64,000 nucleotides of DNA from Lachnospiraceae bacterium. GTDB lineage: Bacteria; Bacillota; Clostridia; Lachnospirales; Lachnospiraceae. The notes beneath the pieces were generated by a model. That model had not been told where the DNA came from. It searched no databases and saw only the letters and a program-made list of their open reading frames with translations. Location: the NCBI GenBank assembly GCA_017467805.1, contig JAFUKJ010000030.1, positions 59,656 to 123,655 on the forward strand, given 5' to 3'. Position 1 is the first letter of the stretch. Each line of letters begins with the position of its first letter. The translations under genes were made by a program, and so were the position numbers. Positions 1 through 64,000 of this stretch are shown piece after piece.

Positions 1-1897
1 TTACCAAATCATTGTACTTATGGTACATCGCTACCTGCTCGGGAATCATATCTCTGTCTGCCTGTGGAATCTTGGTAACATCAAGCTCATATCCAAAGGT
101 TCCTGCTAAAGCCACGATACCTCTTGTCTCAAATGGTGTTACTCTTCCAACTGTATGGTTAGGGCAGTCTGCAACATGCGCTCCCATCGTAGACAGCGGA
201 TAAATAAGTGCTGTACCCTCTTGAATAGAGAGACGTTCTATCGCGTCCGCATCATCAGAACACCAAATCTGTGGACTGAAATAAAGCATACCAGGGTCAA
301 AGCGCGCACCACCGCCCGAACAGTTCTCTAATAATAAGTGTGGGAATTCCTTTGTCAGTCTATCCTGCAATTCATATACAGCAAGTACATATCTGTGATA
401 CAGCTCGCCCTGTCTGTCAGCTGGCAGGCAATAGCTTCCAAGGTCTGTCAGCTCACGATTCATATCCCATTTCACATACTCAATATTTGCACTGCGAAGT
501 ACGGATGCCACTCTCTCATATACATAATCCACTATCTCTGGTCTTGATAAATCCAACACATACTGCTGTCTTGACTCTGTTGCCTTACGTCCAGGAATAG
601 CAATTGCCCAGTCAGGATGTTCGCGATACAAATCAGAATCTGGCGAAATCATCTCAGGCTCAAACCAGATACCAAACTTCATCCCCAGCTTATTGACTTC
701 ATCTACAAGATATTTCAAACCACCCTGCAGCTTATCTTCATTCACATACCAGTCACCCAGCGCACAGTTATCGCTGTTTCTCTTGCCAAACCAGCCATCG
801 TCCATAACCAGCATCTCAATGCCAAGCTTAGACGCTTCTCTTGCAATACTAAGAAGCTTCTCTGTATCAAAGTTGAAGTAAGTAGCCTCCCAGTTATTAA
901 TCAGAATTGGTCTCTTCTTATCCTTATACTCTCCACGAATCAGATGTTTCTTATACAAACGATGGAAGGCTGTTGTCATACCGTCAAGACCTGTTGCAGA
1001 GTAAACCATAACTACCTCAGGCGCCTGGAAGCTCTTACCACACTCCAGTTTCCAGCAGAAGTTCTCTGTATGAATACCCATCGCCATTCTCACGCTGTCA
1101 AACTGTGACACCTCTGCCTGTGCGCAGAAATTGCCTGAATACACAAAGTTCATGGCATATACCTCACCTGTTTCCTGCGTGGTATTCTTTGTTACCAATG
1201 CAAGGAAAGGATGATTCTGGTGGCTTGACTTTCCTCTAAAGGAGGTTGCCCCCTGCATACCAAAGCCCAAGGTCTTTCTCTGAATATGACGCTCTCTTGC
1301 CCAGCTTCCATGAAGGGTAATCATATCAAAGTCTTTATTATCCATATCAATACATGCTGAATATACCTTTGTCAGATAAAATGGCTCATTACCAATATTT
1401 CTAATACGCACACTTCTTGTAATCGCATCTGTATCCTTAAAGGCTGTATAAATCAGTACATACTCTATTCCCGCATGCTTATCCTCACAAATAAGCTCCA
1501 GAGTATCACAGGTATCTGCCTCTCCAAAGGTTGCAGGAAGCCCTTCTAATGCAGGCTTTCCACCATAGATTTTATGCGATACATAAGATAAAGACGAACC
1601 AACATTACCATTTGCAGTGCGCAGACTAAAGCAACTGTCACGGTAATCTCCCAAGCCCCCTGTCGGATATTCAAATGGGAAACAGTCATAGAAGGAGCAT
1701 CTCTCTCTATTATTCTTACTTGGTACAAAAGGCGGCTCCTGGGTCCTCATAAGATATCCTGCCTCATGTCCTGCAAGGCGTTTTCCATAGTAAATATGCC
1801 CTACAAAATTTTCCTCATCTACAAGTCCAATCATATAGCTTGTATTTGGTGTATCCAACTTAAAAATTCTCTCTTTTTCAAAATATGTAATGCTCAT
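1..1897 (-). CDS. Alpha-galactosidase, GH36 family (3' end outside window)
   Basis: Hydrolyses terminal alpha-1,6-galactose from raffinose-type oligosaccharides or galactomannan fragments; no signal peptide, so cytoplasmic. Translating the minus strand from the ATG at 1897 gives 632 residues before the window ends; family members are about 720-740 aa, so roughly 100 C-terminal residues are missing. The N-terminal beta-sandwich is followed by a TIM barrel with MDDGWFGKR (about 365-373), the nucleophile motif YVKWDMNR (Asp478), ENCSGGGARFD (about 524-534) and the acid/base motif CSDDAD (Asp548). The start has an AAGGAG site and lies 19 bp after the LacI-type gene, so the two are one operon. No transporter is visible beside it inside the window. 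The family call is firm; the natural substrate is inferred. Confidence 0.93.
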   Translation of the reverse strand, partial: MSITYFEKERIFKLDTPNTSYMIGLVDEENFVGHIYYGKRLAGHEAGYLMRTQEPPFVPSKNNRERCSFYDCFPFEYPTGGLGDYRDSCFSLRTANGNVGSSLSYVSHKIYGGKPALEGLPATFGEADTCDTLELICEDKHAGIEYVLIYTAFKDTDAITRSVRIRNIGNEPFYLTKVYSACIDMDNKDFDMITLHGSWARERHIQRKTLGFGMQGATSFRGKSSHQNHPFLALVTKNTTQETGEVYAMNFVYSGNFCAQAEVSQFDSVRMAMGIHTENFCWKLECGKSFQAPEVVMVYSATGLDGMTTAFHRLYKKHLIRGEYKDKKRPILINNWEATYFNFDTEKLLSIAREASKLGIEMLVMDDGWFGKRNSDNCALGDWYVNEDKLQGGLKYLVDEVNKLGMKFGIWFEPEMISPDSDLYREHPDWAIAIPGRKATESRQQYVLDLSRPEIVDYVYERVASVLRSANIEYVKWDMNRELTDLGSYCLPADRQGELYHRYVLAVYELQDRLTKEFPHLLLENCSGGGARFDPGMLYFSPQIWCSDDADAIERLSIQEGTALIYPLSTMGAHVADCPNHTVGRVTPFETRGIVALAGTFGYELDVTKIPQADRDMIPEQVAMYHKYNDLV

Positions 1898-1916
1898 TAT
1901 TAGTCTCCTTAAATAA

Positions 1917-2936
1917 TTATTTGTCTAATATCGGATAGGTTGCCACTGTCACAAACGCAATATCCATCTGCGGATTCTTTACCCTGTCAATCAGTGATTT
2001 AACAAGGCGCTTACCAAGCTCCTCAATACGCACCTCCACTGTGATAATATCTTTCTTGAAGAAGTCCTCTTCAATGGTATTATCAAAGCCTGTGATTACT
2101 GTGCGTCTTGCAAGGTCAGGGTCTCTTTGCACCAACACAAGAGCAGCCGCCTTTGCAATATCATCATTCTCACATATAATCGCATCAGGCATATATGGCA
2201 TACGCTTGATTACCTCTTCTACCATTCCATATGAAAAATAAGTCTGGTTAGAAGGTCTGGTAAACTGCATCGCATCATCCAGTTGAATACCATGCTGATT
2301 GCAGGCATTCATATAACCTAAAAATCTTGCCTGCACCACTCGCGAGCCTTCTGCATAGCCAATAAAGCTCAGCTTGCGGCAATTCTTCTTATCAATCACA
2401 TAGCTGGTAAGATGATTCATAGAGTAAAAGCTCTCTACATTATAAACATCTCCACGCTCAATATACTCAATAGCATTAACAGGTGTATTAAAGAAGGTCA
2501 TAGGCAGTCCTGCCTTTTCAATACCTTTCACGAAACGTATCGGAAAAATGCACAGGAACAAAATACCTTTAACATCAGGCCCAATTACTTTAAGTGTCTC
2601 TTCACCATCTTCATCTGCTTCATCTACAATATGCAGTTGCATACGATAGCCCTCTTCACTAACACCAGTGCTAATACCTGCCAATGTTCTATTCCAAAAT
2701 GCTGATTCCCATCGGTTAAACAACACTAGAATCGTTCCCGAATTCGTACGCTTCTTCTTCTCATGATACTCTGTAACCAAACTATCCTCAAGCTTTGCAT
2801 ATCCCATCTCCATGGCCTTTTGCACAACTGCGTATTTTGTCTGCGCAGATACTGCACCATCACTAAGTGCTTTTGCTACTGTATTACGGCTCAAGCCCAT
2901 TTCCTTGGCAATATCCTGTATCGTTACACGCTTCAT
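1917..2936 (-). CDS. LacI/GalR-family transcriptional regulator
   Basis: Sugar-responsive DNA-binding protein, 339 aa. The N-terminal LacI helix-turn-helix is clear (VTIQDIAKEMGLSRNTVAKA, residues 4-23), followed by a periplasmic-binding-like effector domain from about residue 70 to the end. The hinge (about residues 48-65) is charged and differs from the usual LacI hinge helix, so operator recognition may be atypical. The strong AGGAGG site decides the start. It is the first gene of an operon with the GH36 alpha-galactosidase, which suggests it senses a galactoside and controls itself and the enzyme. Its promoter overlaps repeated TGTGCA boxes. Effector identity is inference. Confidence 0.92.
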   Translation of the reverse strand: MKRVTIQDIAKEMGLSRNTVAKALSDGAVSAQTKYAVVQKAMEMGYAKLEDSLVTEYHEKKKRTNSGTILVLFNRWESAFWNRTLAGISTGVSEEGYRMQLHIVDEADEDGEETLKVIGPDVKGILFLCIFPIRFVKGIEKAGLPMTFFNTPVNAIEYIERGDVYNVESFYSMNHLTSYVIDKKNCRKLSFIGYAEGSRVVQARFLGYMNACNQHGIQLDDAMQFTRPSNQTYFSYGMVEEVIKRMPYMPDAIICENDDIAKAAALVLVQRDPDLARRTVITGFDNTIEEDFFKKDIITVEVRIEELGKRLVKSLIDRVKNPQMDIAFVTVATYPILDK

Positions 2937-2969
2937 TGTATTTCCTCCTTCTTTTGTTATTCTATTCTC

Positions 2970-3054
2970 ATATTACAAAATGCACACCTCATTTGTCAAT
3001 TGGGCGTGCATTCATTTTGCAATTTTCTCTATACATTTTGTGCATTATTGTGCA
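2970..3054 (-). promoter_or_regulatory. Promoter and candidate operator boxes of the LacI/alpha-galactosidase operon
   Basis: On the minus strand there is a -35 TTGACA (2994-2999) and a -10 TAATAT (2970-2975) with an 18-bp spacer, about 33 bp upstream of the LacI-type start. TGCACA at 2981-2986 lies in the spacer; GTGCA at 3006-3010 forms an inverted pair with it. Two direct TGTGCA copies lie upstream at 3039-3044 and 3049-3054, exactly 10 bp (one helical turn) apart. This arrangement suits autoregulation by the LacI-type protein. The promoter is well supported; the operator role is inferred. Confidence 0.6.
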
Positions 3055-3069
3055 TTTATGTAAACTCTA

Positions 3070-3684
3070 TTACATTTCCAAAAAGGCAAAGGGATTTTCT
3101 TCATCCGACTGTAAAAACTGCATTAATAGATATGCAGCTCTAATAGAAACCTTTTCCTCTCTGAAGATTCTTGCGACCTCTTTTCTATCAGCAAGCAGAA
3201 CCTGAATAGATTCTGTCTCCTCCATTTGTTCCGTGCTAAACTTGCCAGAAGCATATCCATACACCGTAGAGCAGCTTTCATCTGTAAATCCAGCCCCCAT
3301 AAAGAACGGCTTCCTCCAGGAAGGATTTCCACCCTCGTATACTTCAAATGTAAGTCCCGTTTCTTCCAGCATTTCACGGATTGCAGACTCACCAGCCTGT
3401 TCTCCTTCATCAATCAGCCCCGCTGGGAGCTCATATAAATAGTCATCTAATGGGTATCTGTACTGGCGAATCATCACAATTTTATTCGGGTCTTCCTTCC
3501 ATACAGGATAAATAACTACCCCTTCTGCACGACTATCCTTCGTTAACAGCTTGATTTCATTCTCCTTACGTCTGGATACAAAAAAGTACTCAAATTCTCT
3601 TCCTGTATCCGTTAGCGCATCCAGTTTAAATAAATTCAAGAATCTATTATTTGATAATTTATGAATTTTGGTATATTTTTTCAT
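3070..3684 (-). CDS. NUDIX hydrolase, ADP-ribose pyrophosphatase-like
   Basis: Cleaves a nucleoside diphosphate linked to another moiety, most likely ADP-ribose or a related nucleotide sugar. The 204-aa protein has a complete NUDIX box at residues 89-111 (G-x5-E-x7-REMLEETGL) that binds the catalytic metal. It is preceded by RQYRYP and ELPAG, which are characteristic of the ADPRase subgroup. The start has a GGGAG site. It is divergent from the HD-GYP gene across a very AT-rich 119-bp region. Substrate cannot be fixed from sequence; the family is certain. Confidence 0.9.
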   Translation of the reverse strand: MKKYTKIHKLSNNRFLNLFKLDALTDTGREFEYFFVSRRKENEIKLLTKDSRAEGVVIYPVWKEDPNKIVMIRQYRYPLDDYLYELPAGLIDEGEQAGESAIREMLEETGLTFEVYEGGNPSWRKPFFMGAGFTDESCSTVYGYASGKFSTEQMEETESIQVLLADRKEVARIFREEKVSIRAAYLLMQFLQSDEENPFAFLEM

Positions 3685-3803
3685 TTTATTTCTCCCGTTG
3701 TTTGACTTTTGTCTTTTATAATATTATTATATATATATAGTAGTGATTTTGTCGATTGATTTTGACTACATTCGTGTTTTATATATTTTTTGTGGAGGTC
3801 GTT

Positions 3804-4946
3804 ATGAAAAAGGTGTCTCTTGTCGAATTAGTACCCGGCATGGTAACCGCAGAAGATGTCTTGAACTATGATATGAAAATGGTGGTGCCAAAAGGCGTAG
3901 TATTAACCGAAAACATCATATCCCGACTTGAAGCGTACTCTATCTACTATGTTTCCATCGAGAATGAGGTGGTAGATGAATTATATAATAAGTCTATCAT
4001 TTCCCCAGCAAAGGAGGATACACCGACAACAGAGTCCAGCAAGTCAAGAATCTACAACAGCGAGCAATTCGCTGTATTTTCTCGTGATTTTAACCAGTGT
4101 GCCGAACATTATAAAGACAATCTCATGAAAGCCCTTTACAAGCATGAACCATTTCAGGCGGATGTGTTATTAACAGAAACCATGAATCTGATGAAGCAGG
4201 GCGAAACTCATGTCAGCGTTTTTGATATGCTGCTTAATATGAGAAATATTGATGATTCCATTTATGCTCATTGTATTGATGTTGCACTCATCTCTAACAT
4301 GATAGCTCGATGGCTTCATTTTTCAGAGGAAGAACAGCGTTTGGCTACCGCCTGCGGTCTTTTCCATGATATCGGTAAGTTTATGCTGCCTCAGACAATT
4401 CTCAGAAAGCCAGACAAGCTGACTACTGAAGAATTTGAAATTGTCAAAACTCATACAACAGAAGGTCTGCACCTTCTAAGTAAATTTAGCAACATTCCAA
4501 AAGAGGTAAGAAATGCCGCTCTGATGCACCACGAAAAATGTGACGGAAGCGGTTATCCATATGGACTAAAAGGCGATGAGATTGATAAATATTCCAAAAT
4601 TGTTACTATCGCCGATATCTTTGACGCAATGACCAGTGAACGTGTATATCGTGCAGCCATGTGTCCTTTCACAGTTATTAAAGCATTTGAGGATGAAGGT
4701 ATTCAGAAATATGAAGCAAAATATATTCTGACATTCCTGGAAAATGTTGCAAACTCTTACCTGAATCATCGTGTATCCTTAAGTAACGGCATGGAAGGAA
4801 ATGTTATCTTTATTAATCAAAGTGACTACTCACTTCCAATTGTCAAATGTGATAATGACGAAATCATCAACCTTCAGGAGCAGTACTACAAAAATATCAT
4901 GAAGCTTTCTAATCAGAAGAACGTTTCCATTGAATCAATCATATAA
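3804..4946 (+). CDS. HD-GYP domain cyclic-di-GMP phosphodiesterase-like protein
   Basis: Likely hydrolyses cyclic di-GMP or a related cyclic dinucleotide. An upstream in-frame ATG exists at 3756, but TGGAGG at 3792-3797 positions the start at 3804, giving 380 aa. Residues 1-60 resemble the N-terminal domain often found before HD-GYP domains. The HD-GYP core has HDIGK (His188/Asp189), HHE (242-244) and DGSGYP (247-252), then TIADIFDAMTSERVYR, so metal ligands look intact. There is no membrane segment or receiver domain. A GGDEF protein lies at 21.6 kb, but the two are not linked in an operon. It ends at a bidirectional terminator. Confidence 0.9.
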   Translation: MKKVSLVELVPGMVTAEDVLNYDMKMVVPKGVVLTENIISRLEAYSIYYVSIENEVVDELYNKSIISPAKEDTPTTESSKSRIYNSEQFAVFSRDFNQCAEHYKDNLMKALYKHEPFQADVLLTETMNLMKQGETHVSVFDMLLNMRNIDDSIYAHCIDVALISNMIARWLHFSEEEQRLATACGLFHDIGKFMLPQTILRKPDKLTTEEFEIVKTHTTEGLHLLSKFSNIPKEVRNAALMHHEKCDGSGYPYGLKGDEIDKYSKIVTIADIFDAMTSERVYRAAMCPFTVIKAFEDEGIQKYEAKYILTFLENVANSYLNHRVSLSNGMEGNVIFINQSDYSLPIVKCDNDEIINLQEQYYKNIMKLSNQKNVSIESII

Positions 4947-4953
4947 TGCCAGC

Positions 4954-4989
4954 AAAGGCTTTCCGCTCTAATCAGCAGAAAGCCTTTTT
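4954..4989. terminator. Bidirectional Rho-independent terminator
   Basis: A 10-bp perfect stem (AAAGGCTTTC at 4954-4963 with GAAAGCCTTT at 4978-4987) has a 14-nt loop and runs into a T-rich tail on the plus strand. It lies between the convergent HD-GYP and acetyltransferase genes and overlaps the 3' end of the latter. Confidence 0.8.
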
Positions 4990-5868
4990 ATTCAACTTCA
5001 TTCTATAATCTATATGACTGGCACCATTCAAATCTACAGTTCCATATTCTTCAAATCCCAGCTTTTCACAAAGTCTTCTGGATGCCATGTTCTTATAATG
5101 CACCAGCGCCCGATAGGAATGCTGCTCAAGCTCCTCTTTGCCATATTCAAGAATCGCATTACAAGCCTCATATGCATACCCCTTATGCCAGTACTGCTTT
5201 CCCAACATAAAACCAAGCTCAAGCCCGTCAAAGTCATCATGATACTCAAGGCCCGCCCTGCCTATCAGCTCGCCCGATGTCTTTTCTATCAGCACCCACA
5301 TACCATATCCATAGAAATGATATACGTTTTTTATATATTTTTCGGTATACTCCTCTTCCTCCTGTATTGTGGGAAATAAACCCTCCATATAGGCAGTAAT
5401 CTCTTCCTCCTCATACAATTCATATAAACGCGACACATCCTCTATCATTATCTCTCGTACAATCAACCTCGGTGTTTCCAAAATCGTCCATGGCAATCCG
5501 CGCCCTCTCTGAAAAATACGTTCCAAGTAATCATACTCAACATCCAGCAAGGACTCCATACAATATGCCCCCTGTGGAAAGGAATCGCCTTGGTTTCCTC
5601 TGCACAGCACTACACCATAGGGAATCATCCACTCAGAGCAATGCTTAGCCACCATCGCAGAATCTGTGATAACCAGAATTTCTCTGTTCCATTCATTTGC
5701 TGACTCATCAATTATTTCAAGTGCCTGCTCCTCAGGATATGCTAACACCTCGCAAAAACCTGTATTTTTCTTAGCCAGCTTCTCTATTAGTTGCTCTATT
5801 ACAACCGCATAATTTTCATCTCCTAACTGCCAATGCAGCCTCGGAAGATAGATGTATACACTGTTCAT
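4972..5868 (-). CDS. GNAT acetyltransferase (RimJ/RimL type) with extra N-terminal domain
   Basis: Acetyl-CoA-dependent N-acetyltransferase of unknown substrate. The 298-aa protein has a C-terminal GNAT domain (about 128-292): the start TPRLIVREI, ELGFMLGKQYWHKGYAYEA (acetyl-CoA binding beta4/alpha3 region) and NMASRRLCEKLGF, all typical of RimJ/RimL enzymes. Residues 1-125 are additional, with an alternating beta/alpha pattern including EILVITDSAMVAKHC that looks like a degenerate HAD or Rossmann-like module; I do not assign it a function. The ribosome site is weak (GAGAT). Its 3' end lies in the shared terminator. Confidence 0.8.
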   Translation of the reverse strand: MNSVYIYLPRLHWQLGDENYAVVIEQLIEKLAKKNTGFCEVLAYPEEQALEIIDESANEWNREILVITDSAMVAKHCSEWMIPYGVVLCRGNQGDSFPQGAYCMESLLDVEYDYLERIFQRGRGLPWTILETPRLIVREIMIEDVSRLYELYEEEEITAYMEGLFPTIQEEEEYTEKYIKNVYHFYGYGMWVLIEKTSGELIGRAGLEYHDDFDGLELGFMLGKQYWHKGYAYEACNAILEYGKEELEQHSYRALVHYKNMASRRLCEKLGFEEYGTVDLNGASHIDYRMKLNKKAFC

Positions 5869-6022
5869 TTATCTCTATGTCCTTTTCTTACCGTAAATGC
5901 TTCCTTAAGCTTCATGATAACATAACATTTGACTTTACGAAATATCGGGAATACAATAAAAGAGCAACCATTATGATTACTCATTAGTCATTATGGAAAA
6001 TAGAATAAAGGAGATTATGAAA

Positions 6023-6550
6023 ATGGCACAGAATCCTGTTGTAACATTTGAAATGGAAAACGGCGATATCATTAAGGCAGAGCTTTATCCTGAGGTCGCT
6101 CCAAATACGGTTAATAACTTTATCAGTCTTGTAAGCAAGGGCTACTACGATGGATTAATTTTCCACAGAGTCATCAACGGCTTTATGATTCAGGGCGGAT
6201 GTCCTGACGGAACAGGCATGGGTGGTCCAGGCTACTCTATCGCTGGCGAGTTCGCACAGAACGGCTTTGCTAATAATTTAAAGCACACTGAGGGTGTATT
6301 ATCTATGGCTAGAAGCATGATGCCTAACTCAGCAGGCTCACAGTTCTTCATTATGCATAAGAACTCTCCACACCTTGACGGTGCATATGCTGCTTTCGGT
6401 AAGGTTATCGAGGGTCAGGAAAATGTGAACAAAATCGCAGAGACAATGACTGACTATGCAGACAGACCATTAGAGCCACAGATTATGAAAAAGGTTACTG
6501 TAGACTGCTTCGGCGAAACCTACGATGAGCCTGTTAAATACGGTTTCTAA
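6023..6550 (+). CDS. Cyclophilin-type peptidyl-prolyl cis-trans isomerase
   Basis: Catalyses proline cis-trans isomerisation, assisting protein folding; cytoplasmic, with no signal peptide. The AAAGGAG site at 6007-6013 best serves the ATG at 6023 (start MAQNPVVTF), giving 175 aa. In-frame ATGs at 5993 and 6017 are badly spaced. Cyclophilin signatures are present: FHRVINGFMIQGG with the catalytic Arg, AGSQFFIMHKNSPHLDG, and HLDGAYAAFGKVIEG. It is monocistronic and followed by a perfect hairpin at 6618-6645. Confidence 0.93.
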   Translation: MAQNPVVTFEMENGDIIKAELYPEVAPNTVNNFISLVSKGYYDGLIFHRVINGFMIQGGCPDGTGMGGPGYSIAGEFAQNGFANNLKHTEGVLSMARSMMPNSAGSQFFIMHKNSPHLDGAYAAFGKVIEGQENVNKIAETMTDYADRPLEPQIMKKVTVDCFGETYDEPVKYGF

Positions 6551-6617
6551 AAAGTCTTTTATTTGTGTTTTTTAACTTATTTATAGTTATTTTTCGACAA
6601 TATATTTTAATTTCTGA

Positions 6618-6645
6618 TAAGCTCTTGAATTTTTTCAAGAGCTTA
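6618..6645 (+). terminator. Hairpin terminator after the cyclophilin gene
   Basis: A perfect 12-bp stem (TAAGCTCTTGAA at 6618-6629 and its complement at 6634-6645) has a four-T loop. The following T-tract is short and interrupted, so termination may be moderate. Confidence 0.55.
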
Positions 6646-6835
6646 TTCATATTTTGTTCATAATTCTTTTCAAAAATGTTCAAGAACTACACACGATTTA
6701 GACACGAAATTTATCTATACTATAACCATAAGATACAGCAAACACATAAGTGATAACATTACTTATAATAACTTTTTCATAATAAATGCAAAGTAACTAA
6801 AGTTACTTGGCATCCTCCCTTTTATAGGGCTTTTT

Positions 6836-7423
6836 TTATTTTTCTATCTGTACAGACCATTCTCCAGCACTGCCAGTTACTATATACTGTTGTGTAACAC
6901 CATCCTTCTCAAAGGTACCAGATGCCTCGCCATCCTTCAAGTCCTCTGTGATATCAATTGCCAAATCACCATAGGTAAAGTAAGTAACTCCATTAACCTC
7001 GATGACCTCTGGCGCTGTATCTGCATCCATAACATCAATATATATCTCTCCTGGTGCATCCTCCTCTGTGCTGGTAGCTGTAACATATACTGCAGCACCG
7101 TCCTGCACCTCTGTCGTAATTGAATAATTAATGTTTCCATCTTCATCAACTGTTCTTTCTACATCAACATCACATTCTGTTCCATTAAGATACACTATGA
7201 TATCATTTACCCATGTACTACCTGTTGCTGCATATGCTACTCCATTACTTCCTACAAATAATGTCGCCAAAGCCGCCGCTGTCATTGCGAACTTCTTTAC
7301 AAAAGTATAACCTGTTTTTTCTCTTCTTGTCATATCCATCACCTTTCCTGTCAATGCCTTAGGAGCATGTACCTCATGAAAGGCTTCCTGATAATATTTT
7401 TTATTTTCCATTTCACTGTTCAT
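6836..7423 (-). CDS. Membrane-anchored anti-sigma-like protein, partner of the ECF sigma factor
   Basis: Probably holds the ECF sigma factor at the membrane until a signal arrives. The ATG at 7423 overlaps the sigma stop codon as ATGA and has AAGGAGG seven bases upstream, giving 195 aa; the ATG at 7429 is too close to the ribosome site. Residues 1-45 are cytoplasmic (sequence HAPKALTGKVMDM). A single membrane segment follows at about 46-64 (FAMTAAALATLFVGSNGVAY), then an extracellular domain rich in acidic and aromatic beta-strand sequence. I see no zinc-binding HxxxCxxC anti-sigma motif. The role comes from position, coupling and topology; the extracellular domain is unrecognised. Confidence 0.7.
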   Translation of the reverse strand: MNSEMENKKYYQEAFHEVHAPKALTGKVMDMTRREKTGYTFVKKFAMTAAALATLFVGSNGVAYAATGSTWVNDIIVYLNGTECDVDVERTVDEDGNINYSITTEVQDGAAVYVTATSTEEDAPGEIYIDVMDADTAPEVIEVNGVTYFTYGDLAIDITEDLKDGEASGTFEKDGVTQQYIVTGSAGEWSVQIEK

Positions 7424-7896
7424 TGCCATGCCTCCTTCAATTTTTCCTTTAACATTTTCCTTGCTCGGAGTAATCTGGTTTGAATCGCCGTTTCCGAAAG
7501 ATTCATAATTCCCGCTATCTCTCTGACACTATATTCCTCAAAATAGTACAAATGAACAATCTGACGGTACTTTATCGGAAGCTCTCTGACCGTTTCATAT
7601 AGCGTGCTTCTCTCAGGTGTAGAGAATACTGGCTCTTGCGTAACTTCCTCCAAAGATGTTGTGTGACGCTTCCACGGTGTTCTCCACAAGCTGTTACATT
7701 CATTAACAGCCACCCTGATAAGCCACTTTCTGGCATGATCATCATCCTCAAAATTATTCTCTTTTTCCCACAGCTTGATAAATGTATTTTGCACAACATC
7801 CTCTGCATCTGCATAATTCTTACATCCGTTAATCGCAACTCTGTAGACACAATCCAAATAAAGTCCTGCGATACGTTCATATTCTTTCGTGTTCAA
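7420..7896 (-). CDS. ECF RNA polymerase sigma factor (TTG start)
   Basis: Alternative sigma-70 family factor of the extracytoplasmic function group, 158 aa. Region 2 is at about 8-75 (CVYRVAINGCKNYADAEDVVQ, then FIKLWE and ARKWLIRVAVN). Region 4 is at about 100-152 (LPIKYRQIVHLYYFEEYSVREIA and LSETAIQTRLLRARKMLKE). The start codon is TTG at 7896-7894, supported by AGGAGG at 7902-7908; no in-frame ATG is available nearby. It is translationally coupled to the anti-sigma-like gene. A 12-bp palindrome lies just upstream. The regulon is unknown. Confidence 0.93.
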   Translation of the reverse strand: MNTKEYERIAGLYLDCVYRVAINGCKNYADAEDVVQNTFIKLWEKENNFEDDDHARKWLIRVAVNECNSLWRTPWKRHTTSLEEVTQEPVFSTPERSTLYETVRELPIKYRQIVHLYYFEEYSVREIAGIMNLSETAIQTRLLRARKMLKEKLKEAWQ

Positions 7897-7914
7897 ACTA
7901 ATCCTCCTATTTTC

Positions 7915-7926
7915 GAAAGGCCTTTC
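7915..7926. promoter_or_regulatory. 12-bp palindrome upstream of the ECF sigma gene
   Basis: GAAAGGCCTTTC is a perfect palindrome immediately before the ribosome binding site of the sigma gene. It could be an operator or a small 5' hairpin. No function is established. Confidence 0.3.
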
Positions 7927-7979
7927 AATACATGAACGATTTGAAAAGGTAAAATATCACATTTATTTTATTTTTTTAC

Positions 7980-8016
7980 ACAAAAAATGCAAGCCAATCT
8001 TCATCAGCCTGCATTT
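7980..8016 (-). terminator. Weak terminator-like hairpin after the 8015-8548 gene
   Basis: AAATGCA at 7985-7991 pairs with TGCATTT at 8010-8016 across an 18-nt loop. On the minus strand the stem runs into TTTTTTG and further T/A-rich sequence. The stem is only 7 bp. Confidence 0.4.
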
Positions 8017-8548
8017 ATGCTTTTCCAGTAAAATCTCCGTGTGTAATTTGGTCGCCGTAAGTCCCTGGGGTAATTTCATCTCCCATAATACTAAGCTCGC
8101 CTGCTTTGTCATAGGAATAAAGTAAATATCCTGCCTGATTAACAGAAATGTTTAAGCGTTCAAAAGCATTTCTACGCAATTCATCCCGTCTGGTCTTACG
8201 CTCTATGCTGTCCGGATGTATCAGCTCGGACTTTCTTTGTTCTTTCCCGTCTTTCCCCGCTGCCCTCTCTTCTGCGTCTCTTTTTCTCTGATTGGCAATC
8301 TGAGACACCTCCACAACTGTTAAATAGTGACTAGTCTTCGCATCACGCTTCGCTTCCTTCCAGCTTCTAGGCGGTTGTTCCATGGAAGATAGCTGCATTG
8401 CGGGATTATGCAGATACTTCTGTATCATCTCTGCTATCCCAGGCGCATCCTTTCTAAGATCCTGCGCAGTTGTAGCCTGTGCCTTGATATCCGCAACCTT
8501 CGAAAGAAACAATAATGATCTACTGTTCACCTTCCATGCCACCTCCAT
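8015..8548 (-). CDS. Uncharacterised charged protein
   Basis: I do not recognise this 177-aa protein. It is soluble, with no signal peptide or membrane segment. A lysine/arginine/glutamate-rich, probably helical centre spans about 65-125 (for example RKRDAEERAAGKDGKEQRKS). The C-terminus is glycine-rich (GDEITPGTYGDQITHGDF). The start is uncertain: the ATG at 8548 has no ribosome site, and the only GGAGG lies inside the first codons, so a downstream GTG (for example at 8530) may be used. It stands alone between the ECF pair and a divergent zinc-ribbon gene. Long uninterrupted frame and matching base composition support it as a real gene. Confidence 0.55.
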   Translation of the reverse strand: MEVAWKVNSRSLLFLSKVADIKAQATTAQDLRKDAPGIAEMIQKYLHNPAMQLSSMEQPPRSWKEAKRDAKTSHYLTVVEVSQIANQRKRDAEERAAGKDGKEQRKSELIHPDSIERKTRRDELRRNAFERLNISVNQAGYLLYSYDKAGELSIMGDEITPGTYGDQITHGDFTGKA

Positions 8549-8850
8549 GTGACAATACCTGTTATTGATATCTTCGTGTAAATCCTTTTACACCTCGGCA
8601 CCTAAAGACCTCTTCGATAACTCGAAAACACGTTTTCTCATTCGTACGATAATTAGGGCTATAGTATATATCGGTTAAAAAAATCCTAAACTCAAGTGAA
8701 TTCAAGGAAGAAATTATGAATTGCATTGTTTTCAGAATTATACAAACAATAGCTTTTATTTGTATGACAATTTGTGTTATACTTAAAATAGAATTGCGTT
8801 TAGTAATCTATTGTAATGACTCAGATATATCTATAGAAAGAAGGGGAAAT
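8549..8850. other. Divergent intergenic region
   Basis: This 302-bp stretch separates two divergent uncharacterised genes. It holds a 7-bp hairpin (GTGTAAA at 8576-8582 with TTTACAC at 8587-8593) in the leader of the minus-strand gene and an extended -10 element at 8775-8783 for the plus-strand gene. An alternative upstream start of the plus gene (ATG 8716, preceded by AAGGAAG) would add a 45-residue hydrophobic N-terminus. No further gene is seen. Confidence 0.5.
8775..8783 (+). promoter_or_regulatory. Extended -10 promoter element
   Basis: TGTTATACT matches the extended -10 form TGnTATAAT with one change. It lies 68 bp before the ATG at 8851; the -35 region is weak. Confidence 0.4.
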
Positions 8851-9186
8851 ATGTTTACGGAACAAAAATTAGAAATGCACTATAGTAAGCTTCCATCCAA
8901 TGAACTGCATATTATTCGAGATGAATATAAGTGGGCTTTAGAAGAATGCGGTGTTCACACTGAAGAACAAATCAAATATATTGAAAAGGTTCTTGGATTA
9001 CGTGGCGAAAGTCTGAAGGTTCACGTTAATCGCAAAGTTTTATTCCTTTGCAAATGCGGTCAGAGCCGTATTGTTGAACCATCCATTCCAGAAGACCAGA
9101 TTAAGATGTTTGTATTTGAACAGTATAGCGTACCTTGTTCTAAGTGCGGTGCTCAGAATCTTTATACATGGAAATTTATGGAATAA
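8851..9186 (+). CDS. Small zinc-ribbon protein of unknown function
   Basis: Uncharacterised 111-aa soluble protein. The C-terminal part has two cysteine pairs, CKCG (about residue 68) and CSKCG (about 96-100), which would form a treble-clef or ribbon zinc site. The N-terminal 60 residues look helical. The start follows AGAAGGGG and an extended -10 promoter. An in-frame ATG at 8716 with its own AAGGAAG site would add a membrane helix, so a longer form cannot be excluded. It ends before the strong hairpin at 9257-9298. Function unknown. Confidence 0.65.
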   Translation: MFTEQKLEMHYSKLPSNELHIIRDEYKWALEECGVHTEEQIKYIEKVLGLRGESLKVHVNRKVLFLCKCGQSRIVEPSIPEDQIKMFVFEQYSVPCSKCGAQNLYTWKFME

Positions 9187-9256
9187 TTATTAAATTTGTA
9201 TAAATATTAATTTTATATACAGTATACTAATTTACACCAATATGTTGTATAATACG

Positions 9257-9298
9257 AGTAGAATTGCCATTTGTTTACAAATGGTTCTTCTACTTTTA
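9257..9298 (+). terminator. Strong hairpin terminator before the purine permease gene
   Basis: AGTAGAA (9257-9263) pairs with TTCTACT (9288-9294), and CCATTTGT (9267-9274) pairs with ACAAATGG (9277-9284) around a TT loop; TTTATTTT follows. It probably terminates the zinc-ribbon gene. A perfect TATAAT at 9248-9253 just before it raises the chance that it lies in, or at the edge of, the permease leader. Confidence 0.75.
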
Positions 9299-9333
9299 TT
9301 TTACACTTACTATAATTGAATGGGGGTCCCAAA

Positions 9334-10692
9334 ATGTTAGAAAAACTCTTTAAACTCAAAGAGAACAATACTACTGTCAAAACAGAAGTATTGGGTGGTA
9401 TCACTACCTTTATGACGATGGCTTACATCTTAGCTGTCAATCCAAGTCTGTTATCAGCTTCAGGCATGGACGCTACTGCAGTACTTATCGCAACTTGTCT
9501 TGCTTCCTTCATCGGAACAGCATGTATGGCACTTATGGCAAACTATCCATTTGCATTAGCTCCTGGTATGGGATTAAATGCTTACTTTGCATTTACCGTA
9601 TGTGGAAGCATGGGATATGACTGGAAAATTGCCCTTATGGCAGTATTCGTTGAAGGTATCATCTTCATCGTATTATCATTAACAAATGTTCGTGAAGCAA
9701 TCTTTAATGCGATTCCTTCAACACTGAAAAAGGGTGTTAGTGCAGGTATCGGTCTTTTCATTGCCTTTATCGGTTTGCAGGGAGCAGATTTAGTTGTTGA
9801 TAACAGCTCTACATTATTATCTTATGTAGACTTTACAGCAAACTTCAGCACACAGGGTATCTGTGCATTACTTGCTTTAATTGGTTTATTCCTTACAGCA
9901 GTTATGTATGTAAAGAATGTTAAGGGTTCTATCCTTATCGGTATCGTTGCTACATGGGTACTTGGTATGATTATGCAGGCTATTGGCGTATACGTTCCAG
10001 CTCCTGATGCAGGCTATTATTCATTATATCCAAGCTTTGGAATTACAGATTTCTCAGCTATTGGCAAGACCTTTGGTCAGTGCTTTGCAGCAGATTTTTC
10101 AAATGTAGATATCTTTAATTTCTTCGCTGTTATGTTTGCATTCTTATTTGTTGATATTTTTGATACAATCGGTACATTAATTGGTGTTTCAACAAAGGCA
10201 AACTTCCTCGATAAGGACGAGAAGCTTCCTCGTATCAAGGGTGCATTACTTGCTGACGCTGTAGCAACTACAGTTGGTGCTGTGCTTGGTACATCAACAA
10301 CTACTACATTCGTAGAGAGCTCTGCAGGTGTTGGTGCTGGTGCAAGAACTGGTCTTTCAGCTATGACAACAGGCCTTTTATTCTTACTTGCAATCTTCTT
10401 TGCACCAATTTTCACTGCAATCCCAGGATTTGCAACAGCTCCAGCTTTGATCTTCGTTGGTTTCCTTATGGTTTCATCTATTACACAGATAGATTTCAAC
10501 GATCCTATCGAAGCAGTACCTGCTTACCTTTGCTTCTTAGCAATGCCTTTGATGTACAGCATCTCAGAGGGTATCGTAATGGGTACAATCTCTTATGTTG
10601 TAATCAATGTGTTCTGCGGTAAGGCAAAGAAGGTTTCTCCTTTGATGTATGTACTTTCAGTATTGTTCGTATGTAAGTATATCTTCTTATAA
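9334..10692 (+). CDS. NCS2-type purine permease (AzgA/PbuG-like)
   Basis: Proton-coupled uptake of hypoxanthine, guanine or adenine across the membrane. The protein is 452 aa from the ATG at 9334 (start MLEKLFKLKENNTTVKTE); GGGGGT at 9322-9327 is its ribosome site, and a TTG six codons upstream is less likely. About 12-14 hydrophobic segments are visible. AzgA/GhxP signatures are ALAPGMGLNAYFAF (about 75-88), the helix with LFVDIFDTIGTLIGV, and TSTTTTFVESSAGVGAGARTGL. These mark the AzgA branch of NCS2, not the xanthine/uracil branch. No purine riboswitch aptamer is visible upstream. Three hairpins follow it. Confidence 0.93.
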   Translation: MLEKLFKLKENNTTVKTEVLGGITTFMTMAYILAVNPSLLSASGMDATAVLIATCLASFIGTACMALMANYPFALAPGMGLNAYFAFTVCGSMGYDWKIALMAVFVEGIIFIVLSLTNVREAIFNAIPSTLKKGVSAGIGLFIAFIGLQGADLVVDNSSTLLSYVDFTANFSTQGICALLALIGLFLTAVMYVKNVKGSILIGIVATWVLGMIMQAIGVYVPAPDAGYYSLYPSFGITDFSAIGKTFGQCFAADFSNVDIFNFFAVMFAFLFVDIFDTIGTLIGVSTKANFLDKDEKLPRIKGALLADAVATTVGAVLGTSTTTTFVESSAGVGAGARTGLSAMTTGLLFLLAIFFAPIFTAIPGFATAPALIFVGFLMVSSITQIDFNDPIEAVPAYLCFLAMPLMYSISEGIVMGTISYVVINVFCGKAKKVSPLMYVLSVLFVCKYIFL

Positions 10693-10694
10693 CA

Positions 10695-10793
10695 AAATGC
10701 TTGTCAAAGACAAGCATTTGCAAGAATGAGACAAGCTCATTCTTGCGCATAACAAATCGTAATAAAGGGTGTCGCATTTGCGACACCCTTTTA
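10695..10793. terminator. Three tandem perfect hairpins after the purine permease
   Basis: Hairpin 1: AAATGCTTGTC (10695-10705) with its complement at 10709-10719, 11-bp stem. Hairpin 2: GCAAGAATGAG (10720-10730) with 10736-10746, 11-bp stem. Hairpin 3: AAAGGGTGTCGCA (10764-10776) with 10779-10791, 13-bp stem followed by T/A sequence; it reads as a terminator in both directions between convergent genes. Hairpins 1 and 2 directly abut. Confidence 0.75.
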
Positions 10794-11987
10794 AAATGCA
10801 TCTGTAACAGGCAGATAAAACGGTAATGGAAACCACCCTGTAGGTGCGTTCCGTAACGGGCTTTCTGCCCTTCTGACCTCATGAAAATAATAGCTTGTAG
10901 TCAGCGTTCTTACCAATTCCAGACCGCTATATACCACATCCGCCTTTTCAGAAGTCTCTTCTACCTCTATCTTACCATCTGATACCTTTATGAAATAATT
11001 AGTTTGTATATCCTTTACGCCTATCACAAAGCAGCCATCCGCTAAGCTGCCTTCTGCTCTTTGCTTCCACATCAACAGAAATCTCAAAACAGATTCATAA
11101 TTAAGAATCTTCATCTGATGCGACATATTCAGCGTGTAATAATCGCTGCAAGAGTCTAGAATTGTAATCGCTTCAACCTCATCCATGCCAACATTGATAC
11201 CAAGCTCCTGCGGCTCCATTTCCTGCATAAAAGCCCATATCACCATTGGCAGCTGCGATATATCCTTTAGTGCAAATTCATAAACACTGTCATCCTCTGC
11301 TGTTGTATTGAAATATCCTATACATTCATCATCCAGCATAACCGCATAGGTATTTGCCTCCCAACCACACAGGCAAAGATAAAACTCTTCCTTATCATGC
11401 CTTGCAGTCACATTACGCTTCTGATACAGCTCATACATCACTTCAACTGCATCATGCTCTACACTATCCACAAACTCAAAATAAATCTTATCCTTCTGTC
11501 CACATTCCTGACTCTGAGAATTCACATAATGACGTATACTGTCTTTTGTAATATTAAAGCAGTACTTCATACCTGCCTTCTCAAAACCATAGTGCTGATA
11601 TCTGTGCCTATTACCATCCAGTAAAACAAAATCAGCCCCGTCACGACGAAGCTGATCCTCTGCATTCTTCATAAGCTCAATCATATAGCCCTTGGAACGT
11701 GCGCGAGGATGTACACTAACCGTGCCAATATATCCATAAGAAAGACTCTCCTGTCCAAGACAAAGCTTACCAGGATAAACATCTATCAAAGCCTTGATTC
11801 GTCCCTCTTCCTTTATCATATGATGTGTCGGTATCATAGCGCGTTCCGCCAGATACGCCTTAGGTAGAGTTCTTCGAAAATCAATACTTCCCGATGACAT
11901 ACTAAACACCATATTGGCAAAGTCCAAAATCTCCTCGGTATCTATTACTGTGGTATCCTTTACGCTTCCTACACAATATTCGCTCAT
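10791..11987 (-). CDS. Eis-like GNAT acetyltransferase
   Basis: Acetyl-CoA-dependent N-acetyltransferase of the Eis type, cytoplasmic, 398 aa. The first GNAT domain (about 15-150) contains IGTVSVHPRARSKGYMIELM, the V-x-x-x-x-R-x-x-G/A acetyl-CoA loop, and LLDGNRHRYQHYGFEKAG. A second, degenerate GNAT-like region follows, and the last 100 residues resemble a sterol-carrier-type domain, as in Eis. Eis homologues can acetylate aminoglycosides or small amines, but the substrate here is unknown. It lies 6 bp after the bactofilin gene and shares its transcript. It ends inside the bidirectional hairpin. Confidence 0.82.
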   Translation of the reverse strand: MSEYCVGSVKDTTVIDTEEILDFANMVFSMSSGSIDFRRTLPKAYLAERAMIPTHHMIKEEGRIKALIDVYPGKLCLGQESLSYGYIGTVSVHPRARSKGYMIELMKNAEDQLRRDGADFVLLDGNRHRYQHYGFEKAGMKYCFNITKDSIRHYVNSQSQECGQKDKIYFEFVDSVEHDAVEVMYELYQKRNVTARHDKEEFYLCLCGWEANTYAVMLDDECIGYFNTTAEDDSVYEFALKDISQLPMVIWAFMQEMEPQELGINVGMDEVEAITILDSCSDYYTLNMSHQMKILNYESVLRFLLMWKQRAEGSLADGCFVIGVKDIQTNYFIKVSDGKIEVEETSEKADVVYSGLELVRTLTTSYYFHEVRRAESPLRNAPTGWFPLPFYLPVTDAF

Positions 11988-11993
11988 ACTCTA

Positions 11994-12524
11994 TTAACTT
12001 ACCTTACGTTTCTTATCTTTGTTATTCACAGGCATCTTCTCTACAACAGCCTCTGTCTCAGGGAAAAACTTCTGTGGTGTAATATCTGCATAGCATAATG
12101 AACAATGTCCATTCAATGCTGCGCCGTTGCTCACCTCGATAGACTTTGCCTTAATGTCACTGTCAATAATTGCCTTATCCCCGATTGTTACACATCCCTT
12201 AATATCAAGATTACCCTGAATCGCGCCGTCTACTACCAGACTGTCAGCAGAAATATCACCTAACACAACCGTATTCTCACGAACTGCAATTGCCTTCTCA
12301 CACTCAATATTTCCCTCGATAAAGGAATCCTTTGCGAAAATCTCCTCTGCCTTAATGTTGCCGTTAATATCTCCACATATATTAACACGGGACTTAGACT
12401 CAATGTCTCCGTTAATCGTTCCATACATCTCAAGCTTACCATCAATAATAATATTACCATTGATGACAGTTCCCTTTGGAATAATCGCTACATCATGATT
12501 TGTTCTCTCGTCAAAATTACTCAT
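11994..12524 (-). CDS. Bactofilin (polymer-forming cytoskeletal protein)
   Basis: Self-assembling beta-helical scaffold protein (bactofilin/DUF583 family), 176 aa, probably cytoplasmic or membrane-associated. The core (about 15-135) shows the repeating hydrophobic/glycine pattern of the right-handed beta helix, for example IIPKGTVINGNIIIDGKLE and GTINGDIESKSRVNICGDI. The C-terminal tail is lysine-rich and unstructured. Ribosome site GGAAGGGG. It is cotranscribed with the Eis-like gene. In other bacteria bactofilins place cell wall enzymes or chromosomal proteins; the role here is unknown. Confidence 0.9.
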   Translation of the reverse strand: MSNFDERTNHDVAIIPKGTVINGNIIIDGKLEMYGTINGDIESKSRVNICGDINGNIKAEEIFAKDSFIEGNIECEKAIAVRENTVVLGDISADSLVVDGAIQGNLDIKGCVTIGDKAIIDSDIKAKSIEVSNGAALNGHCSLCYADITPQKFFPETEAVVEKMPVNNKDKKRKVS

Positions 12525-12626
12525 ATTTATACCCCTTCCTCACCCCTGTTACCAGAGAATTACTACACTTTTATTTAATCGCATTTTGACTGAAAAATCA
12601 ATATATTTGGAGAAATTTGTTAACAT

Positions 12627-12660
12627 AAAAAAATGATTGCCCAAATGACAATCATTTTTT
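12627..12660 (-). terminator. Rho-independent terminator of the chemoreceptor operon
   Basis: AAAAAAATGATTG (12627-12639) pairs with CAATCATTTTTT (12649-12660) with a 9-nt loop; on the minus strand it ends in a run of seven T. It lies 12 bp after the downstream chemoreceptor gene. Confidence 0.85.
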
Positions 12661-12672
12661 ATAGTACACTCT

Positions 12673-14412
12673 TTAATATTTCTTAAATACATCGGTTCCT
12701 TCTTGAAGAAGTACTGCAATTTCTTTATTTTCTTCCATCTGATCATTAATCTTTTCCATATCTTTAACCAAACTCTGAGTTTTCTCCGCAGTACTTGAAA
12801 CTCCCAATGCACCCTCTTCAATGGCACGCGTAATCGTACTAATAGACTCATTAATCTCCGTTACTGCATTTCGAAGCTCTGATGTCATTGCCATGAACTC
12901 ATCCATGGACTGCTGAATATAGGTTGCATTCTCACGATACTGAACGCCGTTTTCTACAAAGTTACCAAACTCAGGAAGAATTGATTCCTGCATATACTCA
13001 ACAAGCTGATTGGCATGTCCTGATAAATTATGTACCGCCTTCATAACAACACCATTAATCTCCTGGATACGATTAGCTGTTACACGGCTTGAATCAGCCA
13101 ACTGTCTGATTTCATCTGCTACTACTGCAAAGCCCTTACCAGCTTCACCTGCTCTTGCCGCCTCAATGGAAGCATTTAATGCCAAAAGGTTCGTCTGACT
13201 TGAAATACCAAGAATCTCATTCGTAAGACTATTAACCTGGTCAACACTTTTACTTTCCTCAATCGCCTGATTCAGTACATCAAGAATTTCAGTTACCTTC
13301 TGTCCTGTCTGCTCCATGTTAACCTTGGCATCCTTTTCCATCTTATCCGCATTTGCTTTCATCTCTGAAGAATAGTCATTGATTACTTTTGTTTTTTCAG
13401 CAATCAGTTCAACATCATCACGAACAGATTCTACATTACCATTGATTATGTTAGATGAACTGCCAATCTCTTCCATCGTTGCTGAAAGCTCTTGTGTAAC
13501 CGCAGACAATTCGGATACGCTATCATTAGAGGTCTGAATACTTCCTCTAACCTCACTTACAACAACTTCCATTCGATTTGTATTTCCAACAATAAGTTTC
13601 ATGATTTCCTGCAGATTCTCAATAAATACATTCATAGCTCCTGCAATATCTGAAATTTCATCATTGGACATAATTGTAATTCTCTGTGTCAAATCGCCTT
13701 CATTATTTTCAATATTCTTAACAATGCCCTTAATCTCACGTTCAATTTTAACAAGTGGACGAAGCACAATCATCAACACAATATAAAGTGCTGCAACCAA
13801 AGCAACAATACTTATCACTACCATAATAGAGTTTGAAGTAAGTGCTCCTGCATATACATCCTGTAATGATACGCGCGCCGTCGAAGCACCACTATTCGCA
13901 AGCTCTACCATCGTATCAATATAATCTTCCATTGATTTTACATACTCTGACAATGCACCATTTGCAACAAAGTACGCTGCTTCCTTGCTGCCCAATCCAC
14001 TAAATGCCATCAAATCAACGATTTCATACTTAATTCCTTCATAAGATGCCAGCATAGCTTCATACGCTTCTAATCCATCTGCTGACACATGCTTCTTATA
14101 TTCTGCTAACATCTGGTCCAGCTCGACTTGCTGTGCTTTTATAGAATCCACTAATTCGACCATAGTCTCCAAATCAGTAGCTATAATGTGGGATAATGCC
14201 ATTTTATGTAATACCTGCACACTATTCTGTATCTCGCTAAGCTCCGCAATTCTAGGCATATATTCATCTGTAATTTCTGTAGCTGATGTATTTACTTTTC
14301 CAATATTGGTATTACCTTGTAAATTAGAAACTAAAGATACAATCCACAAAACAATAACAGGGAGCAAAATCGTAACTCTCAGACTTAAACGCATTTTCTT
14401 CTTTGTATTCAT
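12673..14412 (-). CDS. Methyl-accepting chemotaxis protein with four-helix sensor domain
   Basis: Transmembrane chemoreceptor, 579 aa, that signals to CheA/CheW. Membrane segment 1 is at about 10-30. A helical extracellular sensor of about 160 residues follows (31-190, 4HB_MCP-like), then membrane segment 2 (about 194-216, MVVISIVALVAALYIVLMIV) and a HAMP domain (to about 270). The cytoplasmic signalling coiled coil contains the conserved hairpin [20 protein letters not shown] and [18 protein letters not shown]. It is the last gene of a three-gene operon with a sugar-binding lipoprotein and another chemoreceptor. The sensor may contact that lipoprotein; this is inferred from position. Confidence 0.93.
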   Translation of the reverse strand: MNTKKKMRLSLRVTILLPVIVLWIVSLVSNLQGNTNIGKVNTSATEITDEYMPRIAELSEIQNSVQVLHKMALSHIIATDLETMVELVDSIKAQQVELDQMLAEYKKHVSADGLEAYEAMLASYEGIKYEIVDLMAFSGLGSKEAAYFVANGALSEYVKSMEDYIDTMVELANSGASTARVSLQDVYAGALTSNSIMVVISIVALVAALYIVLMIVLRPLVKIEREIKGIVKNIENNEGDLTQRITIMSNDEISDIAGAMNVFIENLQEIMKLIVGNTNRMEVVVSEVRGSIQTSNDSVSELSAVTQELSATMEEIGSSSNIINGNVESVRDDVELIAEKTKVINDYSSEMKANADKMEKDAKVNMEQTGQKVTEILDVLNQAIEESKSVDQVNSLTNEILGISSQTNLLALNASIEAARAGEAGKGFAVVADEIRQLADSSRVTANRIQEINGVVMKAVHNLSGHANQLVEYMQESILPEFGNFVENGVQYRENATYIQQSMDEFMAMTSELRNAVTEINESISTITRAIEEGALGVSSTAEKTQSLVKDMEKINDQMEENKEIAVLLQEGTDVFKKY

Positions 14413-14428
14413 ATGATTATCCTCCCGC

Positions 14429-15703
14429 CTACTTTACTGTCGATGCAGTAATACCACTTACCATCGTGTCTAAAAGCTCCTGCAACGGGGTTTGTGCCGT
14501 GTTACCTTCTAATAGAACATTGGCAAAATCTGAGCTCGGAGTCCAGAAATTATTACCTACACGCTGTAATGCACCAAATTCCGACTGTGTAATAACTGCC
14601 TTAATAGCTGGCACTTTCATAACCTCATCAGATGCTGCTGCATTAATATTTGAAGGTCCCTGGTTTCTCTCCACAAAACGAATCGTCTGATTTTCTTCAT
14701 TTGTAATCCATTCTGCAAACTTGTGAGCCCACTCTGCATTCTTAGAATATGAATTCACGCCTACCATTTTATAACCTGTAAAGGAAGACATCTGTACCTG
14801 TTGTCCCTTGCAGGTAAACGTCGGCAGCTTAACCGCTCCATAGTTATCTCCCCATGCTTCCTTTACCGATATCGCATTCCATACACCACTAATAGCTGCA
14901 ACTACAGTTCCTTCTTTTGCATTTGTTGGGAACTCTCCATCAGGCGTTGACATAAATCCTGGATGCGCAATCATATTCATAATAGACTCTGCTACATCCA
15001 AACCTGTATAGCTGCCTTCTGTCGTGTTCCAATTACAATAGTTTGTAACACCATCGTCATTAAGTCCCAATTCCATACCCGCTCCGCCAAAGAACGCATA
15101 CATATACCAGCCAGAATTCAGCTCCATGGAAAACTTCTTTCCTGCTGCTTCTGCAGCCGCCAAAACGCCATCCAAAGTCTGAACATCCTGCTCTGTTAAA
15201 TAGTCCTTATTGTAATAAAGGAAATATCCATTATCCGCAGTCATCGGGTATGCGTACAGCTTACCATTTAAAGAAGCTGCATTTACTGACTCTGCTGTAT
15301 TAGCTGCTTTTACACTATCTGCGTTAGGTACTACCTCTAATATACCACCAGCAATCAAACTGTTAAGCTGGTCATCAGGGAAATGAAATACGTCAGGACC
15401 TGCATGCGCATCACCCAACAACACATCTCTAAGACCTGAGTCACTTTGTACAGCCAAAGTAAATTCAAACTCAGCTTCTCCTGCATACTTCGCTTTAAAA
15501 CTTTCTATCATGCCTTCAAGCATGGTAAAATTATCTTCTTCCGCCCATACTGTTAATTGTACAGGACCACTTTCTTCTACTGTCTCTTCAGTTACTGCTT
15601 CTCCATCTATATCTGCTGCTTCTTCATTCGCAACACTCTGACAGCCTCCTAATGTGCCAAGCAGTGCCAAACTCATTAATGCTAATAGCAATCGCTTCTT
15701 CAT
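14429..15703 (-). CDS. Orphan sugar-type extracellular solute-binding lipoprotein between two chemoreceptors
   Basis: Binding protein of the carbohydrate ABC (SBP_bac_1/MalE-like) class, 424 aa. The signal peptide ends in the lipobox LGGC (Cys21), so it is lipid-anchored outside the membrane. The mature protein opens with an acidic linker, then LTVWAEEDNFTMLEGMIESF and DVFHFPDDQLNSLIAGGIL, typical of the family; WAHKFAEWITNEENQTIRF lies near the C-terminus. There are no permease or ATPase genes beside it. It is 20 bp after one chemoreceptor gene and 16 bp before another, so a sensing role feeding the chemoreceptors is more likely than transport. The ligand is unknown. Confidence 0.9.
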   Translation of the reverse strand: MKKRLLLALMSLALLGTLGGCQSVANEEAADIDGEAVTEETVEESGPVQLTVWAEEDNFTMLEGMIESFKAKYAGEAEFEFTLAVQSDSGLRDVLLGDAHAGPDVFHFPDDQLNSLIAGGILEVVPNADSVKAANTAESVNAASLNGKLYAYPMTADNGYFLYYNKDYLTEQDVQTLDGVLAAAEAAGKKFSMELNSGWYMYAFFGGAGMELGLNDDGVTNYCNWNTTEGSYTGLDVAESIMNMIAHPGFMSTPDGEFPTNAKEGTVVAAISGVWNAISVKEAWGDNYGAVKLPTFTCKGQQVQMSSFTGYKMVGVNSYSKNAEWAHKFAEWITNEENQTIRFVERNQGPSNINAAASDEVMKVPAIKAVITQSEFGALQRVGNNFWTPSSDFANVLLEGNTAQTPLQELLDTMVSGITASTVK

Positions 15704-15723
15704 GTCTGTATTCCCCTTTGTAA

Positions 15724-17631
15724 TTATTTTGTATCATTCTCTGTCTCTTCTTTTTCTTCTGCTTCTGATTGTTCTTCCTCTACTATGGATTCCGTAGGTT
15801 CCGCATATTCAGGCACAATCACTTCCTTAACTGCAGTTTTTTCTTCATATACATCGAATGGTTCATCACTCTCCATAACAACCTCTGTGTCGCCCTTTAA
15901 CTGGAACTTTCTTGTATTTGCAGCAAGAACGGATGACATACTTAAAATATCCTCTACATCTGTACTACAATCTCCAACCTGAACTCCAAGCTCCTGCATT
16001 GCCGCTGAGGTCTGCTCTGTACTTGCAGCGTTTTCCTGTGCAATTGCTGCCAGATTCTCCACATAAGACATAACTGTTTCCTTTAAGTGATTCAGATTAT
16101 TTGTCTCCTCACGAATTGCATCTACTGCACTTCCGACCTCTTCAATCTCTACATTCAGAGACTGGAATACTTCCTGCGTCTGATTCAGTTCATTACCCTG
16201 TAACTCTATCTTCTCTGTCACATTCTTCATCGTATCTACTGTAGTATTCGAATTCTTAATCAATACCTCAATAATACCTGTAATCTGTGTTGCCGACTGT
16301 GCAGACTGCTCTGCAAGCTTTCTAATCTCATCTGCAACTACCGCAAAGCCCTTACCATGCTCACCAGCTCTTGCCGCTTCGATACTTGCATTTAATGACA
16401 AGAGATTTGTCTGGTCTGCGATATCTGTAATGACATTAGCTGCTTCCTGAATCTCATTTGCTGACTGATTCGTAACGCTCGTCTGCTCATATACAACTTC
16501 AAAGGCTTCCTTAGTCTGATTACTGATTTTCAGCAGCTCATCCAATGTACTGTTAACAGTCTTATTGTAATCGCGCATCTTATCCGTACTGTCTGCAAGA
16601 TTATTGATATGAACTGCGGTTCCATCAATCGCCTCACCCATATCCTGCACAGAATTACTTACTGTCTGTGTTTCTTCCGCCTGCTGAGAAGCACCCTTTG
16701 CCATTTCTTCAACAGCTACATTAACATTCGCAATGGAATCTGACATAACGCCAAAGGAATTACTGAATCTGAGCGAAATCTTATCCAGCTTTCCTGATAC
16801 ATCAAGAATAGTCACAATAATCTCAGCAAGCCCTTGAATCAATGACTGAACACTTCTTGCAATATCGCCAATCTCGTCTCCTCGCTTCATCAGCTTATTA
16901 CCAACCTCATGGTCAAGCTTACCTTCTGCAACCTCTTCCAAATTCACAATAACATGCTTAATTGCCTGTACCAGCTTCACTACGAAAAGCACTGCCAAAA
17001 CAATTGTAATTGCAAAAATAACTAATAAGAACACAATACTTTCCTGCATCAAGGTTTTATAAGTAGCATCTACCGTTGCCTTATCCAAACCAACGAAAGT
17101 CATACCAATGATATCAGGCTTATTGTATTGATATAGAGGCGCATACAACCCCACATAGGTAGTTCCTTCTATTTCTTTTGCTTCTACAAAATGATTTTCT
17201 CCATTTACTACAACTTTTTCATAAATATCTGCATCTGCTTCCTCATATAAAATCGGATTGCCATTTTCGTCTCGAATACTGGTCGCATATCGAATATTGC
17301 CGTAGTATACCTCTACTTCCAATCCAACCTTGCTCTTGAAGTTATCAAATAATTCCTGATTATCCGTAACACCCTTTTTGCCCTTAAACAACTTATCGTT
17401 ATTTACAACGAAGGTACCCGAACCAAGATTTCCAACCGCAACCTCAAACGCATATTGTGCAGTATTCAACTCATGCTTAACCATGGAATCTGATACATTG
17501 GTTGCAACTGTGCTAATAGAAAACACAGCGATTGCAACAAACAACAGCATAGGTGCCGCTACCAAAAATAAAACCTGAAACATCAGCTTAAATTTCAGCC
17601 CCTTTTTCTCCAGCATATTCTTCTCTTCCAT
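15724..17631 (-). CDS. Methyl-accepting chemotaxis protein with single-Cache-type sensor domain
   Basis: Transmembrane chemoreceptor, 635 aa. Membrane helix 1 is at about 18-40 ([20 protein letters not shown]). An extracellular domain of about 150 residues follows with [20 protein letters not shown] and [20 protein letters not shown], a Cache-like pattern. Membrane helix 2 (about 200-222), HAMP, and the signalling tip [20 protein letters not shown] follow. The C-terminal 50 residues are an unusual acidic tail (many Glu, with [18 protein letters not shown]). AGGAGGG decides the start. It is the first gene of the MCP-binding protein-MCP operon. Confidence 0.93.
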
Positions 17632-17697
17632 ATCATGCCCTCCTCAATGTTCTTCTATCACACATTTGTATAGCCATTACACTCTAAATCTATAGAG

Positions 17698-17734
17698 AAA
17701 AAGACAGACGATAAGTACTTTTTTATCGCCTGTC
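17698..17734 (-). terminator. Terminator upstream of the chemoreceptor operon
   Basis: On the minus strand GACAGGCGATAA pairs with TTATCGTCTGTC (12 bp with one G-T pair, loop 8 nt), followed by TTTTTC; positions 17703-17734 plus the T-run. It probably ends the serine hydrolase operon. A TTGACA that could belong to a chemoreceptor promoter overlaps its upstream side. Confidence 0.7.
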
Positions 17735-17859
17735 CCATTCGCTGTCAATCTAGAATTATTTTAGCATTGATTCAGTTTATTTTCAACACATATGCATTGT
17801 TTTTATTAAATTAAATAATTATTTTATCATATATATACAATTTATGTTATCTCTGTCAT

Positions 17860-19299
17860 TCAGCACTCTTCAAATACCTGAATAATTCCACCCGCAAAGC
17901 CGTCATAGTGATTCAGAAAATTCTCTGCCGCACGCTTCATATGCACGCTGACACGTTCTCCACAAAAACCAATTTCTATCCATAGATTTGCAAGGTTATC
18001 TCCAAGAAGAAAGCTGCGAAGCACCAACCTGTTCTCCTGCTCCCACACTGCTGCCGTCACCGCAGGATATTCCACCTCAGGAAAGCTATGCTCTACAAAC
18101 TCGCCCATTCCAAATGCAATCCTATGAACTCCGTATGCGTTTTCATATTTCAAACTGCCCTTTTTATCAGTCTCGCGATACTCTACCTTTGCATACTTCA
18201 ATCCTAATTCATTCGAATCAAATAAGATTTTCTTACCAAACAATTGACTTCCTAACGTTGAACTCAGCTCTCCCTTTGGTATCGGCAAGCTTAATCCACA
18301 TTTTTCTTCTGTTACAATTGTTTTTTCCACAGTTTCACCAACTACATACGGATAGATATGGTTATAAAAAGCATCATATAAGGGCTGTAAGGCAACTCCG
18401 CTTCCTTGCATATCTGCAATTGTCAGGAAAACGAAATCATGCTGTGGAAAGCAAACCGCAAGCTGTCCTCCCATGCCATACATACAAAAGCCATCTTTTC
18501 TTGCACGCCAAAAATAATAACCATAGCCTTCTCTCTCATCCTGTATTACCTGCAAAGGTGTACCGATTTGCTTACTTGTCGCTTCCTTCAGATACTGTGA
18601 CGGATATAATTCCTCACCATCTAATACCCCATAGTGATTACACAGGTATGCAACCTTTGCAAGGTCCTCTATCGGACACACCAGTCCGCTGCCGCCCATA
18701 GAAACACCTGCAGGCTCCTTCAATATGTATGCACCATCCGAAAAGCCAAGCTTATCCAGAAACTTTTCTTTCAAATATGCAAGAAGTTCTTTTCCTGTAA
18801 GCTTCTCTACCAATGCAGTCAAGGTATGTGTAGCTGAAGTATCATAGCTAAAAACAGTACCTGGCTGGTGAGATGGCTTCAGATGAAAAAATGATTCCAC
18901 CCAGTCTCCGTCATATCGCTTGTAGGTTGTCATCCTATGTGCAGAAGACATACAAAGCATATCTCTAATTGTCATAGCCGCAATGCGCTCATCTACCTCT
19001 TTTGGAAGCTTCTCTGAAAAATAGTCACATATTTTGTCTGTCAACGCAAGCTTCCCCTCCTGTACTAACAATCCAATTGCCAAAGATGTAAAAGATTTTG
19101 TAATGGAATACATACGATGATTTGCTGTTCTTGAAAATGGCTTAACATAGCGCTCTGCCAAAATCGTCTTTCCGCGAAGCAGCATAAAACCATGTAACGC
19201 CAGCTGCTTTTCTCCTATCTCTTTTATAAATGCTTCCACAGCACCTGTAGGTATTCCTCCCTCTTCTGGTGATGTAGCTGTCTGAAATTCTAAGCCCAT
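17860..19299 (-). CDS. Serine hydrolase of the class C beta-lactamase family
   Basis: Penicillin-binding-protein-like serine hydrolase or esterase, 479 aa. The N-terminal catalytic domain (about 15-320) has the SxxK motif in MYSITKSFTSLAIGLL (Ser67, Lys70) and a Tyr motif FSYDTSATH in place of the usual YxN. The GYGYYFWRARKDGFCMYGMG segment resembles the region before the third motif. The last 150 residues are a beta-rich extension. There is no signal peptide, so it is probably a cytoplasmic esterase or peptidase and not a beta-lactamase. It is last in an operon with an HD hydrolase and an MBL-fold protein. Substrate unknown. Confidence 0.85.
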   Translation of the reverse strand: MGLEFQTATSPEEGGIPTGAVEAFIKEIGEKQLALHGFMLLRGKTILAERYVKPFSRTANHRMYSITKSFTSLAIGLLVQEGKLALTDKICDYFSEKLPKEVDERIAAMTIRDMLCMSSAHRMTTYKRYDGDWVESFFHLKPSHQPGTVFSYDTSATHTLTALVEKLTGKELLAYLKEKFLDKLGFSDGAYILKEPAGVSMGGSGLVCPIEDLAKVAYLCNHYGVLDGEELYPSQYLKEATSKQIGTPLQVIQDEREGYGYYFWRARKDGFCMYGMGGQLAVCFPQHDFVFLTIADMQGSGVALQPLYDAFYNHIYPYVVGETVEKTIVTEEKCGLSLPIPKGELSSTLGSQLFGKKILFDSNELGLKYAKVEYRETDKKGSLKYENAYGVHRIAFGMGEFVEHSFPEVEYPAVTAAVWEQENRLVLRSFLLGDNLANLWIEIGFCGERVSVHMKRAAENFLNHYDGFAGGIIQVFEEC

Positions 19300-19314
19300 T
19301 TCCTTCTTCTCCCT

Positions 19315-19971
19315 TTACAATACTTTGCTTCCATTGGCTGTCAGCTTAAACTTCGAGCCAAAATATTCTGCTGCCCTTCTACACATAATCATTCTTTGCA
19401 GGAATATTTCGAAGTACTCCAACATAGTACAGATGGATTCATCAATCTGCAGATTCAATGTAATCAGCTTTTTCTCTGTGTCTACAACTAATTCCGCTCC
19501 TGTTACTGCGTAATTTACTCTGTCGTGAATATCAAAGCTTGCCTTATCCGTACATCTAACTCGATTTCGTCTAACATCTGTCTTATCTGCTATAATCAAC
19601 GCTGCTGAAATTGCATCAATCGCGCCACCTGTAGATTCATCATGATTCGCGATACAAGCTACCACTTCTACTCTGTCTTCTAACGGCATATCTGTATTTC
19701 TCAAAATCTCATTTGCCAGAATAGAACCATACTCTGCATGATGCTTACGGTTTATTCCATTTCCAATATCATGCATAAAGCCTGCAATCTTTGCCAGCTC
19801 AATCTCATGCTCCGAATAACCATATTTGCGAAGAATCTCTCCTGCCCGCTCTGCCACCAATGCGCAATGTGCTTCCGAATGATCCGTATAACCTAAAGTA
19901 TCTAAATATGCATTTCCCTTTTTGATGAATGTGCGAACCTCCGCATTCTCCTTAATCTCCTGATATGTCAT
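19315..19971 (-). CDS. HD-domain phosphohydrolase
   Basis: Metal-dependent phosphohydrolase, 218 aa. The HD ligands are visible: His in DHSEAHCALVAERAG, the HD pair in GFMHDIGNGINRKHHAEYG, a second His pair within the same loop, and the distal Asp in ALIIADKTDVRRNRVR. It resembles small HD enzymes that act on nucleotides or cyclic nucleotides but is too short to be HD-GYP. GAGGAGG ribosome site. It lies between the MBL-fold gene (12 bp) and the serine hydrolase gene (15 bp). Substrate unknown. Confidence 0.85.
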   Translation of the reverse strand: MTYQEIKENAEVRTFIKKGNAYLDTLGYTDHSEAHCALVAERAGEILRKYGYSEHEIELAKIAGFMHDIGNGINRKHHAEYGSILANEILRNTDMPLEDRVEVVACIANHDESTGGAIDAISAALIIADKTDVRRNRVRCTDKASFDIHDRVNYAVTGAELVVDTEKKLITLNLQIDESICTMLEYFEIFLQRMIMCRRAAEYFGSKFKLTANGSKVL

Positions 19972-19983
19972 CTGCTTCCTCCT

Positions 19984-20799
19984 CTACAAAATCCTTGTTC
20001 CACTGTGTATCTGATGTAACTGCTCCTGCATAATTTCTATCATTACATCCAACGCAAGCTGTCCCGTGCAATGTCCCGAATAGAAAATGCAATCCAGCTT
20101 TGCCAGTTCTCTTGCTGTCTGTCTGATATTCTCTATATCCTCTGGTGTATATTCCTGCTGTATCATGTGAAATCCGCTTACCACCATATCAGGATAGCTT
20201 TGATATAATTCCCTGTATTTCTCGAGAATATTCAGTATGCCATTATGTGCGCAGCCTGAGAACAATACATTTCTTTCACCTTCTGTTACCACAAGACACT
20301 GCTCATGCTCAAACTCATCCTGCACCAGATGCTCTCCATCCTTACGTTTTAATAACAGATTTCCTTTTGCCCAGAACCTTCTTCCTGTCACATTCGTAAA
20401 AAGCGACAGCTCTTCATCAATCTGTAAATCTCCCTCTACCAATACTAACTGGGGCAGCTTCAATATATCCTGATGAATACCAATATACTTCTCTCCCTGC
20501 TCCTTAATGCTGTAGTAAGCTCTTCCTGCATTTGCCCGCATGTATATCTTAGCATTTGGATTCTCCTTGGCAAATGCCAACAGTCCACCTGTATGGTCGT
20601 AATGCCCATGACTAATCACTACTGTATCCACCTGTGCCAAATCTATTCCCAATGTCTTAGCATTTTCCAAAATTGCGTCACTTGCTCCTGTATCCACTAA
20701 CAGCTTGTGCTTATTTGTTTCTGCATAAAAGCATAGCCCATGCTCATTTATACATCCATCTACACCCTTTGTATCTTCCATCAAATTAACGATTTTCAT
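19984..20799 (-). CDS. MBL-fold metallo-hydrolase (COG1237-like)
   Basis: Metallo-beta-lactamase-fold enzyme, 271 aa. The dinuclear site motif is HGHYDHTGG at about 64-72, with later ligands in FSGCAHNGI and YSGHCTGQ. The CAHNGI/GHCTG pair is characteristic of the COG1237 branch, whose archaeal members make a ribofuranosyl-aminobenzene phosphate; most bacterial members are uncharacterised. It is first in the three-gene operon 20799-17860 and is divergent from yfcE. Confidence 0.85.
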   Translation of the reverse strand: MKIVNLMEDTKGVDGCINEHGLCFYAETNKHKLLVDTGASDAILENAKTLGIDLAQVDTVVISHGHYDHTGGLLAFAKENPNAKIYMRANAGRAYYSIKEQGEKYIGIHQDILKLPQLVLVEGDLQIDEELSLFTNVTGRRFWAKGNLLLKRKDGEHLVQDEFEHEQCLVVTEGERNVLFSGCAHNGILNILEKYRELYQSYPDMVVSGFHMIQQEYTPEDIENIRQTARELAKLDCIFYSGHCTGQLALDVMIEIMQEQLHQIHSGTRIL

Positions 20800-20923
20800 A
20801 ATGCCCTCTATATCTTATATAAACTTCGCCATAATATATTTTCCTACTTTACACACTACCATATTTTTCTTACAATTAAAATAAAAATTATGTAAATCAA
20901 ATAGCGCATTGCTTTTGCTGCAG

Positions 20924-20932
20924 TGCTATACG
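20924..20932 (+). promoter_or_regulatory. Extended -10 element before yfcE
   Basis: TGCTATACG is an extended -10-type element 16 bp before the yfcE start; its closeness implies a very short leader. The -35 is not obvious. Confidence 0.3.
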
Positions 20933-20948
20933 AGTAGGGGGAATTTTT

Positions 20949-21494
20949 ATGAAATGGATGGTTGCATCAGATATACACGGTTCTGCATATTATTGCGAGA
21001 AGATGCTGGAGACCTTTGAGAGAGAAGGCGCAGACAGATTACTTTTATTAGGGGATATTTTATACCATGGACCTAGAAATGACCTGCCAAAGGATTATAA
21101 CCCCAAAGCTGTCATTCAAATGTTAAATGAACGCAAAGACAAATTATTGTGTGTACGAGGTAATTGTGATACAGAGGTTGACCAAATGGTTCTGGAATTT
21201 CCTATCATGGCAGAGTACTGTATTATAGCTATTGGAAGCAATATTATATATGCTACACATGGACATCATTTCAGCGAGAATAATCCTCCGCTTCTACGCA
21301 GCAAGGATATTCTGCTCTGTGGTCATACTCATATCCCCAAATATGCCGAACACGATTCCTTTATTTATATGAATCCAGGCTCTATAGCCATCCCCAAGGA
21401 AAACAGCCATCATGGTTATATGATTATAGAAGATAACCGTTTCGAATGGAAGGATTTAAGTAATCAGCTGATTCAAAGAATTCATCTTTCATAA
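20949..21494 (+). CDS. yfcE: YfcE-type metallophosphodiesterase
   Basis: Calcineurin-like phosphodiesterase, 181 aa, cytoplasmic. All five metal motifs are visible: DIHG (residues 8-11), LLGDILYHG, RGNCDTE, ATHGHHF and CGHTHIPKY, followed by MNPGSIAIPK, which is characteristic of YfcE. E. coli YfcE hydrolyses artificial phosphodiesters; its natural substrate is not known. GTAGGGGG ribosome site. It is monocistronic with a bidirectional terminator after it. Confidence 0.92.
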   Translation: MKWMVASDIHGSAYYCEKMLETFEREGADRLLLLGDILYHGPRNDLPKDYNPKAVIQMLNERKDKLLCVRGNCDTEVDQMVLEFPIMAEYCIIAIGSNIIYATHGHHFSENNPPLLRSKDILLCGHTHIPKYAEHDSFIYMNPGSIAIPKENSHHGYMIIEDNRFEWKDLSNQLIQRIHLS

Positions 21495-21538
21495 CAACCA
21501 AACACCGCCACGCTTCGCGAGACGGCTTATTGGAATAA

Positions 21539-21583
21539 AAACACCTTCAGATATTAGTAAAACACTAATACTTGAAGGTGTTT
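21539..21583. terminator. Bidirectional terminator between yfcE and the GGDEF gene
   Basis: AAACACCTTCA (21539-21549) pairs with TGAAGGTGTTT (21573-21583), with an inner ATTAGT/ACTAAT pairing. T-rich tails are present on both strands. Confidence 0.85.
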
Positions 21584-21597
21584 CTTTATTTATATCG

Positions 21598-23025
21598 TCA
21601 ACTCTTCTCGTCTGTCCTATGTTTCGCTTCCTTGAAACGATACATATTCTCATCAGCCAGTGTCAATATATCATCCAGCAACAAATGACTTCCTTTTTCA
21701 CGGATTGCATAACCATATGATGTACTGATGACATAATCATATTTTAACTCGGTACTTCTCTCCTTTAATCTCTCCTCAACCGCATGACACAGACTCTGAA
21801 CCTCGTCCTCAGACAAATTCAATCCTACTACTAAAAACTCATCTCCGCCAAGACGTCCTACATGTCCATACTTACGGAATATTTCAGATAAAACATCTGC
21901 AAAAATACGCAGAATCTTATCACCCTCATCATGTCCAAAGGTATCGTTCACATACTTGAATTTATTCAAATCAAAATAAATAAGAGCAATACTATGTTGA
22001 TAATCGCTACCCAGCCTGCCTAACAGATTATGCATGGCAACACGACTGTTACACTTTGTTAACGTATCCATATTCACGTCCTTCATGGACTGGTACCAAT
22101 AAAGTATGATTCGAACAACGCAAACAATAATGCTACAAATCACAAAAATAGAGAAATAGCTCCACAGGTCTATGTATAACAAATCCTTATAGATTGTACT
22201 CTCCTCCACACACTGTACAATAACCCAATCATATCCTGAAAGATAGGTCACATTCGCAATATATTCTATTCCATTCTGTACGACAGTTCCTTCCTGATCC
22301 GCCTTTTCTTCAAATGCCTTTTGAATCAGCCGATAATCTGCCTCCGCTTCATTAAAAACACTCTCTTGAGAATATATCTTATTCACATCATCAGCAACAA
22401 TATAATTGCCCTGACGATTAATCAGCCAAAGCTTTCCGTCAAGAAACATTTCATTCTGCGCAAATAACTCTTCAATCTCAGTCAATTCAAATGCACCACA
22501 AAGTGCACCTACCTTTTGCTTATATTTATCGCGAATTGTAACACTTACTGTCATTGTAATATGTTCAGAGCTATAAAACGGCTCTGTAATATAAACCTCA
22601 TTCTCCATGACAGACTGATAAAAGGGTTCCTCTCCCTGCTCTCTGATAACCCCTTCATCAATATAATAGCCCGTTCCATCGTCACGCATAATAAAGATAT
22701 GATGAAATCCCAGCTTCTCAGAACGTCCCTTTATGAATTCCTTCTGCATGGTCTCATCCATCTTATAAATGTCAGGATACTGCGCCAATCCCTCCAAAAC
22801 TGCTACCTTACTATCTACAAACTGTTGAAATTGTACCTTTTGATTATCGGAAAATATATTCATACAATCCTTAATCAAAAGAACCTGATTCTCTTTGTAG
22901 CTGTAGGTACCTACACTAACACCTATTGTCAGCACAACAAACATCACAAAGACAACAACTAAAATAATTGCGTCCACAGGCTTCAAATATGAAATTTTGT
23001 TATTAATTATTTTCTTTTTCATCAT
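21598..23025 (-). CDS. Membrane diguanylate cyclase with extracellular Cache sensor
   Basis: Makes cyclic di-GMP from GTP in response to an external ligand, 475 aa. Membrane helix 1 is at about 15-40, a dCache-type sensor at about 45-275, helix 2 at about 285-310 (SYFSIFVICSIIVCVVRIIL) and a GGDEF domain at about 320-470. The active site GGDEF and the DLNKFKYVNDTFGHDEGD segment are intact. The usual product-inhibition site RxxD five residues before GGDEF reads RKYG, so it appears lost. The start is weakly supported: GGGAG lies about 20 bp upstream of the ATG pair. Confidence 0.92.
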   Translation of the reverse strand: MMKKKIINNKISYLKPVDAIILVVVFVMFVVLTIGVSVGTYSYKENQVLLIKDCMNIFSDNQKVQFQQFVDSKVAVLEGLAQYPDIYKMDETMQKEFIKGRSEKLGFHHIFIMRDDGTGYYIDEGVIREQGEEPFYQSVMENEVYITEPFYSSEHITMTVSVTIRDKYKQKVGALCGAFELTEIEELFAQNEMFLDGKLWLINRQGNYIVADDVNKIYSQESVFNEAEADYRLIQKAFEEKADQEGTVVQNGIEYIANVTYLSGYDWVIVQCVEESTIYKDLLYIDLWSYFSIFVICSIIVCVVRIILYWYQSMKDVNMDTLTKCNSRVAMHNLLGRLGSDYQHSIALIYFDLNKFKYVNDTFGHDEGDKILRIFADVLSEIFRKYGHVGRLGGDEFLVVGLNLSEDEVQSLCHAVEERLKERSTELKYDYVISTSYGYAIREKGSHLLLDDILTLADENMYRFKEAKHRTDEKS

Positions 23026-23070
23026 AATATAATTATAACGACTCCCGCCAAATTCAACAAGCTTACATAA

Positions 23071-24081
23071 CTACCAGCCCATAATCTTCTGCTTCATAGC
23101 TTCATCCGCATTCTCACTGACGCAAATCGTTCCATCTGCCTTACGTCCAATAACGACCGTCGGTGACATCGTAGTTACATCAATCTCTACAATATCCTCA
23201 AATCCCTCTAACTCTGTACCAAAACGGTCTACTACCTTGCCGTCCTTGGTAATACCATACACTACATCCAGATTCTCCTCATTATCATATCCTGCGGCAA
23301 TAAACACAATATCCTTCATAGCTTCCGTGGAATATTCTCGATTGAAACCTGGGTCTGAGTGAAGCACTGTACCTTCCTTTGTCAAACCAAACAACATAAT
23401 TCTTCCAGACTCGATAGACTGGATATTGGTCCAATTAATATCTTCGAAGTTAATAGTTGTTACCACGCCGTCACTATTTAATCCCGCAACAAAGCTTCCC
23501 GAATACGCCAATGCAAGCTCTTTTATATTCTTCCATGATTGAATCTGTGCGATTTCTTCGCCACTTAACCCAATATCTAATATACCTTGCTCCAATATAC
23601 TTCCATCCTTGCAAAGTCCAAAGCCCCCAAAGTATGGATAATTGCCATACACCTGTCGCAAATTCGTCCACTGCATCATTCCTTCTGCATTCGTTACCTC
23701 TATGCCAAACATGACGCCTACATTACCTTTTGCTTCTTCTATCTCTTTCAAAGTCGCCTGCATATCCTGCTCAAGCTCTTCCACGCTCTCTCCCTTCGCA
23801 GGTAGTATCTTCCCTTCAGCAGATATGCCTGCGGGCGCGTCATCATTTTTGATTAATCGTACTGCATCACTCCAGCTTGTCTCCTGAATAATCTCGCGAT
23901 TATACATATCTGCATCACAGGCTACCCGTACATTGCCATCCTCTATCACAGCAATATAGGAATCTCCTGCCGCAATTAAATCCTTATCCTCCAAAAACAC
24001 TAACTCATCTGTACCGCAACCTGATAGCATTATGCATAGACCTGCCAATATTCCTACTATACTCTTCCGTAATCCTCTCAT
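23071..24081 (-). CDS. Lipoprotein with RCC1-like beta-propeller repeats
   Basis: Surface lipoprotein of unknown function. GAGGG supports the ATG at 24081 (336 aa; start MRGLRKSIVGILAGLCIMLS), giving a signal peptide and lipobox LSGC with Cys22; an upstream in-frame ATG at 24105 overlaps the preceding gene. The mature part carries repeated units of the form GLxxDGxV/GxTKEGTVL/GITKDGKVV/GRKADGTI that resemble RCC1 or similar propeller blades. It begins 20 bp after the aldo/keto reductase gene. No enzyme motif is seen. Confidence 0.75.
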   Translation of the reverse strand: MRGLRKSIVGILAGLCIMLSGCGTDELVFLEDKDLIAAGDSYIAVIEDGNVRVACDADMYNREIIQETSWSDAVRLIKNDDAPAGISAEGKILPAKGESVEELEQDMQATLKEIEEAKGNVGVMFGIEVTNAEGMMQWTNLRQVYGNYPYFGGFGLCKDGSILEQGILDIGLSGEEIAQIQSWKNIKELALAYSGSFVAGLNSDGVVTTINFEDINWTNIQSIESGRIMLFGLTKEGTVLHSDPGFNREYSTEAMKDIVFIAAGYDNEENLDVVYGITKDGKVVDRFGTELEGFEDIVEIDVTTMSPTVVIGRKADGTICVSENADEAMKQKIMGW

Positions 24082-24101
24082 ATATCTTCCCTCATTCTCT
24101 A

Positions 24102-25280
24102 TCAATACTTTACCACTAGCGATATGACCTTCTTCACAAATCTGACCAATGGTCCTTCCAATTCCCTTGTGGCATTCTTTAGTTCCTTGCGAATCTCAAT
24201 ATGCTGTGGGCAATGCTGCTCACACTTGCCGCATTCCACACAATTTGTCGCTGATGTGGAATCTCCACGCAATAAAATACACTGCATATATTCCCACAAA
24301 GCCTTACTCTTACCATCCACAAAACGCTTATTATATATAGAAAAGGTGCCTGGAATATCTACCTTTTTCGGGCATGGCATACAGTAACCACAGCCCGTAC
24401 AGCCCACCTTCATCTTCTCATTTATTGCAGCTACTACCTGCTTTAAAAGCGCCTCTTCCTTCTTAGTAAACTCACCAACCTGCGATGTATCTGCATTCTT
24501 CACATTCTCCTCAACCATTTCCAGTGAGTTCATTCCCGATAATACGCAGGTAACCTCAGGCTGGTTCCATAGCCAGCGAAATGCCCATTCAGCGGGTGTA
24601 TGCTGTATTTCATAATCTGCAAATAGCTTTATCGCCTTGTCTGGAAGCTGATTTGCCAGTCTTCCGCCACGAAGAGGCTCCATAATAATAACAGGAATCC
24701 CCTTGGATGCCGCATACTGCAAGCCCGTTCTTCCTGCCTGAGAATGCTCATCCAGATAATTATACTGAATCTGGCAAAAATCCCAGTCATATGCATCAAT
24801 CAGCTGACAAAAGGTCTCAGAATTTCCATGATAGGAAAAGCCTATTTGCCGAATTTCACCGTTCTCCTTCTTCTCTCTTATCCAATCCTCAATTCCTAAA
24901 GCCTTTAACCTCTCCCAGGTCTTTACATCTGTCAGCATATGCATCAGATAATAGTCTATATAATCCGTCTTTAATCTCTCTAGCTGCTCCTTAAAAAGCT
25001 TCTCCATGACCTCTCTTGTCTTAATCAGATAATGCGGCAGCTTGGTCGCAATATTGACCTTTTCTCTGATACTATTTTTCGCAAGAAAATCCCCTAAAAG
25101 CACCTCGCATCCAGAGTAAACATACGCTGTATCATAATAATTCACACCCGCTTTATATGCTGCCATCAGCTCCCGCTCAGCCTTTTCCACATCAATTTTG
25201 CCCGACCTTTTCGTGAATCGCATACAACCATAGCCAAGCACTGATATTTTATTTCCATATTTATCATTGCGGTACTGCAT
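24102..25280 (-). CDS. Aldo/keto reductase with C-terminal 4Fe-4S domain
   Basis: NAD(P)H-dependent oxidoreductase fused to ferredoxin clusters, 392 aa. GGAGGG sits six bases before the ATG at 25280, so this start is preferred over the ATG two codons earlier. The TIM-barrel part (1-275) has YDTAYVYSGCE with catalytic Tyr, KLPHYLIKT, YYLMHML and GFSYHG. The C-terminal part (about 295-380) carries CTGCGYCMPCP and CVECGKCEQHCP, two cysteine sets for iron-sulphur clusters. This architecture is common in anaerobic Firmicutes; the substrate is unknown. Confidence 0.92.
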   Translation of the reverse strand: MQYRNDKYGNKISVLGYGCMRFTKRSGKIDVEKAERELMAAYKAGVNYYDTAYVYSGCEVLLGDFLAKNSIREKVNIATKLPHYLIKTREVMEKLFKEQLERLKTDYIDYYLMHMLTDVKTWERLKALGIEDWIREKKENGEIRQIGFSYHGNSETFCQLIDAYDWDFCQIQYNYLDEHSQAGRTGLQYAASKGIPVIIMEPLRGGRLANQLPDKAIKLFADYEIQHTPAEWAFRWLWNQPEVTCVLSGMNSLEMVEENVKNADTSQVGEFTKKEEALLKQVVAAINEKMKVGCTGCGYCMPCPKKVDIPGTFSIYNKRFVDGKSKALWEYMQCILLRGDSTSATNCVECGKCEQHCPQHIEIRKELKNATRELEGPLVRFVKKVISLVVKY

Positions 25281-25325
25281 ATTCATCCCTCCATCATCTT
25301 TAGAAAAAGCGCCATTTTCATGACG

Positions 25326-26225
25326 CTATTTGTTTGTGCCTAATAGCAACAGCTTCTTAGACTCATTACTAATATTCACTTCTCTATGCTCTCCGCCGTA
25401 CTCTCCATCTAAAGTCCAGCTAATCGGCTCCTGTGTTTCAATTCTAATATGGGATGCCTTCATACAACAGATACATTCAGCATTCAGCTTACCTGATACT
25501 AACGACACAATAATATTATTCAGCTCCACAGGATTCTGTGGCATGCGGATAAGTGTTACCTCAAACTCTCCATCGTCAAGCTTCACCGTATGGTCTGTCA
25601 GCTTCTTATAACCGCCCACAGAATTCGTATTGGTAATCATACCGAAAATTACCTTTTCCTCTATAACCTCTTGTCCCGTTTCCACCTTAACACGGTAAGA
25701 CTTCACAGCAGACAAGCTCTTGGCGCCCTCCAAAATATATGCCGTATGTCCTAGCAGATTCTTCATATTCTGGTCAGTTCCATAGGATACCTCGGTAAAA
25801 AGTCCAAATGCTGCTATATATACAAATCGATTCTCATTAAAAAGACCAACATCATACGCCGCACAATTTCCATCTACAATTGCCTGTGCTGCCTTCTTCA
25901 TACTAGACGGTATACCAACACTCTGTGCATAATCATTGGTGCTTCCTGCTGGAATATAACCAATCGGAAGTATTTCCTCGCAAGACATCATTCCTGTGAC
26001 GACCTCATTCAAAGTCCCATCACCGCCACAGCAAGCCACTACGTCGTAACGGCCTTTTTCTCTATCTGCTACTATCTCTATTGCATCGCCCTGCTTGCCT
26101 GTGGCATATGTAGTAACCTCATAGCCACCCTGCACAAAAATCTCTATGATATCTGATAACTTAGTTCTTATCTGCCCTTTACCAGCTCTCGGATTATACA
26201 CAAAAAGCATCTTTTTCTTCTTCAT
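25326..26225 (-). CDS. Diacylglycerol kinase-family lipid kinase (YegS/DgkB type)
   Basis: Phosphorylates diacylglycerol or a related lipid with ATP at the inner face of the membrane, 299 aa. The DAGK catalytic domain has NPRAGKG (about 11-17), the ATP-binding GGDGTLNEVV (about 67-76) and IPAGSTNDYAQSVGIP. The C-terminal beta domain ends with SWTLDGEYGGE, also typical. It may serve phospholipid recycling after lipoteichoic acid synthesis, as DgkB does, but this is inferred. AAGGAT ribosome site. Confidence 0.9.
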   Translation of the reverse strand: MKKKKMLFVYNPRAGKGQIRTKLSDIIEIFVQGGYEVTTYATGKQGDAIEIVADREKGRYDVVACCGGDGTLNEVVTGMMSCEEILPIGYIPAGSTNDYAQSVGIPSSMKKAAQAIVDGNCAAYDVGLFNENRFVYIAAFGLFTEVSYGTDQNMKNLLGHTAYILEGAKSLSAVKSYRVKVETGQEVIEEKVIFGMITNTNSVGGYKKLTDHTVKLDDGEFEVTLIRMPQNPVELNNIIVSLVSGKLNAECICCMKASHIRIETQEPISWTLDGEYGGEHREVNISNESKKLLLLGTNK

Positions 26226-26335
26226 AGAATCCTTCTTTCTAATCCTATTATCATCACAATTTTAAAATATTTTATTGCAATTTGGTATTTTCATCAATAG
26301 AGTTATTCTTTTTTAATAAATATATTAGCTTTCGT

Positions 26336-27151
26336 TTATTCTACCGAAAATTTCTGATTAAATTTATCCAAGCAAAGTGCAGCAATCACGCCGACTGCAA
26401 GACATATTACATTGATTACAAGGCTACCTACTGATTCAACAAAGCTTGAATATGGAACAATCATAACTGTTGCTGCAATTACTATACCTATAATTGCATG
26501 AAATGCTACTGAGTAATGCTTCTCAAAGAGCATATTTACAGCTTTTGAAAGCAAAATAACTGTTGCAAGCGCTCCAATACCTGCTGGTATCAAAATTGCA
26601 AAATCAAGTCGTCCAATACCTGCTACAAATGGCTCATACAATCCTAAAGGCATTAACAATGTAGAAAAGCTCATTCCAGGCGCAATTACGCTCAATGCAA
26701 GACAAACGCCACAGAAAATGTACCAGACAAAATTAGGCGTAATTGAAACAGAAAAAACCTGCAAGCTAATCAACAAAGCAAAAGTCAATCCTGTTGCTAC
26801 ACAAAGTGAGACATAAGATGCTTTACTACGTCCCTGTTCTCCTGCCTCTCTAAAGAGCGATGGCAACATTCCTCCAATCAAACCGACAAACAGACACACT
26901 GATGGTGCAGGATAACGCTCCAACAAAATCGCAAGAAGATTTGCAACTCCTAAAAAACCGATTACAATACCCACAAAAATCGGCAAAAGCTTTGGCACAT
27001 GTGTTTTAAAGTTTCGAATTGGATCCGCAAGGAATTCCATAATCGTCTTATAGATTCCAAAAACAACGCATAGTACTCCTCCTGAAATTCCTGGCAACAC
27101 TGCTCCGAGTCCTATTAACGCTCCCTGTACTATCTTCATTAGTAATTTCAT
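26336..27151 (-). CDS. DUF368 membrane protein
   Basis: Polytopic membrane protein of the DUF368 family, 271 aa with about eight hydrophobic helices. The N-terminal GALIGLGAVLPGISGG and the repeated VIAPGMSFSTLLMPLGLY motif are family signatures. Some DUF368 proteins have been linked to export or flipping of undecaprenyl phosphate (PopT); whether this member does so cannot be told from sequence. GGAGGAG ribosome site; monocistronic. Confidence 0.88.
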   Translation of the reverse strand: MKLLMKIVQGALIGLGAVLPGISGGVLCVVFGIYKTIMEFLADPIRNFKTHVPKLLPIFVGIVIGFLGVANLLAILLERYPAPSVCLFVGLIGGMLPSLFREAGEQGRSKASYVSLCVATGLTFALLISLQVFSVSITPNFVWYIFCGVCLALSVIAPGMSFSTLLMPLGLYEPFVAGIGRLDFAILIPAGIGALATVILLSKAVNMLFEKHYSVAFHAIIGIVIAATVMIVPYSSFVESVGSLVINVICLAVGVIAALCLDKFNQKFSVE

Positions 27152-27282
27152 TATTTACTCCTCCACCTATTCACAAAATTAGTAATTCTTTCTTTTCAAA
27201 AAGTATATTTTAGTATCTCAATTATTATGCTACCACAAAAATTCCCGTCTATCAATATATGTAAACTACTCCTACCAAGATG

Positions 27283-27468
27283 TTATTTTGCTAATTTCTC
27301 CGTCTCGATATAATGCTCCAACAATCTAATAACATACTCAGGCGCATGTCTGGTATCTCTCTCCCATTCCGTAACCGTTCGATACGGTATCTGAAAATAC
27401 TCGCAAAATTCTCTACGATTCATTCCCGTGCTTTTTCTTAATTCCTTTACTCTTATATATTGCTCCAT
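27283..27468 (-). CDS. Small XRE-like helix-turn-helix protein
   Basis: Probable DNA-binding protein of about 61 aa. The helix-turn-helix is in VKELRKSTGMNRREFCEYFQ and IPYRTVTEWERDTRH. The ATG at 27468, with AAAGGA upstream, is preferred; the ATG at 27492 has no ribosome site. It is divergent from another XRE regulator, with an inverted repeat between them. Target genes are unknown. Confidence 0.7.
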   Translation of the reverse strand: MEQYIRVKELRKSTGMNRREFCEYFQIPYRTVTEWERDTRHAPEYVIRLLEHYIETEKLAK

Positions 27469-27504
27469 ATTGCTTTCATTCCTTTGTTTCATGTTATTTT
27501 GTAG

Positions 27505-27523
27505 ATGATATGTATATTATCAT
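27505..27523. promoter_or_regulatory. Inverted repeat between divergent XRE genes
   Basis: ATGATA (27505-27510) and TATCAT (27518-27523) form an inverted repeat with a 7-bp spacer, a usual geometry for an XRE-type dimer site. The regulatory role is inferred. Confidence 0.35.
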
Positions 27524-27601
27524 TTGTGTCTTATTTTGCTCATAATATTATACTTTTGCTTAAATAATTTGTCTATACTTTCATTAAGAGGGTATAACAT
27601 T

Positions 27602-28033
27602 ATGACGAATAAAACGCTTGGACAATACTTAAAAAATATCAGAAAATCATTTAATTATACACAGGAATTTGTCGCCTCTCAGCTGGATATATCCAGACAG
27701 GCATACTGTCATTATGAAAACGACAGAGCAATTCCAACTAATGATACCATTTATAATCTTGCATCACTATACAATGTTTCAGCAGAAATGCTCATAGAAT
27801 TATCATTACAAACGAATAACAGTACCTTTCGTGATGAGCCAGCTCCTTATAAAGCTGAGCTGGACAGTTTTCTGGAATATATGGACATGGATAATAACAA
27901 CGAACGATATAAGAATCTGACCAATCGTGAAAAACATGCCATCTATTACTTCAATAATATTTCAACAACAGACCAAGAAGAAGTACTTGAAATCATGCAA
28001 ATGAAACTACGCAGAAAGAACCGACCTATCTAA
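27602..28033 (+). CDS. XRE-family transcriptional regulator
   Basis: Cytoplasmic DNA-binding protein, 143 aa from the ATG at 27602, which follows AGAGGG; an upstream in-frame ATG at 27524 would add 26 unlikely hydrophobic residues. The XRE domain (about 7-60) reads LGQYLKNIRKSFNYTQEFVA, then LDISRQAYCHYENDRAIPTN. The C-terminal 70 residues are acidic and helical with no known effector domain. A terminator overlaps its stop codon, so the DUF2207 gene downstream is separately expressed. Confidence 0.88.
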   Translation: MTNKTLGQYLKNIRKSFNYTQEFVASQLDISRQAYCHYENDRAIPTNDTIYNLASLYNVSAEMLIELSLQTNNSTFRDEPAPYKAELDSFLEYMDMDNNNERYKNLTNREKHAIYYFNNISTTDQEEVLEIMQMKLRRKNRPI

Positions 28034-28061
28034 ATTAATTGATATGTTGGTTCTTTTTTAT
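28016..28061 (+). terminator. Terminator overlapping the XRE stop codon
   Basis: AAGAACCGAC (28016-28025) pairs with GTTGGTTCTT (28046-28055) with one G-T pair, followed by TTTTT. The first arm encodes the last residues of the regulator. Confidence 0.75.
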
Positions 28062-28064
28062 TCC

Positions 28065-28093
28065 TTTACACCCAATTCAAATTCTTATATACT
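28065..28093 (+). promoter_or_regulatory. Promoter of the DUF2207 gene
   Basis: -35 TTTACA (28065-28070) and -10 TATACT (28088-28093) have an ideal 17-bp spacer, 37 bp before the ATG at 28131 and just after the XRE terminator. Confidence 0.65.
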
Positions 28094-28130
28094 CAATTAT
28101 GTAAACAAATATACTGAGAGAGGAATACAA

Positions 28131-30206
28131 ATGAAAGCAAAAACTTTTATTGTCATTTGGATAGCCATATTTGCATTGATGATGCTTCCATTTCTTGCGG
28201 AATACTCCTATGTATTTGAAGAGATGAGCTTGAATCCGAATGATTATGCCAGAATAACGGATGTCGAATATAAGGCAGTCGTTGTTGATGAACCAGGAAG
28301 CGAAGGCAAGGTTGTGATAACAGAGCGTCTGACCTTTGATGTTCATGCCGCTTCCGAGTCCAATCTGTTCTGGGAATTGTGGAGAGACCTTCCTGAAGAT
28401 TATGTGGACGGCGTGAAGGTTGACTATCAGGTCAATTCCGTAAAGCAGATATTCGAAGACGGAACCGAATTAGTTTATGAAGAGAGTCCTAAGCTCTACT
28501 GGGACGATTACGATTACATCAGCTCCTACTACGGACCAGGCAAATGGTATCACAGTGAAGGTCCTTACGATGAAGCAGACGCACAGTATGAATGTGTCTT
28601 TTTCTATATAGATGGTGTCTACCGTGAAGAAATGGTCTTTGAAATCGAATATGAAATGCATAATGCTGCTCTGCGCTATAATGACTGTTCTGACCTGTAT
28701 CTGGCTTTATATTCAGGAAGTACGTGTAAGTATCTTGAATCCTTTAAGGCACAAATCCTTTTCCCAAATGAAGATATGCCAAGCCCTGGGAATTATGAGA
28801 TTTTTACCTATGGTACAAACTCGAACGTTTTCCCTGTGGAAAGGTCTGCTACCCTGAATCCCGGCTACTACACCTTCTCCTTTGAACTCAACGGGGAACG
28901 CTTACAGTTTAAGCCATATAATGAATACATAGAATTTGACCTCGTTGCCTACGGCGAAGATAAGCATATCTTTACCGAATATGCTCCATTAAATTTATAT
29001 TCATCTGATGATGTATTGGAAGAGATTTATGACGAGCAGAAGGAATACGCCTATGCACCCGCTACCTATATGGTTAAGAAAATGATTATTTTTATCGTAG
29101 CAATTGTTGTCAGTGTTCTGCTTATTATTTATGTGTTTAGAACAAATTCACGCATGAATAAGAAACATGTATTCTATAAACCTGCTATGGAACCGGAGTA
29201 TTTCAGAGATATTCCAAACGACTTAGACCCTAACTTTGCGGCAGCTTTAGTCTTTTGCAAGCATAAGCCGCCAAAGGACGATTCAGACGTTTATTCTGCA
29301 ATTCTGCTTAGCTTGGCACGCAAGGAATACATTGAGCTTCAGACATATAATATATATGATGTACAAATCACTGTTAAGAAAGCATCCGCTCCGTTAACTC
29401 CAGAGCAGATTACTCTTGGCGATGTAGGATTGATTGAAGATATAAAGACCTATGAACCACTTACTCCTTGTGAAGAATATTATTTTAACTTGATTCTTCG
29501 TCATGCAAGCAACAATACATTACTAATGAGTACCTTGCAGAGCAGAGTTTCTTCAGATTATGAGTATACGGATTCTTTTGTCAGAAATATTGAAAAGTCT
29601 ATTATAAATATCGGTGTAAGAGACGGTTATTTCCAGAAGGCGGATTATACTCAGCCAAAGAAGCAGTTGCAGTCCAAAGCAAAGGCTTTCTTAATTATAG
29701 GACTTCTGCTCCTCACAGTAGTCAATATTATTTCATATCAGACACGTATGGATTTAGCTTTTGGTGCTTACTTTATCTTAGGCATTGTCTTCATGACAGG
29801 CTCCTTCTATATGAAATCACTGTCCAAGAAATATGTATTGCTGACACAGTTTGGTGAGGACGAATATGCCAAGTGGAGAGGCTTATACAATTTCATGAAT
29901 AGTGAAACCCTGATAAGTGAGCGTACCTTTGTAGAATTGCCTATTTGGGAAAAATATCTGGTCTATGCAACCGCATTCGGACTTTCTGACAAAGTCAGCA
30001 AAGCTATCAGTATCAGATGTCCTGAGGCAGCTGCCAGTCCTGTACTTAGCAATAACTGTTATCGCTCTACCAGCTTTCATAGTTCTGGACGTTCCTTTAG
30101 AAGAGCTGTTCGTTCAGGTTCATCCATCGCCCGAAGCGGTGGTGGCGGCAGTTTCGGCTACGGTGGCGGTGGTCGAGGCGGCGGTGGCGGTGGTGGCGGT
30201 CACTAA
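28131..30206 (+). CDS. DUF2207 membrane protein with glycine-rich C-terminus
   Basis: Membrane protein of unknown function, 691 aa from the ATG at 28131, which follows GAGAGAGG; an upstream in-frame ATG lies inside the terminator/promoter region. Helix 1 at about 3-22 anchors an extracellular DUF2207 domain (about 40-305). A helix at about 320-340 (MIIFIVAIVVSVLLIIYVF) leads to a cytoplasmic domain, with two more helices near 535-580. The tail is almost pure Gly/Ser (SGGGGSFGYGGGG), a pattern shared with YgcG/TPM-type proteins. DUF2207 and LemA proteins often occur together; here LemA is 7 kb away. Confidence 0.85.
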   Translation: MKAKTFIVIWIAIFALMMLPFLAEYSYVFEEMSLNPNDYARITDVEYKAVVVDEPGSEGKVVITERLTFDVHAASESNLFWELWRDLPEDYVDGVKVDYQVNSVKQIFEDGTELVYEESPKLYWDDYDYISSYYGPGKWYHSEGPYDEADAQYECVFFYIDGVYREEMVFEIEYEMHNAALRYNDCSDLYLALYSGSTCKYLESFKAQILFPNEDMPSPGNYEIFTYGTNSNVFPVERSATLNPGYYTFSFELNGERLQFKPYNEYIEFDLVAYGEDKHIFTEYAPLNLYSSDDVLEEIYDEQKEYAYAPATYMVKKMIIFIVAIVVSVLLIIYVFRTNSRMNKKHVFYKPAMEPEYFRDIPNDLDPNFAAALVFCKHKPPKDDSDVYSAILLSLARKEYIELQTYNIYDVQITVKKASAPLTPEQITLGDVGLIEDIKTYEPLTPCEEYYFNLILRHASNNTLLMSTLQSRVSSDYEYTDSFVRNIEKSIINIGVRDGYFQKADYTQPKKQLQSKAKAFLIIGLLLLTVVNIISYQTRMDLAFGAYFILGIVFMTGSFYMKSLSKKYVLLTQFGEDEYAKWRGLYNFMNSETLISERTFVELPIWEKYLVYATAFGLSDKVSKAISIRCPEAAASPVLSNNCYRSTSFHSSGRSFRRAVRSGSSIARSGGGGSFGYGGGGRGGGGGGGGH

Positions 30207-30225
30207 CACAAAACGCATAAAAATA

Positions 30226-30266
30226 CCGATTCCAAATAATATCTATATCATTTGGAATCGGTTTTC
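30226..30266. terminator. Bidirectional terminator between DUF2207 and GH31 genes
   Basis: CCGATTCCAAAT (30226-30237) pairs with ATTTGGAATCGG (30250-30261); T-rich tails on both strands serve convergent genes. Confidence 0.85.
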
Positions 30267-30267
30267 T

Positions 30268-32670
30268 TTAGAATTCTTTTGCTGTAATAATCTCCATCAA
30301 AGCTCCATACAGATTTTCTTCCAATCCAATAGTACTCATTTCTGAGATGAGAATTGGAATTCGCTTTTCTTTCTTTATGAGATTAAATATCTGTTCTTTT
30401 AAAACAAAAGAGATTTCCGCTTGATTTAAAAACTCAAAGCAGCTCTCAAATACGCGATTTTCCTTTTGCAAGTATGCGATATCTATACTTATGCGTATTT
30501 CCTGACGGACTAAAACTTTCGGTATCTGTATCACAACCGCCTGTTTCTTAACATCATAAGAGGCAGAAGCTTTCACTTCCTTACCTGCTACCATAACAGT
30601 TACCCGCTCTTTTGCAGCCTGCTGAAAGCCTATCAGTTCTACAACATAACTTCTCATTTCAGGAATTAATTGCAAATTTCCGGCAGACGGATATATTACC
30701 AATTCTGCTTTCTCCTTTTCCTGATATTCCAGCTTTGTCTTGACGCAGTCATCTTTCTCATAAGCACACGTCTCATTGTCGTCTTCATATAACTCAAAGC
30801 TTCCATTTGCTCCTGCAAATACCTTCAAACGCAAGGATGTAGGATTCTTAATAGCTTCCACACTACTGATTTCATCTGTAAAAGGTAAAATAGCGCCTGC
30901 TTTGGCAAATACAGGAATGGAATTTAAATCGCGATATAAATCAATCATACGTCCGCCATCATACATCAAACCTGTATAAATGTCATACCATTTACCATCT
31001 GGAAGCCAGGCAGTTACCTTCGCACGATTAATTCCTGAAATTCGTTTGCTCGTAATCGGAGCAACTAATAACTCACTTCCAAACATAAACTGATTTTTTA
31101 CCATATACGCTGCAGGTTCTTCCGAGTAATCATAATACATTGGCGTTACCAGTGGCAAAGCTTCTTTATAGCTTCTGTAATTCATAGTATACAGATAAGG
31201 AATCATCTGATGACGCTGACGAAGTGCATCCCCCATGGCAGCTTCTGCTTCTTTCTTAAATCTCCAAGGTTCTTTTCCATTGAAATCACTGCAGGAGCTG
31301 TGTAGACGCATAATCGGAGAATAGATTCCATACTGTGCCCAACGTGCTTCCATCTCATCATCCTTATATCCCAGCATATGTCCACCAATATCGTGACTCC
31401 ACCAGCCATATCCTACATTGCTGGCTGTAGAAGTGAAGTATGGCTGAAAATCTAAAGATTCCCATGTCGTTATCGTATCACCTGAGAATCCAATAGGATA
31501 ACGATGGCTTCCAGGTCCCGCATATCTTGAAAATGTCATAGGACGTTTACCATTACGTTTACTATCCAAGAAATGAAAATGATTTAAAATCCATAAAGGA
31601 TCCAATCCTTCAATCTTAGTGTTAGTTCCCTGCTGCCAGTCAATCCACCAGAAATCAACGCCTTCTTCTTCTCTGGGATGATGTAAATATTTAAAATAAG
31701 CTTCCATAAAAACAGGATCTGCCAAATCACATAAAATCGGATCCTCATGTTCATAATCAATACCCAATTCCTTTGCCATTGGTACATACATTTCCTCATG
31801 CCCCTGCACACCACTAGCAGGATGTACATTCAAAGTTGTATGCATGCCACGACTATGAAGCTTATCTAAGAAACGTTTTGGGTTTGGAAAAAAGTCTTTG
31901 TTCCAGGTATATCCGGTCCAACCGCTTCCGTATTTGGGATCAATGTCTACCAAATGCCAGTCCATATCAATAAATGAAAACGTAAATTGAAGCTTTTCTT
32001 CATCAAATCGCTCCATAAATTCCATATAAGATTCTTCGGTATATTTATAATATCGGCTCCACCAGTTTCCCAATGCATACCTTGGAAGCATAGGTGTCTG
32101 ACCACAAAGATAATAGAAGTCCTTCAGCGCCTCTTTATAATCATGTCCGTATCCAAAGAAATATAAGTCTTTGACACCCTTTTTTCTCGGTTCAATCCAG
32201 CCATTATCCAACAATACCTGAGATTCGCTGTCATCCAGCAGAGAAAACCCCAGTCTTGATACCACTCCATGATCTAATGGAATTTCTCCATTTGCCTCAT
32301 CCAATGTTCTTGCAGTACCCCCTAAATCATGAATTTCTTCTCCATAATGCCAGATACTGTGATAAACGCTGATATTTCCTTTTACCTCAATGCTTAATCC
32401 ATGGGATGAGAATTCTTTCTCATTATAAATCAGATGAATTCTTGAGGTATGTATTTCAATTCCGCTTTCTGTATGCAAAACGCGATAATTACACTCTGGA
32501 AAATCTCTAAAGAAAGCCAATTTTGTAGCACGATCTTCAAATATCTGATCTTCTGAATATTCCAGACGAATTAAACCTTCTGTCAAAACCGTAATACGAT
32601 ATTTATCGCCCAACACAATATTAGATGTCTGTGCCTTCGGACGGGTCTGTACGCGATATATTTCCTGCAT
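30268..32670 (-). CDS. Alpha-glucosidase-type glycoside hydrolase, GH31
   Basis: Cytoplasmic exo-acting alpha-glycosidase, 800 aa, no signal peptide. The catalytic barrel has FIDMDWHLVDIDPKYGSGWT (about 234-253), the nucleophile motif DFWWIDWQQG (Asp344) and the acid/base motif GFSGDTITTW (Asp398). HDIGGHMLG and the C-terminal beta-sandwich domains are also present. GH31 includes alpha-glucosidases and alpha-xylosidases; the WIDWQQG form fits the glucosidase side, but specificity is not proven. It is last in an operon with a CUT1 binding protein and two permeases, so it likely degrades the imported oligosaccharide. Confidence 0.92.
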   Translation of the reverse strand: MQEIYRVQTRPKAQTSNIVLGDKYRITVLTEGLIRLEYSEDQIFEDRATKLAFFRDFPECNYRVLHTESGIEIHTSRIHLIYNEKEFSSHGLSIEVKGNISVYHSIWHYGEEIHDLGGTARTLDEANGEIPLDHGVVSRLGFSLLDDSESQVLLDNGWIEPRKKGVKDLYFFGYGHDYKEALKDFYYLCGQTPMLPRYALGNWWSRYYKYTEESYMEFMERFDEEKLQFTFSFIDMDWHLVDIDPKYGSGWTGYTWNKDFFPNPKRFLDKLHSRGMHTTLNVHPASGVQGHEEMYVPMAKELGIDYEHEDPILCDLADPVFMEAYFKYLHHPREEEGVDFWWIDWQQGTNTKIEGLDPLWILNHFHFLDSKRNGKRPMTFSRYAGPGSHRYPIGFSGDTITTWESLDFQPYFTSTASNVGYGWWSHDIGGHMLGYKDDEMEARWAQYGIYSPIMRLHSSCSDFNGKEPWRFKKEAEAAMGDALRQRHQMIPYLYTMNYRSYKEALPLVTPMYYDYSEEPAAYMVKNQFMFGSELLVAPITSKRISGINRAKVTAWLPDGKWYDIYTGLMYDGGRMIDLYRDLNSIPVFAKAGAILPFTDEISSVEAIKNPTSLRLKVFAGANGSFELYEDDNETCAYEKDDCVKTKLEYQEKEKAELVIYPSAGNLQLIPEMRSYVVELIGFQQAAKERVTVMVAGKEVKASASYDVKKQAVVIQIPKVLVRQEIRISIDIAYLQKENRVFESCFEFLNQAEISFVLKEQIFNLIKKEKRIPILISEMSTIGLEENLYGALMEIITAKEF

Positions 32671-32694
32671 ATGATTCCATTCCTCCTAATAATT

Positions 32695-33516
32695 TTATCC
32701 TTTAACCGCAGACGCGGCAATTCCTGCGATAAACTGTTTTTGGAATATCAGATAGATAACCAAAACAGGAATAATTGAAATTGCTGTAGCTGCAAATAAC
32801 GCACCATAATCTGTAGAATATTGCCCATTAAACATCTTTAATCCTACTGCCAAAAGCTGTTTTTCCTTTGTGTTAATTACCAAATATGGCCACAAATAAT
32901 CTTCCCACGACCACAGAAACTGGAAGATTGCAATACTGAAAATGCCGTTTTTAGCCATCGGTAATACAATACGATGGAAGATATAATATTCATTGGCACC
33001 ATCAATTCTGGCAGCCTCCAGAATTTCATCCGGCAACGTAGCTATATGCTGTTTCATATTAAAAATACCAAATCCGCTGAACATAGCAGGTATAATCAAT
33101 GCCTTATAGCTATCCATCCAACCGAACTCCTGAATCATGGTGTATTTTGGAATAATCGTGACACACCATGGAATCATCATTGTTGCCAGAACAAAGCCAA
33201 ACAACAGATTTCTTCCTTTAAATTTATATTTGCTTAATACAAATCCGCATATTGTACTGGTATAAGCCACTAGTATAGTAATTGCAATCGTTACAAATAA
33301 ACTGTTTGCAAAGAAACGTAGAAAATTAAAACGCTCATTCATATTGATGTAATTATCAATCGTAAACACCTGTGGCAGTAAATGCTGCTCTAATGCCATA
33401 ATCTCACTGTTTTGCTTAAAGGATGAGCATACCATCCATACAAAAGGATATACCGTAATGATTCCTACAAGAATAAGAACGACATTCAATATAATGCTGT
33501 TTATTTTTCTTTTCAT
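32695..33516 (-). CDS. Carbohydrate ABC transporter permease, MalG type
   Basis: Second inner-membrane subunit of a CUT1 sugar importer, 273 aa with six predicted helices. The EAA loop that docks the ATPase reads EAARIDGANEYYIFHRIVLP (about 187-206). The N-terminal TVYPFVWMVCSSFK and C-terminal QKQFIAGIAASAVKG are family hallmarks. It lies 12 bp after the MalF-type gene and 24 bp before the GH31 gene. No ATPase gene is in the operon, so a shared MsmK-type ATPase elsewhere is expected. Confidence 0.94.
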   Translation of the reverse strand: MKRKINSIILNVVLILVGIITVYPFVWMVCSSFKQNSEIMALEQHLLPQVFTIDNYINMNERFNFLRFFANSLFVTIAITILVAYTSTICGFVLSKYKFKGRNLLFGFVLATMMIPWCVTIIPKYTMIQEFGWMDSYKALIIPAMFSGFGIFNMKQHIATLPDEILEAARIDGANEYYIFHRIVLPMAKNGIFSIAIFQFLWSWEDYLWPYLVINTKEKQLLAVGLKMFNGQYSTDYGALFAATAISIIPVLVIYLIFQKQFIAGIAASAVKG

Positions 33517-33528
33517 AACAAACTCCTC

Positions 33529-34407
33529 CTATTCTTTTGTTCCGGAAACACGGAATGATAACCAAGTAAACACAGCTGTAATTACAAACAATACAAAGGA
33601 TAATGCTGATGCATAACCAAAATTATATTTAACAAATGCCTCATCATAGATGATGTAAGAAGCCAAATATGTAGTGGTGCCAGGTCCACCTTCTGTCATA
33701 ATCAGAATCTGAACATAAGCCTGAATATAAGAAATAATAGAAGTAATAATTACAAACAAGGTCATAGGCTTTAATAAAGGTAATGTGATATAGCGGAATG
33801 TTTGCCATGCACTTGCGCCATCAACCTTTGCCGCTTCTAAAGCATCTGTAGGAAGAGAATAGAGACCTGCCATATACATGACAACTGCATAACCAAAATC
33901 CTTCCAGATTGTCATTATCATCACTGCTAATAAGGCAGTTTTCGGATTCATCAGCCAGTTTATGTCCAAACCCAAAAGCTGATTAATCGTACCAAGCTGT
34001 GGATTATACATAAACTTCCATACAAATGCCACTGCAACCATCGGTGTTACAACAGGCATATAATAAACTGCACGAAAGAAGCTTTTATATTTCACGATTG
34101 AAGAGTAAATCGCATAAGCGATTGCCAAACCTAAACAAACGCGGAAAATAATTACTACAACAGAAAAAATTAATGTATTGAGCATAGATGTCCAGAATAA
34201 CTCACTGGAAAATACATTGATATAATTTTTCAGACCTAAGAAATTGTAAGTTCCGCTTAATGGATTCCACTCATGAAAGCTCCCCACAAAAGCAATACCA
34301 ATGGGGATAATGAGGAAAACAGTAAAAAAGATAACCATTGCAATCACCACAATATTGCGGAGAATAATTTCACTTTTACTTTGTAGCGGATGTGATTTTT
34401 TAAACAT
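33529..34407 (-). CDS. Carbohydrate ABC transporter permease, MalF type
   Basis: First inner-membrane subunit of the CUT1 importer, 292 aa, six helices. The EAA loop is EAAKVDGASAWQTFRYITLP (about 198-217). Segments SFHEWNPLSGTYNFLGLKNY and VYYMPVVTPMVAVAFVWKFM match MalF/UgpA-like permeases. GGGAGGA ribosome site. It follows the binding protein gene after 87 bp and pairs with the MalG-type permease. Confidence 0.94.
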   Translation of the reverse strand: MFKKSHPLQSKSEIILRNIVVIAMVIFFTVFLIIPIGIAFVGSFHEWNPLSGTYNFLGLKNYINVFSSELFWTSMLNTLIFSVVVIIFRVCLGLAIAYAIYSSIVKYKSFFRAVYYMPVVTPMVAVAFVWKFMYNPQLGTINQLLGLDINWLMNPKTALLAVMIMTIWKDFGYAVVMYMAGLYSLPTDALEAAKVDGASAWQTFRYITLPLLKPMTLFVIITSIISYIQAYVQILIMTEGGPGTTTYLASYIIYDEAFVKYNFGYASALSFVLFVITAVFTWLSFRVSGTKE

Positions 34408-34494
34408 AATAATCCTCCCTCTATATAACAGGAATGCCGGAAATTCGCACCTCCGGCACCCCGTTTGTCAATTCATTTCTCATTCATTTGAGAA

Positions 34495-35862
34495 TTATTC
34501 AGCATGTGCATAGAGATTTTCTACAGAAGTAAATGTACTGTTTTCCATATCTCTAATAATATTTTCCTGTGCTTCGTTCAACGCAGTATCAATATCTACT
34601 CCATTATAGAAAATGTCCTGTCCTGCTTTTTTCAAAGATGTTTCCATCGTAGACGGCATTGAACCCGGCCAAATATAGCGGTCAATATGCTCTGCCAACA
34701 CTGCCAGTGATGGATTTTCTAATATCTTCTCATTATCTGCAAGAGATTTTTTAGCAGGGAATGTACTCATAGCCAGATTAAACTCTATCTGAATCTCATC
34801 ATTTGCAAGGAAATACTTAATAAAATCCTGAGCAACTGCCTGTTGATCAGCAGGTGCATTCTTGTTTACACCAAATGTGGATTCACCATTATAACGATTG
34901 TACGCATATGGATTTTCATCAAATGTAGGAATCTCAAATACACCAAAATCAATATTACTCCATGTTGTTTGTAAGGTATTGTAATAGTGTCCCCATTGAA
35001 TAACCATTGCAGATTGTCCCTGACCAAAGCTGTCAGCGCCCTTTTCGCCAAAGTCCTTTGAACCAATTCCATCTACTTCATACATATCAACCAGCATCTG
35101 CATAACCTGTTTCATAGCTTCAGAGTTGACATTTGGAGTTCTTCCGTCTTCTAGAAACAGATTTGTACCTAACTGATAATTCAGACCCAACAAATAGTTC
35201 TGATGAAAGTCATCATTGAAATTCAAACCTGCCTGAATCAGTCTATCTCCATCTTTGATTGTCAGCTTCTTTGCAACTTCTCGCATCTCATCCCATGTTT
35301 TAGGAATATCCTCTTCTGTAAGTCCTGCAGCTGCCCACATTTCTTTGTTATAATAAACAGTACCTGTCATCATACCATAATCAATGTAATAAACCTCTCC
35401 ATCAATTACATGAGCATCTACACCTGTGAAGTCTGCCTGCAAATCTTCTAGCGGAATTTCTAACGGAGCCATGTAGTTAATCAGATTTTCATGATAACTA
35501 TTATGTACATTGAAAATTGCTGGTCCATTTTGTCCATTTAATGAAAGAGGCAATTTTGTCCAGTAATCTTCCCATGGGTTATTTACCAATTTGATTGTTA
35601 CATTTGGATGAATTGCTGTATAACCATCAATTACCTGTTGAAATAAATCATCACTGCCCCACTCCCAAAGCTCAATCGTAATATCTTTTCCATCGTTGAT
35701 TTCCACCACTGGATCATATTTAATCGTATCGCCAAAAGGTTCTGTAGGAACTTCAACATTTGTTTTACCCGCTGTGCCTGTTGTTGTACTTGAACCACAT
35801 CCAACCAGACCTGATACTGCCAAAGAAACCACCAACAACATTGCAACAATTTTTTTCTTCAT
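34495..35862 (-). CDS. Sugar ABC transporter substrate-binding lipoprotein
   Basis: Extracellular binding protein of the CUT1 importer, 455 aa, lipid-anchored: the signal peptide ends in the lipobox LVGC (Cys22) followed by a short Ser/Thr/Gly linker. The family pattern is visible in ITIELWEWGSDDLFQQVIDG, MMTGTVYYNKEMWAAAGLTE and FDENPYAYNRYNGESTFGVN. It is the first gene of the operon 35862-30268 and is divergent from a LacI-type regulator across palindromic sites. The GH31 gene downstream suggests an alpha-glucoside or xyloside ligand (inferred). Confidence 0.94.
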   Translation of the reverse strand: MKKKIVAMLLVVSLAVSGLVGCGSSTTTGTAGKTNVEVPTEPFGDTIKYDPVVEINDGKDITIELWEWGSDDLFQQVIDGYTAIHPNVTIKLVNNPWEDYWTKLPLSLNGQNGPAIFNVHNSYHENLINYMAPLEIPLEDLQADFTGVDAHVIDGEVYYIDYGMMTGTVYYNKEMWAAAGLTEEDIPKTWDEMREVAKKLTIKDGDRLIQAGLNFNDDFHQNYLLGLNYQLGTNLFLEDGRTPNVNSEAMKQVMQMLVDMYEVDGIGSKDFGEKGADSFGQGQSAMVIQWGHYYNTLQTTWSNIDFGVFEIPTFDENPYAYNRYNGESTFGVNKNAPADQQAVAQDFIKYFLANDEIQIEFNLAMSTFPAKKSLADNEKILENPSLAVLAEHIDRYIWPGSMPSTMETSLKKAGQDIFYNGVDIDTALNEAQENIIRDMENSTFTSVENLYAHAE

Positions 35863-35907
35863 ATTAGACCCCTCCCTATAATATGCGTATACATTTATCT
35901 GATTTAG

Positions 35908-35957
35908 TTTAGCGCTAAATCTAATTTTAGATTAGCATATCGCATAATCATTGTCAA
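35908..35957 (-). promoter_or_regulatory. Promoter and palindromic operator of the sugar ABC/GH31 operon
   Basis: On the minus strand a -35 TTGACA (35952-35957) and a -10 TAATCT (35929-35934) are 17 bp apart. Overlapping and following the -10 are two inverted repeats: AATCTAA/TTAGATT (35918-35933, 2-bp spacer) and the perfect 12-bp palindrome TTTAGCGCTAAA (35908-35919), whose central CG is typical of LacI-family operators. Position over the start site fits repression by the divergent LacI-type protein. Confidence 0.65.
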
Positions 35958-36102
35958 CAATATTGTTATTTTTTTAATTATTACACATTTATGTAACTGT
36001 GTATTTGTGCATTTTCACTATTTTATATTTTGTTTATTGATATTTAAAATAATAAAGAATATAATTGTTTTAAAGAAAGGTTTAATTAAACTAGGTTTGG
36101 TG

Positions 36103-37128
36103 ATGAATATGACTTTAAAAGATATAGCAGAAAAAGCCGGCGTTAGTATGATGACAGTTTCCAATGTAATCAATGGAAAACATAATCGTGTGTCTGCCCA
36201 AACAATTGAAAAAGTAAATCAGATTATAAAAGAATGTGATTATGTTCCTAATTTGAGTGCGCGAAGCTTAACGAGCAAAACCTCAAATATTATTGGAATC
36301 ATTATCTCTGTTACTAAACAGGAGAATGAAGAATCTTATCTGGAAAATCCATATGTAAGCACCATGATTGGCGCTATTGAGCGTGAGCTACGCTATAATG
36401 GATATTATACGATGGTGCGCTCTGTAACACAAAAGGAAGACCTGAATCTTCTTCTTAGGAACTGGAATGTTAACGGTATTATTTTTCTTTATCCTGATAG
36501 TGATAATCTTTTCCATGATTTTTTATCTGCCGCACCATGTCCCATTGCAATATTTGATAATTACAAAAATTATGATGGAGTTATTAATGTATGCTCGGAT
36601 GATGATAAGGGACTTTATCTTTCTACTAAATACGCTATTAATCACGGACATTCCAACATTGCTTTTGTCGCTGACTATGAAGGAAACCCTCTGCTTACAG
36701 AACGTTTAAATGGATATAAACGTGCATTAGAAGAAAATAACATTCCATTTCGTCCGGAATATGTATTCAGTCATTCTCCAAATTACGAAGGCGGTATTGC
36801 TGCCGGGAAAAAAATTGCTTCTTTTTCGGGTGCTATCACTGCGGTTGTTACTACAGCAGACATTTGTGCTGCGGGTATTATAGAAGGTGCACGTTTAAGC
36901 GGGCTTCGTATTCCAATTGACCTATCAGTAGTAGGGTATGATAATTTGCAATTATGCCAGTTTACCTCTCCAAAATTAACATCTGTTTCTCAAAATGTAC
37001 GCCAAAAAGCATTACTTGCCACACGGCTATTATTGGAGCAAATTCGTACTGGAGAGTTTCCTGCTTCTCCCCATGTAGTTATGGATGTAGAAATTGTGGA
37101 ACGTCAATCTGTAATTTCATTATTTTAA
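36103..37128 (+). CDS. LacI-family transcriptional regulator of the sugar ABC/GH31 operon
   Basis: Sugar-responsive repressor, 341 aa from the ATG at 36103; an ATG two codons later (36109) is also possible, while the in-frame ATG at 36007 would add 32 improbable residues. The HTH is MTLKDIAEKAGVSMMTVSNV and the canonical hinge YVPNLSARSLTSK is intact. The effector-binding domain runs to the end with VTTADICAAGIIEGA and VVGYDNLQLCQFTSPKLTSV. It is divergent from the binding protein gene and shares the palindromic intergenic region. The effector is presumably the transported sugar or a product of it. Confidence 0.93.
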   Translation: MNMTLKDIAEKAGVSMMTVSNVINGKHNRVSAQTIEKVNQIIKECDYVPNLSARSLTSKTSNIIGIIISVTKQENEESYLENPYVSTMIGAIERELRYNGYYTMVRSVTQKEDLNLLLRNWNVNGIIFLYPDSDNLFHDFLSAAPCPIAIFDNYKNYDGVINVCSDDDKGLYLSTKYAINHGHSNIAFVADYEGNPLLTERLNGYKRALEENNIPFRPEYVFSHSPNYEGGIAAGKKIASFSGAITAVVTTADICAAGIIEGARLSGLRIPIDLSVVGYDNLQLCQFTSPKLTSVSQNVRQKALLATRLLLEQIRTGEFPASPHVVMDVEIVERQSVISLF

Positions 37129-37152
37129 ATCAAAAGAATGCACATACAATAA

Positions 37153-37226
37153 AATCCCCTGTCATTGATATGTCCCATTCTTACTGGATATCCAGTCAAG
37201 AAAGAGCATATCAATGACAGGGGATT
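37153..37226. repeat. Long two-tier inverted repeat, probable bidirectional terminator
   Basis: A perfect 20-bp stem (37153-37172 with 37207-37226; arms begin AATCCCCTGTC) encloses a second hairpin TTCTT-ACTGG / CCAGT-c-AAGAA (37178-37202). A short T-rich tail follows. It lies between convergent genes, so termination is the likely role. The stem is unusually long compared with other terminators in the window. Confidence 0.7.
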
Positions 37227-37250
37227 CTTATTCACTATCTTATGATTATA

Positions 37251-37802
37251 TTAAAATGTAACCTTTGGTGCTTTGTTTGCATCAATCTCAGCATCAAACA
37301 ATGCTTCCTCATCAAAGCTAAACATACTTGCAACAATATTGCTTGGGAACATCTGTAGCTTATTGTTATAAATCGTAACTGCATCATTATAAAACTGTCT
37401 GGAATAAGCAACCTTCTCTTCTGTCTCAGAAAGCTCCTCCTGCAATTTCATAAAGTTAATATTTGCCTTCAACTCAGGATAGTTCTCTGTAACAGCAAAC
37501 AATGTTCTCAACTCAGATGTCAGCTGATTGCCCATTGCCAGCTTCTCCTGATTGGAACCTGCACTCATATAACCGCTTCTGCTCGCTGTTACATTCTCCA
37601 ACAGCTCCTTCTCATGGCTCGCATAGCCCTTCACTGTCTCTACCAGATTCGGAATCATATCAAATCTTCTCTGAAGCTGCGTATCAATCTGCGCAAATGA
37701 GTTCTTTACCGCATTTCTCAAGCGAACCAGCTCATTATATGTAGTGATTACAAACAACACCACAATTACTAAAACAATAATACCAATTATCCAACCTACC
37801 AT
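37251..37802 (-). CDS. lemA: LemA family protein
   Basis: Membrane-anchored helical protein of unknown function, 183 aa. GGGAGG upstream of 37802 selects this start (MVGWIIGIIVLVIVVLFVI), giving one N-terminal membrane helix; a longer in-frame reading from 37862 is unlikely. The LemA core has YNELVRLRNAVKNSFAQID and QLQRRFDMIPNLVETVKGYA, then a long coiled-coil. The ending FPSNIVASMFSFDEEALFDA is also family-typical. It follows the polyamine-type operon by 75 bp and may be read through from it. Confidence 0.92.
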   Translation of the reverse strand: MVGWIIGIIVLVIVVLFVITTYNELVRLRNAVKNSFAQIDTQLQRRFDMIPNLVETVKGYASHEKELLENVTASRSGYMSAGSNQEKLAMGNQLTSELRTLFAVTENYPELKANINFMKLQEELSETEEKVAYSRQFYNDAVTIYNNKLQMFPSNIVASMFSFDEEALFDAEIDANKAPKVTF

Positions 37803-37877
37803 TCCTATATCCTCCCTCTCTTTTGTTAATCGGATTATAACATTTGTACATTTTTTACGCAATCTATGTCAACCACA

Positions 37878-39350
37878 TTACTTTACAAATAAATCTTTCA
37901 TTTGCAGATTAGCAAGAGAAATCTCCAGTTTGTTTTGTACATCAGCCTTATCCAAGGTCTGATAAATCGTCTTAGATATATATTTCTCAGCTAACTTAAT
38001 AATAAACCCATAATCTGGAATATCATCTGGGAAATAGATACCACCCTTATCTTTATTCTTCAGCATCCAGCATACTGCTGCCAACGCAGACATCGCAACA
38101 GGCGTAATCGTCGGGGTCTGCCAGTAGGAGCTTTTCTTATCCTTATATAAGTAGGACGCCTCTATCCGATTACCTACCCACACTGGCTCAAAATGTTCCC
38201 CCATCAGCAACACCCCTACATATTCCGTACCTGCCGCAATCTTTTCCTGATACAATATCTCAAAATTCTCAGGATAGACATAGCCACGTATAATTGTTTT
38301 TCCATTCTCATTCTCACAGTCCATTGGCTTGTTCATATCAGGCTCAGGATAATCATTTACCTTGGCATTCTGAAAATATCTGCTCGCATACTCACAGGGC
38401 GAATACAAAAATGCCACAGAGGGACGATAAACTACCTTCCCGTTTTCCCGCACCTCAAGACTCTTTGCAATGGTAATCGTTTCCTCGTGCGGCACCATAT
38501 ACCCTTCAAACACACCATAAGGATAGATAGTTTTACATCTTTTATCTGCCGCGAGCTGCTTAAACTCTAAGAAGCCCTTCTCCCTATCTACAAGATTACA
38601 TTCCTCTTCGTAATCAATTTCTTCATGCGTTCCGATGTTCATCGTCGCTTCACTTAGCATCTCAAACCAAAAGGAATCTGTACACCATGTACTATATAAA
38701 ACACTGTCACTATACTCGTCCTTTACTTCCTGCAAATCGATATCATTTACATGAATCATTCTAAGTCCTAAGCTTCTTGCCACTTCATTGAATTGTCCTT
38801 GCTTTATGAATGTTTTTAATTTCTTATCTTTCTTAAACTGTGTATTCACAATGTACTCTAAAGCAGCCTTTACAAAATGCGAAACCAATCCTGGGTTATT
38901 CCCATGCTGCAAGACAATCGGATGGCGATTGGTATTGTTACTCTTACCATACCTCTCCTTCATTGCCTGCTTTAATTCATTTTCCTCGAAAATACTGTAC
39001 CAATGGTCAGGCCAATCAGCCTCTCCCGTGTTAATATACATGATGTTTCGCTCGGCGCACCATTCACAAATATCTCTTGTGCCTACAGTATCTGCAAAAT
39101 CAATCAGCAAATCCCCCTCTGAAAGATATGGCTCAAACACCTGTCTGAAGTTGTCTCTTGTTACTTCACTAACGATAAAATTTGACACCATACCGCCCAA
39201 ATTCACATATGCCTCAAACTCATACTGCTCTCTTGTTATCACATAGTATTTATTTTCATTGAATTTGACTTCCTTGCCCAGCTTCTCATAAAAGCTCTTG
39301 CCTACTGCGCCAAAGCCAAACTGCACAATTCGTCCCTCAAACCTAATCAA
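37878..39350 (-). CDS. Homospermidine synthase-like protein (saccharopine dehydrogenase superfamily), TTG start
   Basis: NAD(P)-dependent enzyme that probably forms a polyamine by oxidising and re-reducing an aminobutyl intermediate, 490 aa. The N-terminal Rossmann motif is VQFGFGAVGKSFYEKLG (about 9-25). INTGEADWPDHW and VLQHGNNPGLVSHFVKAAL match homospermidine synthases rather than lysine-pathway saccharopine dehydrogenases. The start appears to be TTG at 39350, after GAGG/AAAGG. It lies 14 bp after an unrecognised gene in an operon with a glutathionylspermidine synthase-like ATP-grasp gene, which supports a polyamine role. The exact product could differ (for example a carboxy-polyamine). 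Confidence 0.75.
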   Translation of the reverse strand: MIRFEGRIVQFGFGAVGKSFYEKLGKEVKFNENKYYVITREQYEFEAYVNLGGMVSNFIVSEVTRDNFRQVFEPYLSEGDLLIDFADTVGTRDICEWCAERNIMYINTGEADWPDHWYSIFEENELKQAMKERYGKSNNTNRHPIVLQHGNNPGLVSHFVKAALEYIVNTQFKKDKKLKTFIKQGQFNEVARSLGLRMIHVNDIDLQEVKDEYSDSVLYSTWCTDSFWFEMLSEATMNIGTHEEIDYEEECNLVDREKGFLEFKQLAADKRCKTIYPYGVFEGYMVPHEETITIAKSLEVRENGKVVYRPSVAFLYSPCEYASRYFQNAKVNDYPEPDMNKPMDCENENGKTIIRGYVYPENFEILYQEKIAAGTEYVGVLLMGEHFEPVWVGNRIEASYLYKDKKSSYWQTPTITPVAMSALAAVCWMLKNKDKGGIYFPDDIPDYGFIIKLAEKYISKTIYQTLDKADVQNKLEISLANLQMKDLFVK

Positions 39351-39364
39351 AATCCTTTACCTCT

Positions 39365-40018
39365 TTAATCCTTATCTAAATCAAACGGTCTGAGAAGCTT
39401 CGTCTTCTTAGGCGTTTCATAACCGTTGGTCCAAAGAATCTGTATATTCTTCTTTTGAAATTTATATAGAATTTTCTTCAAATCCTTGGAAATCTTATCT
39501 CCCACAATAATGATTTTATGAATCCCATTCTCCAAAAAATATTCTGCTGACGGAATATCCTGCGGATAAAGATCCCAGCTATTATCAAATAGAGATATTT
39601 CCATTTTAAATCTATGCATACGATTGCTATCCAACAAAAATGCAGGTAGCGCATCATCACCTATTTCCAGCTTGCAAAGCTCTGCAGCTCCCCATATTAA
39701 GCCAGCCTGTACAGCCTGATTATCTACGGTTGCCCTTGCTCCCTGCTGTTGTACAGTGCCGTTATATACGGGAATCGGGCGATACCCTGCCTGTGCCAAA
39801 GCAATTCCTGCTTTTACACTTTCCGTTCCATGTAAATCAACAATCAATGCTGCATCTGTACACGTTTCATCTACAAAATCAAACACGGGCAAAGCATTAT
39901 TTGAACCAGAATATCTTACTGAATATTCATTTATCCCTACAAATGGCACAGGCCGCACCCAGTCTACCCATTTCTTACCTACAGGTGCCCAAACCTTATA
40001 TATTTCTTTTCCAGTCAT
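39365..40018 (-). CDS. Uncharacterised protein of the polyamine-type operon
   Basis: I do not recognise this 217-aa soluble protein. Residues 1-50 include KVWAPVGKKWVDWVRPVPF, then a possible alpha/beta domain with FVDETCTDAALIVDLHGTES (about 46-65) and ALAQAGYRPIPVYNGT. The second half includes LDSNRMHRFKMEISLFDNSW, and a lysine-rich C-terminus contains KIIIVGDKISKDLKKILYKF. It is placed 1 bp after the ATP-grasp gene (TGATATG junction) and 14 bp before the homospermidine synthase-like gene, so strong translational coupling implies work in the same pathway. It could bind substrate or act as a partner subunit; no catalytic motif is obvious. Confidence 0.6.
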   Translation of the reverse strand: MTGKEIYKVWAPVGKKWVDWVRPVPFVGINEYSVRYSGSNNALPVFDFVDETCTDAALIVDLHGTESVKAGIALAQAGYRPIPVYNGTVQQQGARATVDNQAVQAGLIWGAAELCKLEIGDDALPAFLLDSNRMHRFKMEISLFDNSWDLYPQDIPSAEYFLENGIHKIIIVGDKISKDLKKILYKFQKKNIQILWTNGYETPKKTKLLRPFDLDKD

Positions 40019-40019
40019 A

Positions 40020-41234
40020 TCAACAGCCCTGCCTTTCTATTAATACAGGTATATCCGCCGCATTGGAATCAATTCGTGGTGTACTGCTGATTCTTGCATA
40101 ATACCCAGCGTGATTACCATCCACCGTATATGAGCCAAGACACACGTGGAACTGCTCTCCATTCTCTCCCAAAAGAGGCTTGCTGTGAAATCTCTTTTGT
40201 GCCAGATATTTCTTAGGATGTTTTCTTACGTCTGCAAGGATTTTCTTATATTCATCATCTCTGCATGCCTCTTTAATCGATATCTTTTCACCGACTCTTC
40301 CGCATGCAGGCTTATATATATATCCATCTTTCCCCTTGGCATCCTTAACCTCTATGGTATCGGGAAGTAACGCTCTCCATGTTGACATACTAATTCCATT
40401 CTGCTCCAACGCATCCCACACCAACGGAAATCGCTTGGTCTGCGCATAGATAGCAATCGGATGATTACAAGATACCGTGGTCGTATCAAAATACCCCTGC
40501 CAGCGCTTTGGCTTAATCTCCGTCAGCCACTCTAACGGCGTAAATCGAAAGATTGCGTCAAGCTCTCCCTCATTACCATCCAGAATACTGTATGCCTGAT
40601 GTTCCTTGAAATTCACATGGTCTGCTGCCCCGTAGATTACCTGAAAGCCCTCTGCCTGTAAGCGGTCACCAAGATACTGCATTACCTGTCTGTCATCACT
40701 ATAAGAGGTACAATGCACCAGCATAATTCGTCCGCCACTGACTACCTTGTCCGAGATTGCCTTCACCAAAATATTCCCAAAACACTTATACCAGTATACC
40801 TCATTTCCTAGCAGTTCCAATACTACCTGTGGCATGAGGGAAGCCTCCGCAAAGCCTCCTGGAACATCGCTGTTTACTTCACTTACCGCCCATTTTCCTT
40901 CCTCTGTTGGATGAAAATCATAGCGCATAAGCCTGACATTTCTGCCAGGCTCATAGTTCGTCATTTTCTTTATTTCATTCCTTACCTTTTTAGGTAATGC
41001 CAAAGGCTTTGTAAGCTCTAAATGATTATTTAAAAATACCTCTGCTACCCTTGTCTCTTCATCTAAGCTTTCTGTCAGCCTTACTAACTCCTCATGCTCT
41101 TCCTGCGTAATGACCAGCGCATACTTAGCAACTGTATTGCTATCCATAAACTGCGGGTCCCATTTATAGCAGTCAAACATAAGGTTCAATCTATATTCAT
41201 CGTATCTATCCCGTGGTATTGGTACTAATCTCAT
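40020..41234 (-). CDS. Glutathionylspermidine synthase-like ATP-grasp ligase
   Basis: Probable amide ligase joining a peptide or carboxylate to a polyamine or similar amine at the expense of ATP, 404 aa. The GSP_synth-type ATP-grasp domain is visible: MRYDFHPTEEGKWAVSEVNS (about 103-122) with the metal-binding EVNSDVPGG, and the glycine-rich ATP loop GYIYKPACGRVGEKISI. QKRFHSKPL lies near the end of the fold. It lacks the N-terminal amidase domain of E. coli Gsp. Neighbours encode a homospermidine synthase-like protein and an unknown protein. As glutathione is rare in this group, the acyl substrate is probably something else (inferred). Confidence 0.8.
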   Translation of the reverse strand: MRLVPIPRDRYDEYRLNLMFDCYKWDPQFMDSNTVAKYALVITQEEHEELVRLTESLDEETRVAEVFLNNHLELTKPLALPKKVRNEIKKMTNYEPGRNVRLMRYDFHPTEEGKWAVSEVNSDVPGGFAEASLMPQVVLELLGNEVYWYKCFGNILVKAISDKVVSGGRIMLVHCTSYSDDRQVMQYLGDRLQAEGFQVIYGAADHVNFKEHQAYSILDGNEGELDAIFRFTPLEWLTEIKPKRWQGYFDTTTVSCNHPIAIYAQTKRFPLVWDALEQNGISMSTWRALLPDTIEVKDAKGKDGYIYKPACGRVGEKISIKEACRDDEYKKILADVRKHPKKYLAQKRFHSKPLLGENGEQFHVCLGSYTVDGNHAGYYARISSTPRIDSNAADIPVLIERQGC

Positions 41235-41247
41235 GAAGCTTGTCCTT

Positions 41248-41799
41248 TTATTTCAACTGTAATCCATCCTTAAATGCATTGCCAACCTTCTTACCCGATC
41301 CAATATATGTATGATTTACTGGATCATATGTAATCGGCTTTAACTTCATAGGATCAATCTGACCGTTAGTAAGAATGCTTTCATCCGCATTTACATTTAC
41401 AATTTCACCAATCAGGATACCATCCTCAAAGCTCTTTACCTTACATTCAAGAGCCATAGGAAGCTCATCAATCAATGGTGCATTTACATACTCGCTCTTT
41501 GTTGCATGAAAACCTGCCTTGGCGAACTTATCAGGCACCTTACTTGCTGACTCCACACCTACATAATCGCAAGGAACCACAGCATCCTCAGTTGCAATAC
41601 TTACTGTAAATGCTCCTGTCTTTGCAAAGTTCTCTGTTGTCTTATGCTCTGACATACTAATCGATATCTCTTGAAAATCTGTAATGCATCCCCATGCCGC
41701 ATTCATAGCATTCGGCACTCCGTTCTCATCATATGTACCAACAATCAACACTGGCATTGGGTATAAAAATGGTTTTGCTCCGAAATTCACTCTACTCAT
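41248..41799 (-). CDS. Flavin reductase-like FMN-binding protein
   Basis: Split-barrel flavoprotein of the flavoredoxin/FlaRed family, 183 aa. PVLIVGTYDENGVPNAMNAA (about 16-35), EHKTTENFAKTGAFTVSIA and DYVGVESASKVPDKFAKAGF are the flavin-binding signatures. AAAGGAG ribosome site. It is the first gene of the operon that runs through the ATP-grasp, unknown and homospermidine synthase-like genes (13, 1 and 14 bp gaps). A redox step in that pathway or a simple shared promoter are both possible. Confidence 0.85.
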   Translation of the reverse strand: MSRVNFGAKPFLYPMPVLIVGTYDENGVPNAMNAAWGCITDFQEISISMSEHKTTENFAKTGAFTVSIATEDAVVPCDYVGVESASKVPDKFAKAGFHATKSEYVNAPLIDELPMALECKVKSFEDGILIGEIVNVNADESILTNGQIDPMKLKPITYDPVNHTYIGSGKKVGNAFKDGLQLK

Positions 41800-41878
41800 C
41801 TTGTTTTCTCCTTTTCTACACGTCTAATATATCATTTATTTTATCACAAAAATGAGTTATGTAAATCAAAGTTAATAT

Positions 41879-43612
41879 CTACAGTTCTATAATCGCATCT
41901 GCTCGATTTAACGTAGAGACTCGATGAGCAATCACTATGGTTGTTCTATCCTGCATCAATCTCTCTAACGCTTCATTCACAAGCCGTTCCGACTCATTAT
42001 CCAGTGCAGAGGTTGCCTCATCCAGCAATAAGATTGGGGCATTCTTCAAGATTGCCCTTGCAATCGCAATTCTCTGTTTTTCCCCTCCTGACAAATGATT
42101 GCCTCGTTCTCCGACATTCGTGTCATATCCCTCCTCCTGACGCATGATAAAATCATGTGCATTTGCTTTTTGGGCAGCCTCAATAATTTCCTCTAATGTG
42201 GCATCTGGCTTTCCATATCGAATATTTTCAGCAATGCTAACATTATAAAGATATGGCTCCTGCGGTACATATCCTATTTGATTGCGAATCTGCTCACGAG
42301 TATAATTATCGTAAGTTTTCCCGTTAAGATACATCTCCCCTGCTGTCACAGAATAGAAGCCCAACAATAGTTTTGCAATTGTACTCTTTCCTTTTCCCGA
42401 TTCACCTTTTAATGCAACACACTTTCCCTTTGGGATATCTACACTAAAATCATCCAAAATATTATTCTCTCCATCATAAGAAAATGACACATGCTCCATA
42501 CGAATACAAGAATCTTCTCCTCGCTCACCTTTTACAACGTCTTTTGTATTTGAATGCATCTCAACATACTCTGCCTCTTCCTCCGAATCAAGAAACGCGA
42601 ATACTCGCTCTGCATTTGCAAGATAGCTTGCCATCGACGGAATATAGATACCAACCTGTAACAGATTCCAGCTCATTGAACCATACAACACATAGATTGC
42701 CGCAAGATTTTCGACTGTAGTAACATCCTTGCTGACAAAAAAGATACCCAGTGCAATGAATACCATTGAACCTAATAATTCGAAGCCCTGATTCAATCCA
42801 TCTAAGCATGCCGACAGCATATTCATGCTCCGCTGTCCTTTTCTAAAACGCTCATTCGCATCTACATACTCATCCACCATTAACTTTTGCAAGCCAAAGA
42901 TTTTCACCTGTTCCATCCCCGCTAACAGATTGCTTAAACGCTCCGTCAAAGAACTATGCGTACCTGAAAGCTTTTGACTCATACTCTGCATTGGCACTAC
43001 GAACATTGTATTCAAGAGCAGCAAAGATGCACTTGCTCCGAATAGGCATAACGTCACTTGCCAATTCAAATATACCATCGGTACCAAATAACAACTTACC
43101 ATTAAACATGGCATGAGAATTCTTCGAAAACGAGAACCATAAATCCCTTGTGCACGTCCGCTGTCATACATCACCTTCGACATAAACTCCCCACTATGTG
43201 TTGTATCATAATACATGAAGGGTAGTCTCATGGCTTTCGAATACATAACTCTTTGCAAATTCGCGCCACCTCTTTTTGCCTCCATAGTGTAGACAATATA
43301 TCCCACACCATATATCGCAAGACAGCATAAGCCGGCCAGTACACAAAGCAGAACATTCTTACCCAATCCGTCAAACATTAGCCCCTGTTCCCAACTGATT
43401 CTAGCCATAATATCTTTTAATAAAAATGCAGTCACGGTATCAAATGCAGAAAGTGCTACGCTCATTGCTATAATTGCAACAAGATATTTCCAAAAACCCG
43501 ATTTCATCATATGCAGTAATCGCCATAGAATACGCCATTTGATACGATTACTCTGCTGTTCCTGCGTTGCATTTGCACCGCATTGTTCAATCAATACATC
43601 ACTATATCCCAT
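41879..43612 (-). CDS. ABC exporter subunit (permease-ATPase fusion), second of a pair
   Basis: Half-transporter of a type IV ABC exporter, 577 aa. Six membrane helices span about 38-320. The nucleotide domain has Walker A GESGKGKSTIAKLL, signature LSGGEKQRIAIARAIL, Walker B with catalytic Glu ILLLDEATSALD, and the H-loop IVIAHRVSTL. The protein stops at ADAIIEL, about 30 residues earlier than most homologues, just after the last beta-strand. It begins 3 bp after the partner gene. Together they probably form a heterodimeric exporter of a lipid, drug or peptide; cargo unknown. Confidence 0.9.
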   Translation of the reverse strand: MGYSDVLIEQCGANATQEQQSNRIKWRILWRLLHMMKSGFWKYLVAIIAMSVALSAFDTVTAFLLKDIMARISWEQGLMFDGLGKNVLLCVLAGLCCLAIYGVGYIVYTMEAKRGGANLQRVMYSKAMRLPFMYYDTTHSGEFMSKVMYDSGRAQGIYGSRFRRILMPCLMVSCYLVPMVYLNWQVTLCLFGASASLLLLNTMFVVPMQSMSQKLSGTHSSLTERLSNLLAGMEQVKIFGLQKLMVDEYVDANERFRKGQRSMNMLSACLDGLNQGFELLGSMVFIALGIFFVSKDVTTVENLAAIYVLYGSMSWNLLQVGIYIPSMASYLANAERVFAFLDSEEEAEYVEMHSNTKDVVKGERGEDSCIRMEHVSFSYDGENNILDDFSVDIPKGKCVALKGESGKGKSTIAKLLLGFYSVTAGEMYLNGKTYDNYTREQIRNQIGYVPQEPYLYNVSIAENIRYGKPDATLEEIIEAAQKANAHDFIMRQEEGYDTNVGERGNHLSGGEKQRIAIARAILKNAPILLLDEATSALDNESERLVNEALERLMQDRTTIVIAHRVSTLNRADAIIEL

Positions 43613-43615
43613 CTA

Positions 43616-45337
43616 TTATGCACTCCTCTCTTCTGTCTCTTTTTGATATAGGGCACAATAGGCACCGTTCTTTTCCATCAAAATCTTGTGTGTTCCACTT
43701 TCTACGATATGTCCCTTTTCAAAAACATAAATCAAATCTGCATCCTGAATTGTACTCAGACGATGTGCAATTGTTATTACCGTTCTTCCCTTTGATACCT
43801 TCCTCATAGCATCCTGAATCAGCTGTTCTGTTTCTACATCTACCGCTGAAGTTGGCTCGTCCATCAAAAGAATTGGAGCGTTCTTTAAAATCGCTCTCGC
43901 AATAGAGATACGCTGACGCTGGCCACCTGAAAGTCTTGCACCTCGTTCTCCAACTAATGTGTCATAGCCTTGCGGAAGTGTCATGATGAATGCATGAATA
44001 TTTGCCTGCTTACAAGCCTCTTCAACTTCCTCTCTCGTCGCACCATTTTTTCCATATGCTACATTCTCTGCAATTGTCCCTGGAAACAAAAACACATTTT
44101 GTGACACTAGTGCCAGTTGTTGTCTAAGTGTCTCTAGATTCCACTCCTGGTAATCATGTCCATACATTTGACATTTTCCACTACTTGGTTGATAAAATCC
44201 ACACAGCAATTTCATCACAGTTGTCTTGCCACTTCCCGAACCGCCAACCAACGCAATCTGTTCTCCACGTTCCACACTAAAACTGATGTCTTTTAACACC
44301 GTTTGTCCATCTGTATAAGAAAATGCGACTTGTTGTAACTCAAGCACCGACTCATTCTCATGTATTTCAAATACAGCCTCTCCACTTTTCTCATTCGGCT
44401 GCTTCAATATTTCTAACAATCGTAATAACGAGACTCTATACTCTCTAATACTAACAAGGTAATTAGGTACATTTCCAAGTGGTCTGACAAGCCTATCCAA
44501 CAACATAACATATGCCATACAAGAACCAATGGACATATACTGTTGCGACGTTTCATAAAGCGCAAATATATAGCACATAAGTCTTGGCATCCAACGTACG
44601 ATATCTCCCATGACAAGTGACAGCATACCGATTCTGGTACGAATATACTCATTATCTAAAATGCCTTGTATAATCTTTTCAATTCGAGCATTCTGTATTT
44701 TATATAAATTAAAGCTTCTACCAACAGTAATTCCATGAAATACATCCAATGCCACATTTTCCAAATCATCATAAAGATTTCTTCTTTTTCCTGTCAACTT
44801 TCCAAGACTTCTTGTAAATTTGTTCGCAAGCCAAAACAACACAGGATAACAAACAATTGTTACCAGTAACAATCTTGTACTTAAACTATTCATATAAATG
44901 CAAACGGTTACTATCGTAACAAAATCCATCAATACAGATGGAATCAATTCTGAAAAAAGTGCTTCTATCTCATAAATATCGGATATCAAGCGATTCATCA
45001 ATGCACCTGTTCCTGTTTCATCTAAATATTGGTATTCCAATCTAACCAGCTTTTGTACAATTGAATTTTTTATTGCCGTTTGTACATTCAGACTAAAAGA
45101 ATTCTTCATCAAGCTTTTTCCAAATGCCGCTATTGCGCCAATAAACATCAGTAGAACAAACGGTATTAAAAACTTCTTCAGTTCTAATGTCTCTCCTGCA
45201 AATAACGCATCTGTTGCCTGTGCTATTCGGTTACTTCCATCAACAACTACCTGCGTTAGTATATATGAGAATAGAATATATAACACACACAGATAACCAT
45301 ATTTTTTAATACTTCCACTCAGTCCTTCTTTCTTCAC
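43616..45337 (-). CDS. ABC exporter subunit (permease-ATPase fusion), first of a pair, GTG start
   Basis: Half-transporter, 573 aa, starting at GTG (45337-45335) after AGGAGG. Six membrane helices are in the first 320 residues. The nucleotide domain carries Walker A GGSGSGKTTVMKLL, signature LSGGQRQRISIARAIL, Walker B ILLMDEPTSAVD and H-loop TIAHRLSTI; all catalytic residues are present. It is divergent from an AraC-type regulator, which probably controls it. A 14-bp palindrome lies 28 bp upstream of the start codon. Confidence 0.9.
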   Translation of the reverse strand: MKKEGLSGSIKKYGYLCVLYILFSYILTQVVVDGSNRIAQATDALFAGETLELKKFLIPFVLLMFIGAIAAFGKSLMKNSFSLNVQTAIKNSIVQKLVRLEYQYLDETGTGALMNRLISDIYEIEALFSELIPSVLMDFVTIVTVCIYMNSLSTRLLLVTIVCYPVLFWLANKFTRSLGKLTGKRRNLYDDLENVALDVFHGITVGRSFNLYKIQNARIEKIIQGILDNEYIRTRIGMLSLVMGDIVRWMPRLMCYIFALYETSQQYMSIGSCMAYVMLLDRLVRPLGNVPNYLVSIREYRVSLLRLLEILKQPNEKSGEAVFEIHENESVLELQQVAFSYTDGQTVLKDISFSVERGEQIALVGGSGSGKTTVMKLLCGFYQPSSGKCQMYGHDYQEWNLETLRQQLALVSQNVFLFPGTIAENVAYGKNGATREEVEEACKQANIHAFIMTLPQGYDTLVGERGARLSGGQRQRISIARAILKNAPILLMDEPTSAVDVETEQLIQDAMRKVSKGRTVITIAHRLSTIQDADLIYVFEKGHIVESGTHKILMEKNGAYCALYQKETEERSA

Positions 45338-45364
45338 CCCTACTCCTCCTTTGTGTTACAATCT

Positions 45365-45378
45365 CATAAGCGCTTATG
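45365..45378. promoter_or_regulatory. 14-bp perfect palindrome upstream of the ABC exporter operon
   Basis: CATAAGCGCTTATG is a perfect palindrome between the divergent exporter and AraC-type genes. The place and symmetry suggest an operator for a dimeric regulator. Which protein binds is unknown; AraC proteins usually prefer direct repeats. Confidence 0.45.
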
Positions 45379-45524
45379 TTACTTTCAAGCTTAGCAAAAG
45401 AAATCAAAAAAATCTTTCGTTTTTATGTCTACTTACTTCCATTTCTCAGATTTTTTGCTATTATATTTCCAAGAGCCGAACTAAGCTTTTACAAATATGA
45501 TATTTATACCAAAAGGAGGTTTTT

Positions 45525-46400
45525 ATGGGAATACCTATTCCACCAGGATATAACTTTCGTTTTCGCCACGACTTTAGAGACAATCACTATGCCATGCCTT
45601 GTGCTGACGTATATGGTGACTGTTATGGTATCGGCTATATGGTACATAGCGAACGACTTATTATTACACCCGGAAAAACAGTAGTTGTACAACCTGGTTG
45701 TATTCAGTTTATGCATAAGCACCTCTACCACCGTACCGTGGGAGTTACAGATGATATCAACGAAAATTACGGCATCAAATTTCGTGAGTGTATTGCAGAC
45801 CGCATCATATCTGCCATTGGAAAAGAAGCATTTGATTCCCTTTTTGCGCAAATTAACATTCACTTAACCGATGATTCTCAACGTAAAATTATTCATCTGT
45901 TTTCTATCATAGAACAGGAGTGGACGCACTTTGATGAATATTCCAATGCAGCAATAGAAAATGTAGTAATACAACTATTTATTGAAACACTACGTGGACA
46001 AACAAATGCTTTATCACCTCAAACACCTTCAGCAAAAGCATTACCTTTAACAGATGCTCTGCATTATATGGAAATCAACTATGCCCAAGACCCATCTCTT
46101 GAGCAAACGGCTAAAGCAATCCATATATCGCCTGCACACCTTTCACGCATGTTTACAACAGAACTTGAAACATTATATTCTCGTTTCCTCACAGAGATTA
46201 AGCTAAATCATGCTATGCGACTTTTGCTTAGTTCTAAACTTCCAATTACAGAAGTAGCTGCTCAAACTGGTTTCAAGAATAGTAATTATTTTAGCGATGT
46301 ATTCAAGAAATATATTGGCATTAGTCCTCTACAATACAGAAAAGGCTCAACCGATAAATCCGACTGCGCCTTTCTCCCATTTGAACCTATATTACAATAA
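45525..46400 (+). CDS. AraC-family transcriptional regulator
   Basis: Transcription activator-type protein, 291 aa, with AAAAGGAGG before the start. Residues 1-160 form a cupin-like sensor with a beta-rich pattern (LIITPGKTVVVQPGCIQFMH). The C-terminal double HTH (about 175-280) has PSLEQTAKAIHISPAHLSRM and the AraC signature ITEVAAQTGFKNSNYFSDVF followed by KKYIGISPLQYRK. It is divergent from the ABC exporter pair and likely regulates it. The effector is unknown. Confidence 0.93.
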   Translation: MGIPIPPGYNFRFRHDFRDNHYAMPCADVYGDCYGIGYMVHSERLIITPGKTVVVQPGCIQFMHKHLYHRTVGVTDDINENYGIKFRECIADRIISAIGKEAFDSLFAQINIHLTDDSQRKIIHLFSIIEQEWTHFDEYSNAAIENVVIQLFIETLRGQTNALSPQTPSAKALPLTDALHYMEINYAQDPSLEQTAKAIHISPAHLSRMFTTELETLYSRFLTEIKLNHAMRLLLSSKLPITEVAAQTGFKNSNYFSDVFKKYIGISPLQYRKGSTDKSDCAFLPFEPILQ

Positions 46401-46409
46401 TATTCAATT

Positions 46410-46439
46410 ATCAAATTGACATCTTTTCATGTCTTTGAT
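46410..46439. terminator. Imperfect hairpin after the AraC gene
   Basis: ATCAAA (46410-46415) with TTTGAT (46434-46439) and GACAT/ATGTC inside make a two-part stem with a TT bulge. There is no strong T-run, so this is a weak terminator candidate. Confidence 0.35.
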
Positions 46440-46549
46440 AGGTCAAATATTGGGTACAAATTTCCTTAAAAGAGTCTTACAAAGTACTCCTTTGCTGTTC
46501 CAACTGCAAATAGATTACATGAATATCATATATTCTTCCCTTAGCCAAA

Positions 46550-46810
46550 TTATTGAAGTTGGACTATAACAAGGTGTGCTGAAACAGCTCTTGTTCCTCC
46601 TGCTGCTCCCTGCAGACCTCTTGGTCCTGTTGCTCCGGTTTCTCCCGCTGGACCCTGCGGGCCTACTGGACCAGGTGGTCCCGGAGGACAATTTGAGCAA
46701 TCACAACAATTATCCTTCTCATCACAACAGGAATTTGCTTGATTATTTTTACTACAATTCTCATCATCACAGCACCTTCCGTTATTAAAGAAATTGTTTC
46801 TTCTCATCAT
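46550..46810 (-). CDS. Short cysteine-rich protein with collagen-like G-X-Y repeats
   Basis: Secreted or spore-surface-type protein candidate, 86 aa. Residues 12-42 contain nine cysteines, including CCDDENC and CCDEKDNCCDCSNC. Ten G-X-Y triplets follow directly (GPPGPVGPQGPAGETGATGP onward, about 43-72), then a short tail ending HLVIVQLQ. Collagen-like bacterial proteins usually have far more triplets and a globular C-terminal domain, so this may be a truncated remnant. No signal peptide is seen. A GAAGGTG site supports the start. Not cotranscribed with obvious partners. Confidence 0.6.
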   Translation of the reverse strand: MMRRNNFFNNGRCCDDENCSKNNQANSCCDEKDNCCDCSNCPPGPPGPVGPQGPAGETGATGPRGLQGAAGGTRAVSAHLVIVQLQ

Positions 46811-46911
46811 AACACCTTCAATAAATTAACTTTTACTTTAGCATATGCTTTTCTCCCTCCAATTGACACCCATACTAGTTCTATTTTAATTAACTTATCA
46901 AATCCAATATA

Positions 46912-47364
46912 CTATTCTTGATTCTTCAAAAGGCAATTCTTAAAATTTTCCATCACCTTAGAAATATCCATTTCCTTAAATGAATACTCATTTTCTTTAT
47001 AGCATTCCAATGCATTTTCCAAAGTCTGACAAAACAACTCATTATACATTTGCATTGGCATAATCACTTCGCTTACTGTGTTCTTTTCATGACGACATTC
47101 TCTAAAAGGCGCATGTATCCAAGCTGTAAAAAAGGCTACATCCTTTTTATTAATTACCACCACAAAGTAATCCCCCTCCAGCAAATAATCTTCCCCTCTT
47201 CCACCTGCCATTGACAAATCAAAGAAACACACATCATTTTCTCTATCAACATACCATCTGTAGGGAATTACATGACAACCATACTGCCATCGTTTTACAT
47301 CTTCACCTATTAACTTATCAAGCCATTCTCTATCCTCTGGACTAATTTTCTCTCTTACAAACAT
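46912..47364 (-). CDS. Uncharacterised 150-aa protein
   Basis: I do not recognise this soluble protein. It is acidic with aromatic beta-strand segments (YGCHVIPYRWYVDRENDVCF, then EGDYFVVVINKKDVAFFTAW) and a helical C-terminus. GAAGGG ribosome site. It follows a small membrane protein gene by 35 bp on the same strand, so it may belong to the zinc-ribbon membrane cluster 48779-46912. No catalytic motif is evident. Confidence 0.6.
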   Translation of the reverse strand: MFVREKISPEDREWLDKLIGEDVKRWQYGCHVIPYRWYVDRENDVCFFDLSMAGGRGEDYLLEGDYFVVVINKKDVAFFTAWIHAPFRECRHEKNTVSEVIMPMQMYNELFCQTLENALECYKENEYSFKEMDISKVMENFKNCLLKNQE

Positions 47365-47399
47365 TTTTATTCCCTTCCCATTGCAAACATATCCCTTGC

Positions 47400-47609
47400 T
47401 TATCCCAGATTCTTTATCAGCTGCTCCATCGAACTCTTACTGCACTCATATTCCTCTATTACTTCGGTCTTATATCGGGAATATTCTACATATGATGTAC
47501 CGCCTATTGTATGTTTTAAAGATAAGATAACAGCCGTCGCAGCAAAAGCAACTGCACCAATAGGAATAAGGCCACAAAAGATAAATATTAAAACTGTTCC
47601 AATTGCCAT
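47400..47609 (-). CDS. Small membrane protein
   Basis: Uncharacterised 69-aa protein with an N-terminal hydrophobic hairpin or single long helix (about 3-30, GTVLIFIFCGLIPIGAVAFA) and a charged cytoplasmic tail (YSRYKTEVIEEYECSKSS). Its ATG follows the stop of the zinc-ribbon membrane gene with no gap (TAAATG), so the two are translationally coupled and probably function together. Confidence 0.6.
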   Translation of the reverse strand: MAIGTVLIFIFCGLIPIGAVAFAATAVILSLKHTIGGTSYVEYSRYKTEVIEEYECSKSSMEQLIKNLG

Positions 47610-48779
47610 TTATACCGCCTGCCTTTCCTTAATGTACTTTCCAACATGTTTTGAACGAGAAAACTGCATAGCTTTCTTTATCTGATATAAATGAACACGC
47701 CCTATTGTTACTCCCATTAATGTAGCAATCCCATTAAAAATCACCATTCCCAATATTCCTACCCATGTTAATTGATTCTGTGTATATGCCAGATTCCATA
47801 AATATACGAACAACAAGAAAATCGGTGAAATAGCTGCTGTACATAATCCAAACAAACGCCATGCCTTTAACTTGTGAATTGGTAAATTGCCTGCCACAAC
47901 TCCTGTCTGACCATTTACCAATATCGTATATGGTCTACCTTCATATTGGCAAGTCATAAACCAAACCGGCAATAACAAATAACTTACACTTTTTGCTACT
48001 ACCCTCGGACTCTTATATTTCATAAACGCCGTTTCATATCCCTTTTTGTATAAATCATTTTGCATATGGTAATCAAATATCTGCTGTGCTTGATATACTG
48101 CATACTCGGCAGCATCTGCAAAATCAATATCATAACGGTCTGCATAAAATCCAGAAAGATAACTCGGACTAAAAGGAAGCATCTCTCGAAAATCAAATTT
48201 TCCTAAAGACTGCAACTCTTCATCATCTAAAACACTGGAAGCATTCGTCGGCAAATCTCTAAAATATACCTGTGCCTCTTTAAAATATCCTCGTGTGCTT
48301 TGCGTCATCCCACCTAATACCTTACGACTCACTTCATAATACTGCGTATCATAATAATCAAAATCATAAAGCCAATATGGTATATAGATGCCTCTTAAAG
48401 TATCTACCTTAAAATCCTTAAATTCCTTTGGAACTACAGGATTCTTTTTAATCTTCTGTCTTATATTATACTCAGCTTGCCTCTTTGTTACTTTAAAAGG
48501 CACCACGTAATCTGGTTTCAACTCTGATGAAACCCTGTCAAATACAATAACAGGCTGACCGCAATATACACAATAGGTCGCTGTTTCCGTAGGCGTAACC
48601 ATAATTTCCGCTCCACAGGCAGTACAGGAATAGATATGGAAATCCATTCGCATCTTAGGGTACTTACCTTCATCTAACTCCTCCGGCTGAAATCTGCTGT
48701 CACAACTACGACAGACAAGACAGTTCTCTTCAGGTTCATAATATAGTGCATCCGCACAATTCGGACATTTGTAAATCAT
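47610..48779 (-). CDS. Zinc-ribbon membrane protein
   Basis: Membrane protein of unknown function, 389 aa. Two N-terminal zinc ribbons are visible: CPNC...CRSC (Cys4, 7, 22, 25) and CTAC...CVYC (about 52-74). A soluble middle domain contains GIYIPYWLYDFDYYDTQYYE, and two or three membrane helices occur near 305-365 (LFGLCTAAISPIFLLFVYLW). Such proteins resemble the TFIIB-type zinc-ribbon membrane family found in Firmicutes. It starts a cluster with a small membrane protein and an unknown protein. GGGAG ribosome site. Confidence 0.75.
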   Translation of the reverse strand: MIYKCPNCADALYYEPEENCLVCRSCDSRFQPEELDEGKYPKMRMDFHIYSCTACGAEIMVTPTETATYCVYCGQPVIVFDRVSSELKPDYVVPFKVTKRQAEYNIRQKIKKNPVVPKEFKDFKVDTLRGIYIPYWLYDFDYYDTQYYEVSRKVLGGMTQSTRGYFKEAQVYFRDLPTNASSVLDDEELQSLGKFDFREMLPFSPSYLSGFYADRYDIDFADAAEYAVYQAQQIFDYHMQNDLYKKGYETAFMKYKSPRVVAKSVSYLLLPVWFMTCQYEGRPYTILVNGQTGVVAGNLPIHKLKAWRLFGLCTAAISPIFLLFVYLWNLAYTQNQLTWVGILGMVIFNGIATLMGVTIGRVHLYQIKKAMQFSRSKHVGKYIKERQAV

Positions 48780-48846
48780 TCTGCTCTCCCTGGTACATTC
48801 TCATATGTACACTGATGTTTTCTCTTTTGTTATCTATTCGACTAAT

Positions 48847-50358
48847 TTATCCATAAATACAACCGCAATCCGCAACCTCTTCCTCACGGTATGCAATCTC
48901 TTTCTTCTTCTCAAGATAGCTCACACACTCACAATGTACACTATGCGCAAACTGGTCCACAGGGCGCACCTTTTTAAGTTCATAGCCATGCTCGCATAAG
49001 TATTTCAAATCTCTTGCCAGTGTCGCACTGTCACAGCTTACATACACAATACGCTTTGGTGCCATCTTTACCATCGTATCAAGACATGCCTCATCACATC
49101 CCTTACGAGGCGGATCTACACAGATTACATCAGGGTGAAGCATTGCATGATTGCTCTCTCCTGCTGCCATAGTCTTCTCATAGAACTCCGGCAATACCTC
49201 CTCTGCCTTACCAACAAAGAACTCCGCATTCATAATACCATTGCGCTTCGCATTCTCTCTGGCATCAAGTATCGCCTGTTCCACAATCTCCACACCATAT
49301 ACCTGCTTTGCTCTCTGCGCCATAAATAGGCTAATCGTTCCGATACCACAGTATAAATCCCACACCGTTTCCTTACCTGTAAGCTTCGCATACTCCAAAG
49401 CAAGACTATACAGCTTCTCCGTCTGTACAGGATTCACCTGATAGAAGGACAATGGTGAAATAGCAAAGGTAATCCCCTCTCTATCCTTATCAATGGCATC
49501 CTTACCACTATTAATCTCTTCTAAGGTTCTTGGATGAATCACATCAGTAATTGTGCTTTCACCCCAGAGAAGTCTGCCCTCTCTGCCCATAATGACATTC
49601 GTATTCTGTGTATTAAAGTTCAGAGAAATACTTGTCATTCCCTGAATCTTACAAAGTGCTTCTACCAATGCGTCTTCATTATTCAGGCGCTTACCATTGA
49701 TAATCACGCAAACCATAATCTCACCCGAGGTAAAGCCTTTACGAATCAGAATATGGCGAACCAAGCCCTTACCACTTGTCTCATCATATGCAGACACCTT
49801 GTTCTGCTTCATATATTCAAGAATCACTTCCAGAATCTGCTGATTCTCCTTTACACCAAGAGCACAATCTGTATTGGCAATAATAGAATGGGTTCTTCCT
49901 GCATAGAAACCTGTGATAAGATTACCATCCTTATCCATACCCACTGGGAACTGTGCTTTGTTACGATAATTCCATGGATTCTCCATACCAACAATAGGCT
50001 CCATAAGACCATCAATAAAGCCTTCCTCAAAGCCTCCTATACGAACCAGATGATTCTTTACCTTATTCTGCTTAAAGGCAAGCTGCGCCTCATACGACAT
50101 CGCCTGTATCTGACAGCCCCCACATTGCCTGTGATAAGCGCACAAAGGCTCTACTCTCTTCTCAGATGGCTGCAATATCTTATCTAATCTGGCATAGGCA
50201 TAGTTCTTCTTAGCCTTCATAATCTTGGCTTCTACTACATCACCAATCATGGCATCCTTGATAAAAAGCGTATAACCATCTATCTTGCCGATACCCTCGC
50301 CATCTGTACCCACATCTTCAATTGTCACTGTCACAATCGCATTCTTGGTATATTCCAT
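48847..50358 (-). CDS. rlmD: 23S rRNA (uracil-C5)-methyltransferase, RlmD/RlmCD type
   Basis: SAM-dependent methyltransferase acting on 23S rRNA uridines, 503 aa. An N-terminal TRAM domain (about 5-65) is followed by iron-sulphur ligands in CAYHRQCGGCQIQAMSY, the SAM-binding WDLYCGIGTISLFMAQRAKQ, and VDPPRKGCDEACLD. The catalytic Cys is in RIVYVSCDSATLARDLKYL. Gram-positive homologues may modify both positions 747 and 1939 (RlmCD). A Cys-containing tail ends the protein. It lies 27 bp after yhaM on the same strand. Confidence 0.92.
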   Translation of the reverse strand: MEYTKNAIVTVTIEDVGTDGEGIGKIDGYTLFIKDAMIGDVVEAKIMKAKKNYAYARLDKILQPSEKRVEPLCAYHRQCGGCQIQAMSYEAQLAFKQNKVKNHLVRIGGFEEGFIDGLMEPIVGMENPWNYRNKAQFPVGMDKDGNLITGFYAGRTHSIIANTDCALGVKENQQILEVILEYMKQNKVSAYDETSGKGLVRHILIRKGFTSGEIMVCVIINGKRLNNEDALVEALCKIQGMTSISLNFNTQNTNVIMGREGRLLWGESTITDVIHPRTLEEINSGKDAIDKDREGITFAISPLSFYQVNPVQTEKLYSLALEYAKLTGKETVWDLYCGIGTISLFMAQRAKQVYGVEIVEQAILDARENAKRNGIMNAEFFVGKAEEVLPEFYEKTMAAGESNHAMLHPDVICVDPPRKGCDEACLDTMVKMAPKRIVYVSCDSATLARDLKYLCEHGYELKKVRPVDQFAHSVHCECVSYLEKKKEIAYREEEVADCGCIYG

Positions 50359-50385
50359 GAAATTCTCCTACATTCTAAAAATGTT

Positions 50386-51330
50386 TTACTCCAAAGTCGT
50401 TCTTCTCAAATTCGACTCAAACAATCTGTTAAAGCCAAGCCAGCCCTTTTCCTCCGTAGCATCCAAAAGCTCTGTAAAGGTCTGCATCTTGGCATCCGTA
50501 TCATCTGCATAGTTCAAAGCAACTGCTTCTACAATGGCAGGCTTCTTTGGTGAACCAAACTCCAGCTCTCCATGATGTGCAAGGATACAATGCTTCAGCT
50601 CCATCAAAAGCATCTTAGGGAATCCCTCTATCTGCCTTGCTCTTTCCCCTACTATCTCAGCACCCATTACAATATGTCCAAGGAACTGTCCATCATCTGT
50701 ATAATCATTTTCTGGGAATGGACTTAACTCATACACCTTACCAATATCATGACAAATAGCGGCTGTCAGTAATAAATCCCTCTTTAAAATCGGATAAGTC
50801 GAGCAATAGTAATCACAAAGCTTTGTTACACTAAGTGTATGCTCTAACAAACCACCAATAAATCCATGATGTACACTCTTTGCCGCTGATGACTTCTTAA
50901 ACGCCTTGGCAAACGCCTCATCCTTTACAAACATATTGGTCAGAAGCTGCTTCAAATATGTATTTTCCAAGCTGTTGATGATTCCCAACAACTGCGAAAA
51001 CATCTCATCAATATTCTTCTTACTGATTGGTAAGTATTCCGACTGGTCATACTCACCTTCCTGACACAGACGTACACGCTTTACATTTACCTGCAAAGCT
51101 CCATTAAAGCTGGTCACCTCACCATATACTTCAATATAATCCATGGCATCAAACTCAGCGATTCCTGCATTATTCGGGTCCCATATCTTTGCATCAATCG
51201 TACCTGTCTTATCCTGCAAAATTACGTTATCATACGCCTTGCCGTTCTTTGTTACTGCAGAACTTTTATGCTTGCAAAAATAAATATCAAATACTCTGTC
51301 TCCGTCTCTGTAATCCTTAATATACTTCAT
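50386..51330 (-). CDS. yhaM: 3'-5' exoribonuclease YhaM family protein
   Basis: Metal-dependent 3'-5' exonuclease acting on RNA and DNA, 314 aa. An N-terminal OB-fold (about 12-95: VILQDKTGTIDAKIWDPNNA, VEVYGEV-like strand) precedes an HD domain with VHHGFIGGLLEHTLSVTKLC, AAICHDIGKVYEL and KHCILAHHGELEFGSPKKPA. The arrangement and length match YhaM. It lies between an HtrA-like gene (19 bp) and rlmD (27 bp), so the three minus-strand genes may be cotranscribed. Confidence 0.93.
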   Translation of the reverse strand: MKYIKDYRDGDRVFDIYFCKHKSSAVTKNGKAYDNVILQDKTGTIDAKIWDPNNAGIAEFDAMDYIEVYGEVTSFNGALQVNVKRVRLCQEGEYDQSEYLPISKKNIDEMFSQLLGIINSLENTYLKQLLTNMFVKDEAFAKAFKKSSAAKSVHHGFIGGLLEHTLSVTKLCDYYCSTYPILKRDLLLTAAICHDIGKVYELSPFPENDYTDDGQFLGHIVMGAEIVGERARQIEGFPKMLLMELKHCILAHHGELEFGSPKKPAIVEAVALNYADDTDAKMQTFTELLDATEEKGWLGFNRLFESNLRRTTLE

Positions 51331-51349
51331 CTAAACTAACCTTGCCTTT

Positions 51350-52753
51350 CTAATTCCTTGACTCTATTTCTATTATGAATGTCATCTGCTCATATTCATC
51401 CTGACTGGCACGCATCACAACAACCTCTACCTCTTCTCCCGCTTCAAAGCTTCGTAATGCGTTCATATAGCCTGCAGCACTTCTAATCTCATTCTTACCC
51501 ACTGCAGTAATCACGTCACCCTTCTGGATGCCCTTTTCCATTGCAGGTGAATCCAAATCAATATCATAAATATATGCTCCTACAGGAACTCCAAGCTCCA
51601 GTCTTGCTGTTGTACTGACATCCTGCGCATAGATTCCCAAATATGGTACATCATACCCATTGGAAAGCTTTTCAATCATCCCCTTCAGCTCTGTAATACC
51701 AACTGCCGATAATAAATTCTTGGTATCTGAATGATTATAAGTATTAGTAATAATACCAACAACCTGCCCCTTGAAATTTACCAGAATTCCACTTGGATTC
51801 TGACTGGCATAAATATCTGTTGTTAAAAGCTTATACTGATTATCAGCTAATGTAATAACATTACCAACCGACGTAATAATACCGTATCCAACCGAATCAT
51901 TATAACCATAAATATTTCCAATCGCAATGACAGGTGTTGTAATCTGCGTAATAATACTTGAGCTTCCAAGTGTGGCTACCTGAATCCTGTTCATAGTACT
52001 CTTCGGAATCTCCTTTAACTCAACTGCCACTACGGCAAGATTAGTATTCACATCATATTTCTTAATGCTTCCCTGCAGACTCTCTCCATCACAGAAGGTT
52101 ACCATGATGGTTTCTACATCCTTAAGATTCGTTCTTCTGGCAAGAATCAGAAGCTCACGATTATTATTCGCTATAATAACTCCTGCCTCTGTATCCTCCT
52201 GCTGATAGGTATTATTGAACCAGTTCACATCTGACTTTACTGCTGTAATCGTAACGATACTGTCCGAAACATCCCTGTATATATTATACATTTCCTCATA
52301 TAATGCCTGATACTTCTCTGTCTGCTGCTCTACCTCAGGTATCACATGCTCTGTAGGAATAGACTCCTTCTCCATATCTACATAGTCTGGGCTGTCTTCT
52401 TTCACAGGCTCATTCTCATATCTGCTATCCTCTGTCTGCTGTGTTCCTGCCTGTGGTATCTGTGCTGCTACATCATCCTCTGTCAGCATGTCCTCTGGAA
52501 GCATCTCGTTCTCCTCCTGTGGGAATGTAACAATCTCTGCCTCCTCCTCAGGATACACCCAGTTATTCAATACGGGTTCCAATATCAAAAAAGTGACACA
52601 TGCAACCAAACCAAAAAGCAACGCTAATGACGCTGTAATTACTGTTCTCTGCAACAGCTTCTTCTTATTAATTGGTCTTTCCTTTATTTTCTCCTGTAAA
52701 AAATCAAACTCCTGCGTCTGACCTATCTCTCTCTCATTTTGATTCTCCAACAT
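51350..52753 (-). CDS. HtrA/DegP-like membrane protein with degenerate protease site and PDZ domain
   Basis: Membrane-anchored trypsin-fold protein, 467 aa: cytoplasmic N-terminus (1-38), one helix (about 40-60), an acidic linker rich in Glu/Gln (65-145), a protease-like domain (150-360) and a PDZ domain (about 372-460, YLGIYAQDVSTTARLELGVP). Aligned to HtrA, the catalytic His position (TNNHV region) is LARRT (Thr208) and the Asp of TDLAV is Asn238 (TNLAV). GNSGGPLV reads QNPSGILV (318-325), so Ser is either replaced by Pro320 or shifted to Ser321. The protein is probably not a protease; a sensing or scaffolding role is inferred. Divergent from mutS2. Confidence 0.85.
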   Translation of the reverse strand: MLENQNEREIGQTQEFDFLQEKIKERPINKKKLLQRTVITASLALLFGLVACVTFLILEPVLNNWVYPEEEAEIVTFPQEENEMLPEDMLTEDDVAAQIPQAGTQQTEDSRYENEPVKEDSPDYVDMEKESIPTEHVIPEVEQQTEKYQALYEEMYNIYRDVSDSIVTITAVKSDVNWFNNTYQQEDTEAGVIIANNNRELLILARRTNLKDVETIMVTFCDGESLQGSIKKYDVNTNLAVVAVELKEIPKSTMNRIQVATLGSSSIITQITTPVIAIGNIYGYNDSVGYGIITSVGNVITLADNQYKLLTTDIYASQNPSGILVNFKGQVVGIITNTYNHSDTKNLLSAVGITELKGMIEKLSNGYDVPYLGIYAQDVSTTARLELGVPVGAYIYDIDLDSPAMEKGIQKGDVITAVGKNEIRSAAGYMNALRSFEAGEEVEVVVMRASQDEYEQMTFIIEIESRN

Positions 52754-52837
52754 ACAATCCCTCCGTTTACTACTTTTTCTAGTATATCCGATAGGAATTT
52801 TAAAGTAAAGGAAGTTATAGTGTTTTCTTTCCTGCTG

Positions 52838-52846
52838 TGCTATACT
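52838..52846 (+). promoter_or_regulatory. Extended -10 promoter of mutS2
   Basis: TGCTATACT is an extended -10 element 38 bp before the mutS2 start; the -35 is weak. Confidence 0.45.
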
Positions 52847-52884
52847 AGGGTGGTGAATTTATATATATTTTTAAGAGGTATCCT

Positions 52885-55263
52885 ATGAACGAGAAAGCAT
52901 TACGAATACTGGAATTTCATAAAATAATAGATATGCTGACAGAGAAGGCGAGCTCTGCTCCAGGAAAGGAGCTTTGTAAGAAGCTGACACCTTACTCTGA
53001 CTTAGATACAATTGAGACCGCACAGACGCAGACTGCGGATGCATTTACCCGCCTAATCAAGGGCGGACGCATCCATTTTAGTGGTAATAAGGACATCAGC
53101 TTTAGCATCAAATCCTTAGAAATAGGCAGTACTCTGTCAGTTTCTGAATTATTAAAAATTGCCGCATCCTTATCTTGTGCAAGTCAGGCAAAGGCTTTTG
53201 CGCGTAAAGAGAATGACGAAGAAATCATCGACAGCCTGCAGCCACTTTTTGAGGTACTTGCACCACTTACTCCACTTCAAAATGAGATTACAAGATGCAT
53301 CATTTCTGAGGAGGAGATTGCAGATGATGCAAGTCCAACCTTAAAGCATATCCGAAGAAGTATGCAGATTACCAACGATAAGATTCATTCCCAGCTGACA
53401 GGCATGGTAAACAGCTACCGTAACTATTTGCAGGACGCTGTTATCACCATGAGGAATAACCGCTATTGTATTCCCGTTAAGGCAGAGCATAAGTCCAATG
53501 TACCTGGTATGATTCATGACCAGTCCTCAACAGGCTCCACTCTTTTCATCGAGCCTGCGGCAATTGTGAATCTGAATAACCAGCTTAAGGAATTGTCCTT
53601 ACAGGAGCAGGAGGAAATCGAGGTTATCATGGCAACCTTAAGTGCGCAGGCAGCTGAGCATACAGAAGAGCTTATGATTAATTATAAGACCTTGACCGAG
53701 CTTGATTTTATCTTTGCTAAGGCAGGGCTTGCGATAGACATGAATGCATCAAGACCACTCTTTAATGACAAGCATATCATTCATATTCGCAAGGGACGTC
53801 ATCCGCTTTTGGATAAGAAGAAGGTTGTCCCTATTGATATTATGTTAGGTCGTGACTTTGATTTATTGATTGTTACAGGTCCAAACACTGGTGGTAAGAC
53901 CGTTTCGCTGAAAACAGTTGGACTTTTCACACTAATGGGACAGGCAGGTCTTCATATCCCTGCACTTGACCGTTCAGAGCTTTCCCTCTTTACTGAGGTG
54001 TACGCAGATATCGGTGATGAGCAGAGTATTGAGCAAAGTCTCTCTACCTTCTCCTCACATATGACAAATATTGTTTCCATACTGGCTCATGCTGATGAGA
54101 ATTCTCTATGTCTTTTCGACGAGCTTGGTGCAGGTACTGACCCGACAGAAGGTGCGGCATTGGCGATTGCTATCCTTAAACATTTACACGACAGAGGTAT
54201 TCGTACTATGGCAACTACTCACTACAGCGAACTGAAAGTATTTGCTTTGACTACCTCCTATGTAGAGAATGCCTGCTGTGAATTTGATGTAGAAACCCTT
54301 CGTCCGACTTACAGACTTCTGATTGGTATTCCAGGTAAGAGTAATGCCTTCGCTATTTCTTCTAAGCTGGGACTTTCCGATGAGATTATCGAATCAGCCA
54401 AGGAACATTTGACCGAAGAAGATGAGAGCTTCGAGGACTTACTGGCAGACTTAGAGGCAAACCGCCGTACTATTGAGGCGGAGCGTGCAGAGATTGCAAG
54501 CTATAAGGCTGAAATCTCCGCTTTAAAGGATAAGCTGGCACAGAAGCAGGAGCGCTTAGATTCCCAAAAGGACAGAATCCTTAGAGATGCTAACGAAGAA
54601 GCAAGAAAGATTTTACAGGATGCAAAGGATGTTGCAGATGAAACCATTCGTAACTTCCAAAAGGTTGGTTCTAACACCTCTATCAAGGATATGGAAAAGG
54701 CAAGAACCAAGGTTAGAGATAAGATTAGTGAAAAGAATTCCAAGCTGGCTTCCAATGAAGCAAAGCCTACTCATAAGATATTAAAGCCTACTCAGATTAA
54801 GCCTGGCGATATGGTTAAGGTAGTTTCCATGGGCTTAAAGGGTACGGTTTCCTCCAAGCCAGATGCCAAGGGTGATTTATTCGTCCAGTGTGGTATTATC
54901 CGTTCCAAGGTAAATATTAAGGATTTGGTTTTAATCAATGAAGACGCTATGCCTGCTGTTGGTGGATTTAAGAAACAGTCCAACCATAGCTCACGCATCG
55001 GCATGTCCAAGACTGCAACCATTTCCACAGAGATTAATCTGTTAGGAAAGACAGTTGATGAAGCCTTATCCATGCTGGACAAATACTTGGATGATGCTTA
55101 TCTTTCACATATTCCAAGCGTTCGTATCGTACACGGTAAGGGTACTGGTGCATTACGAACTGCTGTACAAAGACATCTTAAGCAGGTATCCTATGTCAAA
55201 TCCTTCCACCTTGGAGAATTTGGCGAGGGCGATGCAGGCGTAACCATAGCAGAATTTAAATAA
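52885..55263 (+). CDS. mutS2: MutS2 ATPase/endonuclease
   Basis: DNA- or ribosome-acting MutS-family ATPase, 792 aa. Core domains are followed by Walker A GPNTGGKTVSLKT (about 332), Walker B LCLFDELGAGTDPTEG (about 408) and a helical ATTHYSELK segment. A long coiled coil spans about 500-620, then a KOW-like segment (GDMVKVVSMGLKGTV) and a C-terminal Smr domain (about 715-792) with INLLGKTVDEALSML and HGKGTGALRTAV. MutS2 suppresses recombination in some species and splits collided ribosomes in B. subtilis; the Smr motif here is HGKGTG. It heads an operon with a two-component system. Confidence 0.95.
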   Translation: MNEKALRILEFHKIIDMLTEKASSAPGKELCKKLTPYSDLDTIETAQTQTADAFTRLIKGGRIHFSGNKDISFSIKSLEIGSTLSVSELLKIAASLSCASQAKAFARKENDEEIIDSLQPLFEVLAPLTPLQNEITRCIISEEEIADDASPTLKHIRRSMQITNDKIHSQLTGMVNSYRNYLQDAVITMRNNRYCIPVKAEHKSNVPGMIHDQSSTGSTLFIEPAAIVNLNNQLKELSLQEQEEIEVIMATLSAQAAEHTEELMINYKTLTELDFIFAKAGLAIDMNASRPLFNDKHIIHIRKGRHPLLDKKKVVPIDIMLGRDFDLLIVTGPNTGGKTVSLKTVGLFTLMGQAGLHIPALDRSELSLFTEVYADIGDEQSIEQSLSTFSSHMTNIVSILAHADENSLCLFDELGAGTDPTEGAALAIAILKHLHDRGIRTMATTHYSELKVFALTTSYVENACCEFDVETLRPTYRLLIGIPGKSNAFAISSKLGLSDEIIESAKEHLTEEDESFEDLLADLEANRRTIEAERAEIASYKAEISALKDKLAQKQERLDSQKDRILRDANEEARKILQDAKDVADETIRNFQKVGSNTSIKDMEKARTKVRDKISEKNSKLASNEAKPTHKILKPTQIKPGDMVKVVSMGLKGTVSSKPDAKGDLFVQCGIIRSKVNIKDLVLINEDAMPAVGGFKKQSNHSSRIGMSKTATISTEINLLGKTVDEALSMLDKYLDDAYLSHIPSVRIVHGKGTGALRTAVQRHLKQVSYVKSFHLGEFGEGDAGVTIAEFK

Positions 55264-55277
55264 GGAGGCTCACATAG

Positions 55278-55979
55278 ATGGTTAATAAACAAAAAATACT
55301 CATTGTAGATGACGATGAAAATATTGCAGAGCTTATTTCCCTGTATCTTACCAAGGAATGCTTTGAGACAAAGATTGTATATGATGGAGAATCCGCATTA
55401 CAGGCAGTTGATGCCTTTATGCCTGATTTGATTTTATTAGATTTGATGCTTCCAGGCATTGACGGCTATCAGGTGTGCCGTGAGGTGCGCCAAAAGTCCC
55501 AGACACCAGTTATCATCCTGTCTGCAAAGGGCGAGGTCTTTGATAAGGTACTTGGCTTAGAGCTTGGTGCCGATGACTATATAGAAAAACCATTTGATAC
55601 AAAGGAGTTAGTTGCAAGGGTTAAGGCTGTGCTTCGCCGCTATAAGGTTGCTGCACCTGCTGCACAGGCGCCTGCTGCCAAGCAGGTAAGCTATCCGAAC
55701 CTTACAATTAATTTGACGAACTATTCCGTTCTCTATAATGGTAAAAATGTTGATATGCCGCCAAAGGAGTTGGAGCTATTGTATTTTCTTGCATCCTCTC
55801 CAAATCATGTATTCACAAGAGAGCAGCTCTTAGACCAGCTATGGGGCTATGAATATATTGGCGATACCAGAACAGTAGATGTTCATATCAAGAGATTACG
55901 CGAGAAGATAAAGGACCATGATACCTGGAGAATTGCAACTATCTGGGGTATCGGTTATAAGTTCGAGGTAAAGAGCTAG
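55278..55979 (+). CDS. OmpR/PhoB-family response regulator
   Basis: DNA-binding response regulator, 233 aa. Receiver domain with acidic pocket DDDEN (11-15), phospho-acceptor Asp55 in LILLDLMLPG, Ser82 and Lys104 (IEKPFD). An Ala/Pro linker (VAAPAAQAPAAKQ) joins a winged-helix domain (about 135-230) with EFLLYFLASSPNHVFTREQL-like sequence and DTRTVDVHIKRLREKIK. AAGGAGG lies before the start, 14 bp after mutS2, and the kinase gene follows after 16 bp. The stimulus is unknown. Confidence 0.94.
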   Translation: MVNKQKILIVDDDENIAELISLYLTKECFETKIVYDGESALQAVDAFMPDLILLDLMLPGIDGYQVCREVRQKSQTPVIILSAKGEVFDKVLGLELGADDYIEKPFDTKELVARVKAVLRRYKVAAPAAQAPAAKQVSYPNLTINLTNYSVLYNGKNVDMPPKELELLYFLASSPNHVFTREQLLDQLWGYEYIGDTRTVDVHIKRLREKIKDHDTWRIATIWGIGYKFEVKS

Positions 55980-55995
55980 AAAGGACTCTGACACG

Positions 55996-57405
55996 ATGAA
56001 ACGTACATTATATTTAAAATTTGTACTTGCCTATATTATTTTTGGCTTATTTGGTTTTATTGTAGTAGCTTCCTTTACTTCCAGTATGACCTTGGAACAA
56101 TTAAAGCGCGAACGTGCAAATGCACTTTATAAGGAAGCGGTATTGATTTCCAACACCTACGCTGCAGACCTTTATAACAGTGAGGTTACCTTAGAATCTG
56201 TATGGCGTCAGGTTGAGGCTATTGACACCTTCCTGAATGCTCCCGTATGGATTGTAAACCCTTCAGGTCTGGTAGTCGTGGACTCCCGTTCTCCATTGAA
56301 TATTGAGAATCCCGTTACTATCCCTGGCTTTACGCCAACAATTACAGGTAACTCCTACTATACGGTGGGCAATTTCTTTGGAATGTTTGAAGAGGACACG
56401 ATATCTGCCTTTGCGCCAATTACCTCTCAGTATAAGGTACAGGGCTATGTAATTATTCATGGTTCTATGACGGACTTGCAGAAATCCGCTAATTCTCTGT
56501 TGAATATTTCTTATTTAACTTTGATTATTTTATTTCTGCTGTCACTAATTATTTTGTTATTCTTTACGAGTATTGTTTATATTCCGCTTCGCAAGATTAC
56601 ACATGCCACAGAGCAGTACGCTATAGGTAATTTCCACTATGAATTTCAGGTGGATAGTGAGGATGAAATCGGTTACCTTGCAGCGTCCCTTGCCTATATG
56701 GCGAGCGAGGTTGCTAAGAGCGAGGATAATCAGAAGCGTCTGGTTGCCAATATTTCACACGACTTCCGTTCACCGCTTACCTCTATGCGAGGCTATCTGG
56801 AAGCTATGCTGGATGGAACCATTCCGCCAGAGCTTCATGAGAAATACATGGGCGTCGTATTGAATGAAACAGACCGTTTGACAAAGCTTACAAACTCACT
56901 GTTAACACTGAATAACCTAAATACTAAAGGCATGATATTGGACAAATCCGTCTTTGATATCAATCAGGTCATCAAGAATACTGCAGCATCCTTTGAAGGT
57001 ACATGCCGTACTAAGCTAATTACGATTGAGTTGATATTAACAGGGGAATATATGAATGTAAATGCTGACATGGTTAAAATCCAGCAGGTACTTTACAATC
57101 TTGTAGATAACGCTATTAAGTTTAGTCACAAGAATTCCTCTATTAAAATCGAGACCATCGAGCGTTCCAATAAGCTTTTAGTCTCTGTTAAGGATAACGG
57201 TATCGGTATCCCTAAGGAAAGCCTCAAACTTATCTGGAATCGCTTCTACAAGACTGATTTATCCAGAGGAAAAGATAAGAAAGGAACTGGTCTCGGACTT
57301 TCCATTGCCAAGGAAATTATCCACTCTCACAATGAAAACATTAATGTTGTCAGCACCGAGGGTGAAGGAACAGAATTTATCTTTACATTAGAAAAAGCGC
57401 CATAA
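55996..57405 (+). CDS. Membrane sensor histidine kinase
   Basis: Partner of the upstream response regulator, 469 aa. Helix 1 at about 7-28; an extracellular sensor of about 140 residues (PAS/Cache-like, TPTITGNSYYTVGNFFGMFE); helix 2 at about 170-195; HAMP (about 195-245). The HisKA domain has ANISHDFRSPLTSMRGYLEA with His255. The ATPase domain has N-box DNAIKFS, G1 VKDNGIGIPKE and G2 GTGLGLSIAKEI. The last codons form one arm of a terminator. The signal is unknown. Confidence 0.94.
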   Translation: MKRTLYLKFVLAYIIFGLFGFIVVASFTSSMTLEQLKRERANALYKEAVLISNTYAADLYNSEVTLESVWRQVEAIDTFLNAPVWIVNPSGLVVVDSRSPLNIENPVTIPGFTPTITGNSYYTVGNFFGMFEEDTISAFAPITSQYKVQGYVIIHGSMTDLQKSANSLLNISYLTLIILFLLSLIILLFFTSIVYIPLRKITHATEQYAIGNFHYEFQVDSEDEIGYLAASLAYMASEVAKSEDNQKRLVANISHDFRSPLTSMRGYLEAMLDGTIPPELHEKYMGVVLNETDRLTKLTNSLLTLNNLNTKGMILDKSVFDINQVIKNTAASFEGTCRTKLITIELILTGEYMNVNADMVKIQQVLYNLVDNAIKFSHKNSSIKIETIERSNKLLVSVKDNGIGIPKESLKLIWNRFYKTDLSRGKDKKGTGLGLSIAKEIIHSHNENINVVSTEGEGTEFIFTLEKAP

Positions 57406-57420
57406 ATTTGGCGCTTCTTT
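57395..57420. terminator. Terminator at the end of the mutS2/two-component operon
   Basis: AAGCGCC (57395-57401) pairs with GGCGCTT (57410-57416) and runs into TCTTTTATTT. The left arm is inside the kinase coding region. On the minus strand A-rich flanking gives a T-tail for the HAD locus. Confidence 0.75.
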
Positions 57421-57423
57421 TAT

Positions 57424-58065
57424 TTAAGAAATACTCTGCATTAATGCTGGTAAATCTGAAAACTGTTCTATTGTATAATCAGGAGCAACTGCCTCACCAA
57501 AGCCATATGCTGCAAACACGAAAGGAATACCCGCAACCCTTGCAGACTCCTCATCTCCTGCTGTATCACCAACATAAACAGCATTATGAATCTGATTGCG
57601 TTCCATAATAAACTTATTATTCTCGCCCTTTGGCACCATATTATCTCCCCAGCACTGAGTATCATCGAAATATGCCTCAAGCTTATGAGCCTTTATAAAT
57701 GCCTCTATATAGCCGCTCTGGCAATTACTTACTACAAACAATTTATAATGCTTCTTAAGCTCTGCCAATGTTTCCTCTAACTTTGGAAAAAGAATTCATC
57801 CGTGCTCACTCAGATAATTATTCTCTAACTCACAGCATTCATCCATTAACTGCTGCTGCTCCTCTATAGTACTGTTCACAAACATTCTTCTGGCAATCTC
57901 TGTCATTGGCAAACCAAAGTAGCTGCCCAGTTCTTCTGCCGTAAGCAAACCTCTCTTGCACTCAGGATGCTTCTCTATTACCATATTCCAGGTCTTTAAT
58001 ACACCGTCTGCTGAGTCCCATAAGGTTCCATCCAAATCAAATAAAATCGCTTCTATCCTTCCCAT
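57424..58065 (-). pseudogene. HAD-family phosphatase (Gph-like) interrupted by an in-frame TGA
   Basis: Haloacid dehalogenase-type phosphatase that would be 213 aa. The N-terminal half from the ATG at 58065 has the nucleophile motif ILFDLDGTLWDS and the helical cap (LDGTLWDSADGVLKTWN). It is stopped by TGA at 57798-57796 after YLSEHG. The same frame continues without any shift: ILFPKLEETLAELKKHYKLF, then VVSNCQSGYIEAF (motif II), the motif III Lys, and YVGDTAGDEESARVAGI (motif IV). One change, TGA from a glycine codon GGA, would restore the usual protein. It is either a recent nonsense mutation or a sequence error; a second reading start inside the C-terminal half is possible. Confidence 0.8.
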
Positions 58066-58091
58066 AGCTTCCTCATTTCCGATATGGGTAT

Positions 58092-58604
58092 CTAACCAAA
58101 TACCCTCATAAACCACTGCTTTAATTCCTGCAATCTGGTCGGTTTATCATGCTTCACCTTAATTGCAAGCGTAGTCTCAAATCCATTTGTCTCATATAAT
58201 CGAAGCGCTCTTTCATTCCATGCAGCCACATGCAATATAATCGGTAAAATCTTCCTCTCCTGCATCATCGCAACCGCAGTATAAAGCAGCTTCTTGCCAT
58301 AACCTTGTCCCTGAAACCTCGGATTTACAATGACATCATCAATCTCATTATCGCACAACACAAACGAGCCAACAATGACATTTTCTTGCAAATAAAGATA
58401 AATTTTGTCCTTTCTTTCTGCAAGCTGTTCTGCACTCTGATAATAATGATATGGCTTTACATCCAATGCCCTTCTCATTTCAAAAAAGCACTCATTATAT
58501 ATTTGCATATATTCATCTGCATATTTGTCTTCAAAGGGAACAAGTGTCAATATCGGCACCTGTTCTCCTCCTACATACTTCATTTCATAGGCTATGATAT
58601 TCAT
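58092..58604 (-). CDS. GNAT family N-acetyltransferase
   Basis: Acetyl-CoA-dependent transferase of unknown substrate, 170 aa. The acetyl-CoA site is in DDVIVNPRFQGQGYGKKLLY (about 88-107: V-x-x-x-x-Q-G-x-G). The C-terminal LHVAAWNERALRLYETNGFE fits the last strand-helix of the fold. AGGAAG ribosome site. It lies 19 bp after the GH25 gene and before the HAD locus on the same strand, so it may share their transcript. Confidence 0.88.
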   Translation of the reverse strand: MNIIAYEMKYVGGEQVPILTLVPFEDKYADEYMQIYNECFFEMRRALDVKPYHYYQSAEQLAERKDKIYLYLQENVIVGSFVLCDNEIDDVIVNPRFQGQGYGKKLLYTAVAMMQERKILPIILHVAAWNERALRLYETNGFETTLAIKVKHDKPTRLQELKQWFMRVFG

Positions 58605-58623
58605 ATCTTCCTATCCCTCGTTC

Positions 58624-59736
58624 CTACTGCTCGGTAGTCTCCAAATCCGCTGTCAGCGCATAGAAAATTTCTCCATTATATTCCACCATTGACCAACCAT
58701 TACTGCCTACTGCTACGCGTTGCGCCAGCTCATCCATACGAAGCACTGCTACCGCCTCCACATCGTCACTGGCAGACGGCTCAAGCTTCAATGCTGTATC
58801 ACGCTTTGCAATTACCTTATCCGTCATAGCTGCGTACGACACTGCACTTTTAGGTGCTTCCACAAGTTCATATGGAGTTGTATCCTTAGGCTCTGCAACT
58901 GTATCAGGTGTAAAATAAGCAATGTTTAAATCCACGCTTCTGGATATCCCTGGAACAACTCCTTTGTATGTGAATTGCCAGCAGGCATAGTCACCTGTAT
59001 ATGAGGTACGGGGATTATCCTGCAGTAAAGTCCCTGGATATTGAGAAACCCATATGTCATATTCTGCATCTATTTTCTTGGTATTCCAATAATTGCTGCT
59101 TTGTAGTTCATTCTTTGATGCATAGAACATTCCTTCATATCCCTGAGACTCTACCAACTCCAAAAATGCCATGGCATTAGCTGAACGAATATCATTGGAC
59201 AAGTTATAATTACGGCTTCCATAGGTTTTAAAGCCCTCACAGTTGTATGCAACAGGATACGAAATCTTATACTGTGCAATATAGGCGCAGGTCCATGCCG
59301 CCTCTTCCAATGCTTCCTCTACATTGATTGCCGTAGAAAAAAAGTACGCACCAATCTTAATCCCTGCTGTTTCTGCCTGCTGTAGATTATACTTTGCATA
59401 AGGGTCCTCGAAAATGACTCCTGTATTCGCCGCACGATAACCTACTCTGATAAAAGCAAAATCAACCCCTGCAGCCGCAACCTCCTGCCAGTCAATCTCG
59501 CCCTGCCATTTGGACACATCAATTCCAACACTGACATCTTCCGCTTCATGCTCCCGCACATAGGACTTTACATCTGCAAAGTGATAGAAAAGACCTTCTG
59601 CCGCGGACTCTGCATCCTGCATATCCTCCTGCTGCGCGCCGAATTCAACTGCATCCGTATTCTTTTGTCGTCCACAGCCTGCAAGCATCACGCACGCTAT
59701 CAGCACCAGAATTGCATATTTTCTTACTCTTTGCAT
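58624..59736 (-). CDS. GH25-family muramidase-like lipoprotein with SH3-like C-terminus
   Basis: Surface-anchored cell wall hydrolase candidate, 370 aa. The signal peptide ends in the lipobox LAGC (Cys21). The GH25 domain (about 68-275) starts with GIDVSKWQGEIDW, with DFAFIRVGYR and ACWQFTYKGVVPG downstream. The usual catalytic D-x-E of YPVxYDxE reads YPVAYNCE, so Glu is kept but the first Asp is Asn. The last 65 residues resemble an SH3_3-type wall-binding domain (VGSNGWSMVEYNGEIFYA). It may cleave peptidoglycan or only bind it. Confidence 0.88.
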   Translation of the reverse strand: MQRVRKYAILVLIACVMLAGCGRQKNTDAVEFGAQQEDMQDAESAAEGLFYHFADVKSYVREHEAEDVSVGIDVSKWQGEIDWQEVAAAGVDFAFIRVGYRAANTGVIFEDPYAKYNLQQAETAGIKIGAYFFSTAINVEEALEEAAWTCAYIAQYKISYPVAYNCEGFKTYGSRNYNLSNDIRSANAMAFLELVESQGYEGMFYASKNELQSSNYWNTKKIDAEYDIWVSQYPGTLLQDNPRTSYTGDYACWQFTYKGVVPGISRSVDLNIAYFTPDTVAEPKDTTPYELVEAPKSAVSYAAMTDKVIAKRDTALKLEPSASDDVEAVAVLRMDELAQRVAVGSNGWSMVEYNGEIFYALTADLETTEQ

Positions 59737-59762
59737 TGTCTGTTTCCTAAATCAAATTATTC

Positions 59763-61757
59763 TTAACAAATCTCTGCGCCTGAAGGCATAGTCTTCTCAG
59801 GTGTCATTAACGCAAGGTTACCCTCTGCATCCTCTGCACATAAAAGCATACCCTCAGAAACCACACCAGCAAGCTTAGCAGGCTTTAAGTTTACTAATAC
59901 CATAACCTTCTTACCTACCATCTCTTCTGGTGTATAATGTGCCTTGATACCTGACACAATCTGCTTTACCTGGCTACCAATCTTAACCTGGCTGCAAAGA
60001 AGCTTCTTAGACTTTGGAACTGCCTCGCAGGCAATAATCTCGCCTACCTGGAACTGCATCTTAGCGAAATCATCATACTCAATCTCTGCCTTTGCCTCGA
60101 TATCAATAACTGCCTCATCTGTCTTTACTTCCTCTGTCTCACCGTTAAGCTTTCTCTGTTCTGCCTCGTACTCAGCCTTCTGAGCCGCCTGTAATGCCTC
60201 AACCTTAGGCATAATCTCCTTAACATCAAGACGTGCAAATAAAATTTCAGGTGTCTCTGTAACCTTATTGCCACTCTCATATAAACCAAACTTACCTAAA
60301 TCATCAAAGTCACGAAGTGATGTATTAAGCTGCTTTACAATTCTCTCTGCTGTCTCTGGTAAGAAGCTGTGAAGAAGGCTTGCACCAACAGTAATAGACT
60401 CTACTAAATTATAGAGAACCTCTGCCAATCTGTCCTGACTAGCCTCATCCTTCGCCAATACCCAAGGCATTGTCTCATCGATATACTTGTTGCAACGTCT
60501 AAACAAATCAAATACTGCTGTGATTGCATCCGCTACACGAAGCTTAGCCATCTTCTCTTCAACCTTTGCTCTTGTGCCTGTTACAACAGCCTTCAAATCC
60601 TCATCAAAGCTATCTGTTACGCCTGTACTCTTTACTACACCGCCAAAGTACTTATTGCTCATGGAAACTGTACGATTTACAAGGTTTCCTAAGATATTTG
60701 CAAGATCAGAGTTGAAGCGCTCTACTACAAGCTCCCATGTAATCACACCATCATTCTCAAATGGCATCTCATGAAGTACGAAGTAACGTGTTGCATCAAC
60801 TCCGAATAAATCTGCCATATCATCTGCATAGATAACATTTCCCTTAGACTTACTCATCTTGTCGCCACCCTGTAAAAGCCATGGATGACCGAATACCTGC
60901 TTTGGTAATGGAAGATCTAATGCCATTAAGAAAATAGGCCAGTAAATGGTATGGAAACGAACAATATCCTTACCAATTAAGTGCAAATCTGCAGGCCAAT
61001 TCTTAGCAAATAACTCATTAGAGCCGTCTGGGTCATAACCAATCTTAGTGATATAGTTGGTTAACGCATCAAGCCATACATATACAACGTGCTTTGGGTC
61101 AAAATCTACAGGAATTCCCCATGTAAAGGAAGTTCTTGACACACACAAATCCTGAAGTCCTGGTAATAAGAAATTATTCATCATCTCATTCTTACGGGAT
61201 ACAGGCTGAATAAACTCAGGATGTGTATTAATATGCTCAATTAATTTGTCCGCATACTTACTCATCTTAAAGAAATATGCCTCTTCCTTCGCTGGCTTAA
61301 CCTCACGACCACAGTCAGGACACTTGCCGTCTACTAACTGTGACTCTGTCCAGAAGGACTCACAAGGTGTACAATATAAGCCTTCATAAGCACTCTTATA
61401 GATATCGCCCTTATCATATAACTTCTTAAAAATCTTCTTAACACACTGCTCATGGTCTTCATCTGTAGTACGAACAAAATTATCATAAGAGGTATTCATC
61501 AAATCCCAGATTCTCTTAACCTCTCCTGCGATTGGGTCTACATACTCCTTTGGAGTGATGCCTGCTGCCTCTGCCTTCTCCTGAATCTTCTGACCATGCT
61601 CGTCAGTTCCTGTCTGAAAATATACATCGTAACCCTCTGCCTTCTTATATCTTGCAATCGCATCAGCAAGAATAATCTCATAAGTGTTACCAATATGCGG
61701 CTTGCCTGATGTATAGGCAATCGCTGTTGTCATGTAAAATTTACCTTTGTTCTGCAT
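59763..61757 (-). CDS. metG: Methionyl-tRNA synthetase with C-terminal tRNA-binding domain
   Basis: Charges tRNA-Met, 664 aa. GAGGAG six bases upstream favours the ATG at 61757 over an in-frame ATG 13 codons earlier. The Rossmann domain has the HIGH-like PHIGNTYE and the KMSKSKGN loop; the zinc knuckle CTPC...CPDCGR is complete. A C-terminal EMAP/Trbp111-type domain (about 560-664: DFAKMQFQVGEIIACEAVPK, VKIGSQVKQIVSGI) is fused. It lies 86 bp after the DapF-like gene; both are downstream of a methionine T-box, so expression should respond to uncharged tRNA-Met. Confidence 0.95.
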   Translation of the reverse strand: MQNKGKFYMTTAIAYTSGKPHIGNTYEIILADAIARYKKAEGYDVYFQTGTDEHGQKIQEKAEAAGITPKEYVDPIAGEVKRIWDLMNTSYDNFVRTTDEDHEQCVKKIFKKLYDKGDIYKSAYEGLYCTPCESFWTESQLVDGKCPDCGREVKPAKEEAYFFKMSKYADKLIEHINTHPEFIQPVSRKNEMMNNFLLPGLQDLCVSRTSFTWGIPVDFDPKHVVYVWLDALTNYITKIGYDPDGSNELFAKNWPADLHLIGKDIVRFHTIYWPIFLMALDLPLPKQVFGHPWLLQGGDKMSKSKGNVIYADDMADLFGVDATRYFVLHEMPFENDGVITWELVVERFNSDLANILGNLVNRTVSMSNKYFGGVVKSTGVTDSFDEDLKAVVTGTRAKVEEKMAKLRVADAITAVFDLFRRCNKYIDETMPWVLAKDEASQDRLAEVLYNLVESITVGASLLHSFLPETAERIVKQLNTSLRDFDDLGKFGLYESGNKVTETPEILFARLDVKEIMPKVEALQAAQKAEYEAEQRKLNGETEEVKTDEAVIDIEAKAEIEYDDFAKMQFQVGEIIACEAVPKSKKLLCSQVKIGSQVKQIVSGIKAHYTPEEMVGKKVMVLVNLKPAKLAGVVSEGMLLCAEDAEGNLALMTPEKTMPSGAEIC

Positions 61758-61843
61758 AATTATCTCCTCAACCTTTCTATTAGTGATTACCCGCAAGAAA
61801 TTAATTATTCTGCTGCGGGAGTGAATTTATATAAAGAATCCTT

Positions 61844-62236
61844 TTAACAGCAATCCTTCAATTCCTTAATGTTATATTTCTCTATAAATCCGTCGCAAAA
61901 TGCCATTCTACATACCTTGTGCACTCCGTCATCACAGCTCATGCCACTGTTAGAGCGTGGCGTAGTCTGATATCCTGCATCTGCTAAATATTTGGCAAAT
62001 ACTTTAATATCCTCTACCTGTGGCTGGGCTAATGTTCCGTCAGGATTATAAAGCTCTAATGTCATCTCATCATCCTTCATAATAGGACCTACGAGAATCT
62101 TCTTCGTAATTAGTCCCACACTCTGGCTGCACATGACGCGGGCTTCCCTTGTACCAAATGCATAATGGTACTTGTTACAATCATAAATCAGATATTCATT
62201 TTCGAGATATTCGTACTTTTGTAATTCTAATCCCAT
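61844..62236 (-). CDS. Half-length diaminopimelate epimerase-like protein
   Basis: The 130-aa protein resembles the N-terminal half of DapF: LQKYEYLENEYLIYDCNKYH matches the KMHGLGNDFVVID-type start and LELYNPDGTLAQPQVEDIKV/FAKYLADAGY matches the region of FNxDGSEAxMCGNGIRCFAKYL. The catalytic Cys loop (CGNGxR) is replaced by QPQVED, so epimerase activity is not expected. It has a cysteine-rich end (SCDDGVHKVCRMAFC...CC). GGAGGG ribosome site. It is the first gene after the Met T-box and is followed by metG. The resemblance is from visual comparison only. Confidence 0.6.
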   Translation of the reverse strand: MGLELQKYEYLENEYLIYDCNKYHYAFGTREARVMCSQSVGLITKKILVGPIMKDDEMTLELYNPDGTLAQPQVEDIKVFAKYLADAGYQTTPRSNSGMSCDDGVHKVCRMAFCDGFIEKYNIKELKDCC

Positions 62237-62250
62237 TGAAAGCCCTCCAT

Positions 62251-62285
62251 AAAAAAATCTCGTCCTTATAAAATAAGGACGAGAT
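62251..62285 (-). terminator. T-box intrinsic terminator
   Basis: ATCTCGTCCTTAT (62257-62269) pairs with ATAAGGACGAGAT (62273-62285); on the minus strand seven T follow (62251-62257). It competes with the antiterminator formed by the T-box sequence. Confidence 0.85.
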
Positions 62286-62520
62286 AAAAACTCGTGTTAC
62301 CACCTTAATTCGCTCTGCTCTCACAAGCAAAGCCTCCGCAGGTACGCATGATACCCTGTCGCTATAACGGGCGAACCCTGTCGCAGCCTTATCGTAACCG
62401 ACTCGGTGCGCTGCTCAGAAGCCATGTTCAGCATACTCTCTTCTCATCCCTCGCAGCCCTGACACACGCCAGTAGGATGTTCTCTGTAGGAATACCATAT
62501 ACTTACTCTCTTCATCATCG
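62251..62520 (-). promoter_or_regulatory. T-box leader, methionine type
   Basis: Transcription-attenuating T-box on the minus strand controlling the DapF-like gene and metG. The T-box sequence GGTGGTAACACGAG is at 62291-62304; its UGGU bulge fits the ACCA end of tRNA-Met, which has discriminator A. Upstream is a Stem I with AGAGAGTA elements (two copies) and the specifier loop CTGAACATGGCTTCTGAG, where ATG (62423-62425) reads as the Met codon. The terminator 62257-62285 follows. Promoter position is not clear; the leader start is estimated. Confidence 0.85.
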
Positions 62521-62595
62521 CTTTTCGAATATTGATATAGTAATACTTTAGCACCAATTATAGATTTTGTAAATAACCATATTTTATCTTTCCGC

Positions 62596-64000
62596 TTACA
62601 CAAGCTCTTCCAGCTTTCTCTTAACCTCATTAAGGGAGCTTACGATAACATCTGCAGATGCTGCAATCTCCTGTGCTACTGCTGCCAAATTCTGTGTACG
62701 CTCACTGATATCCTCAACACCTACCCCAAGCTTCTCTGTTTCAGCCTGTATCTCTCCAATAGACTGCTGAATCTTACCTTGTGATGTCTGACTCATGCTC
62801 GCTGTTTCTTTAGAGCTTCCTGCAAGATGATTGATTTCATCTGCGACAACTGCAAAGCCTCGTCCCGCCTCGCCTGCTCTTGCAGCCTCAATAGATGCAT
62901 TCAAAGCTAGTAAATTCGTTTGAGAAGCAATAGATACTACGGCGTCATTATTCTGAGCCAATTCCTTAATCAACGAATCTATCTCCTGCATAGAACCACC
63001 TAAATTATTACAAAAATCAACAATTTCTGATACACGGGCTGAAATATCATGACACTCTGTCGCCGTATTACTATTTCCCCTCGACAACTCATCAACTGCA
63101 TGATAGATACTTTCAACAGCTTCATTAATTTCAGCAATAATCAGCTTTACCTTTTCATTCTGCTCAGTAATCATATCCTTTTCAAGCTGAACATCCTGCG
63201 CAAGATTCACTGCAAGATTCTTCTCATGCTCTACCTCGTTCTTCAGGTAATAAATACAATTCTCCTTATGATTAAAGCCATTGAAAATAGCTGTAGCCAT
63301 CTCTCTACAGGTGTCATATCCACAGCAGGAACAGTTAATCGCACGCTCTACCTGCGTATTCTTATTTAACTGTTTGAAAATCTCATCATACTGCGCTTCT
63401 GTAGGCTTTTGATAACCACACTTCGCAGACCTATCTGTATATGTACATAGATAATCATTCAAATCCAGCTTTGCAAAGTGCTTATTTAACTGCTTTAAAC
63501 GCTGACTCGGAGTAAGCTTCTTAGACCATTCGCTTCGTATGGTCTTCTTCTTACTATTCTTACGAATCTCTGCAATCGTAGTCAACGCATCATCACTTTC
63601 ACCCTTCATAGGGTCAATACCAGTTCCATACAAGCATCCTGCCGAGCAATTCAAAGCATCATAGAAGAGATACGGATTCTTACCCTTGGCAATCGCTTCT
63701 TTATTCTTCTCCAGATAGTGATACATATGGCTCTCACCTTCTATCTGACGAATCAGAACATCCTCTCCAAGGAACCAGTATACATTTTCCTTCAAGCCGC
63801 CAGGTGTCGGGTATACCGAACCAAGACCATACTCTATTTCATCCTTGCAGGAAGGTCCCTGAACATGGTGTTCTTTTACATATTTCATTAAATGATCAAA
63901 GGTGACGTTATAAGAAATGAGTCCTTTACCACGCTCTGAAGTCATTTCAAGCTTCTTGGCAATACAAGGACTAATAAAGGCAAGCTTGTCCGTAATTCCC
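62596..64000 (-). CDS. FeFe-hydrogenase-domain/4Fe-4S/chemoreceptor signalling fusion (5' end outside window)
   Basis: The minus-strand frame stays open to the window edge; 467 residues are visible. The first part matches the FeFe-hydrogenase large-subunit C-terminal domain: [11 protein letters not shown] (cf. the MPCTAKK H-cluster motif) and [13 protein letters not shown] (cf. the ACPGGC motif), so two Cys motifs for the H-cluster are kept; the TSCCPAW motif would be outside. A second set CSCCGYDTC + 17 residues + C fits a 4Fe-4S FeS domain. The end is an MCP signalling coil with [20 protein letters not shown] and [16 protein letters not shown], with no HAMP or membrane helix. Probably a cytoplasmic redox or hydrogen sensor; catalytic activity is not implied. 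Confidence 0.88.

Follow-up and report, generated by a model that had tools for sequence, protein, structure and literature searches.

What might a chemoreceptor sense whose input part is made of hydrogenase sequence, and is such a protein encoded by one intact gene? The question is raised by the last reading frame of the window, i.e. the whole stretch of 64,000 nucleotides of Lachnospiraceae bacterium DNA that was analysed. The original prediction described a soluble receptor that reads H2 or the redox state with a hydrogenase-like cofactor and steers motility.

The receptor gene and its division between two contigs

The receptor frame (62596-63999, minus strand) was read as 467 residues with no 5' end within the window. 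It is open at position 63999 because contig C18 of genome G000 (123655 bases), whose end is also that of the window, stops there. A frame of 449 residues beginning with ATG can be read at the same locus, and its start is an internal methionine, not the start of the gene. The features of the window piece are listed below; pocket residues are numbered as in CpI (e.g. K358 for the lysine of SPCIAKK).

62596..63999, minus strand: 3' two thirds of the receptor gene, 467 codons plus stop
63625..63981, minus strand: Fe_hyd_lg_C, C-terminal half of the H-domain (Pfam, model positions 125-244 of 245)
63952..63972, minus strand: SPCIAKK, H-cluster motif L2, with a cubane cysteine and the lysine at CpI K358 (residues 10-16, by reading and column alignment)
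63634..63651, minus strand: NCSAGC, H-cluster motif L3, with two cubane cysteines (residues 117-122, by reading and column alignment)
63250..63339, minus strand: FeS domain PF04060, Cx2Cx4Cx16C (Pfam, E 1.1e-5, residues 221-250, above the cut-off)
62602..63003, minus strand: MCP signalling hairpin, MCPsignal PF00015 with conserved tip (Pfam, residues 333-466)

The Fe_hyd_lg_C match (E 6e-10, residues 7-125) lies above the Pfam cut-off, as does MCPsignal (E 6.5e-26, 91.6 bits with respect to a cut-off of 34.6), and the PF04060 cysteines are C223, C226, C231 and C248. With the domains above their cut-offs and the motifs present, the predicted joining of hydrogenase-type cysteine motifs, an FeS domain and an MCP domain in one frame was confirmed. 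The claim that membrane helix and HAMP domain are both missing is likewise supported: none of the 16 Pfam families listed for the window piece with E up to 1 is HAMP, and the 19-residue mean hydropathy peaks at only 1.43 (at most 1.57 in 79 relatives), too low for a membrane helix to be predicted.

The missing 5' part was located by a whole-genome search at the end of contig C57 (L002, 1246-1794, 183 residues). This frame carries the other half of the H-domain, so that the expected hydrogenase sequence does lie upstream, as well as two ferredoxin motifs, CVGCNKCISVC and CIACGACFDVC, which are followed by SQPCPAVV. Of the two upstream marks named in the original prediction, the N-terminal ferredoxin clusters were thus found and TSCCPAW was not: the TSCCP form with the proton-transfer cysteine, which marks groups A and B, is replaced by SQPCP in L002. 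In the profile built from relatives, model positions 4-178 match C57 and 181-648 match C18, and the two contig ends therefore join within about two codons. By far the simplest reading is that the two pieces are one gene cut by an assembly break. From the motifs, four FeS sites are predicted per chain, in the layout of sensory (group C) hydrogenases: two N-terminal [4Fe-4S], H-domain, C-terminal FeS and signalling domain. The window piece and its relative L046 score below the NCBIfam cut-offs for catalytic hydrogenases (L046 by a wide margin, with 143 bits as compared to 450 for B1).

L081, the named relative nearest to the window piece (62% identity), was modelled with AlphaFold2 from a 50-row alignment (mean pLDDT 84, pTM 0.66). 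The model comprises a mixed domain up to about residue 420, a helix at 430-555, a turn at 556 and a helix at 557-649; the first long helix begins right after the last FeS cysteine (C429) and reaches the hairpin turn. The 50 matches listed by Foldseek for this model are [FeFe]-hydrogenases (HydA of HydABC, DdH, CbA5H and CpI) and HydA2 of an H2-dependent CO2 reductase, at 17-20% identity and a probability of 1.00. A hydrogenase fold is predicted in this way for the sensory half of the receptor.

An Rfam scan of positions 55000-64000 gave no RNA match at the gathering score beside the receptor gene. No conserved neighbour genes were seen when the adjacent frames of 70 residues or longer (three per side at most) were clustered for 79 loci; the biggest cluster covered 10 of the 79, in mixed positions. 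Downstream of the receptor gene, a 130-residue frame of the window (61844-62236, minus strand) had no Pfam match at E ≤ 0.001.

Relatives, exchanged outputs and chemotaxis partners

Of 200 genomes from the same family, 59 gave a match to the window piece used as query. These were split by score into 43 carriers of the receptor module (best match of at least 80 bits) and 16 more distant genomes, taken as PAS type; three of the latter loci were read (L167, L169 and L170), and PAS was identified by Pfam for L167 only. Three carriers (G053, G077 and G084) showed only a kinase form, and the MCP domain was recognised, by motif or Pfam, in the other 40, the piece in G029 being incomplete where its contig ends (L179).

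Scanning of the collection of named genomes yielded at least 590 pattern matches and at least 565 confirmed relatives, of which 80 loci were kept. SQPCP, SPC[IV]AKK, LNCxxGC, CxxCGYxxC and the MCP tip were present in one frame in 79 of them (L122, with no frame by pattern, was dropped), and the whole order of ferredoxin, H-domain, FeS and MCP hairpin in 78 of the 80, the ferredoxin motifs having been recognised by pattern in 77 and by eye in L079, whose printed start shows both. The ferredoxin part of L063 is out of frame by a stop, an in-frame TGA at 8001-8300 of this Roseburia hominis An869 locus that may reflect strain-level decay or a sequencing error; the frame of L006 is shortened in much the same manner. 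The titles of 66 of the 80 loci name Lachnospiraceae, Roseburia, Butyrivibrio, Pseudobutyrivibrio, Acetatifactor or Agathobacter. In the phylum as a whole, matches at E ≤ 1e-40 were obtained in 43 of 398 genomes, under 21 family labels, when three candidates were scored per genome, and some of these matches fall short of the MCP part.

The output behind the module varies. Most frames read carry an MCP domain, with an additional receiver in L011. In other frames the module sits on a histidine kinase with receiver (L164, and L016, whose frame leaves the locus inside the receiver), on one with Hpt (L158), on a PAS-kinase-receiver protein (L160) or on GGDEF-EAL (L153 and, by frame reading, L168). 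In a 64-row tree, which is midpoint-rooted and in which long branches connect the PAS and receptor groups, the 45 receptor-module rows (L032 and L171 being the same protein twice) fall on one side of a branch supported by 100/100, which separates them from groups A, B1 and the PAS type. At least four changes on the starred branches of this tree are required for the MCP label, and outputs have therefore been exchanged repeatedly.

The CheW domain was detected in 112 of the 200 family genomes. It accompanied the MCP form in every case (40/40 carriers), as compared to 72 of the 160 other genomes, with a Fisher p of 3e-12 that overstates the independence of related genomes, though 199 genera are represented among the 200. 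The only module carriers that lack CheW, G053 and G084, both show the histidine-kinase form alone. This association supports the view that the receptor works with CheA and CheW and, with it, the predicted steering of motility. The genome of the window (G000) itself contains one CheA match, 4 CheW-domain matches (one perhaps belonging to CheA), 34 MCP matches (32 above cut-off) and 9 flagellin-N matches on contigs C93, C96, C104 and C42. The flagellin matches on C93 and at the start of C96 have equal score and model range and may be a repeat interrupted where the contigs end.

Pocket residues and known relatives of the H-domain

The pocket was compared in a column alignment of 45 module rows, i.e. 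44 rows and the window piece. All four cubane cysteines are kept in the 44 rows, and the window piece has three of them, the fourth being in L002; the retention of the H-cluster cysteines in homologues, on which the original prediction depended, is thus borne out. The lysine at K358 is kept in all 45 rows. In CpI this lysine acts at the diiron site, and its conservation throughout the alignment points to the possible use of a diiron site. The main clade has Pro at the proton-transfer position C299, Leu at M497, Tyr at F417, Ser at M353 (Gly in L032/L171) and Met, Leu, Val or Ala at Q325, and by eye these pocket motifs are alike in genomes with and without maturases. The distant members L154 and L168 have intact cysteines and have lost other pocket residues, including, in L168 (outside the alignment), the lysine. 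The frequencies reported for sensory sequences, a set that may itself include the receptor family, are Cys 17%, Ala about 43%, Pro about 10% and Ser about 10% at C299, and Gly about 51%, Ser about 32% and Thr about 17% at M353 (PMC10055695, in the part dealing with these positions).

Catalytic [FeFe]-hydrogenases (CpI, TmHydA, group B1) have the predicted fold and the four cubane cysteines in common with the receptor, and those of group A differ from it at C299, Q325, M353, F417 and M497. When the profile was aligned with solved hydrogenase chains, only the first 250 positions or so were matched, with the third motif aligned as a weak second stretch. Sensory hydrogenases are closer in layout. 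According to the passages describing them, group C HydS (TmHydS and the PAS-containing M2f) shares with the receptor the two N-terminal [4Fe-4S] sites, the H-domain and the C-terminal four-cysteine FeS domain, but has PAS where the receptor has MCP; TmHydS also has the Tyr at F417. The local PAS-type members (L167, L169, L170) keep TTCCP and lie outside the receptor clade. Group D TamHydS (M2e) agrees with the receptor in its first three parts and in the Cx2Cx4Cx16C spacing at the C-terminal side, with Ala at C299, and the passages at hand mention no PAS or other output domain for it. At the other end of the protein, the MCP hairpin matches the solved signalling domains 2ch7, 3ja6, 3g6b and 3g67 (E 2e-28 to 7.5e-24), whose chains contain no hydrogenase-type sensor.

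The idea of a chemotactic hydrogenase is not new, because HydDB in 2016 named an [FeFe] group C2 "chemotactic (putative)", with its role given there as undetermined; in the passage concerned, an H-domain protein is proposed to sense H2 through MCPs (PMC5037454). The wording of that passage is "via" MCPs, and the receptor is likened to C2 by description only. In an acetogen survey, group C2 matches were discarded at validation, as stated in the corresponding passage (PMC9431212). No characterised chemotactic [FeFe]-hydrogenase homologue was found in the open-licence PMC literature searched: the word chemotaxis is absent from the main text of PMC13104023, PMC8163306 and PMC10407848, and the relevant passages of the group C and D sensor papers describe PAS or no such domain. 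The statement that fusions to MCP tips are much less described is thus appropriate for experiments in this literature, and fails for the family as such, which is widespread and has been named since 2016. The receptor belongs to a widespread, already named kind that is uncharacterised in the literature searched, although relatives are encoded at hundreds of loci in genome assemblies.

What the receptor may read

The explanation that we prefer, and to which we give about an even chance of being right, is that of a membrane-free chemoreceptor reporting the reducing state through a chain of clusters, for which a diiron site is not strictly needed. The two N-terminal [4Fe-4S] clusters, the H-domain cubane and the C-terminal [4Fe-4S] would form an electron chain, with at least the [4Fe-4S] cubane bound in the H-domain. 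This chain would read the reducing state of the cell, in the form of reduced ferredoxin and, if the diiron site is present, also of H2. The redox state of the clusters would be the signal, which may go directly from the FeS domain to the signalling helix and from the receptor through CheW to CheA, biasing flagellar swimming. If it is true that the receptor reads H2 or the redox state of ferredoxin, the bacteria could navigate by the currency that is central to anaerobic fermentation. We counted in favour of a redox receptor that the module goes with CheW and shows no link to HydF, and that it has Pro at the proton-transfer Cys, Leu at M497 and a changed Q325; the lysine at K358, kept in all rows, was counted against it. 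A broader form of this explanation sees a branch of the [FeFe]-hydrogenase fold turned into a signalling input, which has kept the cubane half, works without the diiron half and serves chemoreceptors, histidine kinases and c-di-GMP enzymes as a receptor of redox, not of H2. We offer this form tentatively, as somewhat improbable in its entirety.

The main alternative is a true H2 chemoreceptor, in which a complete H-cluster ([4Fe-4S] and diiron) binds H2 and signals via the FeS relay, as envisaged for HydDB C2. This is a real possibility, a little under which we would place the broader form just described, and a redox receptor perhaps without need of the diiron site ranks slightly ahead of it. 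The four cubane cysteines and the lysine speak for an H-cluster, and the Ser at M353 and the Pro at C299 are within the sensory range given above. TmHydS and TamHydS also lack the proton-transfer Cys and, in the passages concerned, are nevertheless described with functional H-clusters; the Tyr at F417, too, is that of TmHydS. The Leu at M497 points the other way, since M497L in a prototypical enzyme left the [2Fe] cluster not properly integrated, though TmHydS, which has Ser at that position, does incorporate it (PMC10055695, in the part on this position).

The maturases weigh on both sides. Among the 200 family genomes, HydF was above cut-off in 117 (with eight candidates scored per genome), HydG in 100 and HydE in 117, split or gapped genes being counted as absent (as for HydF in G085). 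All three were found in 21 of the 40 MCP-output carriers, in agreement with an H2 receptor; against it, 14 of the 40 (11 of them at least 95% complete) had none of HydE, HydF and HydG above cut-off, and carriage of the module was not associated with HydF (28/43 carriers vs. 89/157 others, p 0.38). Carriers with and without HydEFG are natural variants that make it testable whether the diiron site is needed for sensing. The genome of the window, one of the 14 carriers with none, gave no maturase above cut-off, its best matches being generic (HydF 5.8e-27, HydG 5.6e-52, HydE 4.4e-17). As this genome is 95% complete in 121 contigs, the maturase operon could have been lost to an assembly gap; maturases are also absent from the sole genome of the same genus (99% complete), which has no receptor match either.

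That a genome without maturases makes no H-cluster was considered as a decisive argument and rejected. The other hydrogenase of the window's genome (L001) belongs to group B1 (617 bits as compared to the NCBIfam cut-off of 450) and has the motifs TSCCPSW, GPCASKK and MACPGGC. A hydrogenase-domain protein at E ≤ 1e-50 was present in 62 of the 77 genomes without any of HydE, HydF and HydG above cut-off (e.g. G196, G022 and G135). All H-cluster motifs were found in 9 of 20 high-scoring proteins sampled from maturase-less genomes and in 3 of 20 from genomes with all three, one protein per set (L196, L221) having been missed by the pattern and scored as not intact. Because intact catalytic-type hydrogenases occur in maturase-less genomes, the absence of HydEFG is no proof that the H-cluster is absent; either maturation follows another route, or the site is used otherwise, or divergent genes escape the models. 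That maturases are missing from a few species which have genes for [FeFe]-hydrogenases was reported in a 2011 profiling, in the passage on this point (PMC3226654).

In the same samples, a TSCSPGW variant was found in 10 of the 20 proteins from maturase-less genomes and in 16 of the 20 from maturase-positive ones. This motif, in which Ser replaces a cubane cysteine of prototypical enzymes, is therefore present in 26 of the 40 sampled proteins, maturases or not (L187-L195, L200, L207, L209-L216, L218-L220, L222-L224 and L226), and was also seen in L126 and L127.

Compared with a receptor that follows the reducing state, a sensor of FeS damage appears improbable. In such a receptor the loss or oxidation of clusters by O2 or NO would act as the switch, resulting in avoidance of air and not in attraction to reductant. 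Four predicted FeS sites per chain would suit this function, in bacteria that are presumably strict anaerobes. TlpD of Helicobacter is a soluble receptor. It is among the taxis receptors that respond to the internal energy state (PMC4820699), and shows that receptors of this kind exist. Damage sensing leaves unexplained why the hydrogenase fold has been retained whole, together with every cubane ligand, when a small FeS domain would suffice. Finally, an assembly chimera of two genes, or a decayed pseudogene, as the division between two contigs might suggest, has a negligible probability. The chimera was rejected, given the meeting contig ends, the same fusion within one frame in 78 of the 80 kept loci, which also answers the concern that it is an artefact, and the full-length frames that other genera of the family contain.
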